Notes under the pieces: generated by a model
The model's database searches: none
Told to the model about the DNA's origin: nothing
What the model saw: the letters and a program-made list of their open reading frames with translations, nothing else
Made by a program: the position numbers and the translations under genes
Shown here: piece after piece, positions 1 to 64,000 of the stretch
Layout: every line of letters begins with the position of its first letter
Numbering within the stretch: position 1 is the first letter of the stretch
From: Jiangella gansuensis DSM 44835
GTDB lineage: Bacteria; Actinomycetota; Actinomycetes; Jiangellales; Jiangellaceae
Length of the DNA: 64,000 nucleotides
Assembly (NCBI RefSeq): GCF_000515395.1
Contig: NZ_KI911782.1
Span: forward strand, 2,047,927 to 2,111,926
Direction: 5' to 3'

Positions 1-1
1 G

Positions 2-1087
2 AGCCAGGCACCGTCGCCGACGCCAACGCCCACGCCGGAGCCGCGTGAGTTCACCCTGGTCGCCACCGGCGATGTCCTGCTGCACGAGCGGCTGTGGGCG
101 CAGGCGCAGCGCGACGCCGGCGCGGGGGAGGAGATGGACTTCGCGCCGCAGCTGGTGAACATCGCACCGGTCGTGACCGCTGCCGACCTGGCCATCTGTC
201 ATCTCGAGGTACCGCTGGCGCCGACCGGCGGGCCGTATGAGGGCTACCCGGCGTTCTCGGGGCCGCCGCAGGTGGCCACGGCGTTGGCCGAATCCGGCTA
301 CGACGCCTGCACCACCGCCTCCAACCACACGTTCGACCAGGGCGCCGACGGTGTCGACCGCACCCTCGACACGCTCGACGCGGCCGGTCTCGCGCACGCC
401 GGGTCCGCCCGCACTCCCGCCGAGGCCGAGCAGATCACCGTCGTCGACGTCGCCACCGACGCCGGGCCGGTCGCCGTCGCGCTGCTGTCGTACACCTTCG
501 GGTTCAACGGCATCCCGGCGCCGGGCGGTGAGACCTGGCGGGGCAACGAGATCGACCAGGCCCGCATCCTCGCCGACGCCGGCCGGGCCCGGTCCGAGGG
601 CGCCGAGGTCGTCGTCGTGGCCATGCACTGGGGCGACGAGTACGTCCACGAACCCAACCCGCAGCAGAGCGAGCTGGCGCCGGCGCTCATCGCCTCGCCC
701 GACATCGACCTGCTGCTCGGCCACCACGCGCACGTCGTCCAGCCGCTGGAGAACGTCGACGGCGAATGGGTGGTCTACGGCATGGGCAACCTGATGGCCA
801 ACCACGCCGAGCCGGAGGGCCCGAAGGCGGAGGGCCTGCTGACCCGGTTCACGTTCACCGAGGACCCGGCGGCCGGCGAGTTCACCGCCGCGGCGGCGGA
901 GTACCTGCCGCTCTATCAGACCTACCAACCGCCGGTCGAGGTGCTGGCCGTGCCGGACGCGCTCGCCAGCGGGGACGTCGGCACGGCGACGGCGGCCCGG
1001 CTGCAGGAGGCGCTGGACCGCACCACCCAGGTCGTCGAGAGCCGCGGCGCGGCCGCCGCCGGCCTGAGGTTGCTGGAATCCCCGTGA
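2..1087 (+). CDS. CapA-family metallophosphatase-fold protein (5' truncated by window edge)
   Basis: The reading frame is open at the left edge, so the N-terminus is missing. The first visible residues are a Thr-Pro repeat linker (TPTPTPEP), typical of the stretch between a signal/lipoprotein peptide and an extracellular domain. The catalytic-like domain follows with family motifs: GDVLLHERLW (near nt 70), SNHTFDQG (near nt 320), MHWGDEY (near nt 620) and LLGHHAHVVQP (near nt 715). These match CapA/PgsA proteins of capsule and poly-gamma-glutamate synthesis, which adopt a metallophosphatase fold. In actinobacteria without capBC such proteins are surface proteins of unknown substrate, and no capB or capC lies nearby, so a poly-gamma-glutamate role is not implied. 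It is followed by proS on the same strand after 71 bp. Confidence 0.85.
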   Translation, partial: SQAPSPTPTPTPEPREFTLVATGDVLLHERLWAQAQRDAGAGEEMDFAPQLVNIAPVVTAADLAICHLEVPLAPTGGPYEGYPAFSGPPQVATALAESGYDACTTASNHTFDQGADGVDRTLDTLDAAGLAHAGSARTPAEAEQITVVDVATDAGPVAVALLSYTFGFNGIPAPGGETWRGNEIDQARILADAGRARSEGAEVVVVAMHWGDEYVHEPNPQQSELAPALIASPDIDLLLGHHAHVVQPLENVDGEWVVYGMGNLMANHAEPEGPKAEGLLTRFTFTEDPAAGEFTAAAAEYLPLYQTYQPPVEVLAVPDALASGDVGTATAARLQEALDRTTQVVESRGAAAAGLRLLESP

Positions 1088-1158
1088 CCGGCCGCCGGAC
1101 CGCCGGATATCCTCGTCCTTCGTTCCCCCGATCGTCCGTTTGAGCACTGGAGTCCTTC

Positions 1159-2919
1159 GTGGTCCTGCGCATGTCGACGTTGTTCCTGCGAACCCTGCGC
1201 GAGGACCCGGTGGACGCCGAGGTGCCGAGTCATAAGCTGCTCGTCCGGGCCGGGTATGTCCGGCGTGCCGCGCCCGGCATCTACTCGTGGCTGCCGCTGG
1301 GCTACACGGTCCTGCGCAATGTCGAGAAGATCGTGCGCGAGGAGATGGACGCCATCGGCGCGCAGGAGGTGCACTTCCCGGCGCTGCTGCCGCGCGAGCC
1401 CTACGAGGCCACCAACCGGTGGGAGGAGTACGGCGACACCCTCTTCCGGCTCCAGGACCGCAAGGGGGCGGACTACCTGCTCGGCCCGACCCACGAGGAG
1501 ATGTTCACGCTGCTGGTGAAGGACCTGTACTCCTCGTACAAGGACCTCCCGCTGTCGCTGTACCAGATCCAGACGAAGTACCGGGACGAGGCACGGCCCC
1601 GGGCCGGCATCCTGCGCGGCCGCGAGTTCGTCATGAAGGACTCCTACTCCTTCGACGTCTCCGACGAGGCGTTCATGAAGTCCTACCTCGCCCACCGCGG
1701 TGCCTACATCAAGATCTTCGACCGGCTCGGCCTCGACTACGTCATCGTCAAGGCCACGTCGGGTGCCATGGGCGGTTCGGCCAGCGAGGAGTTCCTGGCC
1801 ACGGCGGTGAACGGCGAGGACACCTACGTCCGTTCGCCCGGCGGGTACGCGGCCAACGTCGAGGCGGTGACGACACCCGTGCCGCCGCCGGTGCCGTACG
1901 ACGACGTGCCCGCCGCGCACGCCGAGGACACCCCGGACACGCCGACCATCGAGACCCTCGTCGACCACCTCAACGAGCACTTCCCACGTGAGGACCGGCC
2001 CTGGCAGGCCGCCGACACGCTGAAGAACGTGCTGGTGGTCCTGCGCCAGCCCGACGGCACGCGGGAGCCGCTGGCCATCGGCGTCCCCGGCGATCGGGAC
2101 GTCGACGAGAAGCGGCTGCAGGCCCAGGTCGAGCCGGCCGTCGTCCAGCCGTTCACCGAGGACGACTTCACCGCGCACCCGGCGCTGGCCAAGGGCTACA
2201 TCGGGCCGGGCGTGCTGGGCGAGAAGAACGCGTCGGGCATCCGGTACCTGGTCGACCCCCGCGTCGTCGAGGGCACCCGCTGGGTCACCGGCGCCGACGA
2301 GCCCGGCCGGCACGTCATCGACCTGGTGGCCGGGCGCGACTTCACGCCCGACGGCACCATCGAGGCCGCCGAGGTGCGCGCCGGCGACCCCGCGCCCGAC
2401 GGTTCCGGCCCGCTCGAGACCGCGCGCGGCATCGAGATGGGGCACATCTTCCAGCTCGGCCGCAAGTACTCCGAGGCCCTGGGCCTGCAGGTGCTGGACG
2501 AGAACGGCAAGCTGGTCACCGTCACCATGGGGTCCTACGGCGTCGGCGTGTCGCGCGCCGTCGCGGCCGTCATCGAGAACTCCCACGACGACGCCGGCAT
2601 CATCTGGCCGCGCGAGGTCGCGCCGGCCGACGTCCACCTCGTCGCCACCGGCAAGGACGACGCCGTGTTCGCGGCCGCCGACCAGCTGGCAACGCAGCTC
2701 GACGCCGCCGGCGTGCGGGTGCTGTACGACGACCGCCGCGGCGTCAGCCCAGGCGTGAAGTTCAAGGACTCCGAGCTGATCGGCGTGCCGACCATCGTCG
2801 TCGTCGGGCGGGGCCTGGCCGACGGTGTCGTCGAGGTCAAGGACCGCCGCAGCGGCGACCGCGAGAACGTGCCGGTCGCCGACGCGGTGTCGCATCTGTC
2901 GCGGCTCGTCGTGGCATAG
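1159..2919 (+). CDS. proS: Prolyl-tRNA synthetase, bacterial type
   Basis: Class II aminoacyl-tRNA synthetase that charges tRNA-Pro with proline in the cytoplasm. The 586-residue length fits the bacterial type with an editing insertion. The TxE motif GPTHEE is at residues 109-114. Motif 2 ([16 protein letters not shown]) is at about 142-157, and motif 3 ([10 protein letters not shown]) is near residue 457. The YbaK-like editing insertion lies between motifs 2 and 3 (about 220-400). The GTG start at 1159 is preferred over ATG 1171 because GGAG at 1149-1152 is correctly spaced and homologues share the VLRMS N-terminus. A TATCCT -10-like box at 1108-1113 could drive it. It is followed directly by the leader peptide and attenuator of the next gene. 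Confidence 0.97.
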
Positions 2920-3017
2920 GATCCCGCTCATGCATCGGCTGTTCCCGGTCACCCCGCCCCCCGCTCTCTAGCGGGGCGCGTCTCTGCGCGCCGGCCGTCC
3001 GCCTGAGGACGGCCGGC
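2917..3017 (+). promoter_or_regulatory. Ribosome-mediated transcription attenuator ahead of the DMT exporter
   Basis: A -10 box TAGGAT (2917-2922) sits 7 nt before a 13-codon leader ORF (2930-2971). Four complementary segments follow. Segment 1 CCCCGC (2959-2964, inside the Pro-Pro-Ala codons) pairs with segment 2 GCGGGG (2971-2976). Segment 2 GGCGCG (2975-2980) can instead pair with segment 3 CGCGCC (2987-2992). Segment 3 GCCGGCCGTCC (2990-3000) can instead pair with segment 4 GGACGGCCGGC (3007-3017), a perfect 11-bp terminator-like stem followed by TTCCTCGTCGT. This 1:2 / 2:3 / 3:4 layout is that of classical attenuators. It is inferred to control the EamA transporter that starts at 3074. 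Confidence 0.6.
2930..2971 (+). CDS. Leader peptide MHRLFPVTPPPAL
   Basis: A 13-residue ORF with ATG at 2930 and TAG at 2969-2971. A -10 hexamer TAGGAT ends 7 nt upstream, the spacing expected for a leaderless transcript, and no Shine-Dalgarno is present. Codons 9-11 are three consecutive prolines (CCG CCC CCC), a classical slow or stalling translation site, followed by Ala-Leu-stop. The stop codon abuts segment 2 of the attenuator, so ribosome position on the peptide would decide which RNA hairpin forms. It could sense prolyl-tRNA supply (proS is immediately upstream) or a ribosome-targeting drug. The peptide matches no leader family that I can name. Confidence 0.55.
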   Translation: MHRLFPVTPPPAL

Positions 3018-3073
3018 TTCCTCGTCGTGTCCCGCTCCCGCGTCATGTCGGCATTCGTCGCTGGAGCTGATCC

Positions 3074-3994
3074 GTGGAACACGCTCGAACCCTCCAACCG
3101 TCCGCGCCCGTGGTGGCGCGGACGCATCTGTTCGCCGTCATGGGCGCCGGTCTCCTGTGGGGGACCGGCGGACTGACCGGCGTCCTGCTCATCGACCGCA
3201 CCGGCCTGTCACCGCTGGCCGTCGCCGCCTATCGGCTGGCGATCGGCGGTGCGCTCGTGGTCGGCTGGCTGGTGCTGTCCGGCCGGCTGCGCCGGTTGCG
3301 CTTCACCGGCCGCGGCGGCCGCAGGCTCGTCGTGCTCGGCCTGCTCGCCGCCTGGTACCAGAGCTGCTACTTCGCCGCGGTCTCCCTGACCTCGGTGAGC
3401 CTGGCGACGCTGATCACGCTGGGGTCGTCGCCGGTGCTGGTGGTGGCGGCCGAGAGCGTACTGGCCCGGCGCCGGCCGGACCGCCGCACCGTGCTGGCCA
3501 TCGCCGCCGCCGCGGCCGGGCTGGCGCTGCTGGTGGGAACGCCGGCCACCGGTGACCCTGCCGCGGCACTCGGCGGCGCCGCCTGCGCACTGGCTTCCGC
3601 CGCCGGCTTCGCCGCCATCACGATGCTCGGCGCCCGGCCGGTCGACGACCTCGGCCCGCTGCCGACCGTCGGGCTGTCGTTCTGCGTCGGCGGCGCGGTC
3701 CTGCTGCCGGTGGCGGGACTGACCGGTGGGCTGGCCGTCGGCCTCGACACACCGACGCTGGGGCTACTGGTGTTCCTGGGGCTCGCCCCGACGGCGTTGG
3801 CGTACGGCCTGTTCTTCGCCGGCCTGAGCACGGTGGCCACCGGGTCGGCCGCGCTGATCGCCCTCCTGGAGCCGCTGACGGCGGCGGTCCTGGGTGCCGT
3901 CGTCCTGGACGAACGGCTCGGCGCGGCCGGGCTGGCCGGTGCGGTGCTGATCGGCGCGGCGGTGTTGACGACGTCGCTGCGCCGTCGGCGGTGA
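3074..3994 (+). CDS. EamA/DMT-family exporter
   Basis: A 306-residue integral membrane protein with about ten hydrophobic segments arranged as two EamA repeats (roughly residues 15-150 and 160-300), the hallmark of the drug/metabolite transporter superfamily (RhtA, YdcZ, RarD relatives). The N-terminal repeat contains LLWGTGGLTGVLL, and the C-terminal repeat ends with LEPLTAAVLGAVVLDERL, a typical final EamA signature. The GTG start is supported by GGAG at 3063-3066. Members export amino acids, purines or other small metabolites; the substrate is not deducible here. Transcription probably depends on the leader-peptide attenuator just upstream, which suggests it responds to an amino acid or translation stress. 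Confidence 0.85.
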   Translation: MEHARTLQPSAPVVARTHLFAVMGAGLLWGTGGLTGVLLIDRTGLSPLAVAAYRLAIGGALVVGWLVLSGRLRRLRFTGRGGRRLVVLGLLAAWYQSCYFAAVSLTSVSLATLITLGSSPVLVVAAESVLARRRPDRRTVLAIAAAAAGLALLVGTPATGDPAAALGGAACALASAAGFAAITMLGARPVDDLGPLPTVGLSFCVGGAVLLPVAGLTGGLAVGLDTPTLGLLVFLGLAPTALAYGLFFAGLSTVATGSAALIALLEPLTAAVLGAVVLDERLGAAGLAGAVLIGAAVLTTSLRRRR

Positions 3995-4015
3995 GCCACC
4001 ACCGGCCGGCGGCGG

Positions 4016-4447
4016 TCACCCCACCCGGTCGTCGAGTCCTGGGAAGGCTGCCGGTTCGCCGCCCCAGGACAGCGCGGCGACCGAGGCCGTGACCACGGCG
4101 CGGGCGGCGAGCTCGCGCAGCTCGGGAGTGTCAGCGGCCGCCACCAGGTCGGCGTACAGCGCGGCCAGCCGCTGCTCCATGGTCACGGCCAGGCGCCGGG
4201 CCGCGGCGTCGTCGGCGACCGGTTCGGGCAGCGTATAGCCCGGCTCGGCGGCCACCGGTTCGGCGCCGGCGGCGCGGATCGCCGCGGCCAGGGCGTCGCG
4301 CTGATGGCGGTGGGCGCCCAGGGCGCGACGGGCCGGCTCGCCGCCGTCGGGCAGGTGTGCGCCGGCGACGCCGTAGCCGTAGACGCAGGCGTGCTCGCCG
4401 GCCAGCGCCGCCTGCGCGGCGTCGGTGCTGCTCACGGCCGCGGTCAT
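4016..4447 (-). CDS. Ferritin-like DUF4439 protein
   Basis: A 143-residue all-helical protein beginning MTAAVSSTDAAQAALAGEHA. The EH and Y/H-rich helices (GEHACVYGYGVAGAH, later LGAHRHQRDAL) are typical of the ferritin-like DUF4439 family found beside rimP in actinobacteria. No complete diiron ExxH pair pattern could be established, so metal binding is uncertain. The ATG overlaps the stop of the upstream lipoprotein gene as ATGA (4444-4447), indicating translational coupling. Both genes are divergent from rimP. Function is unknown. Confidence 0.75.
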   Translation of the reverse strand: MTAAVSSTDAAQAALAGEHACVYGYGVAGAHLPDGGEPARRALGAHRHQRDALAAAIRAAGAEPVAAEPGYTLPEPVADDAAARRLAVTMEQRLAALYADLVAAADTPELRELAARAVVTASVAALSWGGEPAAFPGLDDRVG

Positions 4448-4989
4448 GCCGCCGCCAGGACGACGCCGTGGCCGGCCTCGGCGGCGGCGATCGCGGCGAG
4501 CATCGCCGCCAGGCGGGGACCGGTGGCGGCCAAGCAGTCGGTCACGCGGGCCTCGCCGGCGGCCCGCTCGGCCTCGACGACGGCGGCCAGCGCGGCCGCC
4601 GGGTCGGCGGGCACGTCGGCGCCCGGCGCGGTGTCGCGGGTGCCGAACGGCAGCGGGCCGTCTTCGCGCAGCGCGGCCAGGTGCTCGTCGTGGTGGGCGG
4701 TCAACGGTGCCAGCCGCTCGGCGAGGCCCGGGTGGGCGGCGACGGTGGCGGCGTGCAGCGCCAGCAGGACCTGCTCGCCGTGTACCGCGTTCCACCGCAC
4801 CTTGACGTCCGCGTCCAGCGCCTCGCGTGACCCTGGCGCGGCCTTGGGCCGGGTGTCGGCGGAGCAACCGGCCAGCGCCGTTCCGGCCAGTGCCACCGCG
4901 ACCGGTGCCCCCAGGAACGTCGCGAGTAGCCGCCGTCGTGGCGCGTCCACCGTCTCGATCACGTGGGACACCGTAACCTGCCCGGCCAT
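4444..4989 (-). CDS. Putative lipoprotein with ferritin-like (DUF4439-type) helical domain
   Basis: About 181 residues from ATG 4989; an in-frame GTG a few codons later is equally possible, and no strong Shine-Dalgarno discriminates. The N-terminus has a twin-arginine-rich n-region (PRRRLLATF), a hydrophobic stretch and the lipobox LAGC, so it is probably membrane-anchored outside the cell. The remainder is Ala-rich helical with histidines (LLALHAATVAAH, LTAHHDEHLAAL, EAGHGVVLAAA). It resembles its downstream partner, suggesting that the pair arose by duplication and may associate. It is divergently transcribed from rimP. Function is unknown. Confidence 0.7.
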   Translation of the reverse strand: MAGQVTVSHVIETVDAPRRRLLATFLGAPVAVALAGTALAGCSADTRPKAAPGSREALDADVKVRWNAVHGEQVLLALHAATVAAHPGLAERLAPLTAHHDEHLAALREDGPLPFGTRDTAPGADVPADPAAALAAVVEAERAAGEARVTDCLAATGPRLAAMLAAIAAAEAGHGVVLAAA

Positions 4990-5001
4990 CGCTGTAGTGT
5001 T

Positions 5002-5033
5002 GGCTACTCTTGACGGCAGGACGTCAAGTAGCC
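5002..5033 (+). promoter_or_regulatory. Long inverted repeat in the rimP-nusA operon leader
   Basis: GGCTACT-CT-TGACG (5002-5015) pairs with CGTCAAGTAGCC (5022-5033) around a GCAGGA loop. This gives 12 base pairs interrupted only by a 2-nt bulge. It ends about 28 nt before the rimP Shine-Dalgarno GAGGAGG. It could be an RNA hairpin in the operon leader or a protein operator in the divergent promoter region; the sequence alone does not decide. Confidence 0.45.
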
Positions 5034-5075
5034 GGGCCAGTACATGAGACAACTCGACATCGAGGAGGCGCACGG

Positions 5076-5567
5076 ATGACCGCCGCTACCCGTGACCTTC
5101 TACAGCAGGTCATCGAGCCGGTCGTGGAGTCCGAGGGCCTCGACCTCGAAGCCCTCGACATCAGCCAGGCGGGCCGCCGTAGCCGGGTGCGGATCGTGGT
5201 CGACGCCGACGGCGGGGTCGATCTCGACCGGTGCGCCGAAGCCTCCCGGCTCATCTCGCGCGCGTTGGACGACTCCGACGTCATGGGCGAGCACCCGTAC
5301 ACCCTCGAAGTGAGTTCACCGGGCGTGTCGCGCCCGCTGACGCTGCCGCGGCACTGGCGGCGGGCGTCCGGACGGATGGTGCGGGCCGTGCTCCACGAGG
5401 GCGACGACGTCACCGGCCGGGTCGTCGCCGCGGGTGAGGAAGCCGTCGTCCTCGAGGTCGACGGCGCCGGCGAACGCGAGGTCGCGTACGGCGACATCCG
5501 CAAGGCCAAGGTCCAGGTCGAGTTCCGCCGCAGCGGGGACGACGACGCAGACATCGAAGAGGAGTGA
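5076..5567 (+). CDS. rimP: Ribosome maturation factor RimP
   Basis: A 163-residue protein needed for maturation of the 30S subunit (binds S12 and helps central pseudoknot formation). The N-terminal alpha/beta domain includes LEALDISQAGRRSRVRIVVD, with the conserved DGGVDLDRCAEASR stretch. VSSPGVSRPL is the RimP signature near residue 82, and an SH3-like C-terminal domain follows. The ATG at 5076 is preceded by GAGGAGG (5062-5068), which selects it over upstream in-frame codons. It is the first gene of the rimP-nusA-ylxR-infB operon, with nusA starting 10 nt after its stop. Confidence 0.96.
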   Translation: MTAATRDLLQQVIEPVVESEGLDLEALDISQAGRRSRVRIVVDADGGVDLDRCAEASRLISRALDDSDVMGEHPYTLEVSSPGVSRPLTLPRHWRRASGRMVRAVLHEGDDVTGRVVAAGEEAVVLEVDGAGEREVAYGDIRKAKVQVEFRRSGDDDADIEEE

Positions 5568-5577
5568 CGAGTAACCC

Positions 5578-6579
5578 GTGGACATCGACCTTTCGCTCCT
5601 GCGAGCACTGGAGCGAGAGAAGGACATCTCCTTCGACCTCGTCGTCGAGGCGACGGAGCGTGCCCTGCTGCTGGCCTACCAGCGCACCGGGAGCCACCAG
5701 CCGCGCGCCCGCGTCGAACTCGACCGCAAGTCCGGGCACGTCACCGTCTGGGCGCAGGAGGTCGACGAGGACGGCGCCGTCGTGCGGGAGTGGGACGACA
5801 CCCCGGAGGGTTTCGGCCGGATCGCCGCCACCACCGCGAAGCAGGAGATCCTGCAGCGGCTGCGCGACGCGGAGGACGAGAACACGTTCGGCGACTTCCT
5901 CGACCGTGAGGGCGAGATCGTCTCCGGCACCATCCAGCAAGGCCGCGACCCACGCACCGTCATGGTCAACCTCGGCAAGGTCGAAGCGGTGCTGCCGCCG
6001 GCCGAGCAGGTGCCGGGGGAGCAGTACGAGCACGGCAGCCGGATCCGCTGCTACGTCGTGCAGGTGCGCAAGGGGCTGCACGGCCCTGTCGTCACCGTGT
6101 CGCGCACTCATCCCAACCTGGTGAAGAAGCTGTTCACGCTGGAGGTGCCCGAGATCGCCGACGGCACGGTGCGGATCGCGGGCATCGCGCGCGAGGCCGG
6201 ACACCGTACGAAGATCGCGGTGCACGCCACGGTCGCGGGTGTGAACGCCAAGGGCGCCTGCATCGGCCCGATGGGCTCGCGGGTGCGCGCGGTCATGACG
6301 GAGCTGCACGGCGAGAAGATCGACATCGTCGACTGGTCCGACGACCCTGCCGAACTGGTCGCGCACGCGTTGTCGCCGGCGCGGGTGCAGCGGGTCGAGA
6401 TCGTCGACGAGCAGGCTCGTTCGGCCCGGGTGACGGTGCCGGACTTCCAGTTGTCGCTGGCCATCGGCCGGGAGGGACAGAACGCCCGGCTGGCCGCGCG
6501 GCTGACCGGTTGGCGCATCGACATCAGGTCCGACACCGAGCCGGAGACCTCGGATCGGCCCGCCGACGCTCCCGCGTGA
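5578..6579 (+). CDS. nusA: Transcription termination/antitermination factor NusA
   Basis: A 333-residue actinobacterial NusA that lacks the C-terminal acidic repeats of proteobacterial forms. An N-terminal RNA-polymerase-binding domain is followed by an S1 domain beginning near residue 112 ([11 protein letters not shown]). Two KH domains follow (near 201-262 with [14 protein letters not shown], and near 285-320 with [16 protein letters not shown], both carrying GxxG loops). NusA modulates pausing, Rho-independent termination and rRNA antitermination. The GTG start at 5578 lies just after rimP. Confidence 0.97.
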
Positions 6580-6601
6580 GCGTTTCACTCCCGATAGACG
6601 C

Positions 6602-6607
6602 TAAACT
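6602..6607 (+). promoter_or_regulatory. -10 box of an internal promoter for ylxR-infB
   Basis: TAAACT ends 6 nt before the GTG of ylxR, with no Shine-Dalgarno between. This indicates an internal promoter giving a leaderless ylxR transcript inside the nusA operon. Confidence 0.45.
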
Positions 6608-6613
6608 GTTCCG

Positions 6614-6952
6614 GTGAGAGACCGCGCGTCCGGCCGGTCACCTGTGCGCACCTGCATAGGTTGCCGGTCCCGTGCGGCGAAGTCCGAACTGCTTCGCGTC
6701 GTCGCGGGAGGTGTCGGCACACCTGGTGTGCTGGTTCCCGACCACGACGGCCGGCTCCCGGGCCGGGGTGCGTACCTGCATCCGAGTCCGGGGTGCCTCG
6801 AATCAGCCGAGCGACGTCGGGCGTTCTCGCGTGCTTTGCGCCGCGAGGGGCCGCTCGACGTCACAGAGCTGCGTCGGTGGCTTGCCGAGCAGGAGGATCC
6901 ATCCGGACGGCCGACACGGCCGGCCGGCCAGGCAGAAGGAGACACGACGTGA
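6614..6952 (+). CDS. YlxR/RnpM family RNA-binding protein (DUF448)
   Basis: A 112-residue protein with both family signatures: RTCIGCR at residues 12-18 and GRGAYLHP at residues 50-57. YlxR-fold proteins are encoded between nusA and infB in most Gram-positive bacteria. In Bacillus the homologue RnpM binds RNase P RNA and modulates its activity. Here it occupies the same position. The start is GTG, possibly leaderless from TAAACT at 6602-6607. The C-terminus after residue 95 is Gly/Pro-rich and probably disordered. Confidence 0.92.
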   Translation: MRDRASGRSPVRTCIGCRSRAAKSELLRVVAGGVGTPGVLVPDHDGRLPGRGAYLHPSPGCLESAERRRAFSRALRREGPLDVTELRRWLAEQEDPSGRPTRPAGQAEGDTT

Positions 6953-7042
6953 CGCTCACGAGCGCTCAATGAGCACGCAGCGATGAGCACGCGCACCACC
7001 TAGCCGGTCCGAGCCGACACGCCCGGGCCGAGAAGGAGAGCA

Positions 7043-10000
7043 GTGGCAAAGGTCCGGGTACACGAGCTCGCTAAAGAGCTCGGTGTGACGAGCAAGGACG
7101 TCCTCGGCAAGCTGGGCGACCTCGGAGAGTACGTCAAGTCGGCGTCATCGACCGTCGAGGCACCCGTCGTCCGCAAGTTGCGGGAGGCGTTCGCCAACCA
7201 ATCATCCACCAGGCCCACCAAGCGTGCGCCTGGTCGTCCGGGCGTGTCCGCACGTCCGGCACCACCCGCGCAGGCCGCGCCGGGCGGTGCGGCCGCAGAC
7301 GGCACGTCGCCGGCACCGGCGGCACCATCGGCACCGGCGGCACCATCGGCACCGGCCACACCGGCTGCTCCGGCCACACCGGCCGCGCCGGACCGGCCCG
7401 CCCCGCGGCCCGGTCCTGCCGACCAGCCGTCGGCGCCTGAATCCGCCCGGCCGACTCCGGCTCCGCGGCCCGGCCCGCGTCCGTCGGCGCCGGCCCCCAG
7501 CCAGCGCCCGGCCGACCAGGGCCAGCGTCCGGCCGATCAGGGTCAGCGGCCCGGCGGTCAGGGTCAGCGTCCGGGTGGGCAGGGTCAGCGCCCGGCGCAG
7601 GGTTCGCCGCGCCCGGGTTCTGCTCCGCGTCCGGGTGGCGGGGCACCGCGTCCCGGTGCGCCCAAGCCCGGCCCGGCATCGCGCCCGGGCGGTCCCCGTC
7701 CCGGGAACAACCCGTTCGGCGGCGAGAGCACCGGCATGGGCCGGCCTCGTCCCGGCGGCGGCCCGCGGCCGGGCAACAACCCGTTCTCGTCCGGTGGTTC
7801 CACCGGCATGCAGCGCCCTGGCCAGCGCCGCGACGGCGACAACCGGGGCAGTTCCGGTGACCGTCCGGCGCCCCGCCCGGGCGCCTCGGCGGGCCCCGGT
7901 GGCCCACGTCCCAACCCGGGCATGATGCCGCCTCGGCCGTCCAGCCGTCCCAGTTCCGACCGTGGCGGTCGCCCGGGTGGCGGCGGTGGCGGTGGCCGTG
8001 GCGGCCCCGGCGGTGGCGGCGGTGGCCGTCCCGGTGGTGGCGGCGGCGGTGGCCGTCCTGGCGGTGGCGGCGGCTTCGGTGGCGGCGGCGGTCGTCCCGG
8101 TGGTGGCGGCGGCTTCGGTGGCCGTCCCGGCCCCGGTGGCCGTGGTCGCGGTGGCACGGCCGGCGCGTTCGGCCGTCCCGGTGGCCGGCCGGCGAAGAGC
8201 CGCAAGAGCAAGCGGCAGAAGCGCCAGGAATACGACAACATGCAGGCGCCCAGCATCGGCGGCGTGCGGCTGCCGCGCGGCAACGGCGAGGCAGTCCGGC
8301 TGCCGCGTGGTGCGTCCCTGGCCGACTTCGCCGAGCGGATCGACGTCGACCCCGCGCAGCTGGTGCAGGTGCTCTTCGGTCTCGGTGAGATGGTCACGGC
8401 CACCCAGTCGGTGGACGAGGACACCTTCCGGGTGCTGGGCGAGGAGCTCGGCTACGACATCCAGATGGTGTCGCCGGAGGACGAGGACCGCGAGCTGCTG
8501 GAGTCGTTCGACATCGACTTCGATGCCGAGGACGACGGCAACGCCGCGCCGCGCCCGCCGGTGGTCACCGTCATGGGCCACGTCGACCACGGTAAGACGA
8601 AGCTCCTGGACGCCATCCGCAAGGAGAACATCGTCGAGTCCGAGGCCGGCGGCATCACCCAGCACATCGGTGCCTACCAGGTCTACGTCGAACACGACGG
8701 CCAGCAGCGAGCGATCACCTTCATCGACACCCCGGGTCACGAGGCGTTCACCGCCATGCGTGCCCGTGGTGCTCAGGTGACCGACATCGTCATCCTGGTC
8801 GTGGCGGCCGACGACGGCGTGATGCCGCAGACCATCGAGGCGCTGAACCACGCGCAGGCGGCCGGCGTGCCGATCGTCGTCGCGGTCAACAAGATCGACG
8901 TCGAGGGTGCCAACCCGGCGAAGATCCGCCAGCAGCTCACTGAGTACAACCTGGTGGCCGAGGAGTACGGCGGCGACACCATGTTCGTCGACGTCGCGGC
9001 CAAGCCGGGTGTCAACATCGACAAGCTGCTCGAGGCCGTCCTGCTGACCGCAGACGCGGCGCTGGACCTGCAGGCCAACCCGGACATGGCGGCACGCGGT
9101 GTCGCGATCGAGGGTCACCTCGACCGCGGCCGTGGCCCGGTGGCCACCGTCCTGGTGCAGCGGGGAACGCTGCGTCCGGGCGACGCCATCGTCACCGGCC
9201 AGTCCTACGGCCGGGTCCGGGCGATGCTCGACGAGTACGGCAAGCAGGTCGAGGAGGCAGGCCCGGCGCGTCCGGTCCTGGTGCTCGGCCTGACCGCGGT
9301 GCCCGGCGCCGGCGACAAGTTCCTCGTCGCCGACGACGACCGCACGGCGCGCCAGATCGCCGAGAAGCGAGAGGCCATGGAGCGCAACGCGGCGCTGGCC
9401 AAGGCGCGTAAGCGGGTCACGCTCGAGAGCTTCATGGCCGAGAGCAAGGTCGAGACGCTGAACCTGATCCTCAAGGGCGACGTGTCCGGCTCGGTCGAGG
9501 CACTCGAGGACGCGCTGCTCAAGATCGACGTGGGCGACGAGGTCAACCTCAACATCATCCACCGCGGCGTCGGCGCCATCACGGCCAACGACGTCAACCT
9601 CGCCTCCATCGACCAGGGAATCATCATCGGCTTCAACGTCCGGCCGCAGAGCCGGACGGTGGAGGACCTGGCCGACCGCGAGGGTGTGGAGATCCGGTAC
9701 TACTCGGTCATCTACTCGGCCATCGAGGAGATCGAGGCGGCCCTCAAGGGCATGCTCAAGCCGGAGTTCGAGGAGGTCCAGCTCGGTACCGCGGAGATCC
9801 GTGAGGTCTTCCGTTCGTCCCGTGTCGGCAACATCGCCGGGTGCATGGTCACCAACGGCATCATGCGGCGCAACGCCTCGGCCCGGCTGGTCCGGGACGG
9901 CGTGGTCGTGGGGGAGGCCCTCACGGTCGTGTCGCTGCGACGGGAGAAGGACGACGTCACCGAGGTCCGCGAAGGTTTCGAGTGCGGTATCAGCCTCGGC

Positions 10001-10069
10001 AACTTCAACGACATCAAGATCGGCGACTCCATCGAGACGTACGAGATGAAGGAGAAGCCGCGCGGCTGA
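7043..10069 (+). CDS. infB: Translation initiation factor IF-2
   Basis: A 1008-residue GTPase that places initiator fMet-tRNA on the 30S subunit and promotes subunit joining. The IF2_N helical domain covers residues 1-50 ([16 protein letters not shown]). A very long low-complexity linker (about 55-390) follows: first Ala/Pro-rich, then PGNNPF-containing repeats, then a glycine/arginine tract (about 306-387). The G domain begins near 508, with G1 GHVDHGKT at 512-519, G3 DTPGHEAF and G4 NKID, followed by the beta-barrel and C-terminal domains. The GTG start has AAGGAGA upstream. The hairpin after its stop separates it from ylxP. Confidence 0.98.
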
Positions 10070-10079
10070 CGCCCGTGGT

Positions 10080-10112
10080 GGCCGGCGTCGGAGTTCACCT
10101 CCGGCGCCGGCC
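10080..10112 (+). terminator. Hairpin between infB and ylxP
   Basis: A 14-bp stem with one G-U pair (10080-10093 / 10099-10112) and a 5-nt loop, followed by CTTCAGCT. There is no U-run, so it may be a weak terminator, a pause site or an mRNA-end stabiliser within the operon. Confidence 0.45.
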
Positions 10113-10148
10113 CTTCAGCTCGGCGGTCGTGAAAGGGCCGGCCTGGAC

Positions 10149-10448
10149 GTGTTCGTTGGAACGATCACTTTTGACGTTCTGCTGGGCGACGTGCATTCCC
10201 TGAAGCAGAAACGGGCGTACGTGCGGCCGATCGTGGCCGAGATCAGGCGGCGTTTCGACGTCGCCGTCGCCGAGGTGGGTCATCAGGACCTGCACCGGCG
10301 GGCCGAGGTCGGGGTCGCCGTCGTCGCCGGGGACTCCCGGCGGTGCATCGACGTCCTGGACGCGGTCGAGCAGCACGTCGCCGGGCGGCCGGAGGTCGAG
10401 TTGCTGTCGACACGCCGCCGCATTCATCACGACGAAGACGAGGAGTAG
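10149..10448 (+). CDS. YlxP-like DUF503 family protein
   Basis: A 99-residue protein. It begins [22 protein letters not shown], containing the diagnostic LLGD..SLKQKR segment of DUF503, and then [19 protein letters not shown]. The family is a small alpha/beta fold encoded between infB and rbfA in Gram-positive bacteria. Its role is unestablished; the position suggests ribosome biogenesis or translation. GTG start. rbfA begins 5 nt after the stop. Confidence 0.88.
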
Positions 10449-10452
10449 TCCC

Positions 10453-10971
10453 ATGGCCGATCACACGCGGGCACGCAAGCTGGCCGACCGGATCCGCGAG
10501 ATCGTGGCCGAGACGCTGGAGCGTCGTGTCAAGGACCCCCGTCTGGGCTTCGTCACGGTCACCGACGCCCGCATCACCGGCGACCTGCGTGACGCCACCG
10601 TTTTCTACACCGTGTACGGCACCGACGAGGAACGCACGGCCACCGCGGCGGCACTGGAGAGCGTCAAGGGGCTGGTGCGCTCCGAGGTGGGCCGCCGCAC
10701 CGGCGTCCGGTTCACCCCGACGCTGGAGTTCGTCGCGGACGCCATCCCGGAGAACGCCGCGAACATCGACGATCTGCTGCGGGCCGCACGTGAGTCCGAC
10801 GAGCAGGTCGCCCGGGCCGCCGCCGAGGCTCAGTACGCCGGTGACCCCGACCCGTACAAGAAGCCGGCCGAGGACGACGACGAGGACCTGGACGAGGACG
10901 ACCTGGCCGACGAGGACCTGGCCGAGGGCGACGACCTGGCCGAGGATGGGGACGACGCTCACCGTGACTGA
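10453..10971 (+). CDS. rbfA: 30S ribosome-binding factor RbfA
   Basis: A 172-residue KH-type protein that binds the immature 30S subunit and assists processing of the 16S rRNA 5' end. Conserved segments: [20 protein letters not shown] at the N-terminus, [21 protein letters not shown] near residue 28, and [15 protein letters not shown] near residue 80. Residues after about 130 form an acidic tail (repeated DED, DLA units) absent from shorter homologues. ATG start with GAGGAG upstream. The 3' end overlaps the truB start. Confidence 0.96.
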
Positions 10972-11839
10972 TCCTGCCGGCCTGGTCGTCGTCGACAAGC
11001 CGGCCGAGTGGACCTCGCACGACGTCGTCGCCCGGCTGCGCCGGCTGGCCGGCACCCGCCGGGTCGGGCACGCCGGCACCCTCGACCCGATGGCCACCGG
11101 CGTCCTGGTGGTCGGCGTCGGTAAGGCGACCCGGCTGCTGGGCCACCTCGCGCTGACCGACAAGGAGTACGACGGCACCGTCCGGCTCGGCGCGAGCACC
11201 GTCACCGACGACGCCGAGGGCGAGGTCACCGGCGGCGCGGACGCGTCGGCCGTCAGCGACGCCGCCATCGCGGCCGCGGTCCGCAGCCTGACCGGGCCGA
11301 TCCAGCAGGTGCCCAGCGCCGTCTCGGCCGTGAAGATCGACGGGGTGCGCTCGTACCGGAGGGTCCGCTCCGGCGAGGACGTCCAACTGCCCGCGCGCGA
11401 CGTCGTCGTCAGCCGGTTCGAGGTGCTCGCGACCCGCCGGGACGGCCCGTACATCGACCTCGACGTGCGGGTGGTCTGCTCCAGCGGGACCTACGTGCGG
11501 GCGCTGGCCCGCGACGTGGGCGCCGCACTGGGGGTGGGTGGGCATCTGACGGCACTGCGGCGCACCGCCGTCGGCCCGTATCGCCTGTCGGTCGCTCGCA
11601 CGCTGGACCAGCTCGCCGAGACGTTCGCGCTGATGCCACTGGCCGAGGCGGCCGCCGCGGCGTTCCCGCGGTTGGACGTCGACGCCGACACCGCCCGCAA
11701 GGTGTCGCACGGCATGCCGTTGCCGGCGACAGGGCTCGGCCCCGGTCCGGTGGCCGTCTTCGGCCCGGACGGTACGCTGCTCTCCCTGGCCGAGGATCGT
11801 GGTCCTCGTGCCAAACACGTGGCGGTGTTCGTCGGATGA
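10964..11839 (+). CDS. truB: tRNA pseudouridine(55) synthase TruB
   Basis: Converts U55 of the T-psi-C loop of tRNAs to pseudouridine. From GTG 10964 (291 residues) the N-terminus reads [13 protein letters not shown]. The catalytic motif [12 protein letters not shown] carries the nucleophilic Asp at residue 41, and the [10 protein letters not shown] and [13 protein letters not shown] motifs follow. A C-terminal PUA-like portion is present. ATG 10946 is an alternative start in frame; GTG 10964 was chosen because homologues begin just before the VDKP motif. It overlaps the end of rbfA, so translation is probably coupled. The usual partner ribF is displaced by a MarR-MFS pair. Confidence 0.95.
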
Positions 11840-11863
11840 CGACCAGGACGAGGGCCGGGGGAG

Positions 11864-12313
11864 ATGACCGGGGCTGATCGCCAGCAGGCGCACGAACGGC
11901 TCGAGTCCGAACTCGGAGTTCTCTGGCGACGTGTCCGGCGGTTGTCCGTCGATCTGGCCCGGCAGGTCGACGCCGGCATCGAGGTCGCGTCCTACGGCCT
12001 CCTGGGCGCCCTCGCCGACGGTGGTGACCTGCGCGCCGGCGACCTCGCCGAGCGGTTCGGCCTGGACAAGTCCACCGTCAGCCGGCAGATCACGCAGCTG
12101 GAGGCACTCGGCCTGATCCAGCGGGTGCCGGATCCGATGGACCGGCGCTCCCGGCTGATCCATGTCACGGAGGATGGCCTGGTCCGCGTGCGCGCGCTGC
12201 GGGCGGCGCGTGGCCGCTGGCTCGGTGAGGCGCTGCGGGACTGGCCGGACGCCGACATCGACACGCTGGTCGTGCTGCTGGCGAGGCTGAACTCTTCGCT
12301 GGCCCCGGAATAA
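11864..12313 (+). CDS. MarR-family transcriptional regulator
   Basis: A 149-residue winged-helix protein. The recognition region contains AGDLAERFGLDKSTVSRQITQLEALGLI near residues 47-75, followed by the wing DPMDRRSRLIHVTEDG, both standard MarR features. It is 64 bp upstream of a DHA2-type multidrug transporter on the same strand. The gap holds palindromes built from GTTGC/GCAAC half-sites, so the likely role is ligand-relieved repression of the pump (and possibly of itself). The gene pair interrupts the otherwise conserved truB-ribF order. Confidence 0.9.
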   Translation: MTGADRQQAHERLESELGVLWRRVRRLSVDLARQVDAGIEVASYGLLGALADGGDLRAGDLAERFGLDKSTVSRQITQLEALGLIQRVPDPMDRRSRLIHVTEDGLVRVRALRAARGRWLGEALRDWPDADIDTLVVLLARLNSSLAPE

Positions 12314-12314
12314 A

Positions 12315-12357
12315 GTTGCGCGCTGCAACCATTGTTCATATAGTTGCAGCGGTCAAC
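12315..12357 (+). promoter_or_regulatory. Candidate MarR operators before the MFS pump gene
   Basis: Inverted half-sites GTTGC (12315-12319) and GCAAC (12325-12329) are followed by a second pair, GTTG (12343-12346) and CAAC (12354-12357). The region starts immediately after the MarR stop codon and ends 20 nt before the pump gene. Two adjacent palindromes fit binding by one or two MarR dimers. Confidence 0.55.
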
Positions 12358-12377
12358 CATCCGAGGGGACCCATCAC

Positions 12378-13964
12378 ATGAGCACAGCTGCCGACCCGCG
12401 GGACGCGGAGCCGGTGGAGGCCGGGCCGAACATGAACCACCGGCAGGTCCTGGAGGCGATGTCGGGCCTGCTGCTCGCCATGTTCGTCGCCATGCTGTCC
12501 GGCACCATCGTGGCCAACGCGCTGCCGCGGATCATCGCCGACCTCGGCGGAAACCAGGACCAGTACACCTGGGTCGTCACCGCGACCCTGCTCGCCGCCA
12601 CCGCCACCACCCCCATCTGGGGAAAGCTGGCCGACCGGATGAGCAAGAAGCTGCTGGTCCAGCTCTCCATCACGGTGTTCGTCATCGGCTCCATCCTGGC
12701 CGGGTTCTCGCAGAGCACCGAGACGCTCATCGGCTTCCGGGTGCTGCAGGGTCTCGGGCTCGGTGGCCTGCAGGCATTAGTGCAGATTGTGATGGCGTCG
12801 ATGGTGAGCCCACGCGACCGCGGTCGCTACATGGGGTACTTCGGCGCCGTCATGGCCGTCGCCACCGTGGGTGGGCCGCTACTGGGCGGGTTCCTCGTCG
12901 ACTCCGCGCTCGGCTGGCGGTGGTGCTTCTGGGTGGGCGCACCGGTCGCCGTCGTCGCCCTCGTACTGCTGCAGCGGACTCTGCACCTGCCGGTCGTCCG
13001 CACCGACACCACCATCGACTGGAAGGGCGCCCTGCTCATCCCCGGCGGCATCAGTGTGCTGCTCATCTGGGTGACGCTGGCGGGCAAGAACTTCGCGTGG
13101 CTCTCGTGGCAGAGCACCGCGTTCGTCGTCGGCGGCGTGCTGCTGATCGCGTTGGCGGTGCTGGTCGAGCGGCGGGTGAGCGACCCGGTCGTGCCGCCGC
13201 GGCTGATGCGGCAGCGGACCATGGTGCTGGCCATCATCGCCAGCGTGGCCATCGGTATCGCGATGTTCGGCTCCTCGGTGTTCTTCGGCCAGTACTTCCA
13301 GATCGCCCGCGGCTACTCGCCGACGGCGGCCGGCCTGCTCACGCTGCCCATGATCGTGGGCCTGCTGCTCGCCTCCACCATCACCGGCCAGCTGGTGACC
13401 CGGTACGGGCGGTGGAAGAGGTTCCTGGTGGGCGGCACCGCGCTGATCGTCATCGGGCTGGGGCTGCTGGGGACCATCGACCACTCGACCTCGCTGGTGC
13501 TCATCGGCGTGTACATGGCGCTGCTCGGCCTCGGGGTCGGCGCGAGCATGCAGAACCTCGTGCTGGCCGCGCAGAACGGACTCGACTACCGCGACCTGGG
13601 GGCCGGCACCTCGACGGTGACCTTCTTCCGCTCGCTCGGCGGCGCGGCCGGCGTCTCCGTCCTGGGCGCGATCCTGGCCACCCACGTCACCGGCCGCATC
13701 AACGACGGCCTGGCGTCCATGCCCGGTGCCGGCGCAGCCACCCAGACCGGCGGGTCGACGTCGTTGGACCTCAGCGGCCTGCCGGAGCCGGTCCGGGTGA
13801 TCGTCGAGCACGCCTACGGCGACGCCACCGCGCTGGTGTTCCTCATCTCCGCCGCCATCGCCATCCTGGCCTTCGTCGCGGTGCTGTTCATGCGCGAGTC
13901 GGCGTTGCGCACGACAGTGGGTCACGCGCCGGCCGAGGTGGAGCAGGAGCCGGCCCGGGCATAA
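12378..13964 (+). CDS. DHA2-family multidrug MFS transporter (EmrB/QacA type)
   Basis: A 528-residue membrane protein with about 14 predicted hydrophobic segments, the DHA2 (14-TMS) proton antiporter layout. Signature segments are GTIVANALPRIIADLGG (antiporter motif D1 region, TM1), WGKLADRMSKKLL (motif A, loop 2-3) and GLGLGGLQALVQIVMASM (TM4 region). Likely exports drugs or toxic metabolites by proton exchange; the substrate is unknown. It is preceded by a MarR regulator and candidate operators. Its TAA overlaps an ATG (13964) in the ribF frame, but the better ribF start is downstream. Confidence 0.93.
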   Translation: MSTAADPRDAEPVEAGPNMNHRQVLEAMSGLLLAMFVAMLSGTIVANALPRIIADLGGNQDQYTWVVTATLLAATATTPIWGKLADRMSKKLLVQLSITVFVIGSILAGFSQSTETLIGFRVLQGLGLGGLQALVQIVMASMVSPRDRGRYMGYFGAVMAVATVGGPLLGGFLVDSALGWRWCFWVGAPVAVVALVLLQRTLHLPVVRTDTTIDWKGALLIPGGISVLLIWVTLAGKNFAWLSWQSTAFVVGGVLLIALAVLVERRVSDPVVPPRLMRQRTMVLAIIASVAIGIAMFGSSVFFGQYFQIARGYSPTAAGLLTLPMIVGLLLASTITGQLVTRYGRWKRFLVGGTALIVIGLGLLGTIDHSTSLVLIGVYMALLGLGVGASMQNLVLAAQNGLDYRDLGAGTSTVTFFRSLGGAAGVSVLGAILATHVTGRINDGLASMPGAGAATQTGGSTSLDLSGLPEPVRVIVEHAYGDATALVFLISAAIAILAFVAVLFMRESALRTTVGHAPAEVEQEPARA

Positions 13965-14008
13965 TGTCGGAGGCGACAACGTCGACGACATCACCACGGG
14001 GAGCACGC

Positions 14009-14965
14009 GTGCAGCGCTGGACCGAGCTGGGCCAGGTCCCGCCCGGTTTCGGGCCATCGGTCGTCACCATCGGCAACTTCGACGGCGTCCACCTCGGGCA
14101 CCGGCAGGTGCTGTCGCGCATGGTCGCCGACGCCCGCGCGGCCGGTATCCGCGCGATCGCCATGACGTTCGACCCGCACCCGCTGCGGCTGCACCGGCCC
14201 GACCAGGCGCCGGAACTCATCACGGGCATCCGCGACCGGCTGGAGCTGCTGGCCGAGACGGGCCTGGACGCGGTGCTGGTGCAGCAGTACACGTGGGAGT
14301 TCGCGCGGCAGTCGCCGGCCGGTTTCGTCCGCCGCTATCTGGTCGACGGGCTGCGCGCGGCCACCGTCGTCGTCGGGCACGACGTGCGGTTCGGCTGGCA
14401 GAACGCGGGCGACCTGTCCACCATGATGGACCTGGGCAAGGAACACGGCTTCACCGTCGAGGTCATCGACGACGTCAGCACCCCCGGCGAGCTGCGCCGA
14501 TGGTCCTCGACCTGGGTCCGCGAACTGCTGGCCGCCGGCGACGTCGCCGGCGCCGCGGAGATCCTGGGCCGGCCGCACCGGCTGCGCGGCACCGTCGTCC
14601 GCGGCGACCAGCGCGGCCGCGACCTCGGGTTCCCGACGGCCAACCTCGCCGCCGACAGCGAGGGCCTGATCCCCGCCGACGGCGTCTACGCCGGTTGGCT
14701 GACCCGCACCGCCGGGCGGGAGCCCACGCCGTCGGAGCGGATGCCCGCCGCGGTGTCCATCGGCACGAACCCCACCTTCGACGGCGAGTCCCGCCGGGTC
14801 GAGGCCTTCGTGATCGGCCGCGACGACCTCGACCTGTACGACGACGAAGTCCTGATCGAGCTGGTCCAGCGGCTGCGCCCCACGCTGCGCTTCGACTCCG
14901 TCACCGAACTGGTCGACACCATGCACGACGACGTCGCCAAGGCCCGCGTCGTCCTCGGCAGCTGA
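14009..14965 (+). CDS. ribF: Bifunctional riboflavin kinase / FAD synthetase
   Basis: A 318-residue enzyme that phosphorylates riboflavin to FMN and adenylylates FMN to FAD. The N-terminal nucleotidyltransferase domain has [15 protein letters not shown] (residues 17-31). The C-terminal flavokinase domain has [16 protein letters not shown] and [11 protein letters not shown]-like segments ([11 protein letters not shown]). GTG 14009 was chosen because GGGGAG precedes it and family members begin with QRW. A longer form from ATG 13964 is possible. It sits upstream of rpsO, as usual in actinobacteria. Confidence 0.94.
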
Positions 14966-15005
14966 GCGCGCGGCGCACGATTCGGCTGCGACGGGCGCAC
15001 GCTGG

Positions 15006-15011
15006 TATCCT
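15006..15011 (+). promoter_or_regulatory. -10 box for the rpsO promoter
   Basis: TATCCT lies 90 nt upstream of the rpsO start in the ribF-rpsO gap, leaving a 5' leader with a good Shine-Dalgarno (GAAGGAG). A -35 element is not clear. Confidence 0.4.
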
Positions 15012-15101
15012 TGGCGCCGCCGTCAGAACGGCCGCGGTTCCAGAGTGCACCGGTGGACATGCCCGGTAGCGCCGCGCAACGAGAAGCAGAGAAGGAGTCC
15101 C

Positions 15102-15371
15102 GTGCCGACCGACACGAAGACCCGCAAGGACGTCATCACCGAGCACGCTCGCAGCGAGGGCGACACGGGCTCGCCCGAGGTGCAGGTGGCGCTGCTCACC
15201 CAGCGCATCAACCACCTCACCGAGCACCTGAAGGTGCACAAGCACGACCACCACAGCCGCCGCGGGCTGCTGCTGCTGGTCGGCCGCCGCCGTCGTCTGC
15301 TCAAGTACCTGCAGCGGGTCGACATCCAGCGCTACCGTGCGCTGATCGAGAAGCTCGGCCTGCGCCGATGA
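15102..15371 (+). CDS. rpsO: 30S ribosomal protein S15
   Basis: An 89-residue primary 16S rRNA-binding protein of the 30S platform. The diagnostic S15 segment [17 protein letters not shown] is near residues 21-37, with [25 protein letters not shown] (positions about 46-70) for rRNA contact. The GTG start at 15102 follows GAAGGAG (15091-15097); in-frame codons upstream give a non-homologous extension. It is followed by a strong hairpin and then pnp. Confidence 0.98.
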
Positions 15372-15379
15372 GCTGAGTC

Positions 15380-15415
15380 GAGGGGAGCGGATCCCGGCCG
15401 GGAGCCGCTCCCCTC
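15380..15415 (+). terminator. Terminator-like hairpin after rpsO
   Basis: A perfect 11-bp stem GAGGGGAGCGG / CCGCTCCCCTC (15380-15390 / 15405-15415). The 14-nt loop contains TCCCGGCCGGGA and can extend the fold. It is followed by GCACTTACA without a T-run. Probably an rpsO terminator or RNase-processing hairpin between rpsO and pnp. Confidence 0.6.
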
Positions 15416-15439
15416 GCACTTACACCCAGCACAACTCAA

Positions 15440-15600
15440 CACACGACCAACCCGATCAGGGTGGCCGGCTTGGACGCAGCAAGGCCGGTCCTCGGTTGTG
15501 GCTCTCGGTCCCACGGCGGGTCGCCGCCGGCAGGGTCCGCGGGCTTCCATCGAAGACCGGTGCGTACGTGAACTCATTCGAGCGGGCCTCCCGTGATTCC
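15440..15600 (+). ncRNA. Structured pnp leader, candidate Actino-pnp RNA motif
   Basis: The 5' leader of pnp contains GC-rich complementary segments (GGCCGGCTT near 15462 with AAGGCCGG near 15481, one bulge, and CGGCGGGTCGCCGCCGG near 15520). A conserved structured RNA called Actino-pnp has been described upstream of pnp in actinobacteria, so position and structure agree. The exact motif boundaries could not be verified by eye. Confidence 0.4.
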
Positions 15601-15614
15601 CAGGAGGACGACCC

Positions 15615-17831
15615 ATGACGGGTCCTGCTATCCACACCGCCGAAGCCGTGATCGACAACGGCAAGTACGGCACCCACACCATCCGCTTCGAGACCGGCCA
15701 GCTGGCCCAGCAGGCCGCCGGCTCCGTCGTCGTCTACCTCGACGACGAGACGATGCTGCTGTCGGCCACCACGGTCTCCAAGCAGCCCAAGGAGCACCTC
15801 GACTTCTTCCCGCTGACCGTCGACGTCGAGGAGCGCATGTACGCCGCGGGACGCATCCCCGGCTCGTTCTTCCGCCGCGAGGGCCGCCCCAGCGAGGAGG
15901 CCATCCTCACCTGCCGGCTCACAGACCGCCCGCTGCGTCCCACGTTCGCCAAGGGCCTGCGCAACGAGGTCCAGGTCGTCATGACGGTCATGTCGCTGCA
16001 CCCGGACCACCTCTACGACGTCGTGGCCATCAACGCCGCCTCCGCGTCGACCCAGCTGTCCGGGCTGCCGTTCTCCGGCCCGATCGGCGCGGTGCGGGTG
16101 GCCCTGATCGACGACCAGTGGGTGGCCTTCCCGAACCACTCGCAGCTGTCCGAGGCCGTGTTCGACATGGTCGTGGCCGGCCGGGTGCTCCCCGACGGCG
16201 ACGTCGCCATCATGATGGTCGAGGCCGAGTCGACCGCCGAGACCTGGGGCCTGGTGCAGGCCGGGCGCACGGCGCCGACCGAGGAGGTCGTGGCCGCCGG
16301 GCTCGAGGCGTCCAAGCCGTTCATCACCGCCCTCGCGACGGCGCAGCGCCAGCTGGCCGACGCCGCGGCCAAGGAGACGGCGGAGTTCCCGATCTTCCTG
16401 GACTACACCGACGAGATCTACGCCGCCGTCGAGGCCGCGTGCCGCGACGAGCTCGCCAAGGCGCTGACCATCGCCGCCAAGGCCGAGCGTGAGACCCGCC
16501 TCGACGAGATCAAGGCCGACGTCAAGTCGCGGCTCGCCGAGCAGTTCGAGGGCAGCGAGAAGGACATCAGCGCGGCGTTCCGGTCGCTGACCAAGGCGCT
16601 GGTCCGTGAGCGCGTGCTGCGGGACCAGGTGCGCATCGACGGCCGTGGCCTCACCGACATCCGCACCCTCTCCGCCGAGGTCGGCCCGATCCCGCGGGCG
16701 CACGGCTCGGCGCTGTTCGAGCGCGGCGAGACCCAGATCCTGGGCGTCAGCACCCTGAACATGCTCAGCATGGAGCAGAAGCTCGACACGCTCGCGGCCG
16801 AGAAGTCCAAGCGGTACATGCACAACTACAACTTCCCGCCCTACTCCACCGGTGAGACCGGCCGGGTCGGCTCGCCGAAGCGGCGCGAGATCGGTCACGG
16901 CGCGCTGGCCGAGCGGGCACTGCTGCCCGTGCTGCCGGCCCGCGAGGAGTTCCCGTACGCCATCCGGCAGGTCTCCGAGGCGCTGGGCTCCAACGGCTCC
17001 ACCTCCATGGGCTCGGTGTGTGCGTCGACGATGTCGCTGCTCAACGCCGGTGTGCCGCTGCGCGCCCCGGTGGCGGGCATCGCCATGGGGCTCATCTCCG
17101 GTGAGGTCGACGGAGAGACCCGCTATGTCACGCTGACCGACATCCTCGGTGCCGAGGACGCCTTCGGCGACATGGACTTCAAGGTCGCCGGCACGCGGGA
17201 GTTCGTGACCGCGCTGCAGCTGGACACCAAGCTCGACGGCATTCCCGCGTCGGTGCTGGCGGCCGCGTTGCAGCAGGCCCGCGACGCCCGGCTGACCATC
17301 CTCGACGTCATGTCCGAGGCCATCTCCGTGCCGGACGAGATGAGCCCGTACGCGCCGCGGATCATCTCCATCAAGATTCCGGTCGACCAGATCGGCGCGG
17401 TGATCGGCCCCAAGGGCAAGATCATCAACCAGATCCAGGACGACACCGGCGCCGAGATCGCCATCGAGGACGACGGCACCATCTTCATCGGCGCCGCCGA
17501 CGGCCCGTCGGCGGAGGCTGCTCGCACGCAGATCAACGCCATCGCCAATCCGACGATGCCCGAGGTCGGCGAGCGCTACCTCGGCACCGTCGTGAAGACG
17601 ACCAGCTTCGGCGCGTTCGTCTCGCTGCTGCCGGGCAAGGACGGCCTGGTGCACATCTCCAAGCTGCGCGCCCTCGCCGGCGGCAAGCGGGTCGAGAGCG
17701 TCGACGACGTCGTCGCGGTCGGGCAGAAGATCCAGGTCGAGATCACCGAGATCGACGACCGCGGCAAGCTCGCGCTGACCCCCGTCGTCGAAGAGGAGTC
17801 GGCCAATGCCTCCGAGGCTGTCGACGCCTGA
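15615..17831 (+). CDS. pnp: Polyribonucleotide nucleotidyltransferase (PNPase)
   Basis: A 738-residue 3'-5' phosphorolytic exoribonuclease of RNA decay. Two RNase PH domains flank a helical linker; the second contains [20 protein letters not shown], a conserved active-site segment. A KH domain starts near residue 588 ([15 protein letters not shown]) and an S1 domain near residue 650 ([21 protein letters not shown]). ATG with AGGAGG upstream. The M16 peptidase gene overlaps its last 26 nt. Confidence 0.98.
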
Positions 17832-19158
17832 CGGCCGCGTGACCACCCCGTCGACACGGACCCTGCTGGGGGAGGACGAAGGCGGACTCGTCCGTCGCAC
17901 CGTCCTCCCCGGCGGGTTGCGCGTGGTCACCGAAGCGGTGCCGACCGTGCGGTCGGTGTCGATCGGCGTGTGGGTGGGTGTCGGCTCGGTCGAAGAGGAC
18001 GTCACCGAGGCCGGCGCCACCCACTACCTGGAGCACCTGCTGTTCAAGGGCACGCCCAAGCGCACCGCCCTGGACATCTCGGCGGCTGTGGAGTCCGTCG
18101 GCGGTGAGATCAACGCCTTCACCGCCAAGGAGTTCACCTGCTACTACGCGCGGGTCCTCGACGCGGACCTGCCGCTCGCGGTGGATGTCGTCGCCGACAT
18201 GGTGACCTCGTCGCTGATCGCCCCCGATGACGTCGAGAGCGAGCGCGAGGTGGTGCTCGAAGAGATCGCCATGCGCGACGACGACCCCTCTGACGCCGTC
18301 CACGACCTGCTGGCCAGCCGCATGTGGGGCGACAGCCCGCTGGGCCGGTCCATCCTGGGCAGCGTCGAGAGCATCACCGGCATGTCCCGCGAGACCGTCA
18401 ACACCTACTACCGGCGCCACTACCTGGCCCGCAACATGGTCGTGGCGGCCGCGGGCAACCTCCGGCACGACGACGTCGTCGCGCTGGTCGAGAAGGCGTT
18501 CGCGTCGGCCGGGTTCCTCGACTCGTCCGACGACCCGACGCCGCCGCGGATCACCGGCGCGGCACCCGGCACCGGCCGCGGCGTCACGCTGCTGCACCGG
18601 CCCACCGAGCAGGCCAACGTCGTGCTCGCCGTCCCGGGTCTGGCCCGCAACGACGATCGGCGCTTTGCCCTCGGGGTGCTCAACGCGGCGCTCGGCGGCG
18701 GCATGTCGTCGCGCCTGTTCCAGGAGGTGCGCGAGCGGCGCGGGCTGGCGTACTCGGTGTACTCCTACGCCGCACAGCACGCCGCTGCCGGCCTGTTCGG
18801 GGTGTACGTCGGCTGCCAGCCGAAGAAGGTCGACCAGGTGCTGGACCTGTGCCGGACGGTGCTGGCGGACGTCGTGCACCGCGGCATCACCCAGGAGGAG
18901 CTGGAGCGCGGCAAGGGGCAGGCCCGCGGTGGCCTGGTGCTCGGCCTCGAGGACACCAGTGCGCGGATGAGCCGGCTGGCCAAGGCCGAACTGGTCTATG
19001 ACGAGCTGCCCAGCGTCGACGAACTCATCGCCCGGGTCGACCGCGTCACCATGGACGACGTCACCGACCTGGCCCGCTCGCTGCTGCCGGCCTCTCCGAC
19101 GCTTGCCGTGGTCGGCCCGTTCGACGAAGTCACCCGGTTCGAGGCCGCCCTGGGCTGA
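17806..19158 (+). CDS. M16-family zinc metallopeptidase (insulinase/processing-peptidase type)
   Basis: A 450-residue protein with the inverted zinc motif HYLEH (His73, Glu76, His77) and the third-ligand region [12 protein letters not shown] about 76 residues later. [21 protein letters not shown] matches the C-terminal M16 repeat. Related actinobacterial proteins always follow pnp; the natural substrate is unknown. The ATG at 17806 lies within the pnp coding region with GAGGAG at good spacing, so the two are translationally coupled. A GTG at 17839 is the alternative. The 3' end faces the HNH gene tail-to-tail. Confidence 0.93.
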
Positions 19159-19165
19159 CGCCCGC

Positions 19166-20638
19166 TCAGAACGGCGGTGGGTCGGGCGCGTTGGTGATGA
19201 TCGGGCCGATGGGATCGGGTGGCCTGGTGTAGGCGTGACCGGTAGGGCTGCGCCACACCGTGGCTCCGGAGGGGAGCTGCGTCGGCTTCCAGCGGCCGTG
19301 GTGCTTGAGCAGATGGTGCGTCCGGCACAAGCAGTGGCAGTTGTCCGCCGACGTGGCGCCGCCCTGGGCGTACGCGACGACATGGTCGATGTCGCACCGA
19401 GACGCGGGGCGGTGGCAGCCGGGCATGCGGCAGGTACGGTCGCGGGCGGTGATGAAGTCTGTCAGCCGTCTCGATGGCCGGTAGCGGGTGGTGCCGTGGT
19501 CGAGCAGGCGGCCGGTGGCGGGGTCGGTGCGTAGCCAGGTCCAGACTCCCTCCGCGGCAAGCTCGCGGGCGACATGGCCGGGGATGGGCCCGTAGCCGTC
19601 GAGGTGACCTGGCTGGTCGTCGAGCCCGACGAGCGTGGTGAACGGCAATGTGACCTGCACCGCGACCGGGCGAGACCGCGTGGCGCCGCGCTGCGGGCCG
19701 GCCGTGGTGGTGAGTGTGGCCCAGGCCATGGCGGCGAGGGCGTCGGCGCGGCGCTGCTGGTGGGTTCGAGCAGGTTGGCCATGTGCGGCGTCGTCGCGCT
19801 TCTGGTTGTCGGCGGCGGCGTTCAGAGCGGTGTCGAGCGCGGCGGCGTCCGCCGCGGGGAGGAGGGCGTCGAGGTAGGCCATGCCGTCGGATGCCGGGGT
19901 GATCGAGACATAGCGATCCTGGCGCGCCAGAGCGTGCCGTTCCGCGGTCTCGGTGGGGGCGAGTTGGTGCAACAGCTCTTTGATCCGGCGCCGCAACGCT
20001 ACCGAGTCCAGACCCGGCGCGATCGGCAGCACCGCGGCCTCCACCCGGCGGCGGACGGGCGGCTCCTGGCCGCCGAGCTCGCCGGTGATGACCTTCGCGC
20101 GGCGCTCGTCGATACGGCCTGCCTCGAGCTCACGCAGGGTGCTGGGGAAGTCCTCGACGAGCTGGACGGCGTGGCCGACCAGGTTCTCCGCCTGCCGGGT
20201 GGTGGTGACGGTGCGGGCGGCGACTTCGACGGCGGTGTTGGTGATCGGGTTCACCGACCGGTACCCGACATCGGCCGGCCGCAGTTCTGGGCGGGAGGCC
20301 AGCTCCGCGAGCGCGGTGGCCTGCTTCGCCGCGACCCACGCGGCCAGCCGGGCCCACCCGGCAGTGGCTTCCACCAGGGCGTAGCCGTCGGCGGCGGCGA
20401 CGTCGAACCCGGCCAGCACGCCCGCCAACGCCGCCCCCGGGGGCGCGTCCAGATCGGCCGGGCCGGCGTCGTCGTCGAGCAGGCCGTCGAGCAGGCCGTC
20501 GGGGAGGACGCCGTCTGGGAGGAGGTCGCAACCGGTGACGTCGTCGGGAAGCTCCCACGGTTCGAAGCTCACCCATGCGCCGGTCCGCGGGTCGAACATG
20601 ACCCATGGATCGGCAGATGAGAGAGCATCATCGAACAT
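19166..20638 (-). CDS. HNH endonuclease with DUF222 domain (REP13E12-like)
   Basis: A 490-residue protein with an N-terminal DUF222 helical region (about 50-340) and a C-terminal HNH nuclease domain. The nuclease contains CRMPGCHRPASRCDIDHVV, then a Cys-x-Cys and a terminal THH, which is a complete zinc/His-metal motif. The family is multi-copy in actinobacteria, related to the mycobacterial 13E12 repeat proteins, and is often linked to genome plasticity. ATG 20638 was chosen because TAGAGT (20646-20651) ends 7 nt upstream, as for a leaderless start. A GTG at 20686 would add 16 residues. No flanking repeats or partner genes indicate an active element. Confidence 0.85.
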   Translation of the reverse strand: MFDDALSSADPWVMFDPRTGAWVSFEPWELPDDVTGCDLLPDGVLPDGLLDGLLDDDAGPADLDAPPGAALAGVLAGFDVAAADGYALVEATAGWARLAAWVAAKQATALAELASRPELRPADVGYRSVNPITNTAVEVAARTVTTTRQAENLVGHAVQLVEDFPSTLRELEAGRIDERRAKVITGELGGQEPPVRRRVEAAVLPIAPGLDSVALRRRIKELLHQLAPTETAERHALARQDRYVSITPASDGMAYLDALLPAADAAALDTALNAAADNQKRDDAAHGQPARTHQQRRADALAAMAWATLTTTAGPQRGATRSRPVAVQVTLPFTTLVGLDDQPGHLDGYGPIPGHVARELAAEGVWTWLRTDPATGRLLDHGTTRYRPSRRLTDFITARDRTCRMPGCHRPASRCDIDHVVAYAQGGATSADNCHCLCRTHHLLKHHGRWKPTQLPSGATVWRSPTGHAYTRPPDPIGPIITNAPDPPPF

Positions 20639-20689
20639 AAGAACTACTCTATCCGCCGCCACCGACAAGGTCGCGACGCACGCCACATC

Positions 20690-22171
20690 TCAGGGGGCGG
20701 GCCGCGCCGCATGCAGCGATCGGCCGTGCCGGACGACCTCGTCGACCAGCGTCTCCACGTGCTCGGCCTCGGTGCGGTAACTGATCAGGCAGGCCCGCAT
20801 CGCGTACCGCCCCGCCACCACGGCGTTGGACGGGTACACGTGGCCGGCCCGCTGGACGGCGTAGAGAATCCGCTCGTTCAGGTCGTCGAGGTAGGCATCG
20901 TCGTCGAGCGCCGAAGGCGGGACGTAGCGGAAGCACACGATGGACAGCTCCGGGTCGGCCAGTGGCTCCAGCTCGTCGTGCGCCGTCACCAGGTGGTGCA
21001 GCCAGCGGGCGAGGTCGACGTCGTGGCGGATGCGCCGGGCGAAGACGTCCCAGCCGTGCGCCAGCAGCGAGACCCAGACCGGCAGTGCGTCGAACGGCCG
21101 CGTGAACTGCGGCGTCCACTGGTAGCGCAGCACGATGTCGCTCGCTACCTCGGCGTCGAGCTTGGTGTAGTCCGGCTGCAGGGTGAACGCCGCGAGGTGC
21201 CGGGCCGGGTCGCGGAACAGCACGAGGCTGGCCGAGATGGGGATGTTCATCCACTTGTGCGGGTCGCAGGTGACGGAGTCGGCCCGCTCGATGCCGGCGA
21301 ACAGCGGCCGCAGCTCGTTGACCATCGCGGCCGGCCCGCCGTACGCCGCGTCGACATGGAACCAGCAGCCGTAGCGCTCGGCGACGTCGGCCAGCGCGGC
21401 GAGCGGGTCGATCGCGCCCAGCTCCGTCGTCCCGGCGGTGCCGACGACGCACAGCGGCTTCACACCGGCCGCGAGATCGCGCCGGATCGCCTCCTCGAGC
21501 ACGTCCGGCCGCACGCGAAAGCGCTCGTCGGTGGCGACGCGGCGCACCGCCGCCGTGCCCAGCCCGAGCAGGTCGGCGGCGCGGTCGACGGTCTCGTGTG
21601 CGTCGTCGGAGATGTAGACGGCCAGCGGCGGCCCGGCGGCGATGCCGTCCCGGCGCACGTCCCACCCGGCCAGGGTGTCCCGGGCGACGGTGAGCGCCAT
21701 CAGGTTCGCGGTCGCGCCGCCGGTGACGAACGCGCCGGACGCCTGCGCCGGCAGCCCGAGCCGCCCGGCGAACCACGCCAGCACGTGGTTCTCGATCTCG
21801 GTGGCGGCAGGGCCCAGCGGCCAGCCGCCGAGGTTCTGGTTGATGCCTGCGGCCAGCAACGACGCCGGCGCTCCCGGAACGGTGCCGGCTCCGGTGATGA
21901 AGGCCATGAAGCCGCCGTGCCCGGTCTGCGCCCCGTGATCGAACACGACGTCGCGCAGGTGGGTGAGGATCTCGTCGTCACTGACGGGCTTGTCCGGCAC
22001 GCCGCGACCGAGGACGGCCGCGCGGGTCTCGGCCGGCGTGTGTGGGTGCACGACCGGCAGGTCGGGGAGCCGGCCCAGGTACTCGGTCCACAGCTCGACG
22101 GTGGCCTGGGCGAACTCCGTCGCCCGCTCGCTCGACCAGTCCAGGTCGCTCAGTGGTTCGGGCCGCTGCAT
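20690..22171 (-). CDS. PLP-dependent group II decarboxylase (aromatic amino acid / glutamate type)
   Basis: A 493-residue fold-type I PLP enzyme. SVTCDPHKWM carries the Schiff-base lysine, FHVDAAYGG the cofactor Asp, and GGATANLMAL the phosphate-binding segment. The group includes aromatic-L-amino-acid, tyrosine, DOPA, glutamate and diaminobutyrate decarboxylases; the substrate cannot be read from the sequence. A leaderless start is indicated by TAGCCT (revcomp of 22180-22185) 8 nt before the ATG. It is downstream of trmL on the same strand. Confidence 0.9.
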   Translation of the reverse strand: MQRPEPLSDLDWSSERATEFAQATVELWTEYLGRLPDLPVVHPHTPAETRAAVLGRGVPDKPVSDDEILTHLRDVVFDHGAQTGHGGFMAFITGAGTVPGAPASLLAAGINQNLGGWPLGPAATEIENHVLAWFAGRLGLPAQASGAFVTGGATANLMALTVARDTLAGWDVRRDGIAAGPPLAVYISDDAHETVDRAADLLGLGTAAVRRVATDERFRVRPDVLEEAIRRDLAAGVKPLCVVGTAGTTELGAIDPLAALADVAERYGCWFHVDAAYGGPAAMVNELRPLFAGIERADSVTCDPHKWMNIPISASLVLFRDPARHLAAFTLQPDYTKLDAEVASDIVLRYQWTPQFTRPFDALPVWVSLLAHGWDVFARRIRHDVDLARWLHHLVTAHDELEPLADPELSIVCFRYVPPSALDDDAYLDDLNERILYAVQRAGHVYPSNAVVAGRYAMRACLISYRTEAEHVETLVDEVVRHGRSLHAARPAP

Positions 22172-22188
22172 GGGTGTAGAGGCTACTC

Positions 22189-22650
22189 TCAGGCACCGGG
22201 GTAGCCGTGCTGGCGCCAGGCCTCGTAGACGGCGACGGCCGCCGAGTTCGACAGGTTGAGCGAGCGCCGGCCCGGCAGCATCGGGATGCGTACCCGCTCG
22301 GTGACGGCGGGGTCGGCGAGCACGGTGTCCGGCAGCCCGGTGGGCTCGGTGCCGAACAGCAGCACGTCCCCGGGCCGGTAGGCGATGTCGCTGTGCCGGA
22401 CCGTCCCGGCGGTGGCGAACGCGTACACCCGCGCCGGCAGCAGTGCCGCCCAGGCCGCGCCGAGGTCGTCGTGCACGGTCACGTTCGCCAGGTCGTGGTA
22501 GTCGAGGCCCGCCCGGCGCAGCTTGGCGTCGTCGAGGTCGAAACCCAGCGGCCGGATCAGGTGCAGGTGCGCGCCGGTGGCCGCGACCATCCGGATGGCG
22601 TTGCCGGTGTTGGGCGGGATGCGCGGCTCATGGAAGACGAGGTGGAACAC
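22189..22650 (-). CDS. trmL: tRNA (cytidine/uridine-2'-O)-methyltransferase TrmL
   Basis: A 153-residue SPOUT methyltransferase that 2'-O-methylates the wobble nucleotide 34 of certain leucine tRNAs. Knot motifs are visible: EPRIPPNTGNAIRM at the N-terminus, LLFGTEPTGLP in the middle, and RIPMLPGRRSLNLSNSAAV at the C-terminus. The GTG start at 22650 has TACCCT (22658-22663 on this strand) 7 nt upstream, indicating a leaderless mRNA. Neighbouring genes are unrelated. Confidence 0.92.
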   Translation of the reverse strand: MFHLVFHEPRIPPNTGNAIRMVAATGAHLHLIRPLGFDLDDAKLRRAGLDYHDLANVTVHDDLGAAWAALLPARVYAFATAGTVRHSDIAYRPGDVLLFGTEPTGLPDTVLADPAVTERVRIPMLPGRRSLNLSNSAAVAVYEAWRQHGYPGA

Positions 22651-22667
22651 GCCTGCGAGGGTACGGC

Positions 22668-23627
22668 TCAGGTCCGGAACGTGCGCCGGTAGCCCGACGG
22701 CGACACACCCAGCGCGGCGCGCAGGTGCTGGCGCATCGAGGCGGCGGTGCCGAAACCGGACCGGCGGGCGACCTCGTCGACGGCGAGGTCGCTGTCCTCC
22801 AGCAGCTGCCGGGCCCGGTCGATCCGCTGCTGGATGAGCCATTGACCGGGGCTCAGCCCGACCTCCTGGCGGAACCGGCGGGTGAACGTGCGCACGCTCA
22901 TGGCCTCGCGGGAGGCCAGGTCGCGCAGCGTGAGCGGCTGATCGAGATGGGTCAGCGCCCAGTCGCGCGCGTCGGCGGTGCTGGGTGCGGCCGGCTCGGG
23001 CACCGGCCGGTCGACGAACTGGGCCTGCCCGCCGTCGCGCCACGGCGGGACGACGCAGCGCCGTGCCGCGTGGTTGGCGACGGCGGTGCCATGGTCGCTG
23101 CGCAGGATGTGCAGGCACAGGTCGATGCCTGCCGCCACCCCGGCGGACGTGAGGATGTCGCCGTCGTCGGTGAACAGAACGTCCGGGTCGAGTTTGACCT
23201 GCGGGAACAGCTCTCCGAAGCGGTCGGTGGCGCTCCAGTGGGTGGTGGCCGGGCGCCCGTCGAGCAGCCCGGCGGCCGCGAGCGCGAAGGCGCCGGTGCA
23301 GATGGAGACCATCCGGGTGCCGGGCCGGATGCGTGCGAACGCCGCGGCCAAGTCGGGCGGCAGCGTGCCGTGCCGGGAGATGCTCGTCGTCTCGTACGAG
23401 GCGGGGACGACGACGGTGTCGGCCCGCTCCACCGCTTCGGGCCCGTGCCGCACGACCACGTCGAAATCGGCGTCGGTGCGTACCGTGCCGGGTTCGACGG
23501 CCCAGGTGACGACCCGGTAGAGGCGCGCGCGGTCGGCGCCGCGAGCGATGCCGAAGATGCGTGCCGGGATGGACAACTCGAACGGGATGACGCCGGGACG
23601 CGCCAGCACGGCGACGCGGTGGACCAT
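22668..23627 (-). CDS. GlxA-type AraC-family regulator with DJ-1/PfpI domain
   Basis: A 319-residue protein. The N-terminal class I glutamine amidotransferase-like (DJ-1/PfpI) domain has the nucleophile-elbow sequence SICTGAFALAAAGLLDG. Two C-terminal AraC helix-turn-helices cover about residues 220-315 (LRDLASREAMSVRTFTRRFRQ and VDEVARRSGFGTAASMRQHL). GlxA-type proteins sense small molecules. It is divergent from an MFS transporter gene (70-bp gap with an ACAC-A-GTGT palindrome), so it probably regulates that transporter and itself. Confidence 0.92.
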   Translation of the reverse strand: MVHRVAVLARPGVIPFELSIPARIFGIARGADRARLYRVVTWAVEPGTVRTDADFDVVVRHGPEAVERADTVVVPASYETTSISRHGTLPPDLAAAFARIRPGTRMVSICTGAFALAAAGLLDGRPATTHWSATDRFGELFPQVKLDPDVLFTDDGDILTSAGVAAGIDLCLHILRSDHGTAVANHAARRCVVPPWRDGGQAQFVDRPVPEPAAPSTADARDWALTHLDQPLTLRDLASREAMSVRTFTRRFRQEVGLSPGQWLIQQRIDRARQLLEDSDLAVDEVARRSGFGTAASMRQHLRAALGVSPSGYRRTFRT

Positions 23628-23639
23628 GGCCCGATTCTT

Positions 23640-23648
23640 ACACAGTGT
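23640..23648. promoter_or_regulatory. Palindrome ACACAGTGT in the divergent regulator/transporter gap
   Basis: A perfect 9-bp palindrome located 12 bp from the GlxA-type regulator start and 49 bp from the MFS start. On the regulator strand it overlaps TAAGAAT, a likely -10, so binding would autorepress. Confidence 0.35.
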
Positions 23649-23697
23649 GGCAGCCGGGCCACTGGCGACGGCCGAACCGCTACCGCAGGATCAGCGG

Positions 23698-24999
23698 GTG
23701 ACCCAGACCGTCCCGGGCCGTGCCCCACGCGACATCGAGCGCACGCCACGCATCCACCGGGCCTGGTGGGTGGCGCTGGTCGCGTTCGTCGCGCTGGTGG
23801 GAGCGGCCGCCTTCCGCGCGACACCGAGCGTGATGATCGAGCCGTTCCACCAGGAGTTCGGCTGGTCGCACGGCACCATCTCGTTCGCGATCTCGGTGAA
23901 CATCATGCTCTACGGGCTGACGTCACCGTTCGCGGCCGCGCTGATGGAACGGTTCGGCATGCGGCGGGTGGTGGCGGCGGCACTGGCGCTGGTGTCCGCC
24001 GGCAGCGGGCTGACCGTGTTCATGTCGGCGAGCTGGCAGCTGGTGCTGTGCTGGGGCCTGCTGGTCGGCCTGGGAACCGGCTCGATGGCGCTGGCCTTCG
24101 TCGCGACCGTGACCGACCGGTGGTTCGTGGCGCGGCGCGGGCTGGTGTCGGGCATCCTCACCGCGGGGACGGCGGCCGGTCAGCTGGTCTTCCTGCCGCT
24201 GCTGGCGGTCGTGGTCGACGACCACGGCTGGCGGCCGGCGTCGCTGACGGTGTCGGCGGTGGCGCTGGCAGCGGTGCCGCTGGTGGTCCTGCTGCTGCGG
24301 GACCGGCCCGAGGACGTGGGGCTGACGGCGTACGGCGCCACCGGCCCGGCGCTGCATGTCGCGCCGGCGACGGGTGCGGGCCGGCGGGCGGTGACGGCGC
24401 TCACCTCCGCGGCCCGAACCGGCACGTTCTGGCTGCTCGCCGGGACGTTCGCGATCTGCGGCGCGTCGACCAACGGGCTGGTCGGCACCCACTTCGTGCC
24501 GGCGGCCCACGACCACGGCATGCCGGTGACGACGGCGGCGGGCCTGCTCGCCGTCGTCGGGATATTCGACCTGGTCGGGACCATCGCGTCGGGCTGGCTG
24601 ACCGACCGGTTCGACCCGCGGCTGCTGCTGGCGGTGTACTACGCGCTGCGCGGTGTGTCGCTGACGGTGCTGCCGCTGTTGCTCGCCGACCAGGTGCATC
24701 CGCCGATGCTGTTCTTCATCGTCTTCTACGGCTTGGATTGGGTGGCGACGGTGCCGCCCACCATCGCGCTGTGCCGGGAGCATTTCGGCGCGTCCGGGCC
24801 GATCGTGTTCGGGTGGGTGCTGGCGTCGCATCAGATCGGCGCGGCCCTGGTGGCCTTCGGCGCCGGGCTGACCCGCGACCACTTCGGCAGCTACGACCTG
24901 GCATGGATCATCGCCGGAGCGCTGTGCGCCATGGCGGCGGCGATGTCGCTGGCAATCCGGCGCGGGGCGGTGCCGGCTGCCGCCCCGTCATCCGGCTGA
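23698..24999 (+). CDS. MFS transporter (monocarboxylate/OFA-like)
   Basis: A 433-residue transporter with about 12 hydrophobic segments. The start GTG 23698 follows AGGATC. Loop 2-3 contains LMERFGMRRV, a degenerate motif A, and the overall pattern (FHQEFGWSHGTISFAIS in the first loop) is that of the oxalate/formate and monocarboxylate MFS branch. The likely substrate is an organic anion. It is divergent from the GlxA-type regulator. The last 109 nt overlap, in antisense, the 3' end of the sigma-like gene. Confidence 0.88.
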   Translation: MTQTVPGRAPRDIERTPRIHRAWWVALVAFVALVGAAAFRATPSVMIEPFHQEFGWSHGTISFAISVNIMLYGLTSPFAAALMERFGMRRVVAAALALVSAGSGLTVFMSASWQLVLCWGLLVGLGTGSMALAFVATVTDRWFVARRGLVSGILTAGTAAGQLVFLPLLAVVVDDHGWRPASLTVSAVALAAVPLVVLLLRDRPEDVGLTAYGATGPALHVAPATGAGRRAVTALTSAARTGTFWLLAGTFAICGASTNGLVGTHFVPAAHDHGMPVTTAAGLLAVVGIFDLVGTIASGWLTDRFDPRLLLAVYYALRGVSLTVLPLLLADQVHPPMLFFIVFYGLDWVATVPPTIALCREHFGASGPIVFGWVLASHQIGAALVAFGAGLTRDHFGSYDLAWIIAGALCAMAAAMSLAIRRGAVPAAAPSSG

Positions 25000-25736
25000 C
25001 CGTCGGCGCGGACCGCCTCGGCGATGCGGCGGGTGGCGCGGCTGGCCCGCTGCCGGGCTGCGGCCCAGCTGAGCCCGTGGCGGGCGGCCGCGGCGCTGCC
25101 ACCGGCCCGGCCCGGTGCGGGCGCGTAGATGTCGACGACGAGATTGGCGTCCTCGGTGGTGATGACCCCGCCCTCGACGGCCCAGGCGAGCAGCTGGATC
25201 AGCTCGAGATCGGCCGGTGCGGCGACTGCGGCTGCGCCGTCGGCGGGGTGCAGCTCGTCCGGCGCGGACGGGATCTCGTGGCGCTGGTGCGCGAGGTCGG
25301 CGACGGTGAGGCGGAGGGTGTCCATGGCGATGTTCGCCGCCACCTTCACCGGCCGCCGCTGGACCGGATACGCCGCCACGACCGACCAGAGCGCGGTGAC
25401 GGCGGCCTGCTCCAGGCTGGCGCGCGAGTCGCGGCCGGTGTGCGTCGCGGCGATCCGGACCGCCTTGCCGAGCATGAGCTGGAACACCGTTCGCAACGCG
25501 AGCGTGTCGCCGGCCTGGCCGCGACGCAGCAGCGCGAGCAGCACGGTGTCGGGACGGGTCCGGGTGGCCCGCTCGACGTCACTCAACGACGCGCAACCGG
25601 CCAGACCAGCCTCCCGCCGTCCCCACGCGGCGACGGCAGCGGGCGTGGCGGGGTCGGCGCACAGCCGGGCCCACTCGGCGTTGAGCTGCCCGACCACGCT
25701 GGTGTCGGTGCGGCGGGGTGCGGTCGTGGCGGACAT
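24891..25736 (-). CDS. Atypical sigma-factor-like protein
   Basis: A 281-residue protein. The central part (about 65-150; FQLMLGKAVRIAATHTG, LEQAAVTALWSVVAAYP) resembles sigma region 2 helices. The later GLSWAAARQRASRATRRI (about 230-247) resembles a region 4 helix-turn-helix. The -10-recognition aromatic cluster is poor, so function as a true sigma factor is unproven. The ATG is preceded by GGGAGG. Upstream are four copies of CTTGCCCG shared with the dapB promoter region. The 3' end overlaps the MFS gene by 109 nt. Confidence 0.6.
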   Translation of the reverse strand: MSATTAPRRTDTSVVGQLNAEWARLCADPATPAAVAAWGRREAGLAGCASLSDVERATRTRPDTVLLALLRRGQAGDTLALRTVFQLMLGKAVRIAATHTGRDSRASLEQAAVTALWSVVAAYPVQRRPVKVAANIAMDTLRLTVADLAHQRHEIPSAPDELHPADGAAAVAAPADLELIQLLAWAVEGGVITTEDANLVVDIYAPAPGRAGGSAAAARHGLSWAAARQRASRATRRIAEAVRADGQPDDGAAAGTAPRRIASDIAAAMAHSAPAMIHARS

Positions 25737-25784
25737 CGGCGGCTACCTCCCGGGGGTGGTCGCCGTCCACGCTGGTCGAGGGCA

Positions 25785-25857
25785 CTTGCCCGCAGACTTG
25801 CCCGGGCGGTCCGAATCCCAGGTCAGGCGCTTGCCCGCGGGCGGGCGGTCTTGCCCG
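25785..25857. repeat. Four direct copies of CTTGCCCG
   Basis: Identical 8-mers start at 25785, 25797, 25830 and 25850 in the divergent gap between the sigma-like gene and dapB. Spacings are 12, 33 and 20 bp. They may be binding sites for a regulator of one or both genes. Confidence 0.6.
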
Positions 25858-25868
25858 GCGGCTGGTAG

Positions 25869-27076
<1,208 letters not shown>

Positions 27077-27149
27077 TCGACCCCGGGCCCTTCTCACGCG
27101 GGCGGAAAACCGGCAGGGTGGGGGCAGTCATGCCGACGAGAGACGGGTG

Positions 27150-28979
27150 ATGGTCATGCGGAGGATGCGCCGATCGGCAACTGCGATCCTGATCGGGACG
27201 CTGGCGGTCTCGGGAGCCGGGCTCGCGCAGGCCGCCGACCGCGGCCGGCCCTCCGAGCCGCCGCCCAAGACCCCCGTGGCCACGGGGTACGGCGGAGCGG
27301 TCTCGACCGTCGACGCCGACGCGACGGCGGCCGGGCTGTCGGTGCTGCGTCGCGGCGGCACCGCCGCCGACGCCGCCGTTGCGGCCGCCGCGGCACTGGG
27401 TGTCACCGAGCCGTTCTCGGCCGGCGTCGGCGGTGGCGGGTTCTTCGTCCATTACGACGCCCGCACCGGTGAGGTGCGGACCCTCGACGGCCGCGAGACG
27501 GCACCGGCGACGGCCACCGAGGAACTGTTCCTCGACCCCGCGACGGGACAGCCGCTGGCCTTCCCCGACGCCCGGGTGAGCGGCCTGTCGGTCGGAACCC
27601 CCGGCACCCTCGCCACCTGGGACGAAGCACTGGACCGGTGGGGGCGGTTCTCGCTCGCCCGCAACCTCCGCCCGGCCATCGACCTGGCCGAGGACGGGTT
27701 CGTCGTCGACGAGACGTTCCGGTCGCAGGTCGAGGCCAACGCCGCCATCTTCGCCGACTTCCCGGCCTCGGCCGAGCTGTACCTGCCCGGCGGCGAGCCT
27801 CCGGCGGTCGGCACCACGCTGCCCAACCCGGACCTCGCCGACACGTATCGCGCCATCGCCCGGCACGGCATCGACCTCTTCTACGAGGGGCCCATCGCCG
27901 CCGACATCGCGGCCACCGTGCAGGACCCGCCGGTGCGCGACGACGCCACGCGCGTCGTGCGTCCCGGCGACCTCAGCACCGACGACCTCGCCGCGTACGA
28001 GGTCGTCGAGCGCGACCCGACCCTGGTCGACTACCGCGGCCTGCAGGTCTACGGCATGGCGCCGCCGTCGTCGGGCGGTTCCACCGTCGGCGAGGCGTTG
28101 AACATCCTGGAGTCGTTCGACCTGGCGGCCATGGACGAGGCCACCGCGTTGCACCACTACCTGGAGGCCAGCGCCCTCGCCTTCGCCGATCGCAACCGCT
28201 ACGTCGGCGACCCGGACGCCGTCGACGTCCCGCTGGCGCAGCTGCTGTCGCAGGAGTTCGCCGACGAGCGGGCGTGCCTCCTGGACTCCGCCACGGCGGC
28301 GCCGAAGCCGGTCCCGCCCGGTGTCCCGGACGGCGACTACGCCGAGTGCGTTCCCGCCGGCGCCGACGGGTACGCCGTCGATGACGCCGGCTCCACCACC
28401 CACCTGACCACCGCCGACCGCTGGGGCAACGTGGTGGCGTACACGCTGACCATCGAGCAGACCGGCGGCAGCGGCATGGCCGTGCCGGGTCGCGGGTTCC
28501 TGCTGAACAACGAGCTCACCGACTTCAATTTCGCGCCCACGCAGGGGAGCGCGCCGGACCCGAACCTGCCCGGCCCGAACAAGCGGCCGCGCTCGTCCAT
28601 GGCGCCCACCATCGTGCTGGACGACGGCGAACCGTTCCTGGCCGTCGGCAGCCCCGGCGGCGCCACCATCATCGGAACGGTGCTACAGACACTGATCAAC
28701 CGGGTCGACCGCGGCATGGACCTGCCTGACGCCATAGCGGCGGCCCGGCTGACACAGCCGAACAGCCCGAACACGTCGGCCGAGCCGGCCATCGCGGACG
28801 GACCGCTCGGCGCCGCGCTCGAAGGCTTCGGCCACACCCTGGTGTCCACGCCCGAGATCGGCGCCGCGACCGGCATCGAGTTCCTCGACCACCGGCGCAT
28901 CCAGGCCGCCGCCGAACCGGTCCGCCGCGGTGGCGGCAGCGCCGGCGTGGTGGTGCCGCAGCGCTGGCCCCGGCCGTGA
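27150..28979 (+). CDS. ggt: Secreted gamma-glutamyltransferase
   Basis: A 609-residue Ntn-hydrolase proenzyme that cleaves gamma-glutamyl bonds (glutathione, poly-gamma-glutamate fragments). The signal peptide covers about residues 1-29 (RRMRRSATAILIG, cleavage after AQA). The large-subunit motif RRGGTAADAAVAAAAALGVTEP is at 67-88. The autoprocessing nucleophile Thr416 is in GSTTHLTT, and PRSSMAPTIVLDDG and GSPGGATIIGTVLQ follow in the small subunit. Start ATG 27150 (GTG 27147 adjacent), with GAGAGACGG upstream. It is monocistronic, between a dapB-linked gene and the terC riboswitch. Confidence 0.95.
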   Translation: MVMRRMRRSATAILIGTLAVSGAGLAQAADRGRPSEPPPKTPVATGYGGAVSTVDADATAAGLSVLRRGGTAADAAVAAAAALGVTEPFSAGVGGGGFFVHYDARTGEVRTLDGRETAPATATEELFLDPATGQPLAFPDARVSGLSVGTPGTLATWDEALDRWGRFSLARNLRPAIDLAEDGFVVDETFRSQVEANAAIFADFPASAELYLPGGEPPAVGTTLPNPDLADTYRAIARHGIDLFYEGPIAADIAATVQDPPVRDDATRVVRPGDLSTDDLAAYEVVERDPTLVDYRGLQVYGMAPPSSGGSTVGEALNILESFDLAAMDEATALHHYLEASALAFADRNRYVGDPDAVDVPLAQLLSQEFADERACLLDSATAAPKPVPPGVPDGDYAECVPAGADGYAVDDAGSTTHLTTADRWGNVVAYTLTIEQTGGSGMAVPGRGFLLNNELTDFNFAPTQGSAPDPNLPGPNKRPRSSMAPTIVLDDGEPFLAVGSPGGATIIGTVLQTLINRVDRGMDLPDAIAAARLTQPNSPNTSAEPAIADGPLGAALEGFGHTLVSTPEIGAATGIEFLDHRRIQAAAEPVRRGGGSAGVVVPQRWPRP

Positions 28980-29037
28980 CCGCTGATTCGGCGCAACCGT
29001 GTGGCGTCGCGCACTGATCTTTGTGACAATGGAGACC

Positions 29038-29153
29038 TGAGGGGAGTACTTGTCGACCTCACCCGGTCATCCCGGACCGTCCGAGCGGTCCTCGGGTAGG
29101 CCGCCCGCCTCGCCGCGGGCGTAGGAGACCTCGAACGTGATGGTTCGAGGAGG
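29038..29153 (+). promoter_or_regulatory. yybP-ykoY (manganese) riboswitch with SD-masking hairpin
   Basis: The conserved 5' element GGGGAGTA (29041-29048) and 3' element GGAGACC (29124-29130) bracket two helices: GGACCG/CGGTCC (29074-29091) and CGCCCGC/GCGGGCG (29103-29121). The P1 helix is TGAGG (29038-29042) with CCTCG (29129-29133). The same CCTCG begins a perfect 8-bp hairpin CCTCGAAC/GTTCGAGG (29129-29136 / 29143-29150) that covers half of the Shine-Dalgarno GAGGAGG (29147-29153). Ligand-stabilised P1 would therefore free the ribosome site of terC. The family is known to sense Mn2+ and to precede TerC genes. Confidence 0.72.
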
Positions 29154-29157
29154 CTCC

Positions 29158-30180
29158 ATGCCCGTACTGGCTGCCGATACCGCGTCGAGCGGGAGTTCGA
29201 TCGCGTCGCCGGGTCTGTGGGCGGTCAGCATCGCCGTCCTGCTGGCCCTGCTTGTGGTCGACTTCGTGGTGACCCGCAAGCCGCACGAGGTCTCGATGCG
29301 TGAAGCGGTGGGTTGGTCGGTCTTCTACCTGGCGCTGCCATTCGTCTTCGCCGGGTACATCTGGGCGGAGTACGGCGGCCCGCAGGGCCTGGAGTTCGTC
29401 ACCGGCTTCGTCGTCGAGAAGTCGCTGTCGGTGGACAACCTGTTCGTGTTCATGCTGATCCTGTCGGCCTTCGCGGTGCCTGCGGAGCTGCAGCAACGGG
29501 TGCTGCTCTACGGCATCGTCGGCGCGCTCGTGCTGCGGGCGATCTTCATCGCCGCCGGCGCCGCGATGCTCCAGGCGGGCACGTGGGCGTTCCTTGTGTT
29601 CGGTGCGGTGCTGTTCATCACCGCGGTCCGGGTGTTCCGGGACGCCGTGCGCCACCAGGAACCGATCGGCGACGTGTCGGAGATGAGGGTGGTGCGGGCC
29701 CTGCGGCGATGGATGCCGGTGACGGACTCGTACCGCGGCGCGAAGCTCACGGTCCGCGACGGTGGCCGCCGCGCCTTGACCCCGCTGGCGGTCGTGGTGG
29801 TGGCGGTGTTCGCCACCGACGTCGTCTTCGCCGTGGATTCCGTGCCTGCGGTGTACGGCATCACCGAAGACCCGTACCTGGTGTTCACCACCAACGCCTT
29901 CGCTCTGCTGGGGCTGCGGGCCCTGTACTTCGTCCTTGCGGTGGCGCTGTCCAGGCTGACCTACCTCAACCACGGGCTCGCGGTCATCCTCGCGTTCATC
30001 AGCGTGAAACTGGTTCTGCACTGGGCCCACGGCGTCTGGCCGGCCGTCCCGGAGATCCCGACGACGGCCTCGCTGATCGTCATCGTCCTGGTCCTCGCCA
30101 CGGTGATCGTCGCCAGCCTGCGAAGGCGGGAGGACACCGCGGCGCTGGCCGCCCCGGCCGATCGAGGTGAATCACGATGA
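29158..30180 (+). CDS. TerC-family integral membrane protein (Mn2+ exporter type)
   Basis: A 340-residue membrane protein with about nine hydrophobic segments. The family signature EKSLSVDNLFVFMLI is near residue 85. A second conserved acidic segment, FATDVVFAVDSVPAVYGIT, is near residue 218; the Asp/Asn residues are thought to bind metal. TerC proteins, historically linked to tellurite resistance, act in Mn2+ efflux and metalation of exported enzymes in Bacillus and E. coli (Alx). ATG 29158 is positioned by GAGGAGG. The yybP-ykoY riboswitch upstream supports manganese control. Its stop overlaps the next small ORF (ATGA). Confidence 0.9.
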   Translation: MPVLAADTASSGSSIASPGLWAVSIAVLLALLVVDFVVTRKPHEVSMREAVGWSVFYLALPFVFAGYIWAEYGGPQGLEFVTGFVVEKSLSVDNLFVFMLILSAFAVPAELQQRVLLYGIVGALVLRAIFIAAGAAMLQAGTWAFLVFGAVLFITAVRVFRDAVRHQEPIGDVSEMRVVRALRRWMPVTDSYRGAKLTVRDGGRRALTPLAVVVVAVFATDVVFAVDSVPAVYGITEDPYLVFTTNAFALLGLRALYFVLAVALSRLTYLNHGLAVILAFISVKLVLHWAHGVWPAVPEIPTTASLIVIVLVLATVIVASLRRREDTAALAAPADRGESR

Positions 30181-30332
30181 GCTACGTCATCGACGTCCTG
30201 GCCGCCGTCCTGATCCTGGCCGCACTGGTCATCACCTGCGCGGCTCTGTCCACCGGCCCGCCGCGGGAGCACCGCCACCGAGGCCATGGACACGGCCATG
30301 GCCATGGCCATGGCCGGAACCGTCCGGCCTAG
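30177..30332 (+). CDS. His-rich membrane microprotein coupled to terC
   Basis: A 51-residue ORF whose ATG overlaps the terC stop (ATGA, 30177-30180). One transmembrane segment (about residues 4-24, VIDVLAAVLILAALVITCAA) is followed by a short cytosolic or external tail with alternating His-Gly (HRHRGHGHGHGHGHGR). The tail is a clear metal-binding candidate. It shares the transcript, and thus the Mn riboswitch, with terC. It could be a subunit or metal chaperone of the TerC exporter. No named family was recognised. The stop overlaps the 3' end of azlD on the other strand. Confidence 0.65.
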   Translation: MSYVIDVLAAVLILAALVITCAALSTGPPREHRHRGHGHGHGHGHGRNRPA

Positions 30333-30634
30333 CTGACGGCGCGCAGGATCGCCGTCGTGGCGGCCGCGACGACGATCACGACGAGGAACGACTGGCGCAG
30401 GATCAGCGCGACAACGGCGGCGGCCATGCCGGCGAGCATCCACACGTCCACGCCGAGCCGGCCGCCGTCGTCGAACAGCTCGACCGCGATCAGCCCGGCG
30501 AGCATCGCCACCGGCAGGAACGCCGCCACCCGGCGTACGTCCGGACGCTCCAGCACGGCCGGCGGCAGCGACACTCCGGCCAGCTTGAGCAGGTAGCAGC
30601 CGACGGCGGCGGTGATGACGGCAACCCAGATCAT
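30329..30634 (-). CDS. azlD: AzlD-family branched-chain amino acid exporter subunit
   Basis: A 101-residue protein with about four hydrophobic segments, starting MIWVAVITAAVGCYLLKLAG. It has PDVRRVAAFLPVAMLAGLIAVE, typical of AzlD/BrnE. With AzlC it forms a two-component exporter for branched-chain amino acids or their analogues (BrnFE in Corynebacterium). The ATG overlaps the azlC stop (ATGA), giving translational coupling. The 3' end overlaps by 4 nt the stop of the His-rich microprotein on the opposite strand. Confidence 0.9.
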   Translation of the reverse strand: MIWVAVITAAVGCYLLKLAGVSLPPAVLERPDVRRVAAFLPVAMLAGLIAVELFDDGGRLGVDVWMLAGMAAAVVALILRQSFLVVIVVAAATTAILRAVS

Positions 30635-31323
30635 GTGTCTCCCTTCGTGGCCCGCCCCGGGAACAGGCCTGCGACGACGGCGACCGGCGCGGCCGCGAGG
30701 ACCGGAATCCCGGCCGGTGCCAGCGGGATCAGCGCCGTCGCCACCAGCGCGCCCCCGGCCGCCACCCACCGGGCCTGCCGCTCGCGCAGCCTGGGCCACA
30801 TCAGCGCGAGGAACGACGCGGGCACCATGGCGTCCAGCCCCAGCGTGGCCGGGTCGCCGATGGCCGAGCCGCCCACGGCCCCGGCCAGCGTCCCGGCGTT
30901 CCACAACACGAACAGCAGCGCACCGGTGATCCAGAACGCGTAGCGCTGCTCGGCCGGTTCGTCGCGGCCCACGGCCATGGCCGTCGTCTCGTCGATGACG
31001 AGGTGCGCGGCCACCAGGCGACGCGGACCGGTGAGGTCGCGCCGGCCCAGGATGCGGGTCATGGGCACCCCGTAGAACATGTTGCGCACGCCGAGCAGCA
31101 GGGCCGCGGGGACAGCGGCCAGGCCGGTGCCGCCACCGCCGATGACCCCGACGACGGCGAACTGCGACGCACCGCTGAACATCACCAGGCTGAGCACCAT
31201 GGTCTGCGCCACACTCAGCCCGGACGCCACCGAGACCGCGCCGAACGAGGCACCGAAGGCCGCCGCGTACGCCGCGATGCCGGCCGCGTCACGGCGGATC
31301 GCCGACCGCGAATCCTCACTCAT
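30631..31323 (-). CDS. azlC: AzlC-family branched-chain amino acid exporter subunit
   Basis: A 230-residue membrane protein from ATG 31323. The AzlC signature MFSGASQFAVVGVIGGGGT is near residue 48, followed by LLLGVRNMFYGVPMTRIL and HLVIDETTAMAV. The start is fixed by TACTGT (31331-31336 on this strand) ending 7 nt upstream, a leaderless arrangement; a GTG at 31353 would lie upstream of that -10. It forms an exporter with AzlD for Val, Leu, Ile or related compounds. No Lrp/AsnC regulator is adjacent. Confidence 0.9.
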   Translation of the reverse strand: MSEDSRSAIRRDAAGIAAYAAAFGASFGAVSVASGLSVAQTMVLSLVMFSGASQFAVVGVIGGGGTGLAAVPAALLLGVRNMFYGVPMTRILGRRDLTGPRRLVAAHLVIDETTAMAVGRDEPAEQRYAFWITGALLFVLWNAGTLAGAVGGSAIGDPATLGLDAMVPASFLALMWPRLRERQARWVAAGGALVATALIPLAPAGIPVLAAAPVAVVAGLFPGRATKGDT

Positions 31324-31403
31324 CGCGCAGACAGTACTCAACGCCACTGACACTGATGAGACGGTTCTGCATTCCGGACACCTCGGGCGTCTAGGCTGAG
31401 CCC

Positions 31404-31988
31404 GTGCTGTTCCAGAAGCGGTTCTGGCCGGGCATCGCGGACGGCTCGGTTACGCTGGCCTTCCGCAGGTGGCGCCGTCAGCAGGTGCTCCCCGGGCGGC
31501 CCTACCGCACCGCAGCCGGCATCATCGACGTCACCTCGGTCGCCGTCGTCGACCCGGCCGCCATCACCGACGACGACGCCCGCGCGGCCGGTCATCCGGA
31601 CGCCGCCAGCCTGGTCGCCGACCTGCCGGGCGAGCCGCAGAACCCGACGTACCGCATCGAGTTCCGCCTGGCCACCGGCCCGGATCCGCGCGCCGAGCTC
31701 GCCGCCGGCGCGGATCTCGACGCGGCGGAGATCGAGCGCATCACCGCCCGGCTGGACCGGCTGGACCGCGCATCGTCGGCCGGTCCGTGGACACGCGAGA
31801 CGCTGCGCTTGGTCGAGGAGCACCCGGAGCGCCGCGCCGGTGACCTCGCCGACCTGGCCGGCCGCGAGCGGGCGCCGTTCAAGCTGGACGTGCGCAAGCT
31901 CAAGAACCTCGGGCTTGCCGAGAGCTACCCGGTCGGCAACCGGCTCTCGCCCCGCGGCCGTGCCTATCTCGACGCGACCCGGGACTGA
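31404..31988 (+). CDS. ASCH-like domain protein with C-terminal winged-helix
   Basis: A 194-residue protein. The N-terminus (LFQKRFWPGIADGSVTLAFR, then VLPGRPYRTAAGIIDVTSV) resembles the PUA-like ASCH fold, which binds RNA or nucleotide derivatives. The C-terminal 75 residues (WTRETLRLVEEHPERRAGDL to RDVRK-like KLDVRKLKNLGLAES) have the helix pattern of a winged helix-turn-helix. A GTG start with TAGGCT (31392-31397) 6 nt upstream implies a leaderless mRNA. It is monocistronic and its role is unknown. Confidence 0.7.
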   Translation: MLFQKRFWPGIADGSVTLAFRRWRRQQVLPGRPYRTAAGIIDVTSVAVVDPAAITDDDARAAGHPDAASLVADLPGEPQNPTYRIEFRLATGPDPRAELAAGADLDAAEIERITARLDRLDRASSAGPWTRETLRLVEEHPERRAGDLADLAGRERAPFKLDVRKLKNLGLAESYPVGNRLSPRGRAYLDATRD

Positions 31989-31993
31989 GCCCG

Positions 31994-32629
31994 TCAGCGA
32001 CGCGGCTGGTCCGACGGGCCGACGTGGTCGTCCAGCCACGCCTTGAGCGGCGCCATGTCCCGCCAGGCCGCCGCCACCCGCTGGGCCGCAGAAGACGTGT
32101 GCAGCCACTCCGGCGCACCGACGTCCTGCCAGGCGACCAGCGCCTTCTGCCGCAGCAACTCGATGCGCGGATGGCCGGCGTCATAGCCGCGCGGGCGGGT
32201 CTTCAGCGCGTCGCCACCCACGACGTAACCGCGGGAGCGCACGCCCGCCACGACGGTCTCCAGCGCAGCGCCGCGGCGCTCGTCATCGACGGCCACCCGG
32301 TAGCGGCCCACCTGGTCCGCGGCCATCTGGTAGTAGCCGGTGGCGACGAACAGCCCGGCGGCGCTGACGTGCACGTAGTGGCCGCCGATGGAGACGCCCT
32401 GCTGGGTCTTGTACGGCGTCTTGTCGCGGGCGAACCGCACGTCGCGGTACGGCCGGAAGAACCGGATGTCGCCGAACTCGGTGGTCAGCTCGTCGGCCAG
32501 AGCCCGCATGGGGTCGCGGACGCAGCGCTCGTAGGTGTCCTTGTGCGCGGTCCAGAACGACTTGGTGTTGTCGTTCTCGAGGTCCTCGTAGAAGTCCAGC
32601 GCCTCGACCGGGATGCCGGCGAACGTCAC
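31994..32629 (-). CDS. DUF2461 domain protein
   Basis: A 211-residue protein with hallmark segments LDFYEDLENDNTKSFWTAHKD (residues about 11-31), RFFRPYRDVRFARDKTPYKTQ and the YYQMAADQVGRYRVAV region. These are typical of the widespread DUF2461 (TIGR02453) family of unknown function. The ATG overlaps the stop of the GNAT gene upstream (ATGA), so the two are translationally coupled. It is convergent with the ASCH gene. Confidence 0.9.
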   Translation of the reverse strand: MTFAGIPVEALDFYEDLENDNTKSFWTAHKDTYERCVRDPMRALADELTTEFGDIRFFRPYRDVRFARDKTPYKTQQGVSIGGHYVHVSAAGLFVATGYYQMAADQVGRYRVAVDDERRGAALETVVAGVRSRGYVVGGDALKTRPRGYDAGHPRIELLRQKALVAWQDVGAPEWLHTSSAAQRVAAAWRDMAPLKAWLDDHVGPSDQPRR

Positions 32630-33201
32630 GACGCCTCCGCTCCGGACGGTTCGGCAGTGATGTCCGTGTGCAGCCGCACCTGCCGCAGCGTGGCGCTGCC
32701 GTCGCCGGTCAGGTCGAGGGTGCGGTGTGCGGTGTCCGGCGCCCAGCCGGCCGGCTCGAGGAAGCCGCGCAGGGCGTCGTCGCCGACCACCAGCCAGATG
32801 CGGGCGCGGGTGAACCCGTCCGCGCGCAGGGTGTCCGCGACGGCGGACAGCAGCCGGGAGCCGTGGCCCTCGCCGAGGGCCTCGGGGTCGATGTGGAACG
32901 CGACGACCTCGCCGTCTGCCGGTTGCGCGTCGGGGTCCTCCGACGGCGCGGTGGCCGCGAACCCGACCACCCGGCCGGTCTCGAGCGCCACCAGGACACG
33001 GTGCCGGGCCGTCGGCGGCCGGACGACCGCTTCGCGCCAGGCGGCGCCGAACGCCGCGGCATCGACGTCGTCGAGCAGTGCGGCGGGCAGCAACCCGGCG
33101 TAGGAGCGGCGCCAGGCGCGGGCTTGGACCTCACCGACCGCCTCGGTGTCGGCGGCCCAGGCGAGGCGGACACTGCGATCGGCGACGGGCTGCTCGGACA
33201 C
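32626..33201 (-). CDS. GNAT-family N-acetyltransferase
   Basis: A 191-residue protein. Beta strands and the acetyl-CoA site are visible: VVAFHIDPEALGEGHGSRLLSAVADTL, where EGHGSRLL is motif A (Q/R-x-x-G-x-G/A). ARIWLVVGDDALRGFLEPAGWAPD is motif B. Its substrate is unknown. A GTG start with TACAGT (33209-33214, this strand) 7 nt upstream indicates a leaderless mRNA. It is coupled to the DUF2461 gene downstream. Confidence 0.9.
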   Translation of the reverse strand: MSEQPVADRSVRLAWAADTEAVGEVQARAWRRSYAGLLPAALLDDVDAAAFGAAWREAVVRPPTARHRVLVALETGRVVGFAATAPSEDPDAQPADGEVVAFHIDPEALGEGHGSRLLSAVADTLRADGFTRARIWLVVGDDALRGFLEPAGWAPDTAHRTLDLTGDGSATLRQVRLHTDITAEPSGAEAS

Positions 33202-33222
33202 CCGGACAACTGTACGTGCTCC

Positions 33223-34401
33223 CTACGCCCCGCTGCTGACGTGGTGGGGGCAGCCGGCCGGTTCACCCGCCGGGGGCGTCCAGCCCGCGCCGGGCAGGAA
33301 GCCGGGCAGTTCGACCGACTCGTCGTAGTACTGGTGGTAGACCGGCAGCGCCGAACCGGACATCGGCGGAACCACCCAGGACCATTCGGCGTGCGGGACG
33401 CGGCCGGCTCGCCGTTCCTTGTCGACGAACGCCATGAACATGGCCGACTCCTGATGGTGGTCGGCGATCTTGACGCCGGCCCGGTCGAACGAGTGCAGGA
33501 CCGCCCGGTTGACCTCGACCAGCACCCGGTCCTTCCAGAGCGAGCGGTCGTTGTCGACGTCCAGGCCGAGCCGCCGGCCGATCTCGGGCATCTTGGCGTA
33601 GCGGTCGGGGTCGACCAGGTTGCGCGAGCCGATCTCCGTCCCCATGTACCAGCCGTTGAACGGCGCCGTCGGGTAGGTGATGCCGCCGATGCGCAGCGGC
33701 ATCGAGGAGATGGCCGGCACCGCGTGCCACCGCAGCTCGAGGTCGGCGAACCACGGGAGCTCGGGGTGGGTCAGCTCGACCTCCAGGACGGCGTCGTCCG
33801 GGAGGTCGAACAACTGGACGCCTTCGTCCGGGGTTTCGACGGCCAGCGGCAGCACGTCGAAGTCGCTGCCCTTGCCGGTCCAGCCGAGGCTCTCGACCCA
33901 GCGGGTGAAGTCGGCCTGTGACGGGTCGCCGACGACGGACTCCAGGCCGAGGTAGCCGGCGTACCGGACGAGCTGGCTGTTGCGCAGCCGCGGTGCCGGC
34001 CGGCCCGGCTGGTCGGGAGCGAAGAGCGTGAGGACCGGGCGGATGCGTCCGCCGTTGGTGGCGACCCGCAGGTGCTCGACGCACTCGGCGGCCACCCCCT
34101 CGGCGTCGCGCACGTGCCGGCGATCACGGACGACGAGGCTGCGCCAGTAGAGCCGTCCGATGCAGCGGTTGGCGTTGCGCCAGGCCACCCGGGCGCCGAA
34201 TTCCAGCTCCTCGGCGGTGTGGCTGAAGATGCCGCGGCGGCCGAACTCGATCAGCGCCTGGCTGAAGCGCTCGCCGGCGTCGGGAGCATGAGGGTTCTCA
34301 GCCGCGTGCAGCCGGAAGAAGTCCTCGGCTTCGCTGAGGTCGACGGAGTGGATCGGCACGTCTGGAAGGCCCGGGTGATGGTGCGTTCCTTCAGTGGCCA
34401 C
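33223..34401 (-). CDS. nos: Bacterial nitric oxide synthase oxygenase
   Basis: A 392-residue NOS oxygenase domain that converts L-arginine to citrulline and NO. WRNANRCIGRLYWRSL carries the heme-ligating Cys80. PFNGWYMGTEIGSRNL carries the arginine-binding Glu256. The later WSWVVPPMSGSALPVYH segment is the C-terminal pterin/heme region. There is no fused reductase, so electrons must come from cellular flavodoxin or ferredoxin reductases. The GTG start follows GGAGGAG. It is isolated from biosynthetic genes and divergent from the paa operon; a role in stress protection or NO signalling is an inference. Confidence 0.95.
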   Translation of the reverse strand: MATEGTHHHPGLPDVPIHSVDLSEAEDFFRLHAAENPHAPDAGERFSQALIEFGRRGIFSHTAEELEFGARVAWRNANRCIGRLYWRSLVVRDRRHVRDAEGVAAECVEHLRVATNGGRIRPVLTLFAPDQPGRPAPRLRNSQLVRYAGYLGLESVVGDPSQADFTRWVESLGWTGKGSDFDVLPLAVETPDEGVQLFDLPDDAVLEVELTHPELPWFADLELRWHAVPAISSMPLRIGGITYPTAPFNGWYMGTEIGSRNLVDPDRYAKMPEIGRRLGLDVDNDRSLWKDRVLVEVNRAVLHSFDRAGVKIADHHQESAMFMAFVDKERRAGRVPHAEWSWVVPPMSGSALPVYHQYYDESVELPGFLPGAGWTPPAGEPAGCPHHVSSGA

Positions 34402-34757
34402 AGGTCAGCTCCTCCGATGTCAAAGGTGCGAGAACAGACAAATCCGGCAAAACGACCCAACCCAAGATCAGCATGCCTGGCGAATGACGCACCGTCACGG
34501 ATGATCTCAGAGCGTGGACGGCGAAGTCTGTCGTTTCGGTCAATCGATGCGAACCGGCCGATACGCCCCGAGTCGCATGGGATCCGCCGCGGATCACATC
34601 GGCGCTGCTGACGGCGGACTCCGGCCACGAGGCCGGGCCGGGGTCCGAGGGTGTCATGAGAAATACGTCACGCATCGTCGCTGCGAGCGGGTGCCCGCGG
34701 CGGGGCACGGTCGTCACTCAGCGTGACCATTGGCCGGCCATGGCGATGCCGTGAACG
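34402..34757. other. Divergent intergenic region between nos and paa
   Basis: About 420 bp separate the nos and paaA starts. The nos side holds its Shine-Dalgarno and presumably its promoter. The paa side holds the direct repeats described separately. Short ORFs across the middle show no codon bias or recognisable motifs, and no RNA gene or transposon remnant was seen. GC content is locally lower near 34400-34520. Confidence 0.5.
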
Positions 34758-34816
34758 CAAGTGTTACACCCAAGCGACAGCATTGCTGGACAAGTGTCAC
34801 ATGCGCGGCCTAGCCT
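34758..34816 (+). promoter_or_regulatory. paa promoter with paired direct repeats
   Basis: CAAGTGTTACAC (34758-34769) and CAAGTGTCACAT (34791-34802) differ at 2 of 12 positions and lie 33 bp apart, about three helical turns. The second copy is immediately upstream of the -10 TAGCCT (34811-34816), which ends 7 nt before the paaA ATG. The layout suggests an operator for a paa regulator (PaaX or PaaR type) not present in this window. Confidence 0.5.
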
Positions 34817-34823
34817 TGACGGC

Positions 34824-35780
34824 ATGGCGGGTAGTGACGAGCACGAGGCGGCGTTCAACGCGATCGTCGACGGCGACGGGCGCATCGAGCCGCGTGACGC
34901 GATGCCGGAGGCCTACCGGAAGACGCTGATCCGGCAGATGGCCCAGCATGCGCACTCCGAGATCATCGGGATGCAGCCGGAGGGCAACTGGATCAGCCGG
35001 GCGCCCAGCCTGCGCCGCAAAGCGATCTTGCTGGCCAAGGTGCAGGACGAGGCCGGCCACGGGCTGTACCTCTACGCCGCCGCCGAGACGCTCGGGGTGT
35101 CGCGAGACCACCTGCTCGACCTCCTGCACACCCGCAGGCAGAAGTACTCGTCGATCTTCAACTACCCGACCCTCACCTGGGCCGACGTCGGCGCCATCGG
35201 CTGGCTGGTGGACGGCGCGGCCATCACCAACCAGGTGCCGCTGACCCGCTGCTCCTACGGCCCGTACGCGCGGGCCATGGTGCGGATCTGCAAGGAGGAG
35301 TCGTTCCACCAGCGGCAGGGGTTCGAGGCTCTGCTGGCACTCACCCGCGGCTCGGCGGCCCAGAAGGCGATGGCCCAGGATGCCCTGGACCGCTGGTGGT
35401 ACCCGAGCCTGGCCATGTTCGGCCCACCCGACGCCGCATCCACCCATACCGACCAGTCCCTGCGGTGGGGCATCAAGCGCTTCGGCAACGACGAGCTGCG
35501 GCAGCGGTTCGTCGACATGACCGCCCCGCAGGCCGACGTCCTGGGCCTCGCCATCCCCGACCCGAACCTTCGCTGGAACCCTGAACGCGGCCACTACGAC
35601 TTCACCGAGCCCGATTACGACGAGCTCTTCCGGGTCATCAAGGGCGACGGTCCGTGCAACCGGCAGCGCATGGAGCACCGGGTGGCAGCGCACACCGAGG
35701 GCGCCTGGGTGCGCGAGGCCGCGGCGGCGTACGCGGCGAAGCAGGCCAAGCGCGCCGAGCAGGCGGGGGCAGCCGCATGA
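34824..35780 (+). CDS. paaA: Phenylacetyl-CoA 1,2-epoxidase catalytic subunit PaaA
   Basis: A 318-residue diiron oxygenase subunit that epoxidises phenylacetyl-CoA, the first ring-attack step in phenylacetate degradation. Diiron ligands are visible: Glu46 (AHSEIIG), Glu76 and His79 (VQDEAGHG), and Glu159 and His162 (CKEESFHQ). ATG 34824 has no Shine-Dalgarno; TAGCCT 7 nt upstream indicates a leaderless transcript. First gene of a tightly overlapping paaABCDE operon. Confidence 0.97.
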
Positions 35781-36061
35781 GCACCGAATCGCCCCTCTGG
35801 GAGGTCTTCGTCCGGGCCCGGCGCGGACTGTCGCACGTGCACGCCGGCAGCCTGCACGCACCGGACGCGGCGATGGCGCTGCGCAATGCCCGCGACGTCT
35901 ACACCCGCCGCAATGAGGGCGTCTCCATCTGGGTGGTCCCGTCCGCACAGATCACCGCCAGCAGCCCGGAGGAGAAGGACGCGTTCTTCGACCCGGCCGC
36001 CGACAAGGTCTACCGGCACCCGACGTTCTACGAAATCCCGGCGGAGGCGAAGCATCTGTGA
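35777..36061 (+). CDS. paaB: Phenylacetyl-CoA epoxidase subunit PaaB
   Basis: A 94-residue small subunit that bridges PaaAC units in the multicomponent epoxidase. It begins [20 protein letters not shown]. The central [21 protein letters not shown] and terminal HPTFYEIP match the family. Its ATG overlaps the paaA stop by 4 nt. Confidence 0.96.
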
Positions 36062-36810
36062 ACGAACCGCTGGTCGACTACAGCCTGCGGCTGGGCGACG
36101 ACTCCCTGGTGCTGGCCCAGAGGCTGGGGGAGTGGGTGGCCCGGGCGCCGGAGCTGGAGGAGGACGTCGCGCTGGCCAACATCGCGCTGGACCTGCTGGG
36201 GCAGGCGCGCACGCTGCTCACCTACGCCGGCCAGGTGGAGGGCGCCGGCCGCGACGAGGACGCGCTGGCCTATTGGCGCGACGACCGCGACTTCCGCAAC
36301 GTTCTGCTGGCCGAGCTGCCCAACGGCGACTTCGCGGTGACGATGGCCCGGCAGCTGATGGTCTCCGCCTACCAGTACGAGCTGTACGACCGGCTGCGGG
36401 CCAGCGCGGACGAGACGCTCGCGGCCATCGCCGGCAAGGCGGTCAAAGAAGTCCACTACCACCGCGACCACGCCACCCAGTGGGTGCTCCGGCTCGGCGA
36501 CGGCACCGACGAGAGCCGCCGCCGCATGGTCGCCGGCCTGGAGGCCGTCTGGCCCTATACCGACGAGCTGTTCGACACCGACGACGTCACCGACCTGCTG
36601 AGCACCGACGCCGTCGCCGTCGACCCGGCCTCCCTACGCGACCCCTGGCGTGCCTACGTCGGCGGCGTCCTGGCCGAGGCTGGACTGGAACCGCCCGACG
36701 ACGTACCGGCCCGCCGCGGCGGACGCCACGGTCTGCACACCGAGCAGCTGGGCTACCTGCTGGCCGAGATGCAGCACCTGCACCGATCGCACCCGGGGGC
36801 GTCATGGTGA
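36058..36810 (+). CDS. paaC: Phenylacetyl-CoA epoxidase structural subunit PaaC
   Basis: A 250-residue ferritin-like subunit that pairs with PaaA as its non-catalytic partner. Visible segments are LGDDSLVLAQRLGEWVARAPELEED at the N-terminus, ANIALDLLGQARTLLTYAG, and KEVHYHRDHATQWVLRLGDGT near residues 142-162. GTG start overlapping the paaB stop (GTGA). It overlaps paaD. Confidence 0.95.
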   Translation: MNEPLVDYSLRLGDDSLVLAQRLGEWVARAPELEEDVALANIALDLLGQARTLLTYAGQVEGAGRDEDALAYWRDDRDFRNVLLAELPNGDFAVTMARQLMVSAYQYELYDRLRASADETLAAIAGKAVKEVHYHRDHATQWVLRLGDGTDESRRRMVAGLEAVWPYTDELFDTDDVTDLLSTDAVAVDPASLRDPWRAYVGGVLAEAGLEPPDDVPARRGGRHGLHTEQLGYLLAEMQHLHRSHPGASW

Positions 36811-37289
36811 CCGCGACGCTCACCCCCGACGCCGTCCGCGAGGTCGTCGCGGTGGTGCCCGACCCGGAACTGCCGATGGTCACCATCGAGCAGCTCGGCA
36901 TCCTGCGCGGCGTCCGCGTGTCCGAGGCGGGCCACGTCACCGTCGACATCACGCCGACGTACTCCGGCTGCCCGGCCATGGACGCGATCCGGGCCGACAT
37001 CGTCGCCGCACTGGCCTCGGCCGGCATCGACGACGTCGAGGTGCGGCTGGTGCTGGCGCCGGCCTGGACCACCGACTGGATCACCGAGGAGGGGCGCGAG
37101 GCGCTGCGACGACACGGCATCGCCCCGCCCGGGCCTCCCGGCCGGGTCAGCATCGCCTTCAGCGTCCGCTGCCCGCACTGCGGCTCGCCGGCCACCCGCG
37201 AACTGTCCCGCTTCGGGTCCACCGCGTGCAAGGCGCTGTGGGTCTGCACCGACTGCCAGGAACCGTTCGACCATGTGAAGGCGCTGTGA
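36804..37289 (+). CDS. paaD: PaaD, iron-sulfur maturation factor of the epoxidase
   Basis: A 161-residue protein with an N-terminal MIP18/DUF59 domain (VVPDPELPMVTIEQLGILRGV, TPTYSGCPAMDAI). A C-terminal zinc-finger-like tail follows with CPHC and CTDC pairs and an intervening Cys. It is required for assembly or maturation of the Paa oxygenase. Start ATG 36804 (GTG 36807 adjacent), overlapping paaC. Its stop overlaps paaE. Confidence 0.93.
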   Translation: MVTATLTPDAVREVVAVVPDPELPMVTIEQLGILRGVRVSEAGHVTVDITPTYSGCPAMDAIRADIVAALASAGIDDVEVRLVLAPAWTTDWITEEGREALRRHGIAPPGPPGRVSIAFSVRCPHCGSPATRELSRFGSTACKALWVCTDCQEPFDHVKAL

Positions 37290-38386
37290 CGACGGCCACC
37301 GAGACCCTGCGCCCAGCGCGCCGGCACTCCGTCGTCCACCGGCTGCGGGTGGCCGACGTGGAGCGGCTCACCGACGACGCGGTCGCGGTCACCCTCGACG
37401 TCCCGCCGGAGCTGGCCGCCGATTACGAGTTCGCCGCCGGCCAGCACCTCAACGTGTCCCTGCCCGGCGGCGACGGCGTCCGGCGCAGCTACTCGATCTG
37501 CTCGCCGGCCGGTTCCGGCGTGCTGCGGTTCGCGGTGAAACGGCTGCCCGGCGGCGCGTTCTCGGAGCACGCGCTCGCGACACTCGCCGCCGGCGACGAA
37601 CTGGACGTCATGACGCCGGCCGGCCGGTTCACGCCGTCGTTCGACCCGGCGCAGGCCCGGCATTACACGGCCGTCGCGGCCGGCAGCGGAATCACCCCGG
37701 TCATGTCCATCGCGGCGACGGCGCTGGCCGTCGAGCCGCACAGCGAGGTGACGCTCCTCTACGGCAACCGCACGTCGTCCTCGGTGATGTTCCTCGACGA
37801 ACTGGCCGACCTCAAGGACCGGTTCCCGGACCGGTTCCGGGTCCTGCACGCGCTGTCGCGGGAGCCCGGCACCACGCACCTGCTGTCCGGTCGCCTGGAC
37901 GCCGAGCGACTCGCGCGTCTGATCGACCACCTGCTGCCGCCGGACACCGTCGACGAGTGGTACCTCTGCGGCCCCTACGACATGATCACCGCGGCCCGGT
38001 CCGTGCTGGCCGGGCACGGCGTCGACCGCGCGCACGTGCACGCCGAGCTCTACCACGTCGGCGACGCGCCCCCGGCGCCGCGCCCGCAGGCCCGGCCCGT
38101 CCCCGCACACTGCGAGGTCACCGCGGTCCTCGACGGCCGCCGCAGCGACGTCGTCCTCGACGACCCGGACGAGACCGTGCTCGAAGCGGTCCTGCGCGCC
38201 CGCAACGACGCGCCGTTCGCCTGCAAGGGCGGCGTCTGCGGCACCTGCCGGGCGAAGGTCCTGGCCGGCGAGGTCACCATGGAGCGCCACTACGCCCTGG
38301 AGGACGACGAGATCGCCGCCGGCTACGTCCTCACCTGCCAGTCGCATCCCACCACGCCCACCCTCGAGGTCGACTACGACGCCTGA
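37286..38386 (+). CDS. paaE: Phenylacetyl-CoA epoxidase reductase subunit PaaE
   Basis: A 366-residue NAD(P)H reductase that feeds electrons to PaaA. The FAD domain has RRSYSIC (residues 66-72), and the NAD domain has AAGSGITPVMSI and YLCGPYDMI. The C-terminal plant-type 2Fe-2S ferredoxin domain has Cys313, Cys318, Cys321 and Cys351 (CKGGVCGTCR spacing). GTG start overlapping paaD. Last gene of the operon; downstream catabolic genes (paaG, paaZ, paaK) are not in this window. Confidence 0.96.
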   Translation: MTTATETLRPARRHSVVHRLRVADVERLTDDAVAVTLDVPPELAADYEFAAGQHLNVSLPGGDGVRRSYSICSPAGSGVLRFAVKRLPGGAFSEHALATLAAGDELDVMTPAGRFTPSFDPAQARHYTAVAAGSGITPVMSIAATALAVEPHSEVTLLYGNRTSSSVMFLDELADLKDRFPDRFRVLHALSREPGTTHLLSGRLDAERLARLIDHLLPPDTVDEWYLCGPYDMITAARSVLAGHGVDRAHVHAELYHVGDAPPAPRPQARPVPAHCEVTAVLDGRRSDVVLDDPDETVLEAVLRARNDAPFACKGGVCGTCRAKVLAGEVTMERHYALEDDEIAAGYVLTCQSHPTTPTLEVDYDA

Positions 38387-38405
38387 CCCGTCAGCCCCCA
38401 CCTCG

Positions 38406-38475
38406 TTGATCTTGGAGTAACGGCGGAATCGATCGGGCGATCCGGACGGCAATACCGCACTTACTCCAAGATCAA
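38406..38475. repeat. Perfect 15-bp inverted repeat element, 70 bp
   Basis: TTGATCTTGGAGTAA (38406-38420) and TTACTCCAAGATCAA (38461-38475) are exact inverted copies around a 40-bp spacer, 20 bp after the paaE stop. It could act as a bidirectional transcription terminator hairpin or be a short mobile palindromic element (MITE-like). No target-site duplication is obvious and no T-run follows. Confidence 0.6.
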
Positions 38476-38719
38476 TGATGGACCGCGGCTGGCGCCGGCC
38501 GCCGCAGACTGATCTGACCTGCCGGGACCGTCGGTGCTGCCCGATAGGGTCCTGTCCCGTGATGGGTCATGCACGCTGGCGGCGACCGGGGGGCCGGAGG
38601 CTCCCGCGAGCGGTCGGCCCGCGACGAAGGACCAACGACGGGGCGGCTCGGCGTGGAGCCGGAGCGCTGTGTCGTCGCGTCGGCGGAACCAGCCCGCTGC
38701 TCGTGGACGTCGTAGCCCC
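38476..38719 (+). other. Region between inverted repeat and PrsW-type protease gene
   Basis: Contains TAGGGT (38545-38550), a likely -10 box. An open frame at 38559-38723 begins GTG-ATG 8 nt after that box and ends with TGA overlapping the ATG at 38720. The protease frame itself is also open upstream, with an alternative GTG at 38669 preceded by GGAG. Third-position GC is weaker here than in neighbouring genes, so neither extension is certain. Confidence 0.4.
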
Positions 38720-39841
38720 ATGACGCCCGTCCTCGCCCGCCACCAGCCGTGGAGCCGGCAACAGCGCCGCCGTGTGCTCTGGCCGGTCCTCGGTCTCGTG
38801 CTCGCCACGATCTGCGCCGTCGTCGTCATCTGGCTCGCCGTCGGTGACCTCGAACCGTCCACCGTGGCCGTCGCGACCCTGTTCGCGCTGCTGCCGGTCG
38901 TCGTGGTGGTCGGCGCCTTCCTGTGGCTCGACCGCTGGGAACCGGAACCGGGTCGCACCCTGCTGGCGGCGTTCGTGTGGGGAGCCGGGGTCGCCACGCT
39001 CGGTGCGTTGCTGGTGAACTCGCTGGTCGCCGTCACCTACGGCGAGTTCACGTCGTCGGTCGTGTCCGCGCCGTTCGCCGAGGAAGCGCTCAAGGGTGCG
39101 TTCCTGGTGGCGCTCCTGTGGCGGCACCGGCACGAGCTGGACGGCGTCGTCGACGGCATCGTCTACGCGGGGCTGGTCGCCGCCGGGTTCGCCTTCGTCG
39201 AGAACATCCTGTACCTCGGGCGGGCGTTCGACGTCGCGGCCATCGATGGTTACAGCGTCTTCGTCGTGCGCGGGCTGCTGTCGCCGTTCGCGCACCCGCT
39301 GTTCACCGTCTTCATCGGCATCGCCGTGGGCATCGCCGTGCGCCGGCGCGGCCGCGTGTCGAGGGCACTGCTGCCGATCGTCGGGTACCTGCTGGCCGTC
39401 GGGCTGCATGCGCTGTGGAACGCCTCGGCGCTGTGGGACGACGGGCAGGGGTTCCTCGCCGTCTACGTCGTCGTCATGGTGCCCATGTTCGCCACCATGA
39501 TCGGCATCGCGCTGTGGCAGCGCCGCCGGGAACAGCGGATTGTCGCCGCCGTGCTGCCGCGTTTCGTCGAGGCCGGCTGGATTCCCTGGTATGAGGTGGA
39601 CCTGCTGTCCACCATGCGCAGCCGGCGCCGCTGGACCAGATCCATGCGCGCCGGCTACGGCCGGGCGGCAGCCCGCGCGGTGCGGGCGTACCAGATCGCG
39701 GTGACCGAGCTGGCGTTCCTGGTCACCCGCATCGAGCACGGCCTGACCGACGAGCACGCCGGCGACTGGCAGGCCGAGCTGCTGGACGCCGTCGCCGAAA
39801 CCCGCTCCCAGGCCGTCGCGCTGACCAGCGCCGGACGGTGA
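38720..39841 (+). CDS. PrsW-family intramembrane metalloprotease
   Basis: A 373-residue protein with about eight hydrophobic segments. Glutamate-rich motif 1 is FAEEALKG (residues 119-126), motif 2 is FAFVENILYL (158-167), and histidine motifs follow with HPLFT and GLHALWNAS. These are the PrsW/CAAX-like protease signatures. Bacillus PrsW cleaves an anti-sigma factor in the membrane; the target here is unknown and no anti-sigma gene is adjacent. No Shine-Dalgarno precedes ATG 38720, so initiation could be coupled to an upstream frame or begin at GTG 38669. Confidence 0.87.
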   Translation: MTPVLARHQPWSRQQRRRVLWPVLGLVLATICAVVVIWLAVGDLEPSTVAVATLFALLPVVVVVGAFLWLDRWEPEPGRTLLAAFVWGAGVATLGALLVNSLVAVTYGEFTSSVVSAPFAEEALKGAFLVALLWRHRHELDGVVDGIVYAGLVAAGFAFVENILYLGRAFDVAAIDGYSVFVVRGLLSPFAHPLFTVFIGIAVGIAVRRRGRVSRALLPIVGYLLAVGLHALWNASALWDDGQGFLAVYVVVMVPMFATMIGIALWQRRREQRIVAAVLPRFVEAGWIPWYEVDLLSTMRSRRRWTRSMRAGYGRAAARAVRAYQIAVTELAFLVTRIEHGLTDEHAGDWQAELLDAVAETRSQAVALTSAGR

Positions 39842-39871
39842 GGCTGGTCGGTCCGCGGCCCGGCCTCACGG

Positions 39872-39877
39872 TAGCCT
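39872..39877 (+). promoter_or_regulatory. -10 box of dapA (leaderless)
   Basis: TAGCCT ends 6 nt before the dapA ATG and no Shine-Dalgarno is present, so the transcript probably starts at or within a base of the initiation codon. Confidence 0.5.
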
Positions 39878-39883
39878 TCATCC

Positions 39884-40816
39884 ATGCCCGACGAGCTGTT
39901 CACCCTCGCCGCCGCCACCTCCGGCGCGCCCGCGTCCGCACCGTTCGGACGCGTCCTGACCGCGATGGTCACCCCGTTCCTCGACGACGGTGGCCTCGAT
40001 GTCGAGGGGACGGCCGCGCTGGCGGAGAAGCTCGTGGACGACGGCTGCGACGGCCTGGTGCTCAGCGGGACGACGGGGGAGAGCCCCACCACGTCCGACG
40101 CCGAGAAGGACCTGATCCTGCGCACCGTCCTCGACGCGGTCGGGTCCCGAGCGAAGGTGATCGCCGGCGTCGGCACCAACGACACCCGGCACACCAGCGA
40201 GCTGGCCCAGGCCGCCCAGAAGGCCGGCGCGCACGGCCTGCTCGTCGTCACGCCGTACTACAGCAAGCCGCCGCAGGAGGCGCTGTACCAGCACTTCACC
40301 GCGGTCGCGTCGGCGTCCGACCTGCCGGTGATGCTCTACGACATCCCCGCCCGAAGCGGCGTGGCCATCGAGACCGAGACGCTGGTCCGGCTGGCCGGAC
40401 ACGAGCGCATCGTCGCGGTCAAGGACGCCAAAGGCGACGTCTTCGCTTCATCGGAGGTCATGGCCCGCACCGGCCTGGCCTACTATTCCGGGGACGACGC
40501 GCTCAACCTCGCGCTGCTCGCCCACGGCGCGGTCGGCGTGGTCAGCGTCGTGTCGCACGTCGCGGCCCGCGAGTACGCCCAGATGGTCCGCGCCGTCGAC
40601 TCCGGAGACCTGCGGCGGGCCCTCGGCCTGCACCGCCGTCTCATCCCCGCCGTGCGCGGCATCATGACCCGAACCCAAGGAGCCATCATGGCGAAGGCCG
40701 CAGTTCAGCTGCTCGGCGTCGTCCAGAACAGGACCGTCCGCTCGCCCCTCATCCCCGCCACCGACGAGCAGGTCGCGCTACTGCGCTCCGACCTCGCCGA
40801 GGCGGGGCTCGCATGA
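39884..40816 (+). CDS. dapA: 4-hydroxy-tetrahydrodipicolinate synthase
   Basis: A 310-residue class I aldolase that condenses pyruvate with aspartate semialdehyde, the committed step to diaminopimelate and lysine. The Thr-Thr pair is in SGTTGESPTT (61-70). The catalytic Tyr152 is in LYDIPARSG, and the Schiff-base Lys180 is in VAVKDAKGD. ATG 39884 has TAGCCT 6 nt upstream. It overlaps rnj by 4 nt (ATGA), a conserved actinobacterial pairing. Confidence 0.97.
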   Translation: MPDELFTLAAATSGAPASAPFGRVLTAMVTPFLDDGGLDVEGTAALAEKLVDDGCDGLVLSGTTGESPTTSDAEKDLILRTVLDAVGSRAKVIAGVGTNDTRHTSELAQAAQKAGAHGLLVVTPYYSKPPQEALYQHFTAVASASDLPVMLYDIPARSGVAIETETLVRLAGHERIVAVKDAKGDVFASSEVMARTGLAYYSGDDALNLALLAHGAVGVVSVVSHVAAREYAQMVRAVDSGDLRRALGLHRRLIPAVRGIMTRTQGAIMAKAAVQLLGVVQNRTVRSPLIPATDEQVALLRSDLAEAGLA

Positions 40817-42501
40817 GCCATCCGCACCCCGAACTGCCCTCGCCCCCGCCGCTGGAGCCCAACGCGCTGCGCGTCGTCCCGCTGGGCGGGCTGGGCGAAG
40901 TAGGCCGCAACATGACGGTCTTCGAGCACGGCGGGCGGCTGCTGGTCGTCGACTGCGGCGTGCTGTTCCCCGAGGACAACCAGCCCGGCGTCGACCTCAT
41001 CCTCCCGGACTTCGAGTACATCCGCGATCGTCTCGACGACATCGAGGCGATCGTGCTAACGCACGGCCACGAGGACCACATCGGCGCGGTGCCGTTCCTG
41101 CTGCGCGAGAAGGCCGACATCCCCATCGTCGGGTCGCGGCTCACGCTCGCCCTGGTCGAGGCGAAGCTCAAAGAACACCGCATCAACGCCTACCAGCTGC
41201 AGGTGCGCGAGGGCCAGACCGAGCGGTTCGGCCCCTTCGAGGTCGAGTTCCTCGCCGTCAACCACTCCATCCCGGACGCGCTGGCGCTGGCCATCCGCAC
41301 GCCGGCCGGCGTGGTCCTGCACACCGGCGACTTCAAGATGGACCAGCTGCCGCTCGACGGCCGGCTCACCGACCTCAACGGCTTCGCCCGCCTCGGTGAC
41401 GCCGGCGTCGACCTGTTCATGGTCGACTCCACCAACGCGGAGGTGCCCGGTTTCACCCCGCACGAGCGCGACATCGCCGACGTGCTCGACGGCGTGTTCG
41501 CGCGGGCGCCGCGGCGTGTCGTCGTCGCCTCGTTCGCCAGCCACGTGCACCGGGTCCAGCAGGTGCTCGACGTCGCGGTGTCCCACGGCCGCAAGGTTGC
41601 CTTCGTCGGCCGCTCCATGGTGCGCAACATGGGCATCGCCCGCGACCTCGGCTACCTCACCGTCCCGGGCGGCACCCTCGTCGACCTCAAGAGCATCGAC
41701 AACCTGCCGCCACAGGAGGTCGTGCTGATGTCCACCGGCTCGCAGGGCGAGCCGATGGCGGCGCTGTCGCGCATCGCCAACCGCGACCACCCGGCCATCC
41801 GCATCGAGGACGGCGACGTCGTCGTGCTCGCGTCGTCGCTGATCCCGGGCAACGAGAACGCCGTGTCCCGGGTCATCAACGGCCTGACCCGCGAGGGTGC
41901 CACCGTCGTCCACAAGGGCAACGCCCAGGTGCACACCTCCGGCCATGCCGCCGCCGGCGAGCTGCTCTACGCGTACAACCTCGTCAAGCCGCGCAACGTC
42001 ATGCCCATCCACGGCGAGACCCGGCACCTGTACGCCAACGCGGAGGTCGCCGTCCGCGCCGGCGTGCCGCGCAAGCGCGTCGCACTGGCCGAGGACGGCG
42101 TCGTGGTCGACCTCGTCGACGGCGTCGCCCGGGTGGTCGGCTCGGTGCCGTGCGGTTACGTCTACGTCGACGGCTCCAACGTCGGCGGGGTGGCCGAGGC
42201 GTCGCTGAAGGACCGGCGCATCCTCGGCGAGGAAGGCTTCATCTCGGTCGTGGTCGTCGTCGACTCCGTGACCGGCAAGGTCACCGGTGGACCGGAAATC
42301 CATGCCCGCGGCTTCGCCGAGGACGACAGCGTGTTCGACGACATCCGGCCCGAGCTCGTGACCGCCGTCGAGAAGGCGGCCGAGGGCGGCAACGCCGACA
42401 GCTACCAGCTGCAGCAGACCATCCGCCGCACCGTCGGCCGCTGGGTCGGCGGACGGTTGCGACGGCGGCCCATGATCATCCCGGTCGTCGTGGAGTCGTG
42501 A
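40813..42501 (+). CDS. rnj: Ribonuclease J
   Basis: A 562-residue metallo-beta-lactamase/beta-CASP ribonuclease with 5'-3' exo- and endonuclease activity. The metal-binding motif HGHEDHIG covers residues 84-91. SNVGG-like and HTSGHAAAGEL (beta-CASP motif C region), plus PIHGETRHL, follow. The C-terminal domain (about 450-562) supports dimerisation. ATG overlaps the dapA stop, so lysine synthesis and RNA decay genes are co-translated. Confidence 0.96.
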   Translation: MSHPHPELPSPPPLEPNALRVVPLGGLGEVGRNMTVFEHGGRLLVVDCGVLFPEDNQPGVDLILPDFEYIRDRLDDIEAIVLTHGHEDHIGAVPFLLREKADIPIVGSRLTLALVEAKLKEHRINAYQLQVREGQTERFGPFEVEFLAVNHSIPDALALAIRTPAGVVLHTGDFKMDQLPLDGRLTDLNGFARLGDAGVDLFMVDSTNAEVPGFTPHERDIADVLDGVFARAPRRVVVASFASHVHRVQQVLDVAVSHGRKVAFVGRSMVRNMGIARDLGYLTVPGGTLVDLKSIDNLPPQEVVLMSTGSQGEPMAALSRIANRDHPAIRIEDGDVVVLASSLIPGNENAVSRVINGLTREGATVVHKGNAQVHTSGHAAAGELLYAYNLVKPRNVMPIHGETRHLYANAEVAVRAGVPRKRVALAEDGVVVDLVDGVARVVGSVPCGYVYVDGSNVGGVAEASLKDRRILGEEGFISVVVVVDSVTGKVTGGPEIHARGFAEDDSVFDDIRPELVTAVEKAAEGGNADSYQLQQTIRRTVGRWVGGRLRRRPMIIPVVVES

Positions 42502-42522
42502 GGCGCGAGGCGATCGCCGGCG

Positions 42523-44427
42523 TCACTCCGCGCGGATGTGCTCGGCCCTGAGACGGCTGCCGACCCCGATCACGGTCACGCCGGCGACGGCCGCTGAGGC
42601 CAGGACGGCGATGCCCATGAGCAGGGCACTCTGCTGCCAGGGGGCGTCGCCCATGTCCGACCCGAGCTGCAGGTAGGTGCTGCCGGCGAAGAGCCCGCTC
42701 ACGATGGCGGCGACACACCCCAGGCCGGTGGGCAGCGCGGCCTCGAGCCATTGTGCGCGTCGCAGCAGGGTGGGTGGCGTGCCGATCAGGCGCAGCGACG
42801 TGAGTTCGCGGCGCCGCGCGACCGCCCGGTCGACGGCGGCCACGGCGAAGGTCAGCAGGCCGATGGAGAGGACGACCGCCGCCAGGGTCCAGATGACCGT
42901 CCGCATGCCGGCCACGAAGTCGTAGTACTCGAGGTCGACCGAGGTCGTGGCCGGCAGGCCGAGCGCGTCCAGGTGCTCGTAGAGGTCGCGTCCTGGTCCG
43001 GCAACGACGACCAGTGTCGTGTCGGCGCGGGCGGTCAGCTCGTCGACACCGGCCGTGCCGGGCGGGACCAACAGGTCGGCCCACAGCGGGCGGATGTCCC
43101 AGGTCGGCCAGTCCGACGATCCCTCGCCGGTCCCGGTGATCCGGGCGTCGGAGATCGGTACCTCGACCGGGCTGGCGGCGGGGGCGTCCGTCGTACCGGC
43201 CCACAGCGCCGCGGTGTCGGGAGCCCCGGCGCCCCCGAGTTCGCCGGGCAGCCACGTCGGCGTCAGCGCGGACACCACCCCGTCCACGCAGTCGTCGACG
43301 GCAGGCGCGAACCGCTGCAACTCGTCGCAGGTGGCGACCAGCGCCGTGATGGGCAGCTGCTCCGCCGGCTCGCCCGGAGCGCCGAGCGTGACCTCGCCGG
43401 TGAGCATGGGGAACGCGAACGTGTCGCGCACCCCGGGCAGCGCCAGCACGTCCTGGAGTGCCGCGTCCAGCCCGCCCGCGGGCACGGTCACGGCGGCCCG
43501 CTGACCGTTCTCGATGTGGTCCGCGGCGTCGGCGTACTGCGGCGTCTCCTCGAACGCCACGACGACCGAGCGGGCACCGACCAGCAGGAACAGGCCCACC
43601 ATGAGGGCGGCGATCACGCGGGTCGTGGCAGCCGGCTGCGCCTGCAACCGACGCGCGGTGACCATCGCCGTCGGCCCGGTGAACGCACGCGCCAGCAGGT
43701 CGGCGAGCAGCCGGACGAAGACCGGCACGACCATGACGATGCCGACGCCCACCAGCGCGAGCCCGGCGAACACCGTCGCGATCTCGGCTCCGGTGACCAT
43801 GAAGTCGTCGTTCGCCTGCCGCGCCAGCAGGCACAGCACCAGTCCGGCGCCGAGCGGCGCCGCACGCAACAGCGAGGGTCGTCGCACGTCGGACCTGCGC
43901 GCCCGGTCCAGCGCCCGCCGCAGATCCAGGCGTTGCGGCAGGACGGCGACGGCGACCGTGACCGCGGGCAGCCCCATCATGACGGCCGCGCAGGCCGCCG
44001 GCGACGGCATGAGGTCGGTGCCCGTGACGGGTACCAGAGCGACCGTCACGACCGTTCCGAGCAGCGTGCCCACAACCGCGACCAGACCGGCCTCGGAGGC
44101 CGCCACCGTGCGAGTCTGAGCGGCACTGAGACCCAGCAGCCGCAGGTTCGCCAGCTGCCGGTCGCGCAGCTGCGCCGACAGCCGTCCCACCGTGGCGGCC
44201 AGCACGACGACCGGCAACGCGATGGCGGCGACGACACCGGCGATGAGCCGGCCGACCTCGTGGTCGCTGAAGGCCCCGGTCGAGCCGACCCGGCTCGTCG
44301 CGATCGCCCAGACGGCCAGGAGGACCGAGGTGCCGACGGCGCTGGCCGCCAGGACCGCGAGCGACCGAACTCGGCGGCCCGGCGAACCCCACGCGAGCCG
44401 GACGCCGAGCGCCACTGCCGCGATCAT
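42523..44427 (-). CDS. ABC transporter permease with FtsX-type domains
   Basis: A 634-residue permease. It has an N-terminal transmembrane segment, a cluster of hydrophobic segments (about 55-300), a large extracytoplasmic loop (about 300-500; contains TLVVVAGPGRDLYEHLD) and a second C-terminal FtsX cluster (about 510-625). This is the duplicated MacB/FtsX layout of exporters or mechanotransmitters. GTG-like and ATG candidates were weighed; the ATG at 44427 overlaps the ATPase stop. Together with the ATPase and the PadR regulator it forms one module. Confidence 0.88.
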   Translation of the reverse strand: MIAAVALGVRLAWGSPGRRVRSLAVLAASAVGTSVLLAVWAIATSRVGSTGAFSDHEVGRLIAGVVAAIALPVVVLAATVGRLSAQLRDRQLANLRLLGLSAAQTRTVAASEAGLVAVVGTLLGTVVTVALVPVTGTDLMPSPAACAAVMMGLPAVTVAVAVLPQRLDLRRALDRARRSDVRRPSLLRAAPLGAGLVLCLLARQANDDFMVTGAEIATVFAGLALVGVGIVMVVPVFVRLLADLLARAFTGPTAMVTARRLQAQPAATTRVIAALMVGLFLLVGARSVVVAFEETPQYADAADHIENGQRAAVTVPAGGLDAALQDVLALPGVRDTFAFPMLTGEVTLGAPGEPAEQLPITALVATCDELQRFAPAVDDCVDGVVSALTPTWLPGELGGAGAPDTAALWAGTTDAPAASPVEVPISDARITGTGEGSSDWPTWDIRPLWADLLVPPGTAGVDELTARADTTLVVVAGPGRDLYEHLDALGLPATTSVDLEYYDFVAGMRTVIWTLAAVVLSIGLLTFAVAAVDRAVARRRELTSLRLIGTPPTLLRRAQWLEAALPTGLGCVAAIVSGLFAGSTYLQLGSDMGDAPWQQSALLMGIAVLASAAVAGVTVIGVGSRLRAEHIRAE

Positions 44428-45098
44428 CCGACCGCCTCGCGGGCGGAGAGGTCCAGCATGCCGTCGCGCAGCACCACCAGATCGTCGAGGTGCGACGCGA
44501 CCAGGTTGTCATGCGTCACCACCACGAGGGCGGCGCCCATCCGCGTGCTCAACGCGACCATCGCGTCGAGCACGCCCTCGGCATTGACGGTGTCCAGCGA
44601 CCCGGTGGGCTCGTCGGCGAGCACGACCCTGGGCTCGTGCACGAGTGCCCGAGCGACGGCCGCCCGCTGGGTCTGCCCGCCCGAGACGGCTCCGGTGCGG
44701 GAGTCGGCGACGTCGGCCACGCCGAGCTCACCCAGGAGATCCCGCGCGCTGGCGCGCGCGGCAGCCCGCTTGACGCCCAGCAGCTGCAACGGCAGCATCA
44801 CGTTCTCGATCAACGTCAGCTCCGGCACCAGGTCGCCGAACTGGAAGACCACGCCCATGTGACGCAGCCGAAGCGCGCTGCGCTCCCGGTCGCTGAGCCC
44901 GGTCAGGTCCTGCCCGTCGAACACCACCCGTCCGCGGTCGGGCACCAGAACGCCGGCAAGGCAGTGCAGCAGGCTCGACTTGCCCGAGCCCGACGGACCC
45001 ATGAGCGCCGTCCGCGAGCCGGCCGCGAGCGTCAGGTCGACGCGACGCAGCGCCGGAGTGGCGCCGTAGGACAGTCCGATGTCGAGCGCTTCAAGCAT
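44424..45098 (-). CDS. ABC transporter ATP-binding protein (MacB/LolD-like)
   Basis: A 224-residue ATPase. Walker A GPSGSGKS is at 34-41, the Q-loop is in VVFQFGDLVPELT, the signature is SGGQTQRAAVARAL, Walker B is VVLADEPTGSLD, and the H-loop is in VVVTHDN. The Q at the second position after SGGQ in most relatives is Thr here. ATG 45098 lies inside the 3' end of the PadR gene (8-nt overlap), and its stop overlaps the permease start. Confidence 0.94.
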   Translation of the reverse strand: MLEALDIGLSYGATPALRRVDLTLAAGSRTALMGPSGSGKSSLLHCLAGVLVPDRGRVVFDGQDLTGLSDRERSALRLRHMGVVFQFGDLVPELTLIENVMLPLQLLGVKRAAARASARDLLGELGVADVADSRTGAVSGGQTQRAAVARALVHEPRVVLADEPTGSLDTVNAEGVLDAMVALSTRMGAALVVVTHDNLVASHLDDLVVLRDGMLDLSAREAVG

Positions 45099-45633
45099 GT
45101 CCGTCCCCCGTACCGTCGAGCTGCCGGCGGACGGTGTCCAGCCGGGTGCCCGACTCCTCGATCCAGCGCAGGTCGGCGTCCAGGTGCGCCAGTTCGTAGG
45201 TGACCGCCAGCAGGTCCGCGCCGGCCGCCTGCCGGCGGGTGGCCTGGAGTTCGCGCATCCGCCGCAGGTGGGCGTCCCGCTGCCGGGCCAGGACGTCGGT
45301 CGCGTCGCGGCCGGAGAGCAGTGCCACGGTGATCCGCGAGTAGAGCGTGCTGGTGGCGAAGACCTCGGGCTGTTGGGGTGTGAACACCCAGTCGTCCACG
45401 ACGGCCACGCCACTCGGTGTGATGCGGTACAGGCGGCGGTCGGGGCCGTGGCCGGCCTCGACCTCGATCTGGTCGGCCAGGCCGTCGCGGGTCAGGCGGG
45501 CCAGCGTGGAGTACACCTGGCCGAAGGCCAACGGCCGCCGCCGGCCGAACCATTGGTCGAAGTTGCGCTTCAGGGTGTAGCCGTGCGCCGGTCCGGGTTC
45601 GAGCAGCGCCAGCAGAGTGGTCGAGGTACTCAC
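45091..45633 (-). CDS. PadR-family transcriptional regulator
   Basis: A 180-residue protein. The winged helix (about residues 5-75; LLALLEPGPAHGYTLKRNFD, FGQVYSTLARLTRDGL, RRLYRITPSG) is followed by a helical dimerisation tail. It heads an operon with an ABC exporter, the standard PadR arrangement (LmrR and BceR-like). A GTG start with TATAGT (45641-45646, this strand) 7 nt upstream implies a leaderless transcript. The -10 lies within an inverted repeat, so autorepression is likely. Confidence 0.9.
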   Translation of the reverse strand: MSTSTTLLALLEPGPAHGYTLKRNFDQWFGRRRPLAFGQVYSTLARLTRDGLADQIEVEAGHGPDRRLYRITPSGVAVVDDWVFTPQQPEVFATSTLYSRITVALLSGRDATDVLARQRDAHLRRMRELQATRRQAAGADLLAVTYELAHLDADLRWIEESGTRLDTVRRQLDGTGDGHA

Positions 45634-45640
45634 GAGCACG

Positions 45641-45659
45641 ACTATACACGCGAGGTATA
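45641..45659 (-). promoter_or_regulatory. PadR operator overlapping its own -10
   Basis: TATAC (45643-45647) and GTATA (45655-45659) form an inverted repeat with 7-bp spacing. The -10 TATAGT (revcomp 45641-45646) overlaps the first half. Binding would block the operon promoter. Confidence 0.55.
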
Positions 45660-45753
45660 CGCACAGCGAATAGTCGAGCCGCGTCGATCGCGATGCGACA
45701 TATCGTCCGACGCGCCGGGACTTCTGTGACTGACGATACGAGTGTGGCGGTTG

Positions 45754-45759
45754 TAATGT
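45754..45759 (+). promoter_or_regulatory. -10 box of ftsK (leaderless)
   Basis: TAATGT ends 7 nt before ATG 45767. This favours that start over the GTG at 45758, which would fall inside the promoter. Confidence 0.5.
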
Positions 45760-45766
45760 GATCTCC

Positions 45767-48313
45767 ATGGCGACCCGAACAGCTCCGTCCCGGTCGCGCA
45801 GCTCGTCGGGTACGTCCACGCGGCGTGCCCCGGCTCGCGGCCGAAAGCGTCGCGCCCCAGCCCCGCCTCCTCCGCCGCCACCGCCGGAACCGAGTCTCGT
45901 CGCCAAGTTCTTCGGCGGCATCGCCCGCATGTTCGCCGGGATCTGGATGGGTATCGCCCACCTGGTCGGCGGCGTCGCCCGCAGCGTGGGCCGCACCGCC
46001 ACGAGCCTCGAGGCCGACCAGCGCCGCGACGGCGTCGGGCTGTTCCTCATCGGCACCGCGTTCATCACCGCCGCTTCCGTGTGGTGGGTGCTGGACGGCG
46101 CCGTCTACGACGTCGTGTACCGGGGACTGGCCGGCGCGGTCGGCACCGGCGCCTACGTCACCCCTGTTCTGCTGCTCATGGCCGCCCTGCGAACACTGCG
46201 CCACCCCGACCGCAACGGTCCTGGTGGACGCCAGGTCATCGGCTGGGCCTGCCTGGCGCTGGGCACGCTGGGCCTGGCGCACATCGCCGGCGGCATGCCG
46301 CGCCCGGTCGACGGGCAGGCGGCCATGGAGCGCGCCGGCGGCGCCATCGGCTACGTCTCCTCGACCATCCTGGCCGACCTGCTGACGGTGTGGGTCGCCG
46401 GTCCGCTGCTCGGCCTGCTGACGCTGTTCGGGGTGCTGGTCATCACCGGCATCCCGCTGTACGAGGTCACCGATCAGCTGCGCGCCGGTGCCCTGACAGT
46501 CGGCCGCTGGCTCGGCTTCCGCCGCCCGGACGCCGACGACGAGCGCCGCGACGGACGTGGCCGCGGCCGGGGCGGCGACCGGCTGACGCCCACCGACGAC
46601 GAGCCCTACGACTCCCCGCTGCTGCGCGAGAAGCCCAAGCGCAAGCGCAAGGGCGACCCCGAGCCCGACGACGCCGACACCGCGGAGCTCGGTGGCCTCG
46701 GCGACCAGGACGAGACCCCGACCGAGCCCGCCATCGTCGCCAGGGAACTGCGCAAGAAGAAGAAAAAGGCCGACGACGGCGGCGCCGCCGAGCCGCCGCC
46801 GCACACGCCGATCCCGCAGCGGGTCGAACAGCTCGCGCTGTCCGGCGACATCACCTACACGCTGCCGTCCAGCGACCTGATGCGCCAGGGCAGCCCGCAC
46901 AAGGCCAAGTCGGCCGCGTCCGATGCGGTGGTCGAGTCGCTCATGGGCGTGTTCGACCAGTTCAACATCGACGCCGTGGTCAGCGGCTACACCCGCGGCC
47001 CGACGGTCACCCGGTACGAGGTCGAGCTGGGCACGGCGGTCAAGGTCGAACGCGTCACCGCGCTGTCGAAGAACATCTCGTACGCGGTGGCCAGCGCCGA
47101 TGTGCGCATCTTGTCGCCCATTCCGGGCAAGTCGGCCATCGGTATCGAGATCCCGAACACCGACAAGGAGATCGTCAGCCTCGGCGACGTGCTGCGCTCG
47201 TCGGTGGCCCGCAAGGATCACCATCCGATGGTGGCCGGGCTGGGCAAGGACGTCGAGGGCGGCTTCGTCGTCACCAACCTGGCGAAGATGCCGCACCTGC
47301 TGGTGGCCGGTGCCACCGGATCCGGTAAGTCCAGCTTCATCAACTCCATGATCACCTCGGTGCTGATGCGGGCCACGCCCGACGAGGTCCGGCTGGTCAT
47401 GGTCGACCCGAAGCGCGTCGAGCTGTCCGCGTACGAGGGCATCCCGCACCTCATCACGCCGATCATCACCAACCCGAAGAAGGCGGCCGAGGCGCTGCAG
47501 TGGGTCGTGCGCGAGATGGACCTGCGCTATGACGACCTTGCCAACTTCGGCTTCCGGCACGTCGACGACTTCAACAAGGCCGTCCGGTCCGGCAAGGTCA
47601 AGGTGCCGGAGGGCAGCGAGCGCACGCTGTCGCCGTACCCGTACCTGCTGGTCATCGTCGACGAGCTGGCCGACCTCATGATGGTCGCCCCCCGCGACGT
47701 CGAGGACTCCGTCGTGCGTATCACCCAGCTGGCCCGGGCCGCCGGCATCCACCTGGTGCTGGCCACCCAGCGCCCGTCGGTCGACGTCGTCACCGGCCTG
47801 ATCAAGGCCAACGTCCCGTCGCGGCTGGCGTTCGCGACGTCGTCCCTGGCCGACTCGCGGGTCATCCTCGACCAGCCGGGCGCGGAGAAACTGGTCGGGC
47901 AGGGTGACGGGCTGTTCCTGCCGATGGGCGCCAGCAAACCGATCCGGGTCCAAGGCGCATGGGTCACCGAGAGCGAGATCGCCGCCGTCGTCAACCACTG
48001 CAAGGAGCAGCTGGAGCCGACCTACCGTGAGGACGTCACCGCGCCGGCCGCCGCCCGCCGCGACGTCGACGAGGACATCGGCGACGACCTCGACCTGCTC
48101 TGCCAGGCCGCCGAACTGGTGGTCAACACCCAGTTCGGGTCGACGTCCATGCTGCAGCGCAAGTTGCGGGTCGGGTTCGCCAAGGCCGGCCGGCTCATGG
48201 ACCTGATGGAGAGTCGCGGCATCGTCGGACCGTCCGAGGGGTCCAAGGCCCGCGACGTGCTGATCAAGCCCGACGACCTCGACGAGATGCTGGACTCCCT
48301 TCGTGGCGGTTGA
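45767..48313 (+). CDS. ftsK: DNA translocase FtsK/SpoIIIE
   Basis: An 848-residue septum-located DNA pump that clears the chromosome terminus at division. A basic and Pro-rich N-terminus (poly-Pro at about 30-40) is followed by four to five hydrophobic segments (about 90-245), then a charged linker. The RecA-like motor has Walker A GATGSGKS (515-522, Lys521) and Walker B VIVDE (Asp632). The C-terminal gamma winged-helix (last 65 residues; [24 protein letters not shown]) reads KOPS-like sequences. It overlaps the next gene by 11 nt. Confidence 0.97.
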
Positions 48314-48971
48314 CCGGCGAACCGTGACCGAACTGGACCTGCAAGCCGACGTGCCGCGCGGACCCGTCCGCGCGGCCGTCCTGCTGTTGCACGGCGGCCG
48401 CTCGGAGAGCCTCGAACCGGTGTCGGCGCGGCAGCCGTCGGTGCTGCGGCTCATCCCGTTCGCGCGTGGGCTGCGCCGCGCCGGCGGGCCGCTCGGCCTG
48501 GCGGTGTGGCGGCTGCGCTACCGCGTGCGTGGCTGGAACGGGCCGGCGGAGTCGCCGCTGGCCGACGCGCGGGAGGCGCTGGACGTGCTGCGCGAGCGGC
48601 ATCCGGGGCTGCCGGTCGCGCTGGTCGGGTACTCGATGGGCGGCCGGGCCGCGGTCCGGGTCGCGGCAGACCCAGCCGTCGTCGCCGTCGCCGGGCTGGC
48701 GCCCTGGCTGACGCCGGCGGAGTCACCCGAGACACTGGCCGGGCGGCACGTCCTGCTCGTGCACGGCGGCGACGACCGGACCACGGACCCGCGAGCCACG
48801 GCGGCCTTCGCGGAGCGGGCGCGGCTGGTGGCGGCCTCGTGCGCGTTCGTCGCGGTACCGGGCGACGGGCACGCGATGCTGCGCCGTCCCGGAACCTGGC
48901 ACCGGCTGACCACCGAGTTCGTGCTGGAGCGCACCGGACTGGCCGAGCCCGGTCAGCGCCGGCGTCGGTGA
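48303..48971 (+). CDS. Alpha/beta hydrolase (dienelactone hydrolase-like)
   Basis: A 222-residue protein with nucleophile elbow GYSMGG (Ser111), the acid in [12 protein letters not shown] and the histidine in PGDGHAML near the C-terminus, a complete catalytic triad. The short N-terminal oxyanion segment [10 protein letters not shown] precedes. It starts inside the ftsK 3' end (11-nt overlap), so it is probably expressed with ftsK. Its substrate is unknown. The 3' end overlaps by 19 nt the converging GH20 gene. Confidence 0.85.
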
Positions 48972-50542
48972 CCGGTGCCGCCGCGCTGGCCGGGTAGTGG
49001 GCCAGTGAGCGGGCGGTAGTTGACATCCAGGGCGTCGAGGCGATCCAGGTGGGTGCCCAGCCGGCGCACGAGCTCAGTGGGGCTGCGGCGGTCCGCGGCC
49101 GTCCATGCGACCTCGGCCAGGGCACTCAGCCGTGGAAAGGCCATGTACTCGACCGCGTCGGGCGTGGGCATGTACTCCGACCACAGCTGGCCTTGCACGC
49201 CGAGCAGCCGGCCGGGCGCCGCCGGGTCGAGCCCGGTGGTGGGCTCCCATGCCGCAACGTCGTCGAGGGTGACGGTCCACCCGTTCGCCGCAGGTTCGCC
49301 CGGGTCGTCGGACTGGTAGTAGTCGAAGTAGGTGCGCTCGCGCGGGGACATGACGACGTCGTGGCCTGCCGTCAGTGCCTCCTGCCCCTTGCCGGCGCTG
49401 CGCCAGGCCATGACGACGGTGTCAGCCGGCATGCCGCCGTCGTCGATGACCTCGTCCCAGCCCACGACGCGGCGACCGCGTGCCGTGACGTAGCGGTGCA
49501 GCTGGCGCAGGAACCAGCTCTGCAGTTCGTCGGGGGAGCCGAGGCCGAGAGCTGCGGCTCGCGCGACGGCCTCGGGGCTGGCGCGCCACTCGTCGCGTGG
49601 ACATTCGTCGCCGCCGAGGTGCACCCACGGCCCCGGGAACACGTTCAGGACGGTGTCCAGCACGTCGCGAGCAAATCCGAGCGAGGAATCCGTGGGTGCC
49701 AGCACGCTCGTGGAGATGCCCCAGGACCGCCGGACCTCGGGCGATCGGCCGGTGTTCCCGAGCGCCGGGTAGGCGGCGAGGACGGACTGGACGTGGCCGG
49801 GCAGGTCGATCTCCGGCACGACTGTGATCGCCCGCTGGGCGGCATACGCGACGATCTCTCGCAGATCGTCGAGGGTGTAGAAGCCACCGTGCGGGGTGCC
49901 GTCGAAGGCGTCGGTGCCGCCGGGCACGACGGTCTCCGCTCGCCACGCGCTGACCTCGGTGAGCCGCGGCCACGACGGCACGTCCACTCGCCAGCCTTGG
50001 TCGTCGGTCAGGTGCAGATGGACGGTGTTCATGCGGTGCAGCGCGGCCAGGTCGATGAGCTTCAGGACGAACGACGTGGGCATGAAATGCCGTGCGACGT
50101 CGAGATGGATCCCGCGCCACGAGAAGCGGGGGGCATCCTCGATGTGGCAGCACTCGACGACCGCCGCCGCACCGACGGGTGCGCCGCGCAGCGCCCACGG
50201 TGGCAGCAACTGGCGGAACGTCTGCACTGCCCGGACGAGCCCGGGCACCGTGGCGCTCTCGGCGAGGACACGATCCGTCGAAACGGTCAGGCGATAGCCC
50301 TCTGGGTGGTCCGACGCGGCGGGGTCGGCGCGCAGCACGAGGGACGCGGCGGGATCATCGGCCGTCGTGACCGACGGGCGGATACCGGCGCCGGCGAGCA
50401 CGTCGTGCAGGAGCCACGCCGGCTGTCGTGCATCGCCGTCGGCACCGATGAGGGCGTTGGCGGTGAGGGCGAACGTCCCTGGCTGCCGCTGGTGCACCAG
50501 CGGCAGCGGGACCAGATCGGCCCGGGCGGGGTCGTCAGGCAT
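48953..50542 (-). CDS. GH20 beta-N-acetylhexosaminidase
   Basis: A 529-residue glycosidase that removes terminal beta-GlcNAc/GalNAc. An N-terminal GH20b-like domain (about 1-130) precedes the (beta/alpha)8 domain. That domain has FSWRGIHLDVARHFMP, HLHLTDDQGWR and the catalytic Asp312-Glu313 pair in HLGGDECPRDEW (substrate-assisted mechanism). No signal peptide is visible, so it probably acts on imported sugars. It overlaps phoD by 8 nt on the same strand, indicating one operon read leftward. Confidence 0.93.
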   Translation of the reverse strand: MPDDPARADLVPLPLVHQRQPGTFALTANALIGADGDARQPAWLLHDVLAGAGIRPSVTTADDPAASLVLRADPAASDHPEGYRLTVSTDRVLAESATVPGLVRAVQTFRQLLPPWALRGAPVGAAAVVECCHIEDAPRFSWRGIHLDVARHFMPTSFVLKLIDLAALHRMNTVHLHLTDDQGWRVDVPSWPRLTEVSAWRAETVVPGGTDAFDGTPHGGFYTLDDLREIVAYAAQRAITVVPEIDLPGHVQSVLAAYPALGNTGRSPEVRRSWGISTSVLAPTDSSLGFARDVLDTVLNVFPGPWVHLGGDECPRDEWRASPEAVARAAALGLGSPDELQSWFLRQLHRYVTARGRRVVGWDEVIDDGGMPADTVVMAWRSAGKGQEALTAGHDVVMSPRERTYFDYYQSDDPGEPAANGWTVTLDDVAAWEPTTGLDPAAPGRLLGVQGQLWSEYMPTPDAVEYMAFPRLSALAEVAWTAADRRSPTELVRRLGTHLDRLDALDVNYRPLTGPLPGQRGGTGHRRRR

Positions 50543-52112
50543 GGTCGGCTCCCGGGCGGCCGTTCTCGACGACGAACGAGGCGCGGGTACTGATCGGCGC
50601 GTCCGGCCGCGAGATGTACGGCAGGACGCGGAAGTCGTTGACCAGTTCGTCCGGCGTGACCGTGACCCGGCAATAGCCCCGCTGGAAATTGCAGAACTTC
50701 ATGTGCGGATTGGCCAGGAGGTAGCCCTCGCCGACGGGGAGCATGTCCGCGCCGTCGCGATTGCTGCTGATCGACGTGCCCACGATCTCGGTACCGACGA
50801 CCGGCGAGTCGGGGTCCGCATAGTCGGCCTTGAGGTCCATGAGGTAGTTGCTGTGCCGGTCTCCGGTGACGACGACGAGGTTCTCGACGGCGCGTTGGTA
50901 GGCGCCGGTTAGCACGAGGTCGCGCTCGACGACGTAGGCGTCCCATGAGTCCGCGAACCAGGATTCGGCCTGCTCATCGGGATCACGGTCCAGCTGGGCC
51001 ATCGGCACCTGATTGCCGATGAGCTGCCAGCGCGCCCGCGAGGCCGCGAAGCCGTCGAGCAACCACTCGCGCTGCTTTCCGCCGAGCATGGTGGAGTCGG
51101 GATCCAGGCGGCCGTCGCGCTCCGAGCGGTACTGGCGGGTGTCCAGCATCGTGAAGTCGGCCAGATCGCCGTACGGGATCCGGCGATGGACGCGGATGTC
51201 GGGGCCGGCCGGCATCTGGTTGTGCCGCAGCGGAAGGTTCTCGTACATCGCCTGGAATGCGGCGGCCTTGCGCTGCCGGAACACGGCGGGGTCCTGGTCG
51301 GGTTCGGTGTCGGGCTTGGAAGCGTCAGCCATCCAGCCGTCCTCGACCTCGTGATCGTCGAACGTGGTGATCCACGCGCACGCGGCGTGGGCCGCCTGCA
51401 GATGGCGGTCGGACTTGTACAGCGAGTACTGCAGGCGGTATGCAGTGAGGTCGAAGCACTCGCCGAGCATGTAGTCGGGAATCGGGTTCCCGTCGTGGTC
51501 GGTGCTGAACCCGTACGACTCCTCGTAGATGTAGTCACCGAGGTGCAGCACCAGGTCCAGATCCTCCTCGGCCATGCGCTGGAAGGCGGTGTAGTGGCCG
51601 CCGTGGTAGCTCTGGCAGGAGGCGACGGCGAACGAGAAGGAGTCCGGCATCGTGCCGGGAGCGGGCGCGGTGCGGGTGCGGCCGACGGGGGACAGCAGGT
51701 TGCGGAACCTGAACCGATACCAGTAGTGGCGGCCCGGCTGCAGGCCGTGGACCTCCGGGTGCACCGAGTAGCCGAGCTCCGGCGACGCGAACACGGTGCC
51801 GGCCTTGACGACGTTGGCGAATCGCTCGTCCGTGGCCACCTGGTACTGGACCGGATACGTCGCGTTCGGCATGCCGCCCAGGCCGTCCTGGGCGAACGGG
51901 TCGACCGCGAGCCGCGTCCAGAGCACGACGCTGCCCGGTCCCGGATCGCCGGAGGCCACGCCGAGTGTGAACGGGTTCCCGGGCAGCCGCGGTGCCGAGT
52001 AGGCGATGGTGTCCCACCAGCCGGTGCCCAGCATGACGGCGGCCGCGCCGGCGCCGGAGTATCCCAGGAATCGTCGCCGGTCGAGCCGACGGCTGTGCGC
52101 GCGTTCGGACAT
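50535..52112 (-). CDS. phoD: Secreted PhoD-type alkaline phosphatase/phosphodiesterase
   Basis: A 525-residue protein with a Tat signal peptide (RRLDRRRFLGYSG, then a hydrophobic stretch). The PhoD N-terminal domain (PFTLGVASGDPGPGSVVLWTR) precedes the metallophosphatase core with LHLGDYIYEE, FDDHEVEDGW, MLDTRQYR and VVTGDRHSNYL. PhoD enzymes hydrolyse phosphomonoesters and phosphodiesters including teichoic acids. ATG 52112 has AGGAG upstream. The promoter side carries a LacI-type palindrome (52250-52265). Confidence 0.93.
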   Translation of the reverse strand: MSERAHSRRLDRRRFLGYSGAGAAAVMLGTGWWDTIAYSAPRLPGNPFTLGVASGDPGPGSVVLWTRLAVDPFAQDGLGGMPNATYPVQYQVATDERFANVVKAGTVFASPELGYSVHPEVHGLQPGRHYWYRFRFRNLLSPVGRTRTAPAPGTMPDSFSFAVASCQSYHGGHYTAFQRMAEEDLDLVLHLGDYIYEESYGFSTDHDGNPIPDYMLGECFDLTAYRLQYSLYKSDRHLQAAHAACAWITTFDDHEVEDGWMADASKPDTEPDQDPAVFRQRKAAAFQAMYENLPLRHNQMPAGPDIRVHRRIPYGDLADFTMLDTRQYRSERDGRLDPDSTMLGGKQREWLLDGFAASRARWQLIGNQVPMAQLDRDPDEQAESWFADSWDAYVVERDLVLTGAYQRAVENLVVVTGDRHSNYLMDLKADYADPDSPVVGTEIVGTSISSNRDGADMLPVGEGYLLANPHMKFCNFQRGYCRVTVTPDELVNDFRVLPYISRPDAPISTRASFVVENGRPGADHA

Positions 52113-52249
52113 GGGTCTCCTGTCTTGGAACTCGTCGATCTGGCGGCGAGGGTCACCGCAGGCGGGGGAGGACGGGTGACCGGCCATGCACGACCCCGGA
52201 CAGTCGCGTGGTCGGGATCATGGTGAGGAGCACCAGCCTCTGTCAAGCA

Positions 52250-52265
52250 TCTAATTCAAATTAGA
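52250..52265. promoter_or_regulatory. LacI-type operator O1
   Basis: TCTAATTCAAATTAGA is a palindrome with a single central mismatch in the divergent gap between phoD and the LacI regulator gene. It is positioned to repress phoD and GH20. Confidence 0.6.
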
Positions 52266-52349
52266 TTTGTGTGTGACGCACGAGAATTGTCGCGCCTACC
52301 CCTCCTACCAAGGCATTGACACGATGCTGGTGCGGCCCTACTGTGACGC

Positions 52350-52365
52350 TCTAATTCGAATTCGG
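52350..52365 (+). promoter_or_regulatory. LacI-type operator O2
   Basis: TCTAATTCGAATTCGG shares the AATTCGAATT core with O1 and lies exactly 100 bp from it. It abuts the Shine-Dalgarno GGAGG of the regulator gene, fitting autorepression and possible looping with O1. Confidence 0.6.
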
Positions 52366-52377
52366 AGGAACGTGGAG

Positions 52378-53397
52378 ATGGCGAGAAGGCCACGGCAGCG
52401 AGACATCGCGCGGCTCGCGGGTGTCTCGCAGACCACGGTCTCGATCACCCTGAACGGCAAGACGGCCGAGCACGGGATCAACCGCGAGACCCAGCAGAAG
52501 ATCATGGCGGCGGCCCGCGAGCTCGGCTACGTCCCGAATGTGACCGCGCGTGCCCTGCGTGGCGGGCGCAACGGCCTGATCGGCGTCCATTCCTTCGAGC
52601 CGCTCTTCCCCACCAGCCAGAGCAGCTACTACGAGGAGATGATGGTCGGCATCGAGCAGCAGACCATCAGGTCGGGCCAAGACCTCGTGCTGTTCACGTC
52701 GCTCCACCAGGACGACGGGCCCGCGAGCATCTTCCACGAGGGCCGTAACCGGCTACGCATCGCCGACGGCGCCATCATCCTCGGGTTCGACCAGCACGAC
52801 GACGAATTGGCGCGCCTGGCCGCCGATGGCTTCCCGTTCGTGTTCATCGGCCGCCGCGAACAGGCAGCCGCGCTGATGCCGTACGTCACCGCCGACTACG
52901 ACGCGGCGGTCCGCGACATGGCTCGGCGCATCCACGAGCGCGGCCACCGCGATGTCGTCTACATCGGTGTGCCCGACGACGCCGAACCGCGTGTCGAGCG
53001 CCGTCAGGCGTTCCGGGCGGCCTGCGCCGACCTCGGCCTGAATCTGGTCGAGGAGATCCTCATCGCTCCTGAAGACCTCGGGACGGACCGGCTCACCGGC
53101 GTACTCGACGCGGGGGCGACCGCCGCCGTCGGAGAGGGCGCCAGGTGGCTGGAACGCCTCAGTCAGCTGTGCGCCGAACTCGGGGTCGCCATCCCGGGGC
53201 GGCTGTCCGTCGTCGGACTCGACTCGCTCGACGCCACCACACACCCGTGGACCCACTTCGAGGTGCCGCGGCGCGACATCGGGGCGCGCGCTGTGACGCT
53301 GCTGCTCGAGGTCCTCGACGGCAGGCACGAGCTGACCTACCACGAGCGCCTGCCGTGTCGGTTCGAACCGGGGGCCACGCTCGCCTCGGCGCCCTGA
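52378..53397 (+). CDS. LacI-family transcriptional regulator
   Basis: A 339-residue protein. The N-terminal LacI helix-turn-helix and hinge (RQRDIARLAGVSQTTVSITL, then ARALRGGRNGLIGV) are followed by a periplasmic-binding-protein-like sugar-sensing domain. ATG 52378 is 9 nt after GGAGG (52364-52368). It is divergent from phoD-GH20 and upstream of the ABC sugar importer. Two TCTAATTC palindromes flank its promoter, so it likely controls both directions in response to an imported sugar. Confidence 0.93.
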   Translation: MARRPRQRDIARLAGVSQTTVSITLNGKTAEHGINRETQQKIMAAARELGYVPNVTARALRGGRNGLIGVHSFEPLFPTSQSSYYEEMMVGIEQQTIRSGQDLVLFTSLHQDDGPASIFHEGRNRLRIADGAIILGFDQHDDELARLAADGFPFVFIGRREQAAALMPYVTADYDAAVRDMARRIHERGHRDVVYIGVPDDAEPRVERRQAFRAACADLGLNLVEEILIAPEDLGTDRLTGVLDAGATAAVGEGARWLERLSQLCAELGVAIPGRLSVVGLDSLDATTHPWTHFEVPRRDIGARAVTLLLEVLDGRHELTYHERLPCRFEPGATLASAP

Positions 53398-53480
53398 TCA
53401 CGCCCCGTGTAACCGCATCAATCACGCCGGCGGCCGGCCCGCGCCGCATCACGCTTGCCCTTGCACGGAGGAACACCACG

Positions 53481-54800
53481 ATGACGAGGATGATCCGGAA
53501 GGCACCTATCGGTTTCGCGGCCGGAGCCCTGGCGACGTCGCTCCTGTTCACCGCCTGTGGTGGCGGGCAGGCGGCCAGTGACAGCGGCGGCGGTGACGGC
53601 GAGGGGTCTCTCGTCGTCTGGTTCCCCGGCAACTCCGAAGCCGAGATGGCATTGGTCAACGACACGATCGTGCCGGCGTTCGAAGAAGAGACGGGCGCCG
53701 ACGTCGAGGTCACGTACGTCGACTGGGCCGACATGTCGCCCAAGCTCAACGCCGCGTTCGCCGCCGGGACCGCGCCGGACGTCGTCGGCCACGGCATCGC
53801 CGCGGCGGCCGACCTGGTCGCGAACGACCGCGTCGAGGACCTCACGCCCTACGTCGAGCAGCTGGACGACGGCATGCGCGACGATCTGGCCACCGCGTTG
53901 GACGGCAGTGAGGTCGATGGACAGGTGGCCATCATGCCCCTGCTCATGACGATCCGGATGCTCGTCTACAGCGGCACCGACTTCGCCGCCGCCGGACTGG
54001 ATCCGGACAGTCCGCCCACGACCTGGGAGGGTGTCAAGGACGCCGCCGAGACGCTGACCGTGCGCGAAGGCGACCGGATCACCCGCGCCGGCCTCGTCGT
54101 CCCCAGCCATCCCATCGCCGCGCAGCAGACCTTCGCGACGTTGTTGTGGTCCAACGGCGGCGAGTTCCTCAGCGAAGACGGCTCCGAGGCCACCCTCGAC
54201 ACCCCGCAGGCCGAGGGCGCGCTGGACTTCTTCGCCAGCCTGTACCACGGTGCCGATGCCGTGGACAACCAGCTCGGCACGGCGTGGTCGGACTCCCCGG
54301 AGGCACAGCATCCGGTGGTGACCGGCGACGCCGCCATGGAGCTCGCCAACGCCGGGTCCATCACGAAGCTCCAGGCCGCGGCGCCCGAACGCGACCTGCG
54401 CCTGATGCCGCCGCCGGCCTTCGAGGGGAACGAGCCGGCCGCGTTCGGCGGCCCGGCGAACGGCCTGATGATCAACAAGGACAGTGAGAAGAAGGAGCTG
54501 GCCTGGCAGTTCCTCGAGTACATGATCGATCCCGAGATCAACGTCCAGTACGTCCAGGCGCTCGGTGGCCTGCCGATCCACGCCTCGTCCGCGGACGCCG
54601 AGGCATTCGCCAGCAACCCGGAGCTGCGCAAGGCCGTGGAGGCGCTGTCCGCCAGCCGGGGGAACCCGAACGTCGTCGGCTGGGTCCAGATGCGCGACGC
54701 GATGAGCCAGTTCCTGGAGCGGGCGATCCACGGCGACGCCAGCCCAGCCGACGCACTGCGCGACGCCGACGCCGAGGTGGCGAAGATCATTGGCTCCTGA
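53481..54800 (+). CDS. ABC sugar transporter substrate-binding lipoprotein
   Basis: A 439-residue extracellular solute-binding protein (family 1). The lipobox LFTAC has its acylated Cys at residue 26. The mature domain starts GSLVVWFPGNSEAE, and INKDSEKKELAWQFLEYM near residue 335 is typical of sugar-binding proteins. ATG follows GGAGG. It delivers an oligosaccharide or amino sugar to the two permeases downstream; specificity is not readable. No ATPase subunit is in the operon, so a shared MsiK-type ATPase is expected. Confidence 0.93.
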   Translation: MTRMIRKAPIGFAAGALATSLLFTACGGGQAASDSGGGDGEGSLVVWFPGNSEAEMALVNDTIVPAFEEETGADVEVTYVDWADMSPKLNAAFAAGTAPDVVGHGIAAAADLVANDRVEDLTPYVEQLDDGMRDDLATALDGSEVDGQVAIMPLLMTIRMLVYSGTDFAAAGLDPDSPPTTWEGVKDAAETLTVREGDRITRAGLVVPSHPIAAQQTFATLLWSNGGEFLSEDGSEATLDTPQAEGALDFFASLYHGADAVDNQLGTAWSDSPEAQHPVVTGDAAMELANAGSITKLQAAAPERDLRLMPPPAFEGNEPAAFGGPANGLMINKDSEKKELAWQFLEYMIDPEINVQYVQALGGLPIHASSADAEAFASNPELRKAVEALSASRGNPNVVGWVQMRDAMSQFLERAIHGDASPADALRDADAEVAKIIGS

Positions 54801-55740
54801 CACCACCGCGGTGGCGGGCGGGGGCCGGGCGGCGACGGTGCCGCCCGGCCCCCGCCCGGGCCCCAGCCGGCGGCCGCTGCGCCGCCCGGCGTTCTACGGC
54901 ATGCTCTTCGTACTGCCGGCCACCTTCTACGTGCTGGTCTTCCAGCTCGGCCCGGTGCTCTACGGCCTCGTCCTGAGCTTCAGCGAGTACAGCCCGCTCA
55001 GCCGCACCGGACCACAGTTCGTCGGGCTGGAGAACTACCGCTCACTGCTCGACGACCCCGAGTTCGGCCGTGCCCTGGCGGTGACCGGGCGGTACGTCCT
55101 GCAGGTGCTGCCGTTCACGGTCGCCATCGCACTCTGCCTGGCGCTGCTGTCCAACCGGGCGTTCCGCGGCATCGGGCTGTTCCGCACCGCGATGTACGTC
55201 CCGCACGTCGTCTCGCTGACCGCGGTCAGCATGATCTGGCTCTGGATCTACTCCGACCAGGGCCTGGTCAACGAGATCCTCGGGTTCTTCGGACTGTCCG
55301 ACCAGCGCTGGCTCACCACCGAGAGCGCCGCCCTCAACGCCGCCTCGGCCATGCGGGTCTGGAAGGCCCTCGGCAGCAACATGGTGCTGCTGCTCGCGGG
55401 GCTGCAGACCATCCCCAGGGACCTCTACGAGGCAGCCCGCGTCGACGGCGCCAATGTCTGGCAGCAGTTTCGTTACGTGACCCTGCCTGGGCTGCGGCCG
55501 ATGCTGACGTACGTCGTCGCGATGGACATCATCTTCCTCGCCCAGGGCTTCACCGAGATCTTCGTGCTGACACAGGGCGGCCCGTACGGCAGCACTACCA
55601 CCGTCAACTACCTCATCTACACCGAGGCGTTCCAGTACAACCAGATGGGCAGCGCCTCGGCCATGGCCTTCGTCCTGTTCGCGTTCATCGCGGCGCTGTC
55701 GATCATCGCCATCCGCGGCGGGCGGGGGAGGCGGACATGA
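54790..55740 (+). CDS. ABC sugar transporter permease (MalF/UgpA type)
   Basis: A 316-residue permease with six predicted transmembrane segments. The cytoplasmic EAA loop EAARVDGANVWQQFRYVTLP (near residue 217) docks on the ATPase. TTG start at 54790 overlapping the end of the binding-protein gene, with GAGG upstream; a GTG seven codons later is an alternative. It overlaps the second permease (ATGA). Confidence 0.93.
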   Translation: MAPDTTAVAGGGRAATVPPGPRPGPSRRPLRRPAFYGMLFVLPATFYVLVFQLGPVLYGLVLSFSEYSPLSRTGPQFVGLENYRSLLDDPEFGRALAVTGRYVLQVLPFTVAIALCLALLSNRAFRGIGLFRTAMYVPHVVSLTAVSMIWLWIYSDQGLVNEILGFFGLSDQRWLTTESAALNAASAMRVWKALGSNMVLLLAGLQTIPRDLYEAARVDGANVWQQFRYVTLPGLRPMLTYVVAMDIIFLAQGFTEIFVLTQGGPYGSTTTVNYLIYTEAFQYNQMGSASAMAFVLFAFIAALSIIAIRGGRGRRT

Positions 55741-56624
55741 CGACACTGCTCTCGCGGCCGCCGCTCCGCCGGCGGGCCCGGCGCTGGACGCGCCCCATCG
55801 TACTCACGGTGGTGGCCGCCCTGGTGCTGATGCCGTTCATCTGGATGATCAGCCTCGCGTTCACGCCCGAGGGCCAGACCGTCGCCGGGGCGAACCTCAT
55901 CCCCGAGAACCCGACTCTGGAGAACTTCTCCGTCGCGTTCCAGGCCGCCAACCTCGGGCGGGCGTTCCTCAACTCCACGTTCGTCACGGTGATCACGGTG
56001 GCCACGAACTGCGTCGTCCCCGTCATCGCCGGTTACGCCTTCGCCCACCTGCCCTTCCGCGGCAGCAAGGTGCTGTTCTACGTCCTCATCTCCACCGCGG
56101 CGATCCCGGTGTCGGTGACGCTGGTACCGCTGTTCCTGATGGCGAAGAACTTCCCGCTGGCCGGCGGCAATGACATCCTCGGCAACGGCGGCAGCGGCCT
56201 GCTCGACACCGTCGGCGGCCTGTTGCTTCCGTACCTGGTCGGGACGTTGAACATCTTCCTGTCCCGGCAGTACTTCGCCGGTATGAACCGCGACTTCGCC
56301 GAGGCCGCCCGCATCGACGGCGCCAGCGAGCTGCGGATCTTCACGCGGGTGTACCTGCCGATGGCCAGGCCGCTGATCGCGCTGGTCGCCGTCTTCTCCT
56401 TCACCGGCGCGTGGGATGACTTCCTGTGGCCCCTGGTGGTGTCGACGTCGGAGAACAGCACCACGGTGCAACTGGCCATCACCACGTTCGCCTCCACCGG
56501 CAACGTCAAGTACGGCGCGTTGATGGCGGCGACCATCATCGTCAGCCTGCCGGTGCTGCTGGTGTTCCTGTTCAACCAGCGCAGCTTCATCTCCGGGCTG
56601 TCCGACGGCGGCGTCAAGGGCTGA
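55737..56624 (+). CDS. ABC sugar transporter permease (MalG/UgpE type)
   Basis: A 295-residue permease with six transmembrane segments and the EAA loop EAARIDGASELRIFTRVYLP near residue 190. It pairs with the preceding permease to form the importer channel. ATG overlaps the previous stop by 4 nt. The FAD oxidoreductase gene follows after 66 bp. Confidence 0.93.
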   Translation: MTTLLSRPPLRRRARRWTRPIVLTVVAALVLMPFIWMISLAFTPEGQTVAGANLIPENPTLENFSVAFQAANLGRAFLNSTFVTVITVATNCVVPVIAGYAFAHLPFRGSKVLFYVLISTAAIPVSVTLVPLFLMAKNFPLAGGNDILGNGGSGLLDTVGGLLLPYLVGTLNIFLSRQYFAGMNRDFAEAARIDGASELRIFTRVYLPMARPLIALVAVFSFTGAWDDFLWPLVVSTSENSTTVQLAITTFASTGNVKYGALMAATIIVSLPVLLVFLFNQRSFISGLSDGGVKG

Positions 56625-56690
56625 CGCCCGCGCCCGCCACGTCTCGACCACCAGACCCACTCAACCGACTTACAGGAACGGAAGGGCTAC

Positions 56691-58310
56691 GTGCAGATCG
56701 ACAGTGCAGATGTCCTGGTCATCGGCGGCGGGCTCGGCGGCGTGGCGGCCGCCCGGGCGGCACTGACGCTGGGCCGGCGGGTGATCCTCACCGAGTCCGG
56801 TGACTGGCTCGGCGGCCAGCTGACCAGCCAGGCGGTCCCGCCGGACGAGCACCCGTGGATCGAGAGCGAGTACGTTTCCGCTGGGTACCGCGAGCTGCGC
56901 GAACGGATCCGCGACTTCTATCGCCGCAATTATCCGCTGACGCCCGAGGCCCGCGCAGCCGAGCACCTCAACCCAGGCCTCGGGTTCGTGTCGGCACTGT
57001 GCCACGAGCCGCGAGTCGCCGCCCTGGTGCTCGAGGAGACCGTGTCGCCGTGGCTGGCCTCGGGTGCGCTCACGGTCCTGCGCGGGGTCACCCCGGTGGC
57101 GGCGACGCGGGAGGGTGACCGCGTCACGTCGGTCACCGTCCGCGACCGGTCCGGTGCGTCGACCCTGCTGCGCGGTGCGATCGTCCTCGACGCCACCGAA
57201 CTCGGCGACCTGCTCGAGCTGGCCGGGGTTCCGCACGTGATCGGCGCGGAGTCGAGGAGCGAAACCGGCGAGCTGCACGCCCCCGACCACGCCGACCCGC
57301 TGGACCAGCAGGCGATCACCTGGTGCGCGGCCGTGGAGCTCCGACCGGGTGAATCGCACGTGATCCCGGAGCCCGCCGGCTACGCAGCCTGGCGCGACAC
57401 CGTCGACCCGCGCTGGCCGGGTTCACAACTGTCATGGACCGATGTCCACCCGATCACACTGGAGAAGCGGTACCGCCCGCTCTTCGCCGGCACGCCGGAG
57501 CAGGCCGTCACCGGTGCCGACCGCGACCTGTGGCACTACCGCCGCATCCTGGCCCGGCGTCACCTGGACCACACCTTCGCCGGCGGCGACGTCACCTTGA
57601 TCAACTGGCCGCAGGTCGACTACTGGGAAGTGCCGCTGCTCGGCGTGGACGCCGACACTCGGAAGCGGGCCCTGGCCGGCGCCCGCGAGCTCACGCTCTC
57701 CTTCGTGCACTGGGTGCAGACCGAAGCCCCGCGAAGCGACGGCGGCACCGGCTACCCGGAGCTGCGGTTGCGCGGCGACGTCCTCGGCACCGACGACGGC
57801 CTCGCCAGAGAGGCGTACATCCGAGAATCGCGCCGCATCCGTGCGGCGTTCACCGTGACCGAGGCCCACATCGGCCGGGCGATGCGCGGGCCTGGTGTCG
57901 GCGCGCAGGTGTTCCCCGACAGCGTCGGCATCGGCTACTACCGGATCGACCTGCACCCGTCGACGTCAGGCCGAAACTACGTCGATATCGCCTCCTATCC
58001 GTTCCAGATCCCGCTCGGCGCACTGATACCGGCCTCCGTGTCGAACCTGCTGCCGGCGAACAAGAACATCGGAACCACCCACATCACGAACGGCGCGTAC
58101 CGGCTGCACCCGGTCGAGTGGGCGATCGGCGAAGCCGCCGGCGCGCTCGCGGCCTACTGCCTGGAGGTCGACCGGACTCCCACGCAGGTCCGTCGCGACC
58201 CATCGGACCTGCGCAAGCTGCAGGATCTGCTGGCCCAGGGCCTCGGCGTCCCGCTGGCTTGGCCCGACGACATCCGGCGCGACGGGGGAAGCGGCGAGCC
58301 CGACGAGTAG
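56691..58310 (+). CDS. FAD-dependent oxidoreductase (FAD_oxidored family)
   Basis: A 539-residue flavoprotein. The dinucleotide-binding motif [16 protein letters not shown] is at residues 10-25. WLGGQLTSQ (39-47) is characteristic of the family that includes xanthan-lyase-like and glycan-linked FAD proteins. The C-terminal FAD-contact segment [20 protein letters not shown] follows. Such genes commonly sit in carbohydrate operons with ABC importers; the substrate is unknown. The start GTG at 56691 follows GGAACGGAAGG. It appears to be the last gene of the importer operon. Confidence 0.85.
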
Positions 58311-58323
58311 AGTGTCGGTCGAC

Positions 58324-59727
58324 ATGGGCAAACATTCCGTCGCGATCGTCACGCTGGGCTGCAGTCGCAACGAGGTCGACTCCGAGGAGCTCGCCGGCCG
58401 GCTCGACGCCGACGGCTTCCACCTCGTCGAAGACCCGGCGGCCGCCGAGACCGTCCTGGTCAACACCTGCGGCTTCGTCGAACAGGCGAAGAAGGACTCC
58501 GTCGACTCGCTGCTGGCCGCGGCCGACCTCAAGACCGGGGGCGCCACGAAGGCCGTCGTCGCGGTCGGGTGCATGGCGGAGCGGTACGGCGTCGAACTGG
58601 CGACGGAACTGCCCGAGGCCGACGCCGTGCTCGGGTTCGACGACTACGCCGCCATCGGGGACCGGCTGCGCGGCATCCTCGGCGGGGCGCAGCACGTTCC
58701 GCACGTCCCGCGCGACCGGCGCAAGCTGCTTCCCGTCAGCCCGGTGGAGCGGCAGGCCGCCGCGTACGCCGCGCCCGACCTGCCCGCGGGCATGGCCCCG
58801 GCGTCGGGTCCGCGGTCGGTGCGTCGCCGTCTCGACGGCGGGCCGATGGCGCCGTTGAAGCTCGCCAGCGGCTGCGACCGCGCCTGCACGTTCTGCGCCA
58901 TCCCGATGTTCCGGGGCTCGTTCCTGTCCCGCCGCCCGTCCGACGTGCTCGCCGACGCGCGGTGGCTCGCCGAGCAGGGTGTCCGGGAGCTGTTCCTGGT
59001 CAGCGAGAACTCCACCTCGTACGGGAAGGACCTCGGCGACCTGCGGCTGCTGGAGACGCTGCTGCCCGAGCTCGCCGCCGTCGACGGCATCGCGCGGGTG
59101 CGGGTGTCGTACCTGCAGCCCGCCGAGATGCGGCCGACGCTGGTCGACGCGATGCTCAGCACCCCCGGTGTCGTGCCCTACTTCGACCTGTCGTTCCAGC
59201 ACGCCAGCACGCCGCTGCTGCGCCGGATGAAGCGGTTCGGCGGCACCGAGTCGTTCCTGCAGCTGATCGACTCGGTGCGCTCCCGCGTGCCGTCGGCCGG
59301 CATCCGGTCCAACGTCATCGTCGGGTTCCCCGGCGAGACCGAGGACGACGTCGCCGAGCTCGAGTCGTTCCTCACCCAGGCACGGCTCGACGTCGTCGGC
59401 GTGTTCGGTTACTCCGACGAGGACGGCACCGAGGCCGCCACCATGGACGGCAAGCTCGACCCCGACGAAGTCACCGAACGAGCCGACCGGGTCGGCGAGC
59501 TGGTCGAGGAACTGGTCGCGCAGCGCGCCGAGGACCGCATCGGCGACATCGTCGAGGTCCTCGTCGAATCGGTCGCCGACGGCGTCGTCGAGGGCCGGGC
59601 CGCCCACCAGGGACCCGAGGTGGACGGCACGACGAAGGTGTCCGGTGTCACCGCCGCGGTGGGTGACCTGGTCGAATGCATCGTCACCGGAAGCGACGGA
59701 GCCGACCTCGTGGCCGTCGCTCGGTAG
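58324..59727 (+). CDS. rimO: Ribosomal protein S12 methylthiotransferase RimO
   Basis: A 467-residue radical-SAM enzyme that adds a methylthio group to Asp of ribosomal protein S12. N-terminal cluster cysteines are Cys13, Cys49 and Cys83. The radical-SAM CxxxCxxC is Cys184-Cys188-Cys191 (GCDRACTFC), and a C-terminal TRAM domain is present. ATG 58324 was preferred to GTG 58312 because TAGAGT (58308-58313) is a -10 overlapping that GTG, implying a leaderless mRNA. Confidence 0.95.
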
Positions 59728-59759
59728 TGAGCGGCCCCGCCAGGCCCTACCCTGGGGCC

Positions 59760-60344
59760 GTGCCCGAACCGTCGACGGCCCCGCCGAGCCCGTGGAACAT
59801 CGCGAACGCGCTGACCGCGGCGCGCATCGTGCTGGTGCCGCTGTTCGGCTGGCTGCTGCTGCGCGCAGGCGGCGAACACGACCCCTCGCGGGTCGTGGCG
59901 TTCTTCGTGTTCGGCGTGGCCATGCTGACCGACCGGCTCGACGGCGACCTCGCGCGCAAGCGCGGCCTGATCACCGACCTGGGCAAGATCGCCGACCCGA
60001 TCGCCGACAAGGCGCTGACCGGCATGGCGTTCGTGGGGCTGTCGCTGCTCGGCGACCTGCCCTGGTGGGTGACGGTGGTCGTGCTGGTCCGCGAGTGGGG
60101 CATCACGCTACTGCGGTTCGCCGTCATCCGGTACGGCGTCATCCCCGCCAGCCGGGGCGGCAAACTCAAGACGGCCCTGCAGGCGCTCGCGCTCGGGCTG
60201 TACATCCTGCCGCTACCGGGATGGTTCGACCCGGTCGAGGCGACGGCCATGGCGGCCGCCGTCATCGTCACCGTCGTCACCGGCGTCGACTACGTGGTGT
60301 CGGCGGTCCGGCTGCGTCGTGGCTCGGCATCGGGGCCGGCGTGA
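59760..60344 (+). CDS. pgsA: CDP-diacylglycerol--glycerol-3-phosphate 3-phosphatidyltransferase
   Basis: A 194-residue membrane enzyme of phosphatidylglycerol synthesis. The CDP-alcohol phosphotransferase motif is complete: Asp58, Asp61-Gly62, Ala65-Arg66, Gly75, Asp79, Asp83. About five hydrophobic segments. GTG 59760 with TACCCT (59748-59753) 6 nt upstream, so leaderless. It overlaps the next gene by 4 nt (GTGA). The position between rimO and cinA is conserved. Confidence 0.95.
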   Translation: MPEPSTAPPSPWNIANALTAARIVLVPLFGWLLLRAGGEHDPSRVVAFFVFGVAMLTDRLDGDLARKRGLITDLGKIADPIADKALTGMAFVGLSLLGDLPWWVTVVVLVREWGITLLRFAVIRYGVIPASRGGKLKTALQALALGLYILPLPGWFDPVEATAMAAAVIVTVVTGVDYVVSAVRLRRGSASGPA

Positions 60345-60808
60345 ATGCCGAAGACGCCGTCCGGGCCCTGACCGCATCCGGCCGTACCGTCGCCACCGCA
60401 GAGTCGCTCACCGGCGGTCTGGTCTGCGCCGCGCTGACGTCGGTGCCGGGCTCGTCCGCCGTCGTCCGCGGCGGTGTGATCGTCTACGCGACGCAGCTGA
60501 AGTCGTCGCTGGCCGGCGTGCCGGGCGAGCTGCTCGACCGGCACGGCCCGGTGGCTCCGGAGGTCGCCGCCGCCATGGCCGACGGTGTCCGGCACCGGCT
60601 GGGCGCCGACGTCGGCGTGGCCACCACGGGCGTCGCCGGGCCGAGCGGGCAGGACGGCCACCCACCGGGCACCGTGCACGTCGCCGTGGCCACGTCGCAG
60701 GGGACCACCGTGCGGTCGTACACCGGCGACTCCGCGTTGACCGGCGGACGGGGGGAAGTCCGGGACGCGACGGTGCGGGCCGCGCTGGAGCTGCTGTCCG
60801 GACTCTGA
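60341..60808 (+). CDS. pncC: Nicotinamide-nucleotide amidase (CinA C-terminal domain)
   Basis: A 155-residue CinA_C domain protein that deamidates NMN in NAD recycling. Motifs TVATAESLTGGLVCAAL (residues 16-32), VRGGVIVYATQLKSSL and GVATTGVAGPSGQDGHPPG are diagnostic. The N-terminal molybdopterin-binding half of full CinA is absent, as in other actinobacteria. GTG start overlapping the pgsA stop. Confidence 0.94.
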   Translation: MNAEDAVRALTASGRTVATAESLTGGLVCAALTSVPGSSAVVRGGVIVYATQLKSSLAGVPGELLDRHGPVAPEVAAAMADGVRHRLGADVGVATTGVAGPSGQDGHPPGTVHVAVATSQGTTVRSYTGDSALTGGRGEVRDATVRAALELLSGL

Positions 60809-60977
60809 GACGCCGGTTCGGCGCGCGGGAATCCCCGGGCCGGCCGGCGCGTTCCACAGTGACGATGACGACTGATTTTCACCACCGCGCCCCGGCGAGG
60901 CCGGAAGCGCAAACGCTCGAACCAGAAGGTACGGTGGAGTCAAGCACAGGCGAGACGAATCGCGAGAGGGGTAGCCG

Positions 60978-61289
60978 ATGATCCTCATCAGACGGCTCGT
61001 CGGCGATGTCTTGAGGCGTCGCCGGATCGAGCAAGGCCGCACTCTCCGCGAGATCTCGGCTGCGGCGCGAGTCAGCCTCGGGTACCTGTCCGAGGTCGAA
61101 CGCGGCCGCAAGGAAGCATCGTCTGAGCTGCTCGCGGCCATCTGCGAAGCACTCGATCTGCCCATGTCGGAGGTTCTGCGCGAAGTCAGCGACGAGATGA
61201 TGCGGGTGGAGGCGGCGGCCGTCGGTGCCCTCACCGAGCTGCGGCCCCGGGAGATGTCCCGGCCGCGTGACGTCGTCAAGGTCGGCTGA
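60978..61289 (+). CDS. clgR: ClgR-type XRE-family regulator
   Basis: A 103-residue protein with a helix-turn-helix at about residues 10-65 ([35 protein letters not shown]). It has the gene position (after pgsA-cinA) of ClgR, the activator of clp protease and stress genes in actinobacteria. GAGAGGGG precedes the ATG. The C-terminal tail is short. Like other ClgR proteins it may be a Clp substrate; this is inferred from the family. Confidence 0.88.
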
Positions 61290-61342
61290 TCTCGGCGCGG
61301 CCCGAGTCCGGGGTCGCGGCCGCTCCGGCGTTCCGCGACGCC

Positions 61343-61813
61343 ATGGCGCGGCTCGCCAGCGGTGTGGCGTTGCTCACGGTGCTCGACCCCGTGGGGCGCG
61401 ACTGCGGCCTGACCGTGACCGCGGTGTCGTCTCTGTCTCTGGACCCGCCCCTCGTCCTGGTGTGCGTCATGAAGGACCGCTTCATGCACGACACCCTCTT
61501 CGTCGCCGACGGCTGGTCGCTGACGTTCCTGGCCGCGGATCAGTTACCGCTCGCCGACTACGCCGCGCGCGACCGGCACCCAGGCGCCCGCGACGACTTC
61601 TCGGCCTGGCCCAGCCGCCGCACCACGCACGGCGAGCTCGTCTTCACCGGCGGTGTGGCGGCGGTCGAGTGCGTGCCCTATCAGCTGGTCGACGCCGGCG
61701 ACCACACCATCGCGATCGGCCGGGTGGTGCGGGTCGCCCCCGACCTCACCGGCGAGGTGCCGCTGGTGCACGTCGACCGCGGCTACTACTCGCCCGGCGA
61801 CCCCGTCACCTGA
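61343..61813 (+). CDS. Flavin reductase family protein (FMN-binding split barrel)
   Basis: 156 residues from ATG 61343, but homologous sequence (AFRDA) continues upstream in the same frame to a stop at 61268-61270 with no ATG, GTG or TTG. CTG at 61286, which overlaps the clgR stop (CTGA) and follows AAGG, is a plausible true start. The domain (MARLASGVALLTVLDPVGRD, GLTVTAVSSLSLDPPLVLVC, HTIAIGRVVRV) is the flavin reductase-like barrel that reduces or binds FMN. Partner oxygenase unknown. Confidence 0.85.
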   Translation: MARLASGVALLTVLDPVGRDCGLTVTAVSSLSLDPPLVLVCVMKDRFMHDTLFVADGWSLTFLAADQLPLADYAARDRHPGARDDFSAWPSRRTTHGELVFTGGVAAVECVPYQLVDAGDHTIAIGRVVRVAPDLTGEVPLVHVDRGYYSPGDPVT

Positions 61814-62246
61814 TCGTTTGGCGAGCGGCCTGCCGGACCATGAACAATGCCGGGTCCTCCGGGGCGGCGAACCCGAGCGGCTCGTACACCCCGTGCGCGT
61901 CCGCGGTCGCCAGCATCCACCGCTCGACGCCGGCGAGGTCCGGGTGCTCCAGGACCGCCCTCACCAGGAACCGCGCGAGTCCGCGGCCACGATGCTCCGG
62001 CACCACGAACACGTCAGCCAGGTACGCGAACGTCGTCGCGTCGGTGACGACCCGAGCGAACCCGACCTGGCTGCCGTCGCCGGCATACAAGCCGATGCCC
62101 ATCGACCGGGAGACGGCCCGCTCGACCGTCTCACGGGAACGGTGGGCACTCCAGTACGCGGTGCGCAGGAAGCCGGTGATGACGGCGAGGTCCAGCCGGC
62201 CGGCGTCGTCGTCGACCTCGTAGCCGCCGGTTGTCGCGAGGATCAC
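61806..62246 (-). CDS. GNAT-family N-acetyltransferase
   Basis: A 146-residue protein with motif A VVPEHRGRGLARFLVRAVLEH (acetyl-CoA pyrophosphate loop RGRGLA near residue 88) and the terminal GVYEPLGFAAPED segment, resembling the YjgM/aminoglycoside-like GNAT group. GTG start with TACCCT (62253-62258, this strand) 6 nt upstream, so leaderless. The 3' end overlaps the flavin reductase gene by 8 nt. Confidence 0.9.
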   Translation of the reverse strand: MILATTGGYEVDDDAGRLDLAVITGFLRTAYWSAHRSRETVERAVSRSMGIGLYAGDGSQVGFARVVTDATTFAYLADVFVVPEHRGRGLARFLVRAVLEHPDLAGVERWMLATADAHGVYEPLGFAAPEDPALFMVRQAARQTIR

Positions 62247-62286
62247 CTCGCCAGGGTACTCAGCCGTCGCCCTGGCGCCGGGTGGC

Positions 62287-64000
62287 TCACCCCCTCAGCC
62301 GCAGCCCGCGAGGTGTGACGTGGAAACCGGCAGCGGTCAGTGCCTCGCCGAGCGGGGTGGTGGTGATCTGTTCGCCGTCGGCCCGTTCGACCCGCAGCGA
62401 CCCCAGTGCTCCCTCGCGCACCGCCAGCGCCAAGGCGTCGGCGGTGGCCCGCAGCCGCTCGGGGTCGTCGGTCCAGGACAGCAGCGTCCGGCCGCCGCGC
62501 TCGACGTAGAGCGCAAGGTCGCCGTCGATGAGCACCACCAGCGCGCCGGCCTTGCGGCTCGGGCGGTGCCCGGAGCTGCTCGTCGCGTCGGTGTCGCGTG
62601 GGCTCCGGTCGGGCCAGGGCAGCGCGGCTCCGTACGGATTGGCCGGATCGGTGGCGGCCAGGACCACCGCGCTGGCCGGCCGGCCGTCGTCGGTGCGGGT
62701 GTACGAGCGCAGCCGGTCCACCGCGCCGGGCGTGCCGAACTGCGCCGCGCCCAGGCCGGCGACGAAGTAGCCGCGGCGGGCCCGGCCGGTGTCCTCGAAC
62801 ATCGAGAGCACCCGGTACGCGGCGGCGAACCCGCCGGGCAGCCGCTCGGCCGTGACCGCGCCGCGGGTGACCACGCCGTGCCGCTCGAGCAGCGCTTCGG
62901 CGGCGGCGTGCGCGCGGCGGGTGATGTCGGTATCGCGCTCGGGCAGCAGCGACCACCGCCCGGCCGCGGCCGGCGGCCCCGACCTCGACGGCATCGCGAC
63001 GCGCCCGCGGGCGTACCGGGAGCGCGGCCTGGCCGGGCGGGACCGGTGCGACGACCGGGTGCCCGACAGCAGGGACCGCAGCGGCGCCAGGGTGTCGTTG
63101 GTGATCGATCCGGCCCAGACCAGGTCCCACAGCGCCGTCGTCAGCGCGGGATCGTCGGGCGGGGCGTCGAGCCGGCTGCCGACCGCATCGCTGAGCTGCC
63201 GGAAGAAGTACGCGCCGCCGCCGGCCAGCGTCTCCAGGACGGCCGTGTGCAGCCGCCCGTCCGCCTCGGCGGGGTCGACGTCGGGCAAGGTGAGGTGTGC
63301 GGTGTCGGCCAGGTGCAGGGACACCCAGCCGTCGGAGCCTGGGAGGGTCCCGTGCCCGGACCACACGACCTCGCCGGCCGCGGTCAGCTCGTCCAACCAC
63401 GCCGGCGTGTAGGCCGCCACCCGCGCGGGCAGCACCAGGCTCTCCAGCGCGCTGGCGGGAACCGCGGCGCCGCCGAGCTGCTCGACCACGCGCAGCACGC
63501 CGTCGGGGCCGCGCAGTGAGCTGCCCACCGACTGCCAGGCCGGCAGGAACCGGCCGAGCGTGGCGGCGTCGACCGGCTCGACCTCCTTGCGCAAGGCCGC
63601 CAGCGACCGGCGGCGCAGCAACCGCAGGACCTCCGCGTCACACCACTCGGTGCCGGTGCCGCCAGGGCGCAGTTCGCCTTCGACCACCCGGCCCTCGGCG
63701 GACAGCCTGCGCAGCGTCGTGGTGACCACGGCGATGCCCAGGCCGAACCGCGTCGCCACGTCGGCGGCGTGGAACGGGCCGTGCGTGCGGGCGTACCGAC
63801 CGACGAGGTCGCCGAGCGGATCGGGAACCGGCGCGGCGAATGCCTCGTGCACCCCGGTGGGCAGGGCCACCCCGAGCGCGTCGCGCAGCCGGGCGGCGTC
63901 CTCGACGGCGGCCCACAGTTCCTGCCCGGCGATCCGCACCGTCATGACCCGGCGTTGGCGCAGCAGGTCGTCCAAGTGCGCTGACGCGTCCTGGCCGTCC
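62287..64000 (-). CDS. Lhr-type ATP-dependent helicase, C-terminal part (5' truncated)
   Basis: At least 571 residues; the frame runs off the right edge, so the RecA motor domains are outside. Visible is the C-terminal extension of Lhr superfamily 2 helicases: AALRKEVEPVDAATLGRFLP, LLERHGVVTRGAVTAERLPGGFAAAYRVL, GRARRGYFVAGLGAAQF and RKAGALVVLIDGDLALYVERGG. These winged-helix and beta-barrel segments are characteristic of actinobacterial Lhr, a DNA-repair helicase. The 3' end is complete. Confidence 0.92.
   Translation of the reverse strand, partial: DGQDASAHLDDLLRQRRVMTVRIAGQELWAAVEDAARLRDALGVALPTGVHEAFAAPVPDPLGDLVGRYARTHGPFHAADVATRFGLGIAVVTTTLRRLSAEGRVVEGELRPGGTGTEWCDAEVLRLLRRRSLAALRKEVEPVDAATLGRFLPAWQSVGSSLRGPDGVLRVVEQLGGAAVPASALESLVLPARVAAYTPAWLDELTAAGEVVWSGHGTLPGSDGWVSLHLADTAHLTLPDVDPAEADGRLHTAVLETLAGGGAYFFRQLSDAVGSRLDAPPDDPALTTALWDLVWAGSITNDTLAPLRSLLSGTRSSHRSRPARPRSRYARGRVAMPSRSGPPAAAGRWSLLPERDTDITRRAHAAAEALLERHGVVTRGAVTAERLPGGFAAAYRVLSMFEDTGRARRGYFVAGLGAAQFGTPGAVDRLRSYTRTDDGRPASAVVLAATDPANPYGAALPWPDRSPRDTDATSSSGHRPSRKAGALVVLIDGDLALYVERGGRTLLSWTDDPERLRATADALALAVREGALGSLRVERADGEQITTTPLGEALTAAGFHVTPRGLRLRG

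Follow-up and report, generated by a model that had tools for sequence, protein, structure and literature searches.

A single-helix microprotein family that accompanies terC in two gene orders under manganese-riboswitch-like leaders in actinobacteria

Directly behind terC in Jiangella gansuensis DSM 44835 lies a 51-codon gene (30177-30332, forward strand, of the 64,000-nucleotide stretch of DNA analysed here, hereafter the window) whose product, the TerC-companion microprotein, represents a family without a match in Pfam or NCBIfam. In many soil actinobacteria members of this family stay with terC, in two gene orders: in the downstream (D) order the microprotein gene shares the leader RNA of terC, and in the divergent upstream (U) order it often has a second copy of the switch to itself. 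The interpretation favoured here, to which we assign a probability of about 60%, is that the microprotein is a manganese-induced accessory subunit of one TerC subfamily; the linkage of the two genes is strong on sequence comparison, and the mechanism is what we infer.

The microprotein ORF (translation MSYVIDVLAAVLILAALVITCAALSTGPPREHRHRGHGHGHGHGHGRNRPA) runs from an ATG at 30177 to a stop codon at 30330-30332; its start overlaps the terC stop (30178-30180) as ATGA, and a Shine-Dalgarno (SD)-like gaggtga (30164-30170, forward strand) lies ahead of it within the 3' end of terC. AlphaFold2 gives a single helix of residues 2-25 (a predicted transmembrane helix, 30180-30251, forward strand), which contains the acidic residue D6 (codon 30192-30194), followed by a low-confidence, unstructured tail. 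A GGCCAT hexamer array (30282-30315, forward strand; Tandem Repeats Finder, period 6, 5.7 copies), one unit of which is spelled as the synonymous variant GGACAC, encodes the Gly-His portion of the tail. The 51 codons, the ATGA overlap, the one (predicted) helix and the Gly-His tail described in an earlier sequence-only reading are thus confirmed from the sequence and AlphaFold2, except that the run, GHGHGHGHGHG, comprises five HG units and not six, with seven histidines in the protein as a whole. The neighbours are a gamma-glutamyltranspeptidase gene upstream and the convergent azlD and azlC genes downstream; because the ORF and the azlD frame overlap by no more than their last 4 nt, the tail does not overlie azlD.

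The terC gene itself (29158-30180, forward strand) encodes a protein of the TerC/Alx family that exceeds the curated NCBIfam cut-off of TIGR03718 (358 versus 246.4 bits) and matches Pfam PF03741 at E 6e-46; no solved structure resembles it by sequence at E 0.01. Its start is likely the ATG at 29158, behind gaggagg at 29147-29153, because the longer ORF from GTG 29137 would start inside the leader hairpin.

The distribution of the microprotein was determined from terC loci of named genomes and of genomes of the window's genus, its family (f1) and families f17 and f46. Loci with terC running off the contig were dropped, and exact duplicates (the same sequence across the matched terC and a further 100 nt) were collapsed, leaving 263 loci, of which 239 hold terC orthologues of at least 58% identity; near-duplicates remain among the 239. 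Loci brought in through the microprotein itself (L001-L030 and L138-L167) are excluded from the 239-locus counts, the terC matches G890:C34 and G367:C1 are not in the locus set, and of a further group of terC matches outside f1, f17 and f46, five entered the set and most were left out. With a final model trained on both forms and a threshold of 15 bits, the microprotein is encoded directly downstream of terC in 96 of the 239 distinct loci, divergently upstream in 41 and in neither position in 102; nowhere else in these loci does a match reach 15 bits (best, 10.3). With a model trained on the D form only, the 15-bit threshold is reached by 95 D and 33 U loci; this model scores the U form at 18 bits or more in 28 of the 239 loci, and elsewhere in the 1,015,214 bases of loci it reaches at best 10.8 bits, with none at 15 or above. 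Weak single matches are no proof, because helices with shuffled cores reach 15.6 bits with this D-only model.

The two gene orders are distributed by family: 87 D and 31 without the microprotein in f46, 34 U and 36 without in f17, two D and one without in f1, one D, seven U and 24 without among named Micromonosporaceae, and six D and one without among named Pseudonocardiaceae; the remaining nine loci, outside these families, have none. The named loci of the U form are those of Actinoplanes and Catellatospora. The one named Nonomuraea locus examined, that of Nonomuraea gerenzanensis (L375, terC of 68% identity), has the leader motifs and no microprotein match above 5 bits, and so is no example of the U form. 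In Amycolatopsis decaplanina (L120), inspection by eye finds only the first microprotein codons after the terC stop, seemingly a decayed copy. Mapped on a TerC tree (FastTree, with long-branch warnings), presence and absence require 35 changes, compared with 77 for shuffled labels. Homologues lie next to terC in 137 of the 239 loci, other actinobacteria among them, and not in the other 102; because so many orthologues lack it, including 24 of the 32 named Micromonosporaceae, TerC can work without the microprotein. A scan of 35 members against Pfam and NCBIfam gave no match at the cut-offs (best E 0.017 and 0.029, respectively), and each family below threshold matched only one or two members.

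Both forms evolve as coding DNA under purifying selection. In the true frame dN/dS is 0.49 for the D form (35 independent pairs) and 0.47 for the U form (14 pairs), versus 0.72-2.44 in the other five frames; a slightly different stretch gives 0.50 and 0.49, and an initial test with 25 D pairs had given 0.40. The final ratios and the tail counts exclude five U rows and one D row, which the script failed to align at the acidic position. Such values are moderate, as would be expected of a short helix with conservative exchanges. Since a homologue of the helix part occupies the same spot in 96 of the 239 loci and the true frame has the lowest dN/dS, the window ORF is a real protein-coding gene, beyond chance.

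D-form ORFs start from 23 nt before to 49 nt after the terC stop, 17 of the 96 overlapping it and 71 starting within 10 nt after it. The start codon is ATG in 129 of 137 homologues, and at least four of six matches to AGGAGG precede 80 of 96 D and 40 of 41 U starts, the choice of start having favoured such sites. The D consensus opens with L-x-D/E, closes its helix with ITCA-x-L and continues into RPP and a short tail; the U consensus is MSxTxLLEILLGVLLxxSAIVTxAVLWPGPPR. Among distinct sequences with a residue at the column concerned, the helix start bears an acidic residue, D or E, in 88 of 90 of the D form and all 41 of the U form (129 of 131). Lysine and arginine are absent from the first eight residues in 126 of 137 homologues, and the tail is net positive in 72 of 95 D and all 36 registrable U sequences, so by the positive-inside rule, under which an N terminus without K/R and a positive tail give an N-out, C-in orientation, the microprotein would have its N terminus outside and its C terminus inside. 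The tails are short and rich in proline and arginine, with histidine at 6.6% of tail residues in D and U alike. It is the helix and the acidic residue at its start that are conserved, not histidine.

A manganese-riboswitch-like leader, with an aptamer and an anti-SD hairpin, precedes terC (29035-29155, forward strand); it scores 82 bits (E 6.8e-16) with the covariance model R1, which was built from terC leaders only and counts the window leader among its 63 rows. From 95 diverse leaders, alignment A2 holds 70 and A3 63, the others being left out for a misplaced second motif, odd length or set size. In the 63 aligned leaders 96.8% of cells are paired, compared with 45-55% when partners are slid, and 14 of 27 pairs show compensatory change. 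GGGGAGTA and G[GA]AGACC both occur upstream in 232 of the 239 terC loci. Columns G9-A16 and G33-A37 are invariant in the 70 leaders, which were picked by GGGGAGTA, so that only the second loop is independent. In the window that loop keeps the A of GTCA (29069) and, as GTCATCCCG, departs from the common GTCA..ACG a few bases past GTCA. Crystal structures of yybP-ykoY riboswitches are reported to have an invariant adenosine (xCA) of loop L3 in contact with Mn2+ (PMC6754395), which by our reading would be the GTCA adenosine that is invariant among the aligned leaders. RNAalifold predicts a three-helix junction. The anti-SD hairpin (CCTCGAAC/GTTCGAGG, 29129-29150, forward strand) is paired in 95% of cells, with three of eight pairs changed on both sides, a weak covariation; its 5' arm also forms P1 with 29039-29042, and the two pairings are mutually exclusive. 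The SD region is an alternative pairing partner of the P1 3' arm, so that P1, once ligand-bound, should release the SD; the leader would then be an ON switch on translation. A leader of this kind likewise precedes the second TerC paralogue of the window's genome (R1, E 3e-5).

The Rfam model of the yybP-ykoY riboswitch, RF00080, finds no match at gathering in the window or 20 terC loci, nor any in two leaders when the threshold is relaxed to E 5 and E 10. Searched against its own genome it gives nothing at the terC leader and four weak matches elsewhere; a weak place elsewhere in the genome (L368) was dropped because it had no Rfam match on retest. The sole Rfam gathering match in the window is an Actino-pnp RNA (RF01688, 58 bits) at 15484-15561. 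In control searches RF00080 has matches in nine of 14 known genomes, two of them above the cut-off, and in the leader of E. coli K-12 alx (L372, about 1679-1760), which carries ggggagtaacttc (ggggagta) and gtcattacg, it has none even at E 10. The alx leader is reported to sense manganese (PMC9603457). Because the model misses it, the RF00080 test lacks power, and for this reason, together with the missing match, the window leader is described as working like a manganese riboswitch and not as an RF00080 member. The manganese riboswitch that the sequence-only reading placed over the ORF agrees with both conserved loops and with the covariation, but has no RF00080 match: the leader is a conserved, covarying, manganese-riboswitch-like RNA that may bind Mn2+. 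Like the yybP-ykoY class it has the GGGGAGTA loop, a GTCA loop with an invariant adenosine and P1 as switching helix; unlike it, it has three predicted helices at the junction in place of the published four-way arrangement, and it also drives a microprotein. The Rfam manganese model seems to miss the TerC leaders examined, and counts based on it may miss real switches.

Many divergent loci have a second switch. A pattern antisense to terC (GG[AG]GAGTA, then 18-40 nt, then GTCA..ACG), written after 14 U loci had been viewed and counted on all 239, is present in 24 of the 41 U loci but in none of the 198 others, among them 36 f17 loci that lack the microprotein; after letter-shuffling of the sequences 0.2 matches per whole set are obtained. 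The window's own leader misses this pattern because of the departure of GTCATCCCG noted above. With R1 a second copy is detected (best E 4e-6) in 13 of the 41 U loci at a threshold of E 0.005, rising to 23 when E 0.1 is allowed. A second model, R2, built from 21 of the 24 second leaders (A4), directly precedes 32 of 37 microprotein genes of f17, 11 of them outside the model rows as compared by eye. Among 60 further R2 matches at E 1e-4, eight of the better ones were read, and all eight precede TerC paralogues (L420-L427, 44-49% identity to the window TerC), an indication that TerC switches are what R2 recognises, perhaps of a widespread actinobacterial leader class. By motif no second switch is found in 17 of the 41 U copies, including all seven of Micromonosporaceae, and by R2 none before five of the 37 f17 copies. 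In one f17 locus that lacks the microprotein (G545, L180/L419), R2 has a match upstream of terC and antisense to it (E 1.8e-7), followed by a 360-codon frame.

Searches that started from the protein also lead back to terC. A search with the entire 51-residue ORF was rejected as an approach: it matches 59 of 60 genomes at E of 1 or less, with most of the listed matches in long unrelated frames, and among the matches listed one copy beside terC was recognised (G009) other than the window's own. Across 393 genomes of the class there are eight microprotein matches at E of 1e-4 or less, all adjoining terC, of which those in the window genome (G000) and G009 are query rows, that in G367 has the sequence of another row, and five, in U-type genomes, are independent. 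Queried with the U alignment, 250 f17 genomes yield 37 strong matches (E 3e-13 or less) in 36 genomes, most of them rows of the query that were first found via terC; 35 adjoin terC (judged by eye, plus three loci read), in one case a terC cut by the contig end. Two genomes (G521 and G586; L416 and L417) have a switch-led microprotein but no terC within the 6 kb read, and these copies are either remnants or act in trans. Three weaker f17 matches (E 2e-4 to 8e-4) fall in frames of 146-655 codons.

The two genes move together between lineages. At E 1e-110, two of the 12 genus genomes (G000 and G009) have the window's type of TerC, both with a D-form microprotein; in the TerC tree G009 groups with f46 rows at 99% local support, and the window row, apart from it, has no supported place. 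Because so few genomes of the genus have this TerC and its closest relatives are in another family, horizontal gain in the genus is suggested. A block of 3-3.6 kb containing terC and the microprotein gene is 99.3-100% identical in seven f46 genomes (L344-L346 and L348-L351) with six genus codes, which indicates a recently mobile element and a recent joint transfer of the pair. Absence from close relatives, regarded in the earlier reading as evidence against the gene, is not found in general, yet 10 of the 12 genus genomes lack this TerC at E 1e-110.

The TerC paralogues of the window's genus (43-51% identity) have the microprotein in 0 of 24 cases. The last TerC helix (about 30064-30120 in the window) is the TerC helix that scores best with the D-only microprotein model (median 4.0 bits, versus 0.4 for shuffled cores), and a partial duplication of this helix is a possible origin of the microprotein, though not a significant one given how high shuffled helices can score. 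Four TerC proteins (L128, L129, L131 and L132, of two Nocardioides and two Actinotalea) themselves end in a C-terminal tail with histidines; these loci have neither the microprotein nor the leader motif.

If the microprotein is an accessory subunit of TerC, a rise in manganese would lead the switch to free the SD, so that TerC and the microprotein would be made together. The microprotein would insert with its N terminus out and its C-terminal tail in the cytoplasm, and its helix would pack beside TerC via a face of small residues. The near-invariant acidic residue, near the outer leaflet, might engage in a polar or metal contact and thereby stabilise or tune TerC in manganese export or in the metalation of secreted proteins. 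The His-Gly tail of the window copy would be a lineage-specific elaboration, which may bind metal, and not the core function. A bolder version, offered only tentatively, is that the microprotein is an exchangeable manganese-switched subunit whose acidic residue completes or gates the metal path, and which can be wired in two ways, by translational coupling behind terC or by a back-to-back riboswitch of its own.

The microprotein could act in the opposite sense, as an inhibitor of TerC that gives negative feedback or protects the manganese pool. The precedent would be MntS of E. coli, whose gene lies outside the operon of the manganese exporter MntP. MntS, a hydrophobic protein of 42 residues in manganese homeostasis, is proposed to act on MntP, and its overexpression is reported to mimic the loss of MntP (PMC4361602); the separate switch of the U loci would permit TerC and the microprotein to be dosed independently. 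MntS, however, is repressed by manganese (PMC4361602), whereas the microprotein is predicted to be induced together with TerC at high manganese; the two are compared by function only, and an inhibitory role seems rather unlikely.

A role as adaptor between TerC and either the Sec translocon or a protease, which would assist the manganese loading of secreted enzymes, is unlikely too. TerC proteins of Bacillus subtilis function in secretion and are reported to co-precipitate with SecDF, PrsA and FtsH (PMC10550928), and the short, basic, proline-rich tails of the microprotein would suit such a role; but the sequences hold no evidence of a Sec contact, and the accessible part of that paper names no such small protein.

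Quite improbable is the metal-binding accessory subunit of the sequence-only reading, taken here as one whose His-Gly tail gathers manganese for TerC. The window copy has its seven histidines, and a few other tails are rich in histidine (L119, with HHHHRH, L094, L188 and L336), but among tails cut at 40 residues at least three histidines are present in only four of 95 D tails, the window included, and eight of 36 U tails; a single further homologue was found in the genus (G009, L032), and it has none, and no Gly-His run comparable to that of the window was seen in the other homologues listed. The search of terC loci for downstream ORFs with His-rich tails thus finds the ORFs, in 96 of 239 loci, but seldom the tails, and a His-rich tail was rejected as a family trait on tail composition. 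Histidine, moreover, prefers softer metals than manganese, and the hexamer repeat could have arisen by slippage. Hardly credible is a chance ORF or selfish remnant without function, to which the patchy presence and the decayed-looking L120 copy might point, against the lowest dN/dS in the true frame, the two gene orders and the dedicated switch.

As an accessory subunit the microprotein would have counterparts in AcrZ, which accompanies AcrB, and KdpF, which accompanies KdpABC, one-helix transporter accessory proteins that are likewise tiny and hydrophobic, made together with a large transporter and thought to act on it (PMC7267776, PMC3618439). The microprotein differs from them in its partner, TerC, in its metal-switch-like leader and in the possibility of a divergent order with its own switch, and is likened to them by description only. 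MeeF and MeeY of B. subtilis and Alx of E. coli belong, like the window TerC, to the manganese-linked TerC family (for further background, see PMC12096827), and a companion microprotein goes unmentioned in the accessible parts of the papers concerned (PMC10550928, PMC12096827).

Small transporter accessory proteins and manganese switches on terC are already known. A search of the literature, mostly of papers outside subscription and including the text of the Pro-SMP paper, found no TerC-linked microprotein, and to our knowledge the pairing of the two and the divergent double switch are new. The TerC family of membrane proteins is widespread, little understood and linked to manganese, and a conserved partner without a family model offers a direct handle on it. 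That so tiny a gene is usually given a dedicated manganese-switch-like leader in f17 is hard to explain unless its protein matters for manganese. If the bolder version above is correct, a divergent pair of metal riboswitches would control one transporter-microprotein pair. The case also suggests that genes small enough to escape annotation can be reached through riboswitches.
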